From: JACRDV01 sp024860865 [NCBI: Methanobacteriota archaeon] | Lineage (GTDB): Archaea > JACRDV01 | Direction: 5' to 3' | DNA: 12,443 nt | Assembly: GCA_024860865.1 (NCBI GenBank) | Contig: JACRDV010000048.1 | Location: 1-12,443, forward strand | Shown: positions 1 to 12,443 of the stretch, one piece after another | How positions within the stretch are numbered: position 1 is the stretch's first letter | Layout: the number at the start of each line of letters is the position of its first letter | Made by a program: the position numbers and the translations under genes | Notes under the pieces: model-generated | Databases searched by the model: none | What the model saw: the letters and a program-made list of their open reading frames with translations, nothing else | Told to the model about the DNA's origin: nothing

Positions 1-311
1 AATACCGCTAGAGCAAGGACGATTATAGAGATTATAGAATGGAAAATAACAATAGGCAAGTATACATACTTATAGGCAATTGGAAAAGTTAGTTTAGGAA
101 ACTCTGTGCGTCCTTCTATTAATGATTTTACCATATAACTCACTAGAAAACCGATATCAAGGGCAAGAGCTGATAGCATTATTCTATGATGGAAAATACT
201 TTTGTGCTTTCGAGCATAAAGCACCCCTATTGTAAAAGCGATTGTTGTGCATATTTCTAAAACCATGCTTAAATCAGAGTAGAAGCCAGCTTTTGTACCT
301 AAAAAACCCAT
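1..311 (-). CDS. DUF420-family membrane protein, 3' part missing at window edge
   Basis: An open frame reads from ATG at 311 down to base 1 without a stop (103 codons), so the C-terminus lies outside the window. The protein is strongly hydrophobic, with three candidate membrane segments at about residues 15-33, 44-62 and 82-103. The HHR at 41-43 followed by IMLSALALDIGFLVSYMV, an EGRTEF turn and a later H91 match the usual pattern of DUF420 (YozB-like) integral membrane proteins. Their biochemical role is not established; they are often near respiratory oxidase genes. An in-frame TAA three codons upstream makes ATG 311 the only sensible start. There is no Shine-Dalgarno, but a TATA-like TTATTAAAAT (332-341) lies about 25 nt before it, fitting a leaderless transcript. 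Family assignment is from recalled motifs. Confidence 0.72.
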   Translation of the reverse strand, partial: MGFLGTKAGFYSDLSMVLEICTTIAFTIGVLYARKHKSIFHHRIMLSALALDIGFLVSYMVKSLIEGRTEFPKLTFPIAYKYVYLPIVIFHSIISIIVLALAV

Positions 312-651
312 GTGAAAATGTTAATGGAATCATTTTAATAAGCCTTTCTTTAGAGGGCAAACCCCGCGTTTCGATAACAGAACCTATGAAAAAAGCGAGA
401 GGGTCTATTTTTCGAGATTTTTCGCCTTTCTATGAAGAGTTAAAAACTTTGAAGCAAATCGGGCTCTTTAATTTTTATATATTAAAACTGCAGTTCCGTA
501 GTTGTAATTAAAATCCATCCAACTTGGATGCTCCAAGGGTCTAAACTCTTTGCAATATCGTAAACTATGTGCAAGCCTAATTCTCGGCGTAGCGCCCGAA
601 GACCTGTCCTGGCTTGATGCTGATTTTCTGCATTCCGATGCATTAATTTTA
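312..651. other. intergenic stretch with short palindromes, no convincing gene
   Basis: About 340 bp without a supported gene. Bases 312-480 are AT-rich upstream DNA of the DUF420 gene. From about 500 composition shifts towards that of the ATPase gene. Two overlapping palindromes share one arm: CATCCAA-C-TTGGATG (516-530) and CTTGGA-TGC-TCCAAG (523-537). A smaller TGCAT-TCCG-ATGCA hairpin lies at 629-642. A 53-codon ATG frame on the minus strand (643 to 482) and an 89-codon frame on the plus strand (242-511) have no recognisable similarity, and neither is called. Confidence 0.5.
332..341 (-). promoter_or_regulatory. TATA box for the DUF420 gene (leaderless)
   Basis: On the minus strand TTATTAAAAT ends 20 nt before the ATG at 311. 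An archaeal TATA box at this distance puts the transcription start at or next to the ATG. This agrees with the absence of a ribosome binding site. Confidence 0.4.
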
Positions 652-655
652 TATA
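647..655 (+). promoter_or_regulatory. TATA box of the ATPase gene
   Basis: TTTTATATA lies about 46-54 nt before the TTG start at 701. It predicts a transcription start near 675-680 and a leader of roughly 22 nt carrying the GGTGAG ribosome binding site at 692-697. The box runs into the first of the three 16-bp repeats, so a protein bound to them would compete with TBP. Confidence 0.4.
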
Positions 656-699
656 CACTGGTGCATCTATACATTAGTGTATAAATACACTGGTGAGTA
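652..699 (+). repeat. three tandem 16-bp repeats, likely operator array
   Basis: Three back-to-back 16-bp units: 652-667 TATACACTGGTGCATC, 668-683 TATACATTAGTGTATA and 684-699 AATACACTGGTGAGTA. The middle unit is a perfect inverted repeat (TATACA-TTAG-TGTATA); the outer two keep the left half and the TG of the right half. The array fills the space between the TATA box and the TTG start, and the third copy supplies the GGTGAG ribosome binding site. Spaced dimer sites over a promoter point to an operator, possibly bound by the winged-helix domain of the gene it precedes. That partner is inference. Confidence 0.7.
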
Positions 700-700
700 A

Positions 701-1795
701 TTGAGGATTGGAAAAGAAGTCGTAGGTGAAGGATTCATCGACAGAGAGAAAGAGTTGAGGAAAATTAGAGGATTAATCCAAAAAAGTAACATAGTCATTT
801 ACGGTCCTCGACGCATAGGAAAAAGCTCATTGATGTTAGAGGCGGCAAGACGGTTGAGGCGAAGATACGCTTGTGTCAGAATAGATGTGCGGCGCCTCAT
901 CCCGCTCGATCATAAAAATTTTATCAAGCACCTCGGGCTAGCTGCACTTGAAGCTTACAGCGATGCAACCGGTGAAAAGCTTTTGCTATTTGTTGAACGA
1001 GTGAAAATGGAGCTACCTGAGTTGTTGAGTCGCATTCGCGTGCACATTAAAGACTGGGTTGAGCTGAGCATTGCTCCAAGCCCAGACCTCACGGATTTCC
1101 TAAAACGTACTTTTGAGATGGGCGAGCAACTTTCTTGGAAAGCTAAGAAAGATTTCATCCTGATGATAGATGAGCTACCGGGACTCGTGAGGTTAACGAA
1201 GGGGCGCCCCGACAAAAAAGATCTCGATTTTCTATGGGCGCTCCGCGGTCACATGAATGAAGCAAAACATGTGCATTACATTGTCTCCGGCTCGGAGGTA
1301 GGGATGATGGAACGCCTCTGCGGTTCTAGGGAAGCGCCGTTCTACGGTTCGCTCATCCCGATAAAACTCGGCGGGCTCGAGAGGAGAAGCTCGTTGAAGT
1401 TTTTGGAGATGTTCATACCAAGCGAGTTCGCGAACGTCATTGTTAAAGAAACCTCATGTTTTCCCTTGTACCTGCAAGCTTACGCGACTGCTGCAAAGCT
1501 GGATGGTAAAACTCTCGAGAGCCTCCATACCTCCGTATTCGAGCTACTTCACCTGCACTTCAGCGACCTAGAGAACCATCTCTCGCCACAGCAGCGACTG
1601 ATCCTCAGAACTATGGCGTCAAAAAACATTAGGACGACGCGAGAGACATCAAAGGCGTTAGAGATGCCATACACAACCATACATTCAAACCTCGAGAGGG
1701 CAGTCCTTACTGGTTTTTTGCAGAAGGTTGGTGAGGGAAAGTACGAGTTCACCGACCCGCTATTTCCAAAGTGGTTGGCCCTGCCTCTCCTATAA
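701..1795 (+). CDS. archaeal P-loop ATPase with C-terminal winged-helix domain
   Basis: A 364-residue STAND/AAA-like ATPase of the type abundant in Archaea (ATPase_2 family). Walker A is GPRRIGKSS (35-43), Walker B is ILMIDELPG (153-161), and a VSGSEVG sensor strand follows (195-201). Residues about 294-350 form a winged helix with a recognition-helix-like TTIHSNLERAVLTGFLQKVG, followed by TDPLFPKW (351-358), a typical ending of this family. The molecular role of these proteins is mostly unknown; many are linked to mobile DNA. The TTG at 701 is chosen because an in-frame TAA precedes it directly and GGTGAG (692-697) gives the same GGTG-to-start distance as other genes here. Base use differs from the neighbours: hand counts of sample lines give about 47-55% G+C against 33-38%. 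Abundant CTC, CGC and GAG codons support horizontal acquisition. Substrate and partner are unknown. Confidence 0.88.
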   Translation: MRIGKEVVGEGFIDREKELRKIRGLIQKSNIVIYGPRRIGKSSLMLEAARRLRRRYACVRIDVRRLIPLDHKNFIKHLGLAALEAYSDATGEKLLLFVERVKMELPELLSRIRVHIKDWVELSIAPSPDLTDFLKRTFEMGEQLSWKAKKDFILMIDELPGLVRLTKGRPDKKDLDFLWALRGHMNEAKHVHYIVSGSEVGMMERLCGSREAPFYGSLIPIKLGGLERRSSLKFLEMFIPSEFANVIVKETSCFPLYLQAYATAAKLDGKTLESLHTSVFELLHLHFSDLENHLSPQQRLILRTMASKNIRTTRETSKALEMPYTTIHSNLERAVLTGFLQKVGEGKYEFTDPLFPKWLALPLL

Positions 1796-1802
1796 ACTGG
1801 TG
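1791..1802 (+). repeat. fourth copy of the ATPase upstream repeat core, over the stop codon
   Basis: TATAAACTGGTG matches the repeat core TATACACTGGTG of 652-663 at 11 of 12 positions and in the same orientation. It overlaps the ATPase stop codon (1793-1795). Homology to TnpB begins at about 1801, so this copy lies exactly at the junction. It may be a recombination or duplication scar flanking the ATPase module. Confidence 0.45.
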
Positions 1803-2002
1803 GCTGGGATATAGATTAACGATTGATTAATAGGCAGCTTAATGCTGCTCTTAATCTATTAAAAACCCAAAATGAAGGAGTGCGGTTCGCTCCGAATAGC
1901 TGGGCGAATGTAGTTTTGATGCGGAACGAGGGATTAATGAACTCTAATCCGCTGAGCATAAGCCCAGAAGTTGCAAGCGCGCCTAATATGCAACAGAACT
2001 AG
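1801..2002 (+). pseudogene. tnpB: TnpB (IS605 OrfB) C-terminal remnant, frameshifted
   Basis: The frame from 1801 reads GYRLTID. Four bases (TAAT, 1828-1831) then break the frame, and the frame from 1832 reads RQLNAALNLLKTQNEG and stays open to TAG at 2000-2002. Joined, TIDRQLNAALNLL matches the last RuvC block of TnpB nucleases (D-R-x-x-N-A-A-x-N), the motif with the final catalytic Asp. Everything upstream (zinc ribbon, earlier RuvC motifs, N-terminus) is missing and replaced by the ATPase gene. The last codons overlap the end of the convergent DHPS-like gene, so no right-end structure or guide RNA region is left. It is inert. Without a search, family assignment rests on the motif alone. 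Confidence 0.6.
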
Positions 2003-3543
2003 AATAACTCCATATCTTGAACATAACTTTTGCCAGTTTTTAAAGAAGTCTCAGCTTTTTCTAACTCTCTACCTAAATATGCTGCATGGTCAAATCTAGA
2101 AATAAGATTATGGCTAATAATTGTATCGCAAATCGCTTTTGCAGATTTTCCTTTGATAATTAAATTTTGTTTACCTTGTGGAGAATATTGAATGACTACA
2201 ATTTTGTCTTTGTCAATTAGAATCTTGAAAATCCCCTTTGGATCTCCTACAAAAACTTCGCTTTCTTGAGAATTAATCATTTCAACATCTTTTTCAATTG
2301 TTGGATCATATTCTTCTCCACGTCCGATTTTTTCTTTTACAGCCAATAAATCAATTCCAATATCTTTTGGATGTGAACCTCTTTGTCTCGCCAACATCAT
2401 CATTTTACTTGCTGTTAAAAGTTCTTCAACCGAACCTTTTGTTTTGGATGAAGCTTCAGGGGTAAAAATTATACTTACGCCTAACTCGAAAGCTATGCCG
2501 GCTAGAAGAGCATTAACCCCAATTGAATCAGCATCAATTAATTCTACCACATTCCCAGCGCCAAAGAACAGTGGAACAGTTGGATTTCTTTGCGCAAACT
2601 CATAATATGCAACAATCGATTCAACCAATCCAAAATTAATCGGATCAAGAACCGGATCAGCAATAATTTTAGAAATACCAAGTTGATGTGCAAGCTTAAT
2701 GTTGCTTTCAAGTGATTGAACTCGTTCATATGGCTTTTTTGGAATTTCTCCATTACCAGGTAAAATAACTACCGGGATATTTTTTACTGCTTCCGCTACT
2801 TGCTCTACATTGCTTCGATTTATACTTAAAACTAAATCAGCGCCTGCTTTAACTCCTGCTTTAATTTCATCCGGGTCAGCAGTATCGATGCTAACAGAAA
2901 CTTTAAGTTCAGTTTTTATTTTTCCAATCATTTCTTCAATTTTTTCTGGCCGAGGTTGATTAGCAATCATCCCAAGGTCAATCATATGAGCGCCTGAAGC
3001 AACATAGTATTTTGCTCTCTCAATGAGTTGAAATGTAGTTAAAGCTGGGGCGTTGACTATTTCAGCTAAAATTCTTGCTGGAAAATCTTTTCCAATAGGT
3101 AATTCTCCAATTAAAAAATTGCCAGGCTTTTTGAGCAAATTTTGGATATCAAGCTTTTGTTCAAATTCTTTTAATTGCTTTAAGGCTCTTTCTTTGAGTT
3201 TACTTGAAAGGAGTTTATCAGCAGGAATTGCTGCTGAAAGTTGGACATCAGCTAGGTTATCCAACACAAATGGTAGATCAGCAACATCCCTAGGGCCCTT
3301 AAATGTAGGTATCCCAATTGATTTTTCAACTTCTGAGACATCAGCATGTACTAGGCCAGGAACTAAAATTAGATCAAACTCCTTTAAATCAAGGCGCATT
3401 AAAAAATTTTTAATTATAGTTGGGCTTAAGAAAGCAGCAATTGGAACTGACAAATCAACTACAGTGGTTTCTGCCTTGCTTAACTTAGAAAGGTTTTTTA
3501 CTCTGTCCTTTGCAAGTTGACCAGTAACTAATAATACCTTCAA
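1999..3543 (-). CDS. archaeal dihydropteroate-synthase-like protein
   Basis: A 514-residue protein of the archaeal DHPS-like type implicated in H4MPT synthesis. The N-terminal part (1 to about 155) starts KVLLVTGQLAKDRV and is specific to this family. A pterin-binding-like TIM barrel follows: GAHMIDLG (184-191), SVSIDT (216-221), LVLSINRS (237-244) and ADPVLDPINFG (295-305). The canonical bacterial N-T-P-D-S-F loop is absent. The C-terminus (about 465-514: GKSAKAI, HAAYLGRELEKAE, YVQDMELF) resembles the DUF4346 domain attached to these proteins. A longer frame reaches 3660, but family N-termini begin at KVLLVTG and AGTGAT stands in for a ribosome binding site before TTG 3543, so that start is chosen. 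A TATA-like TTTATATTT (3563-3571) lies inside the divergent AIPS gene. It presumably joins a pterin to an arylamine-type acceptor; the reaction here is inferred. Confidence 0.85.
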   Translation of the reverse strand: MKVLLVTGQLAKDRVKNLSKLSKAETTVVDLSVPIAAFLSPTIIKNFLMRLDLKEFDLILVPGLVHADVSEVEKSIGIPTFKGPRDVADLPFVLDNLADVQLSAAIPADKLLSSKLKERALKQLKEFEQKLDIQNLLKKPGNFLIGELPIGKDFPARILAEIVNAPALTTFQLIERAKYYVASGAHMIDLGMIANQPRPEKIEEMIGKIKTELKVSVSIDTADPDEIKAGVKAGADLVLSINRSNVEQVAEAVKNIPVVILPGNGEIPKKPYERVQSLESNIKLAHQLGISKIIADPVLDPINFGLVESIVAYYEFAQRNPTVPLFFGAGNVVELIDADSIGVNALLAGIAFELGVSIIFTPEASSKTKGSVEELLTASKMMMLARQRGSHPKDIGIDLLAVKEKIGRGEEYDPTIEKDVEMINSQESEVFVGDPKGIFKILIDKDKIVVIQYSPQGKQNLIIKGKSAKAICDTIISHNLISRFDHAAYLGRELEKAETSLKTGKSYVQDMELF

Positions 3544-3553
3544 GGTAATCACT
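3544..3553. promoter_or_regulatory. 10-bp divergent spacer acting as ribosome binding site on both strands
   Basis: GGTAATCACT separates the two facing TTG starts. Read on the plus strand it gives GGTAATC, one mismatch from the archaeal GGTGATC, 3 nt before the AIPS start. Read on the minus strand it gives AGTGATTACC, with GTGAT 4 nt before the DHPS-like start. Both promoters must therefore lie inside the opposite coding sequence; the minus-strand candidate TATA is 3563-3571. Confidence 0.55.
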
Positions 3554-4147
3554 TTGCTTAGCAAATATAAAGAACAAGGAGATAGAATTTTTGGCGGCTT
3601 AGGGAGAGCTTTAGGCGATTTAGGTTTAACTCCAAATATGATAACTTTTCTTAGTTTCATTTGTGCTACATTGGTAGGAGTTGCCTTTGCTTTAAAATTT
3701 CTACTTCTCGCAGGGTTATTAACTATTTTAACTGGATTTTTTGATGTCCTCGATGGAGTAACTGCCCGTGTAACTAAGCAAACAACAAAGTTTGGCGGAG
3801 TTTTTGATTCTATTTTGGACCGATATTCTGAAGTTATTATCTTTGCCGGAATTATATGGTATGGAGTTAATTGGATAATCGGGTTGCTAGCACTTGCAGG
3901 TTCATTATTGGTGAGTTATACTAGAGCTAAAGGTGAGATTTTAGGCATTCAAATGTCAGGAGTTGGATTTGCAGAAAGATTGGAGAGATTAATTTTACTT
4001 GCCCTTGGAGCAATTACTGCTTTTCTGATTCCTCAAGTCTTTGGATTTTTAACTCTTGGGTTATTTGTTGTTCTAATTGCCCTTTTGTCTCATATTACTG
4101 CTTTACATAGGTTCTTCTATATTTGGCAACAACTTAAAAAGCAGTGA
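3554..4147 (+). CDS. archaetidylinositol phosphate synthase (CDP-alcohol phosphatidyltransferase)
   Basis: A 197-residue polytopic membrane enzyme. The complete CDP-alcohol phosphatidyltransferase signature is present with exact spacing: D64-x2-D67-G68-x2-A71-R72-x8-G81-x3-D85-x3-D89. Hydrophobic segments before and after fit the six-helix fold. In archaea such enzymes couple CDP-archaeol to L-myo-inositol-1-phosphate, glycerol phosphate or serine. Inositol-1-phosphate as acceptor is favoured here because the inositol-1-phosphate synthase gene lies 1 kb downstream in the same orientation. The TTG start at 3554 follows GGTAATC by 3 nt. The stop is 6 nt before the PHP-domain gene, so the two are probably cotranscribed. 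Other acceptors cannot be excluded from sequence alone. Confidence 0.85.
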   Translation: MLSKYKEQGDRIFGGLGRALGDLGLTPNMITFLSFICATLVGVAFALKFLLLAGLLTILTGFFDVLDGVTARVTKQTTKFGGVFDSILDRYSEVIIFAGIIWYGVNWIIGLLALAGSLLVSYTRAKGEILGIQMSGVGFAERLERLILLALGAITAFLIPQVFGFLTLGLFVVLIALLSHITALHRFFYIWQQLKKQ

Positions 4148-4153
4148 AGGAAA

Positions 4154-4780
4154 TTGCTTAAAGTAGATTTACACATTCATACAAAATATTCTTTTGATTC
4201 AAAATCTTCCATTGAAGAAATTATTGAAAAAGCAATTGAGAGAAAATTAGATGCTGTTGCCATAACTGACCACAATAGCTACGAAGGTTGCTTACAAATC
4301 AAGCAAATAGAATTACCTAAAAACTTAATAATTATTCCTGGAATTGAATTGCGCACAAAAGAAGGCGATATTTTACTTTTAAATACCATGCATAGATTTG
4401 AAAAAGGTCTTTCTCTCTTTAAAGTTTTAGAAGTTGCTCAGAAGTTTAGAATAATCACAATAGCTCCACATCCATTCGCTATAACACAGCCTGGGATCAA
4501 AGATTTTATTAAATTAGAAGAAATAAACGCAGTAGAAGTTATTAATGGCAGAGATTTTTTTGGTAGAGCAAATTATAAAGCATTAAAAGCAGCCCAAGGA
4601 TATAAAAAAATTGGGATTGCTTGCAGTGATGCGCATAGCGCTGATGATGTGGGGAATGTTTATACTTTAGTTGAAGCAGAACAGTCAATAGCTAGCATTT
4701 TGAACTCTATCATTGGGGGAAAAATAAAAATCCCGGAGCAATTTCTGCCATCTAAATTTTGGTCAAAACTTGGATTCTAA
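4154..4780 (+). CDS. PHP-domain metal-dependent phosphoesterase
   Basis: A 208-residue stand-alone PHP-domain protein. All metal-ligand motifs are present: H7-x-H9, D39-H40 (AITDHN), E65 (PGIEL), H106 (APHPF) and D159-x-H161 (CSDAH). No polymerase or other domain is attached, so this is a small-molecule phosphatase or phosphodiesterase type with a trinuclear metal site. The TTG start is 6 nt after the AIPS stop, preceded by an AAGGAAA purine stretch, so translation is likely coupled. Position between AIPS and inositol-1-phosphate synthase makes archaetidylinositol-phosphate dephosphorylation a plausible role. That is inference; nucleotide or oligoribonucleotide phosphatase activity is equally compatible with the fold. 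Confidence 0.88.
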   Translation: MLKVDLHIHTKYSFDSKSSIEEIIEKAIERKLDAVAITDHNSYEGCLQIKQIELPKNLIIIPGIELRTKEGDILLLNTMHRFEKGLSLFKVLEVAQKFRIITIAPHPFAITQPGIKDFIKLEEINAVEVINGRDFFGRANYKALKAAQGYKKIGIACSDAHSADDVGNVYTLVEAEQSIASILNSIIGGKIKIPEQFLPSKFWSKLGF

Positions 4781-4785
4781 AAATA

Positions 4786-5124
4786 TTAATTACTTTTATC
4801 AAATAAAGTACGAATTAAACTTTCTAAATATTCTTTTGCTTTTAAAAGGAGTTCTTCACCCTTTGGGGTAATTCTATAATATTTCCTAGGCAAAATTTCA
4901 CCGTTTTGCCACTCAGACATAACATAACCTTTGCCTTCTAATCGGTATAGAACGACATATGCAGTAATTATTGCTGGTTCCCAACCAAATCGTTTTTTAA
5001 TTTCGCTCTGGATCTCATAGGCATACATTGGGCGCTCTTTTAAAAGTCTGAGAACATACATCCAAAGATTTTCATAAGTGGTTTTGTCCCTTAACCTATC
5101 GATAGGCAGACGTTCAAGAGGCAT
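4786..5124 (-). CDS. PadR-family transcriptional regulator
   Basis: A 112-residue PadR-type regulator. The winged helix covers about 18-95: NLWMYVLRLLKERPMYAYEI, then FGWEPAIITAYVVLYRLEGKGYV, where the recognition helix of this family carries the xxVYxxLxRLExxGYV pattern, then a wing ending RKYYRITPKGEELL. A short C-terminal helix (about 90-108) would serve dimerisation. It ends 5 bp from the convergent PHP gene and starts 95 bp from the divergent inositol-1-phosphate synthase. An 18-bp palindrome lies 7 bp upstream of its ATG and a second copy 10 bp upstream of the synthase ATG. Autoregulation plus control of the synthase operon is the simplest reading. The effector is unknown. Confidence 0.9.
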   Translation of the reverse strand: MPLERLPIDRLRDKTTYENLWMYVLRLLKERPMYAYEIQSEIKKRFGWEPAIITAYVVLYRLEGKGYVMSEWQNGEILPRKYYRITPKGEELLLKAKEYLESLIRTLFDKSN

Positions 5125-5129
5125 GTTAG

Positions 5130-5151
5130 ATATTTTATGACCGTAAAATAT
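5130..5151. promoter_or_regulatory. PadR operator candidate 1 (next to padR start)
   Basis: Perfect inverted repeat ATATTTTA-TGACCG-TAAAATAT. Its core ATTTTATGACCGTAAAAT (5132-5149) matches the second palindrome at 5192-5209 outside the centre. It overlaps the TATA-like TTAATATAT (minus strand, 5148-5156) of the PadR gene and ends 6 bp before its ATG, a placement typical of autorepression. Confidence 0.6.
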
Positions 5152-5163
5152 ATTAATTTAGCT

Positions 5164-5172
5164 GTTTATACT
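5164..5172 (+). promoter_or_regulatory. TATA box of the inositol-1-phosphate synthase operon
   Basis: GTTTATACT lies about 48-56 nt before the ATG at 5220, which puts the transcription start near 5195, inside the second palindrome. Occupancy of that site would be expected to block initiation. Confidence 0.4.
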
Positions 5173-5191
5173 ACTTTTAGGCTTATTTAGA

Positions 5192-5209
5192 ATTTTATTG
5201 TCATAAAAT
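5192..5209. promoter_or_regulatory. PadR operator candidate 2 (in front of the synthase start)
   Basis: Inverted repeat ATTTTAT-TGTC-ATAAAAT with 7-bp perfect arms. It shares the pattern ATTTTAT-N4-(G/A)TAAAAT with 5132-5149, and the two centres are 60 bp apart. It covers the predicted transcription start of the synthase operon. Confidence 0.6.
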
Positions 5210-5219
5210 AAGGGTCTCT

Positions 5220-6305
5220 ATGACGGAAATTCGCGTTGCGATAGCTGGAGTTGGCAATGTTGCATCAGCTCTTGTGCAAGGAATAGCGTTTTATGCTCAA
5301 GCAGAGAACGAAGACAGCATTTTAGGTCTAATGCACCCTGAGATAAATGGATACAAAGTAAATGACATTAAAATTGTTGCTGCTTTTGATGTGAATAAGC
5401 ACAAAATTGGAAAAGATATCAGCCAAGCTATTTTTCTTGAGCCAAACAATTGCCTCATATTTTCAGAAGTCCCGAAAATTGGAATTGAGGTGAAGAAGGG
5501 ACCAGTGCTTGATGGGATTGGAGAAACATTAGTTGATTCAGTTCCAGTGGATGAAAACCAAAAGCCTGTTGACGTTAAAAAAGAGCTTGAAAATTCCAAT
5601 GCCGATGTTTTAGTGAATTTAGTTCCTGTTGGATCTGATAAAGCAGCTAAATTCTATGCTGAGGCCGCAATTGATGCTGGCTGCGCAGTTATAAATGGAA
5701 TGCCTGCATTTGTCGCAAATAATAAAGAAATTGTTGCTAAAGCTGAAAAAAGTGGAGTTCCAGTAATCGGAGATGATGTTAAATCTCAAGTTGGGGCAAC
5801 TATTGTTCATAGGGCATTAGTTGATTTACTAGTAAACCGCGGTGTGAGACTCAAGAATACTTACCAATTAAATTTTGGCGGGGACATGGACTTTAAAAAT
5901 ATGCTTTCAAGAGAGAGGCTAAAAACAAAAAAAATCACAAAAACTGAAGCTGTTCGGAGTTTGATACCTGAGGATTATAGGGAGAGAGTCGGAATTCACA
6001 TCGGACCAAGCGATTATGTTCCATTTTTAAACAACCAAAAAATTGCTTACATAAGGGTCGAAGGAGAGAAGTTTGGTAGAGTTCCAATGTATATAGATGT
6101 AAAATTGCATGTCCATGATGCCCCAAACTCTGCCGGTTGTTTAGTTGATTGTATTCGATGTGCAAAAATTGGATTAGATCGGGGCATCAGCGGAATTTTA
6201 TATTCGCCTTCTGCGGCATATATGAAATATCCCCCTGAGAAGATGCCGGATCCACAAGCATTTAAATCACTCGAAGAGTTCATAACAGGGAAAAGAGAAC
6301 GTTAG
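5220..6305 (+). CDS. ino1: L-myo-inositol-1-phosphate synthase
   Basis: A 361-residue archaeal-type inositol-1-phosphate synthase, which converts glucose-6-phosphate to L-myo-inositol-1-phosphate with bound NAD. The Rossmann start AIAGVGNVASALVQ (7-20) carries the G-x-G-N-x-x-S fingerprint. GDDVKSQVGAT (184-194), NFGGDMDFKN (218-227), KKITKTEAV (237-245) and HDAPNSAG (299-306) are the catalytic and substrate-binding blocks of the family, including the conserved lysines. Length is in the usual range for archaeal members. It heads an operon with a RAM-domain protein (49 bp after) and a PfkB kinase. Together with AIPS at 3554 it supplies the headgroup of inositol ether lipids. The only upstream G-rich stretch, AGGGT, is a weak ribosome site, but ATG 5220 directly precedes the Rossmann fold. 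Confidence 0.93.
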   Translation: MTEIRVAIAGVGNVASALVQGIAFYAQAENEDSILGLMHPEINGYKVNDIKIVAAFDVNKHKIGKDISQAIFLEPNNCLIFSEVPKIGIEVKKGPVLDGIGETLVDSVPVDENQKPVDVKKELENSNADVLVNLVPVGSDKAAKFYAEAAIDAGCAVINGMPAFVANNKEIVAKAEKSGVPVIGDDVKSQVGATIVHRALVDLLVNRGVRLKNTYQLNFGGDMDFKNMLSRERLKTKKITKTEAVRSLIPEDYRERVGIHIGPSDYVPFLNNQKIAYIRVEGEKFGRVPMYIDVKLHVHDAPNSAGCLVDCIRCAKIGLDRGISGILYSPSAAYMKYPPEKMPDPQAFKSLEEFITGKRER

Positions 6306-6318
6306 TTTGCAAAACTAA
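6302..6318 (+). repeat. palindrome over the synthase stop codon
   Basis: TTAGTTT-GCA-AAACTAA has perfect 7-bp arms and contains the TAG stop (6303-6305) of the synthase. There is no T-run directly after it, so it is not an obvious terminator. A longer palindrome sits in the same place relative to the next gene. Confidence 0.45.
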
Positions 6319-6354
6319 AAAAACTTGAAGAACATACTCTATGCAGGTGATAAT

Positions 6355-6582
6355 TTGGTATTTGCGTACGTATTAATTGCTGTTAAACCAGGAAAAATAG
6401 ACGATACAATCAAAGCATTGAAAGATATCAAAGGCGTTGAAAAAGTTTCAGCAGTTTATGGGGAAGTAGATGTCGTAGCTGAATTGAGTGCAACTGACCT
6501 TAATTCGCTCCGAAAAGTAGTTCTTGGCCAAATTCACAAAATCGATGGGATTAACAAGACTACAACTTTGCTCCAGACTTAA
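6355..6582 (+). CDS. stand-alone RAM-domain protein (AsnC/Lrp effector-binding type)
   Basis: A 75-residue protein consisting only of the RAM (ACT-like) domain of AsnC/Lrp regulators, with no DNA-binding half: VFAYVLIAVKPGK, then IKALKDIKGVEKVSAVYGEVDVVAEL, then HKIDGINKTTTLLQT. Such small RAM proteins bind amino acids or other small ligands as oligomers; their partner is generally unknown. A TTG at 6325 would add ten residues, but AGGTGAT (6345-6351) sits 3 nt before TTG 6355 and the shorter form begins where the domain begins, so 6355 is preferred. Its place between the synthase and the kinase suggests it senses a metabolite for this pathway; this is inference. Confidence 0.85.
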   Translation: MVFAYVLIAVKPGKIDDTIKALKDIKGVEKVSAVYGEVDVVAELSATDLNSLRKVVLGQIHKIDGINKTTTLLQT

Positions 6583-6599
6583 ATTTTCGCAATTTAAGT
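6577..6599 (+). repeat. palindrome over the RAM-protein stop codon
   Basis: ACTTAAATT-TTCGC-AATTTAAGT has perfect 9-bp arms and a 5-nt loop. It contains the TAA stop (6580-6582) and ends 9 nt before the kinase start. In RNA it would form a stem-loop that could influence translation or stability of the downstream kinase message. As DNA it could be a dimer binding site. Confidence 0.5.
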
Positions 6600-6608
6600 T
6601 GGCAAAAC

Positions 6609-7506
6609 ATGTACTTTGACTTAGCTGTTATTGGAAACCTTACGCTTGACCATATAGTAACGCCATTTACTGAAATCAATACTTTTGGCGGAACAGCAGC
6701 TTATACTAGCATTACAGCGAGAAGATTAGGCAGTTCAGTTGGAATAGTTTCTAAAATTGGATCTGATTTTCCACAAACATATCTTAACCAATTAAGAAAA
6801 GAAGATGTTGATCTCTATTGTGTTGAGGTTTCAAACGCAACAACGCAATTTGAACTAGTGTACGATCACAACTGGAATAGAAGACTTAAATTAAAAGCAC
6901 AATGTGCTAAAATCCTTCCAGAAGATATTCCTAAAAAATTTTTTGATACTAAGATCATTCATTTTGGTCCAGTTTTTCAGGAAATTGATTATAGAATAGT
7001 ATCGTTTGTAAAAGATAACTTTACTGGCGAAATTTCACTGAGCCTTCAAGGACTGGTTCGAGTAGTTAAAAATGATACTATTGAAATTTCTCATCCTTCT
7101 GATCTCGACCGGATTTTGGAAGCTGTAGATATTCTCTTTGCTAATGAGACAGAGATCATTTTCGATCCAAGTAAAGAACTTAATCAAAACATAGAGATAT
7201 TCAAAAAACTCGGCCCGAAGATTATCATCATCACATTAGGTAAGAAAGGTTCGATTATTTTTTCAGGCGATGATAGCTTTCATTATTCCACCAGTTAAGG
7301 CAGAAACTCGAGATCCCACGGGTGCTGGCGATTCATTTGTTGGAGGTTTTATTGGCGAATATCTTAAAACTAAGGACATTAAGCGGGCTGGACTAGTTGG
7401 TTCCGTGGCAGCTTCTTTTGTAATTGAGGATTATGGGCCTTTTAATTTCCCAAAAAGCCCAAATGAGATTTTTAAGCGCTTAAGAAGCCAAAATATAGCT
7501 TTTTAG
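6609..7506 (+). pseudogene. PfkB-family carbohydrate kinase with +1 frameshift (possible inositol kinase)
   Basis: Two frames together make one PfkB (ribokinase-family) kinase. The first, 6609-7298, begins DLAVIGNLTLDHIV and carries GGTAAYTSI (27-35), the glycine motif of the family. The second has the catalytic anion-hole motif DPTGAGDSFVGGF at about 7313-7351 and ends at TAG 7506. One extra T within CATTATTCC (7283/7284) causes the break; removing it reads straight through as SFHIPPVKAETRDPTGAGD and gives a 298-residue protein of normal length. This may be a real mutation or an assembly error. The substrate is not readable from sequence. Position behind inositol-1-phosphate synthase recalls the PfkB-type myo-inositol 3-kinase of Thermococcus, whose product is the same phosphate. 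Ribokinase or nucleoside kinase are alternatives. Confidence 0.85.
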
Positions 7507-7519
7507 ATATAGAGAAGGA

Positions 7520-7538
7520 GTCTGACATTAGTCTGACA
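7520..7538 (+). repeat. 8-bp direct repeat upstream of the AT-hook gene promoter
   Basis: GTCTGACA occurs at 7520-7527 and 7531-7538, an 11-bp period placing both on the same face of the helix. The pair ends 12 bp before the TATA box at 7550-7557, a common position for archaeal activator sites. Confidence 0.4.
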
Positions 7539-7549
7539 AAAACGAGACA

Positions 7550-7557
7550 TTTATATT
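7550..7557 (+). promoter_or_regulatory. promoter of the AT-hook gene
   Basis: TATA box TTTATATT is preceded by a purine-rich AAAAACGAGAC that would serve as BRE. It predicts transcription from about 7580, leaving a 30-nt leader with the strongest ribosome binding site in the window (GGAGGT, 7595-7600, 9 nt before ATG). Confidence 0.5.
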
Positions 7558-7609
7558 GCTGTGAATACTAAAAGAGAGACGCAGACGGTTCTTTGGAGGT
7601 AAATAAGGT

Positions 7610-8050
7610 ATGGGATTCTTTGATAAACTAAAAGAATGGTTCCATATTGGCGAGGAAAGAGAGCCAGAAGAGGCTGCGCCAAAAGTGGAGGAGTCAATCC
7701 AATTTAATGAAAATTTAAAACCTGAGTCAGTTGAGTCTCGATCAGATTCTCAAGCGAGCGAAATCTTAGCTGATTTTCCTTCTCCTGCTATAGAGACAAT
7801 TGAACCAATTAAACTTAATGAAACGACTGAAGCAGCATATGAAGTACCTAAGATTGAGGAAATTGAATTAAATAGACCAATTGAAGAATCTAAGGTAGAG
7901 CCTTTAATTGATGAAATCAAAGTTGATGAAATAAAAGTACAACAACCAATTGAAGAACCTAAAGTTGAAGAGATAATACCTCTCACTGTAAAGACTCGGG
8001 CTAAGAAAGGGAGAAGAAGTCGCGGCCGACCAAGAAAAAGATTATCTTAG
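7610..8050 (+). CDS. acidic low-complexity protein with amphipathic N-terminus and C-terminal AT-hook
   Basis: 146 residues, no enzymatic domain recognised. Residues 1-13 (MGFFDKLKEWFHI) form an amphipathic, membrane-targeting-like helix. Residues 15-125 are a Glu/Pro/Ile-rich linker with imperfect repeats: RPIEESKVEPLI at 89-100, QPIEEPKVEEII at 112-123 and a VDEIKV/DEIKV doublet between them. The tail is strongly basic (KTRAKKGRRSRGRPRKR, 128-144) and holds RGRP (138-141), the core of an AT-hook that inserts in the minor groove of AT-rich DNA. Own promoter and GGAGGT ribosome site suggest substantial expression. The last 9 bp overlap the convergent dmrB-like gene. A membrane-to-nucleoid tether is a structural guess; an alternative is an RNA-binding tail on a scaffold protein. 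Function unknown. Confidence 0.82.
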   Translation: MGFFDKLKEWFHIGEEREPEEAAPKVEESIQFNENLKPESVESRSDSQASEILADFPSPAIETIEPIKLNETTEAAYEVPKIEEIELNRPIEESKVEPLIDEIKVDEIKVQQPIEEPKVEEIIPLTVKTRAKKGRRSRGRPRKRLS

Positions 8051-8755
8051 TTTAATGATTGATTCGAAAATCTCACTTGGATGGCGAAGAACAACTACTC
8101 CTTCGAAGTTTCTTAACTTACTTAGATTATCCAGGTCTACTTTCCTCGTCTGAATTTTAATTTTTTTATTTTCAATGATAGCTTGTGCTGGACAAACTTC
8201 TATACATTTTCTGCATTGGTTACATTTAAGTAAATTAATTCTTGGACCAATTGTTATTGCCTCACTCGTACAAACTTTCACTGCTAAGCACACTTCACAT
8301 TTTATACATTTTTCATGATTAATGTGAATAGGCAATGATATTTCTGTTATTTTTGTTTGTTCAACAGGGACAAAATGGACCTTGATTGAGTTTTTCATGG
8401 CTTGAGCAATGGCATTCGTTAGCAAACTGTCAGAAATTCCATGAACAACTTTAGCAACGATATTAGTTGTAGTTGGCGAAATTATTAGCACTTTATATAA
8501 ACCCGTTGAAAAACGCCCAATTATAGGGAAACTTGCCCCTTGTTCGGCACTTTCAAATATTTCTTCACAGTAGTTACCTGGGGAAATTGCTTTCAATCGG
8601 CTCCATAGCCCATAAGTTTTAACAAGTTCTTTTCCTGCCCTTGAAAGTAAAGTTGTTATTTTAATGTTATTATTACGGCATTTTTCCATAGCATCAAATG
8701 TTTCAAATAAAAAATGAGCGGCACCAGTTATCCCCCATGCGATAAAAAAAGGCAC
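8042..8755 (-). CDS. dmrB: DmrB-like dihydromethanopterin reductase / archaeal flavoprotein with ferredoxin domain
   Basis: A 237-residue iron-sulfur flavoprotein. Residues 1-145 are the FMN-binding fold of the archaeoflavoprotein/DmrB group: IAWGITGAAHFL (5-16) and ISPTTTNIVAKVVHGISDSL (92-111). A ferredoxin domain follows: C150, C153, C156, C162 and C178, C181, C184, C188. The second cluster is canonical (CxxCxxCxxxCP); the first has five residues before its last Cys. DmrB performs the last step of H4MPT synthesis, reducing dihydromethanopterin with electrons from ferredoxin. GTGs at 8764, 8761 and 8755 are possible starts; 8755 is chosen because AGGTGG lies at the normal distance before it and the flavin fold starts there. 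It is distant from the other pterin genes and convergent with the AT-hook gene. AfpA-type electron carrier is the alternative. Confidence 0.8.
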   Translation of the reverse strand: MPFFIAWGITGAAHFLFETFDAMEKCRNNNIKITTLLSRAGKELVKTYGLWSRLKAISPGNYCEEIFESAEQGASFPIIGRFSTGLYKVLIISPTTTNIVAKVVHGISDSLLTNAIAQAMKNSIKVHFVPVEQTKITEISLPIHINHEKCIKCEVCLAVKVCTSEAITIGPRINLLKCNQCRKCIEVCPAQAIIENKKIKIQTRKVDLDNLSKLRNFEGVVVLRHPSEIFESIIKLR

Positions 8756-8773
8756 TGCCACCACCTGTTATTT

Positions 8774-8804
8774 GTTACTTTATCTAATAATCAATAAAGT
8801 TAAC
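8774..8804. promoter_or_regulatory. inverted repeat upstream of the dmrB-like gene
   Basis: GTTACTTTAT (8774-8783) faces ATAAAGTTAAC (8794-8804) across a 10-nt spacer. The inner 7-bp arms ACTTTAT/ATAAAGT are perfect, and one extra A interrupts the outer part. It lies 19-49 bp upstream of the GTG start, where promoter and operator are expected. Nothing identifies the regulator. Confidence 0.35.
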
Positions 8805-8859
8805 AGAACCGATTTATGAGACAACCTCCATAATTTCCATTAATCGCTGCATGTCAGCA

Positions 8860-9273
8860 TTATTGTTCCATTAATTTTAACAATTCAGCTGTACTAAATA
8901 CTCTTATTTCTTTTTTCCCTTCATAATCAGGATCATTGGTCCAAATACTATTGCAATTCAAAGCTAGATAACAAGCAACATAGGGCACATCTTTTACATC
9001 CTCTTTCATTATTGCTTTAGCGTTTTCTTTGTAAGCTTCATATTCATCGGCCGTAATTATTGTTATTTTCTCAAAAATTAGCGCCATTAATAGTTCAAAC
9101 TCATCTTTAGTTAATCCAGCTTTTTCGCATATTTCAGATTCATACTTGTAAATCTCATCAAAGACAAAATCAGGTGAAACAAATTCAAACTTGTTGCTCA
9201 TTATGATTTCTCGAGCTTTGCTATCTTTGACCAAAGCAGCTATAATCATGTTTGCGTCAATGACAATTTTCAT
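8860..9273 (-). CDS. vapC: PIN-domain ribonuclease toxin (VapC type)
   Basis: A 137-residue PIN-domain protein, the nuclease of a type II toxin-antitoxin pair. The acidic metal ligands are in place: D6 in KIVIDANMII, E40 in the VFDEIYKYE helix, D95 in VKDVPYVACYLAL and D114 in WTNDPDY. Length and the closing TAELLKLM helix are typical. Its ATG overlaps the antitoxin stop (ATGA, 9270-9273), so translation is coupled to that of the antitoxin. VapC enzymes cut specific RNAs when freed from VapB; the target here is unknown. All ligands are present, so it is probably active. Confidence 0.9.
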   Translation of the reverse strand: MKIVIDANMIIAALVKDSKAREIIMSNKFEFVSPDFVFDEIYKYESEICEKAGLTKDEFELLMALIFEKITIITADEYEAYKENAKAIMKEDVKDVPYVACYLALNCNSIWTNDPDYEGKKEIRVFSTAELLKLMEQ

Positions 9274-9497
9274 ATTATTAATCTATGTCTTCTAGCCACT
9301 TCTTTCTTTATCTTCCTGCCTATTTCCAGAGCTTCCTTCTCTGTCAACTTGCTTTTAGACACTAACTTATCCATTAATTCTAATTTCTTCGCATGCTCCC
9401 ACATTGCTTGTCTTGCCACTTCACTCCATTTTACTTCCTTATGCTTGTTCATTATTTTTTTTAAATCTTCTGGAATAGCTAAAGTCATGTTTGTCAT
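9270..9497 (-). CDS. vapB: VapB-type antitoxin
   Basis: A 75-residue protein. Residues 1-32 (MTLAIPEDLKKIM, KWSEVARQAM) fit an N-terminal ribbon-helix-helix DNA-binding domain; the charged C-terminal helix region (37-72, LTEKEALEIGRKIKKEVARR) would wrap the toxin. A second ATG three codons in cannot be excluded as the start. It precedes the PIN toxin with a 4-bp overlap. A 20-bp palindrome 16 bp upstream of its ATG is the expected autoregulatory site. Confidence 0.85.
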   Translation of the reverse strand: MTNMTLAIPEDLKKIMNKHKEVKWSEVARQAMWEHAKKLELMDKLVSKSKLTEKEALEIGRKIKKEVARRHRLII

Positions 9498-9507
9498 TTA
9501 AATCCCT

Positions 9508-9533
9508 AAGTATAATAAGTATAATTACTTATT
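9508..9533. promoter_or_regulatory. VapBC operator/promoter candidate
   Basis: AATAAGTA-TAAT-TACTTATT (9514-9533) is an inverted repeat with perfect 8-bp arms, overlapped by a 9-bp direct repeat AAGTATAAT at 9508-9516 and 9517-9525. It lies immediately upstream of vapB and is AT-rich enough to include its TATA box. Ribbon-helix-helix antitoxins with their toxins normally bind such palindromes. Confidence 0.5.
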
Positions 9534-9637
9534 TAAGGTTTTTTTAAAACTTATATGTCCACAGCCACTCCCTACGATTTCATATTGGCTCTCTTTGCGG
9601 CGACTCTCTACACTCAAAGACAAGGGCAAAAAACTTT

Positions 9638-9814
9638 GCTAGAGTAGATGCAAAAGTATTTTCACCAAACGATGAGATGAATCCAAAATTTGGTAATGCT
9701 CTGCGGAAGGCTGCTTTAGAAGGCATTGAAATATATGCCTATTCATCACAATTTATCGGAAATGAAATAAAGTTAAAGAAAAAAATTGATTTATTTATAA
9801 AAATAATTAAGTGA
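9638..9814 (+). pseudogene. sfsA: C-terminal remnant of SfsA
   Basis: The frame ARVDAKVFSPNDEMNP (from 9638), then FGNALRKAALEGIEIYAY and a closing KKKIDLFIKIIK with TGA at 9812-9814, matches the last quarter of SfsA (sugar fermentation stimulation protein), whose end reads R-x-D-A-x-x-F-x-P-x-x-E-x-D-P-x-F-x-x-A-L. About 58 codons remain of roughly 230. The same frame stays open upstream to about 9551 but that part has no SfsA character, and no start codon or ribosome site is in place. The upstream three quarters were lost, perhaps when the adjacent VapBC pair arrived. Family assignment is from recalled motifs. Confidence 0.65.
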
Positions 9815-10012
9815 ACGAAATTATATAGCCTTCTCATGCTTTACATTTTTATGCAGTATCCTTCGTAGCCTCAATTATGTTTATCTATTAATAAGTCAAG
9901 TCGAGATTTTGGCATTGTAATCTTTTCCATTCTTAAGAAAAGATGGGACAAAGCATGCGACTAAATTAAGATTTTACTAAGAAGCAAACGTATCGCAATA
10001 AATTAGAGTGCC
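9815..10012. other. intergenic, nothing recognised
   Basis: About 200 bp between the sfsA remnant and the end of the DUF447 gene. A weak CTTTTC/GAAAAG hairpin with a 9-nt loop lies near 9920-9940. No open frame, RNA gene or clear terminator was found. Confidence 0.5.
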
Positions 10013-10660
10013 TTATTCAACTTGACCTAGGCTATACTCCTGAATTAATTTTTCAATATATTCTGCAGCCCGTTTTTCTTTTGGTAAATTTTTTGCAACA
10101 GTAATTGTCTCCTCTAATTTTTTCCTAAGCTTTTTAGCAATTACTTCTTTGTTTCTTCCTAATGCAACTTGAAGTTTTGTTGCAACTATTATAGCTCTAA
10201 GCGAAGGTGAAGTATTTCTCTTAAAAACAGGAACAAAATTTTTAACATAGATTTTTTCAATTTTTGCTTCAACTTTTGAAATTTCTGATTCTCCTAAATC
10301 ATCTTTTTTCATATAATCAAAAAAATCAGTTGGGATAAACTCAATAAAGCCATCAGCAGCTTTTAATCTAGGAGCATTTACTACATCAGCACGCTCAAAT
10401 TCATTTAATTGGAATTGCTTCTTAATAGCAGCATTTGCAAAGATCTTTAAATCTCTTGTTACATTCACTACGCCTGCTTCATTTGCAATGAGATTTTTGT
10501 AAGTATCTGTTTCCTCATAAATGTGAAAAATGAGTTTTTGATTTTGATATTCTAAACCCATAGGGGCAGCATTAGGAATTTTGGAGTTTGGAAAATAAGT
10601 TGTCAAAATTATCTCAACTGGCTCACGAGTTATCCCAAGTTTCTCTAGAATTTCTTCCAT
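10013..10660 (-). CDS. DUF447-family FMN-binding protein
   Basis: A 215-residue archaeal protein of DUF447. The N-terminal half fits an FMN-binding split barrel: VEIILTTYF (15-23), NAAPMGLEY (30-38, the family hallmark) and GVVNVTRDLKIF. ADGFIEFIPTDFF closes the barrel, and a helical C-terminal region (about 125-215) is typical of the family. Activity is unknown. It is the last gene of a run with GTP cyclohydrolase III and the CitG-like protein, 21 nt after the latter. DUF447 and CitG-like genes also recur near H4MPT genes in methylotrophic bacteria, as I recall, so a role in pterin or flavin-type cofactor synthesis is likely. ATG 10660 is the natural start although its ribosome site is weak. 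Confidence 0.82.
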   Translation of the reverse strand: MEEILEKLGITREPVEIILTTYFPNSKIPNAAPMGLEYQNQKLIFHIYEETDTYKNLIANEAGVVNVTRDLKIFANAAIKKQFQLNEFERADVVNAPRLKAADGFIEFIPTDFFDYMKKDDLGESEISKVEAKIEKIYVKNFVPVFKRNTSPSLRAIIVATKLQVALGRNKEVIAKKLRKKLEETITVAKNLPKEKRAAEYIEKLIQEYSLGQVE

Positions 10661-10681
10661 TTTCTAAACCAGTTAAATCCA

Positions 10682-11626
10682 TTACGGCCTAAAGCTGAGA
10701 AGTATTGCTACCAGCAAAGAAGAAGCAGTTAGATCAGCAGTTGTTCCAGGATTTAGTTTATTGTTCTGAGTTCGCAAACTTTTATCAAAATCTTGGAGTT
10801 TTTGAAAACCTTCCTTACTTAGTACCCCAGTTCTTAAAATTTTTTTCGCTTCATTTGAAACTTCCATTGCTTTTTCCCTACCAACTTTTCTCGCAATCAA
10901 TGTATCAGGATAGTTTGCCAGTATAGTTAAGAAAGTTTCTATTGTTGCGGTATTGATATTTTTTGTCTCTTTATAAGCTTTAATAAATGTTGGGCACCCA
11001 ACTTCAAAAGTTATTCTTAAATCGGTTATCCATTCTTCAGAAATTCTATCATAAGGTGCAGAAATTGCCATTAAAACGTATAAAGTTGTATTCATTTTTA
11101 ATATTTCAGATTTTGTCGAATCTTCATATACATCAAGGTATTGAATTTTGCTAAGACCGCCTGGAGCCGCAAGTTTTATCGCATCAATAAAATCTAGAGC
11201 ATCTTGAACTGTTGTAGAGTGAATCACCATCCTTAGGTTATCTCTAAGTTTTTTAGATTCGAATTCTTTCTCCTCACCCAAGGATTTTCCTGCAGCAGCT
11301 ATTAGCGGCATAAATAGCAGCAAAGTCCCTAAATTCGTATTCCCCCCAGTTTGCCAACGGATAGTTTCATAAACTCCTTCTTTGATATGGGCCCCAATCT
11401 TAAGTTCATTCAAACTAATGGAGCCGCTACCCGCTTTAAATCCAAGCTCGGCCTGTTTTTTAAAGACTGGCCCAACAGCTGCTGTGCTGGCTAAAAAGTG
11501 TTCATACTTTGTTTCCTTAAAATCGGCAGTTCTGTGAACGCAACCGGGTTTGGGGGAGCCGCTAATCTCTAACAAAATTGCCAATTGGGCTGCTCGCATT
11601 ATGTCATCAATTTCCAAAAAAATCAA
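10682..11626 (-). CDS. CitG-like triphosphoribosyl-dephospho-CoA synthase family protein
   Basis: A 314-residue protein of the CitG/MdcB family. Landmarks are AAQLAILLEISGSPKPGCVHR (about 12-32), GSGSISLNELKIG (66-78), WQTGGNTNLGTLLLFMPL (91-108) and the ending NPGTTADLTASSLLVAILL. Bacterial CitG uses ATP and dephospho-CoA to make the citrate lyase prosthetic group, releasing adenine. No citrate or malonate lyase genes are here, so the archaeal paralogue probably does a related ribosyl transfer in cofactor synthesis. In the usual PKPGNVHR the Asn is replaced by Cys at 29. The TTG start at 11626 overlaps the preceding stop as TTGA, indicating coupled translation; TTG 11617 or ATG 11599 are alternatives. 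Substrate unknown. Confidence 0.82.
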   Translation of the reverse strand: MIFLEIDDIMRAAQLAILLEISGSPKPGCVHRTADFKETKYEHFLASTAAVGPVFKKQAELGFKAGSGSISLNELKIGAHIKEGVYETIRWQTGGNTNLGTLLLFMPLIAAAGKSLGEEKEFESKKLRDNLRMVIHSTTVQDALDFIDAIKLAAPGGLSKIQYLDVYEDSTKSEILKMNTTLYVLMAISAPYDRISEEWITDLRITFEVGCPTFIKAYKETKNINTATIETFLTILANYPDTLIARKVGREKAMEVSNEAKKILRTGVLSKEGFQKLQDFDKSLRTQNNKLNPGTTADLTASSLLVAILLSFRP

Positions 11627-12393
11627 CCAGATTTAGAAACCCAACAGTGAATTTGATTTTTAATCTTGCCTGAGCGAATTAAATCTAAACTTTTAGCCGC
11701 TAGATGGGCAGCCTCTTCAGCTAACTTGCCCTGCCCAATTCCAACTTTTAATTTAACATTAGTTGTGCTTTCCACTGAATCAAAAATTTTCTTAAAATCA
11801 GATTCAGAAACGCCATTTGATGGTGAGATAAAATTATCACCACCAGCATAAAACACGAGAGCCCCTCTTTTTAACAGTTCTTGCATTAAAATTTGGTGGA
11901 CTTTATTCACAATTATATAACTATCATAAATTGGTTTCGTATCGGTGTAAATAGTTGTGCCGTTAATATCGATGTGGGCAATTTGAACAAGACTATTAGC
12001 TCCATTAACTAGCTCATTGCCTATGGCTAAAACTTCTTTTCGTGCACTCGACTTCGAGCTTCCAAATTTTTGTAACGCTTCAGTGGCAATCTTTTGGGCT
12101 TCATAAGCAGTGCTTCCAGAACCAATTCCCATACTAATTGTTATTGGATATCGATATCTAATGCTCTGTTGAATTTCTTGATGATCTTTCTCAGTTAGGC
12201 CATTAGAGATAACAAACATATTATCGAACCTGCAAAAGAAAGCTAAAGCTCCCTTTGATGCGAATAAACGCTCGATGTCAGCATACAGTTCGGCTTGAAG
12301 AACTTGAAGATCAGCTTCTCTTTTAGGCTCAGGCGTAACTGTCCATGGGCCGTAGTTATCAATCTGAACCACCGTCACTTGGATTTTGCTCAC
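11623..12393 (-). CDS. GTP cyclohydrolase III
   Basis: A 256-residue GTP cyclohydrolase III (archaeal ArfA/MJ0145 type). It opens GTP to the formylamino-pyrimidine nucleotide, the first step towards riboflavin and the deazaflavin F420 in archaea. VVQIDNYGPWTVTPEPKREA (8-27) is the family signature. Two nucleotidyl-cyclase-like halves each carry their motif pair: RFDN (55-58) with SMGIGSG (87-93), and AGGDN (183-187) with VGIGQGK (217-223). Metal-binding Asp residues are intact. The GTG at 12393 follows a perfect GGTGATC (12396-12402) by 2 nt. It is the first gene of the run with CitG-like and DUF447. A TATA-like run near 12424-12438 could drive it. An 11-bp direct repeat flanks the start. Confidence 0.92.
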   Translation of the reverse strand: MSKIQVTVVQIDNYGPWTVTPEPKREADLQVLQAELYADIERLFASKGALAFFCRFDNMFVISNGLTEKDHQEIQQSIRYRYPITISMGIGSGSTAYEAQKIATEALQKFGSSKSSARKEVLAIGNELVNGANSLVQIAHIDINGTTIYTDTKPIYDSYIIVNKVHQILMQELLKRGALVFYAGGDNFISPSNGVSESDFKKIFDSVESTTNVKLKVGIGQGKLAEEAAHLAAKSLDLIRSGKIKNQIHCWVSKSG

Positions 12394-12409
12394 AAGATCA
12401 CCGTCACTT
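12370..12409. repeat. 11-bp direct repeat spanning the GTP cyclohydrolase III start
   Basis: CACCGTCACTT occurs at 12370-12380, in codons 5-8 of the gene, and again at 12399-12409 in the leader, where its complement supplies most of the GGTGATC ribosome site. The period is 29 bp. It may be a binding site pair, a small local duplication, or chance. Confidence 0.4.
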
Positions 12410-12443
12410 CATATTGAAAAAGAGCACTATTAAAATTTTGGGT

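What the first reader, a model, noticed from the sequence alone, without database searches (positions are those of the whole stretch)
4154..4780. PHP-domain protein as candidate for the missing archaetidylinositol-phosphate phosphatase
Archaeal inositol lipid synthesis passes through archaetidylinositol phosphate, which must lose a phosphate. To my knowledge the phosphatase is unassigned. This PHP phosphoesterase has every metal ligand, follows AIPS by 6 bp and precedes the inositol-1-phosphate synthase locus.
Basis: inference. Interest (0 to 1): 0.65.

Follow-up and report, generated by a model that had tools for sequence, protein, structure and literature searches.

The report
Likely missing inositol-lipid phosphatase of archaea
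A small metal-dependent phosphatase of the PHP family sits beside the inositol-lipid genes in this archaeon and in a number of other archaea and some bacteria, and is probably the missing enzyme that removes the phosphate in the last step of making inositol membrane lipids.

Summary
In detail: window 4154-4780 (+) encodes a 208-aa PHP phosphoesterase with all expected metal ligands, 6 bp after an archaetidylinositol-phosphate synthase (AIPS) and, beyond a PadR gene, upstream of MIPS. In archaea the family lies within 3 kb of AIPS-like transferase, MIPS or CDP-archaeol synthase genes in 23 of 101 loci (16 families, the window included). Among 74 loci picked blind, 10 are linked against 1.7-2.5 expected. 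It lies near 12 of 80 MIPS loci in named genomes. In one actinobacterial class (probably Thermoleophilia) 18 of 20 sampled genomes have PIPS-MIPS-PHP, the PHP domain mostly fused to a PimA-like glycosyltransferase. The window genome shows only two CDP-alcohol transferases, AIPS and one beside a PS decarboxylase; its PgpA homologue is a cobamide-type fusion. Best reading: AIP/PIP phosphatase; substrate untested. Limits: 13 of 23 linked loci lie in genomes without detectable MIPS, so archaetidylglycerol phosphate may be the substrate there; canonical AIPS genes were not found linked; some AIPS archaea lack the PHP; MetRS and methanopterin contexts occur; two PAP2 proteins remain rivals.

The parts
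3554..4147 (+). archaetidylinositol-phosphate synthase (CDP-alcohol phosphatidyltransferase)
   Evidence: PF01066 E 5.6e-15; NF040950 173.9 bits vs cut-off 180; one of two PF01066 matches in the genome
4154..4780 (+). PHP phosphoesterase, candidate AIP phosphatase
   Evidence: PF02811 + PF13263; metal-ligand positions invariant; model pLDDT 92; linkage survey
4786..5124 (-). PadR-family regulator, divergent from MIPS; PadR beside MIPS recurs elsewhere
   Evidence: PF03551 E 1.3e-16; PadR beside MIPS also in L070, L085, L118, L187, L202, L249, L251, L252
5220..6305 (+). inositol-1-phosphate synthase (MIPS)
   Evidence: PF01658 E 1.9e-32; TIGR03450 E 4e-127, below that model's cut-off

Best explanation
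The PHP protein is a metal-dependent phosphomonoesterase that acts after AIPS at the membrane and converts archaetidylinositol phosphate (AIP) to archaetidylinositol (AI). Pathway: glucose-6-phosphate -> inositol-1-phosphate (MIPS) -> AIP (AIPS + CDP-archaeol) -> AI (PHP). Related PHP domains in a class of Actinomycetota, and perhaps in Chloroflexi, would do the same on phosphatidylinositol phosphate (PIP); in the former the PI made would be handed to the fused PimA-like glycosyltransferase. Shown: gene content, order, fusion, conserved ligand positions, fold (predicted). Inferred: catalysis, substrate and direction.
For: Window: 6 bp from AIPS, in a divergent PadR/MIPS setting. The set PadR-MIPS-CAPT-PHP recurs in f28 (L070, L118) and f108 (L085). 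PHP within 3 kb of CAPT, MIPS or CarS: 23 of 101 archaeal loci, 16 of 55 families, window included; nine of the 23 had been picked because linkage was seen. In families where no linkage was known when I picked: 10 of 74 loci, 9 of 42 families, vs 1.7-2.5 expected under a uniform null (Poisson 1e-5 to 3e-4). Linkage is scattered over the PHP tree: 16 changes by parsimony, at least 5 forced by starred branches. Named MIPS loci: PHP within 3 kb in 12 of 80 (two with lost metal motif, one cut by a contig end); no match of 50 bits or more elsewhere in these loci. CAPT-MIPS-PHP in this order in 18 of 20 sampled genomes of a class where 77 of 99 match the PHP domain, with a GT match in the same ORF in 17 of the 18; all 20 keep the eight ligand positions. 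The GT half of L229 matches only PimA sequences among solved structures at E<=1e-5 (E 3e-18). Conexibacter woesei, placed in that class from memory, has phosphatidylinositol as main polar lipid (PMC3035278, passage). Of 150 archaeal genomes with AIPS-like CAPT and MIPS, 120 have the PHP (46 of 52 families). In the window genome the only other CAPT lies beside a PS decarboxylase. 112 of the 284 residues of the nucleotide-binding relative 2yb1 find no counterpart in the window protein.
Against: No activity data. 13 of the 23 linked archaeal loci are in genomes without detectable MIPS. PHP occurs in 31 of 297 genomes with neither AIPS-like CAPT nor MIPS, and 30 of 150 genomes with both lack it, 16 of them one family. 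'AIPS-like' is loose: only 51 of 203 such genomes pass the NF040950 cut-off, and in the 24 of these for which I had positions of both genes the nearest pair was 52 kb apart. The closest PHP homologues by sequence are not the linked ones. PHP sits beside a MetRS-type gene in 12 loci of 6 families and near methanopterin-type genes in f8 and f27. Of 10 named homologues 4 (L173, L200, L208, L214) lack one or more ligand positions; L196 has lost the HxH motif. The cationic C-terminal tail is not specific, as two own paralogues share it.
Confidence: 0.6

Rival explanations
1. General phosphatase of phospho-headgroup ether lipids: the family removes the terminal phosphate from whatever phosphorylated headgroup the local CDP-alcohol transferase makes (archaetidylglycerol phosphate in some genomes, AIP in others).
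For: 13 of 23 linked loci are in genomes without MIPS; PHP beside CarS in 7 families; in f112 (L145) the adjacent CAPT passes the PgsA model TIGR00560 (232 bits, cut-off 109) with CarS next door.
Against: The window genome shows no CAPT apart from AIPS and one beside a PS decarboxylase (genome 92% complete), so AGP is not expected there. PHP and AIPS-like CAPT co-occur (164 of 203). The 2022 review says archaeal homologues of the known Pgp phosphatases exist.
Confidence: 0.21
2. Phosphatase of tetrahydromethanopterin synthesis (dephosphorylating dihydroneopterin monophosphate, a step recalled as unassigned), with AIPS only a neighbour.
For: The window holds several genes of that type: TIGR00284 DHPS-like, GTP cyclohydrolase IIa, CitG-like, DUF447, flavoprotein-ferredoxin (their link to methanopterin is recalled). 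PHP adjoins DHPS-like in f8 (L135, L158) and lies near DUF447/CitG in f27 (L162, L163).
Against: Only 4 of the 79 loci (L085 left out), two families besides the window, against 14 of the same 79 for lipid genes; does not explain the bacterial PIPS-MIPS-PHP operons.
Confidence: 0.09
3. Inositol-1-phosphate phosphatase, or phosphatase of another soluble inositol-phosphate compound such as a glycosylated inositol phosphate.
For: Equally consistent with MIPS linkage, including a MIPS of another sequence type (L144), and with a glycosyltransferase fusion.
Against: Hydrolysing inositol-1-phosphate would waste the substrate of the AIPS encoded just before it; the fused GT matches PimA, which acts on lipid PI; linkage to CarS and CAPT in MIPS-less genomes is not explained.
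Confidence: 0.05
4. A PAP2 (PgpB-type) protein or another unlinked phosphatase is the AIP phosphatase; the PHP protein is a nuclease or nucleotidase.
For: Two PAP2 proteins in the genome; named solved relatives act on RNA or bind nucleotides (RNase AM, 2yb1); MetRS-type neighbours in 12 loci.
Against: The PAP2 genes are on other contigs; 2yb1 and RNase AM (9etk) have about 100 residues with no counterpart here; lipid-gene context as above.
Confidence: 0.05

Closest known systems
BT_1525, PIP phosphatase of Bacteroides thetaiotaomicron (PgpA family; PMC9246714, passages read)
   Same: Same chemical step (PIP to PI), in a cluster with MIPS and PIP synthase.
   Different: PgpA family, not PHP (the word 'PHP' has 0 occurrences in that paper's main text). 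The window genome's PgpA match is fused to CbiZ.
TM0559 of Thermotoga maritima (PDB 2anu), uncharacterised PHP protein
   Same: Closest solved fold (Z 22.2, 187 aligned) and closest by profile (87.5 bits).
   Different: 24% identity over the structural alignment; the entry title assigns no function beyond 'predicted phosphoesterase'.
CehA/McbA-type metallohydrolases (NF038032)
   Same: 57.9 bits, second only to a TrlF model among NCBIfam hits.
   Different: Below that model's cut-off of 80.
RNase AM and the AMP-bound Chromobacterium PHP protein (7ug9, 9etk, 2yb1)
   Same: PHP core (Z 16.8-17.7).
   Different: 2yb1: 172 of 284 residues aligned; 9etk: 177 of 280; the rest has no counterpart in the 208-aa window protein.
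PimA, phosphatidylinositol mannosyltransferase (2gej)
   Same: Closest solved relative of the glycosyltransferase half of the actinobacterial GT::PHP fusion L229.
   Different: PimA itself carries no PHP domain (recalled); the window protein has no GT domain among its Pfam hits.

Membership tests
PHP phosphoesterase superfamily (PF02811) | PHP domain with HxH, DH, E, H and DxH metal-ligand positions | tested here: met
PHP phosphoesterase superfamily (PF02811) | PHP fold | tested here: met
   predicted model against solved structures
AIP/PIP phosphatase (functional class) | recurrent genomic link with AIPS/PIPS-like and MIPS genes | tested here: met
   but not with AIPS genes above the NF040950 cut-off (24 genomes compared)
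AIP/PIP phosphatase (functional class) | hydrolysis of AIP or PIP to AI or PI | not testable with these tools
   needs an enzyme assay
AIP/PIP phosphatase (functional class) | present in genomes that make AI (AIPS + MIPS) | tested here: inconclusive
   120 of 150 genomes, 46 of 52 families; 30 genomes lack it
PgpA family (known PIP phosphatase in Bacteroides) | PF04608 domain | tested here: not met
   not among the Pfam hits of the protein at E<=0.001
CehA/McbA metallohydrolase (NF038032) | score above the curated cut-off of 80 | tested here: not met
   57.9 bits
RNase RNM (NF047791) / 3',5'-nucleoside bisphosphate phosphatase (NF041577) | score above the curated cut-offs of 375 and 400 | tested here: not met
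   33.4 and 30.6 bits

The most novel reading that the evidence does not exclude
One PHP-phosphatase family supplies the missing phosphatase of two-step inositol-lipid synthesis in both domains: a stand-alone AIP phosphatase in most archaea that make archaetidylinositol, and, fused to a PimA-like mannosyltransferase, a bifunctional PIP phosphatase / PI glycosyltransferase in a whole actinobacterial class; where inositol is absent it serves archaetidylglycerol phosphate.
Probability: 0.48. Interest if true: 0.85.

Novelty: new variant of a known kind. Interest (0 to 1): 0.72.

Why it matters
The phosphatase that completes archaetidylinositol synthesis, and its counterpart in mycobacteria, is called unidentified in papers I could read (PMC9385802, section 12; PMC6506517, passages). 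A 2023 paper names a 'putative AIP phosphatase' (SiRe_0209) in Saccharolobus without giving its family in the passages I saw (PMC10465181). If the reading is true, one assay would close a gap in the synthesis of a common archaeal membrane lipid, give the PHP superfamily a lipid substrate, and show that PgpA-type and PHP-type enzymes took the same role independently.

Tried and rejected
A narrow AIPS-linked subgroup of PHP: rejected, as linked sequences are spread over the whole tree. In that tree L144 still counted as unlinked.

PgpA as AIP phosphatase in archaea: 75 of 297 genomes have a PF04608 match. I looked at only 4 of the 75: in G000 and G128 it is fused to CbiZ, in G027 it lies beside CobS and CbiB, in G005 beside CobS. 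I read these as the cobamide phosphatase CobZ (name recalled). The other 71 were not looked at and some may be lipid enzymes.

C-terminal cationic tail as a membrane anchor: 97% of 100 archaeal tails have net charge +2 or more, median +6, against a median of +1 in 500 neighbour ORFs; but the mean helical-moment z was only 0.47 and both own PHP paralogues also have +5 and +6. Kept as weak.

First blind count: my 79-locus subset (14 linked, 11 of 45 families) held three f9 loci and one f28 locus, all linked, whose families I already knew to be linked, and an f108 locus (L149, unlinked).

The neighbour clustering used all 101 loci, including those picked for linkage, so its ranks for CAPT and CarS are biased upward.

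A direct PHP scan of named genomes failed because the alignment had no conserved stretch. Literature: searches; of the listed papers I opened eight (PMC9385802, PMC9246714, PMC12419801, PMC8305020, PMC10465181, PMC6506517, PMC4244643, PMC3035278; passages, plus one whole section of the first) and saw none that ties PHP to this step. Nearest: PMC12419801 mentions a PHP and an HD phosphoesterase beside a UbiA-like prenyltransferase in some bacteria. The library holds only openly licensed papers and no preprints. The searches gave no paper that I used.

Absences in fold lists are not used as evidence.

Full report
What is there. Window 4154-4780 (+) is an open frame of 208 codons starting with TTG, 6 bp after the stop of a CDP-alcohol phosphatidyltransferase at 3554-4147. 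The protein matches PHP (PF02811) and PHP_C (PF13263) above their cut-offs. The transferase scores 173.9 bits on the AIPS model NF040950 (cut-off 180); the next best models score about 105 bits or less. MIPS follows at 5220-6305; between them a PadR gene lies on the other strand at 4786-5124. The metal-ligand positions are invariant in 24 homologues and complete in 99 of 102 archaeal homologues. AlphaFold2 gives a confident PHP fold (pLDDT 92, pTM 0.88). The nearest solved structures are PHP proteins, first the uncharacterised TM0559 (Z 22.2). RNase AM and the AMP-bound 2yb1 share the core, but 112 of the 284 residues of 2yb1 find no counterpart here.

Does the linkage recur? I compared positions of PHP and AIPS-like genes in 61 archaeal genomes and saw them within about 1 kb in 8 genomes of 6 families. 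I then enlarged the set to 297 genomes. Both match listings were cut to about 155 rows by the tool, so weaker PHP copies were not sampled. I fetched 100 PHP regions, which with the window make 101 loci in 55 families. Seven of the first 20 and L085 were chosen because linkage had been seen. Profiles for CAPT, MIPS and CarS, plus L144 whose MIPS of another sequence type was confirmed by Pfam, give 23 linked loci in 16 families, the window included. One of these (f111) rests on a weak CAPT match of 40 bits. In families where no linkage was known when I picked the loci, 10 of 74 loci (9 of 42 families) are linked within 3 kb, against 1.7 to 2.5 expected for 4 to 6 target genes per genome; without f111 it is 9 of 74. 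That null is simple and the loci are not independent. In f28 and f108 the set PadR-MIPS-CAPT-PHP of the window is reproduced. In a clustering of ORFs within 2.5 kb of PHP in all 101 loci, CAPT (8 families) and CarS (7) follow class I tRNA synthetases (9 families); because linked loci were over-picked, those ranks are biased, and the window's own AIPS does not appear in that CAPT cluster.

The linked transferases are not the canonical ones. Of the 51 genomes whose AIPS passes the NF040950 cut-off, I had positions of both genes for 24, and the nearest pair was 52 kb apart. The eight archaeal CAPTs near PHP that I tested score 59 to 143 bits on NF040950, and one of them (L145) fits PgsA better; the window's own, at 174, is higher than these.

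The tree of 112 PHP sequences is deep. The label 'linked' needs 16 changes by parsimony and at least 5 by starred branches. So linkage arose or was kept in several lineages; there is no single AIPS-specific subgroup.

Bacteria. PHP of this family lies within 3 kb of MIPS in 12 of 80: Woesearchaeota L205, an unclassified genome L202 (PHP cut by the contig end), five Chloroflexi/Anaerolineae loci (L173, L200, L213, L214, L216), and five loci (L196, L208, L229, L233, L238) where the PHP domain ends a long ORF. Pfam finds a GT4 glycosyltransferase in the three of these five that I tested (L196, L229, L238). L196 and L208 have lost the HxH motif. Four of ten named homologues lack one or more ligand positions (L173, L200, L208, L214). 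The glycosyltransferase half of L229 matches only PimA sequences in the Protein Data Bank at E<=1e-5. In the class of L238's genome 77 of 99 genomes match the PHP domain at E<=1e-25. I fetched 20 of the 77: 18 of 20 have CAPT, MIPS and the PHP ORF in this order on one strand; L318 has CAPT only and L310 neither. A GT match in the PHP ORF was found in 19 of 20 (not L319), several of them weak. All 20 keep the eight ligand positions. The CAPT beside L229 scores 165 bits on the AIPS model and 140 on the PIPS model, below both cut-offs. The class is probably Thermoleophilia, because L233 bears that title and its genome lies in the class. Conexibacter woesei has phosphatidylinositol as its main polar lipid (PMC3035278, one passage); its membership of this class is recalled.

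Presence and absence. Over 297 genomes: PHP 203 (E<=1e-20), AIPS-like CAPT 203 (E<=1e-18 on NF040950, 51 over its cut-off; this loose limit also rings in E. coli and Thermotoga), MIPS 161, PgpA 75. PHP and AIPS-like CAPT go together (164 both, 39, 39, 55 neither; Fisher p 4e-11, relatedness ignored). Of 150 genomes with AIPS-like CAPT and MIPS, 120 have PHP (46 of 52 families). PHP is also in 31 genomes with neither.

Rivals inside the window genome. PF01066 finds two transferases: AIPS and one directly beside a phosphatidylserine decarboxylase, hence an archaetidylserine synthase by context. Serine headgroups need no phosphatase, so AIP is the only such product expected here (genome 92% complete, 160 contigs). 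The single PgpA match is fused to CbiZ. Two PAP2 proteins exist on other contigs and cannot be excluded. The neighbourhood also holds genes of the methanopterin type, and PHP lies near such genes in f8 and f27, 4 of 79 loci; this rival is weaker in number and does not explain the bacterial operons. A MetRS-type neighbour in 12 loci of 6 families is unexplained.

How it works, as inferred. MIPS makes inositol-1-phosphate, AIPS transfers it to CDP-archaeol, and the PHP enzyme removes the phosphate monoester. Shown: gene order, content, fusion, ligand positions, predicted fold. Inferred: reaction and substrate. Thirteen of the 23 linked archaeal loci are in genomes with no detectable MIPS, and one neighbour is PgsA-like (L145). 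The family may therefore also serve archaetidylglycerol phosphate. This is the main reason for not claiming strict AIP specificity.

Literature. A 2022 review calls the phosphatase unidentified, and also says archaeal homologues of Pgp phosphatases have been identified but not studied in detail (PMC9385802, section 12 read). The M. tuberculosis PIP synthase structure paper speaks of a yet-unidentified phosphatase (PMC6506517, passages). In Bacteroides it is BT_1525, PgpA family (PMC9246714, passages). A 2023 paper names a putative AIP phosphatase SiRe_0209; its family is not in the passages seen (PMC10465181). I saw no paper tying PHP proteins to this step (searches listed under Tried and rejected).

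Verdict. Observation confirmed; interpretation supported as a candidate and widened to Bacteria. The decisive assay is simple, and I found no report that it was run.

Noticed in passing
window 4786-5124 and 5220-6305; L070, L085, L118, L187, L202, L249, L251, L252: A PadR regulator next to MIPS recurs in other loci; it may control inositol synthesis.
   Followed up: partly
window 6609-7506: A PfkB-family kinase looks split over two reading frames (6609-7298, PF00294, and 7270-7506, read): assembly error or broken gene.
   Followed up: no
window 1999-3660, 8042-8764, 10013-12393: Several genes of the methanopterin / archaeal cofactor type (TIGR00284 DHPS-like, flavoprotein-ferredoxin, DUF447, CitG-like, GTP cyclohydrolase IIa) surround the lipid genes.
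   Followed up: partly
window 8860-9497: Two overlapping small ORFs that look like a PIN-domain toxin and its antitoxin (read from sequence; not tested).
   Followed up: no
L196:4802-6550, L208:8325-10151: Long ORFs beside MIPS and CAPT whose C-terminal PHP part has lost its HxH metal motif (GT4 shown by Pfam in L196), possibly a non-catalytic remnant.
   Followed up: partly
L080, L081, L091, L093, L097, L125, L131, L148, L151, L153, L155, L164: The PHP gene sits beside a MetRS-type gene in 12 loci of 6 families; unexplained.
   Followed up: no
L066:8781-9872: A CDP-alcohol transferase fused in frame to a PTH2 peptidyl-tRNA hydrolase domain, beside PHP and CarS.
   Followed up: no
L145:2335-3528: An ORF with two CDP-alcohol transferase domains, one cardiolipin-synthase-like and one PgsA-like, beside CarS and PHP.
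   Followed up: no
G000 (whole genome): The window's genome is the only one of its phylum in the held set.
   Followed up: no
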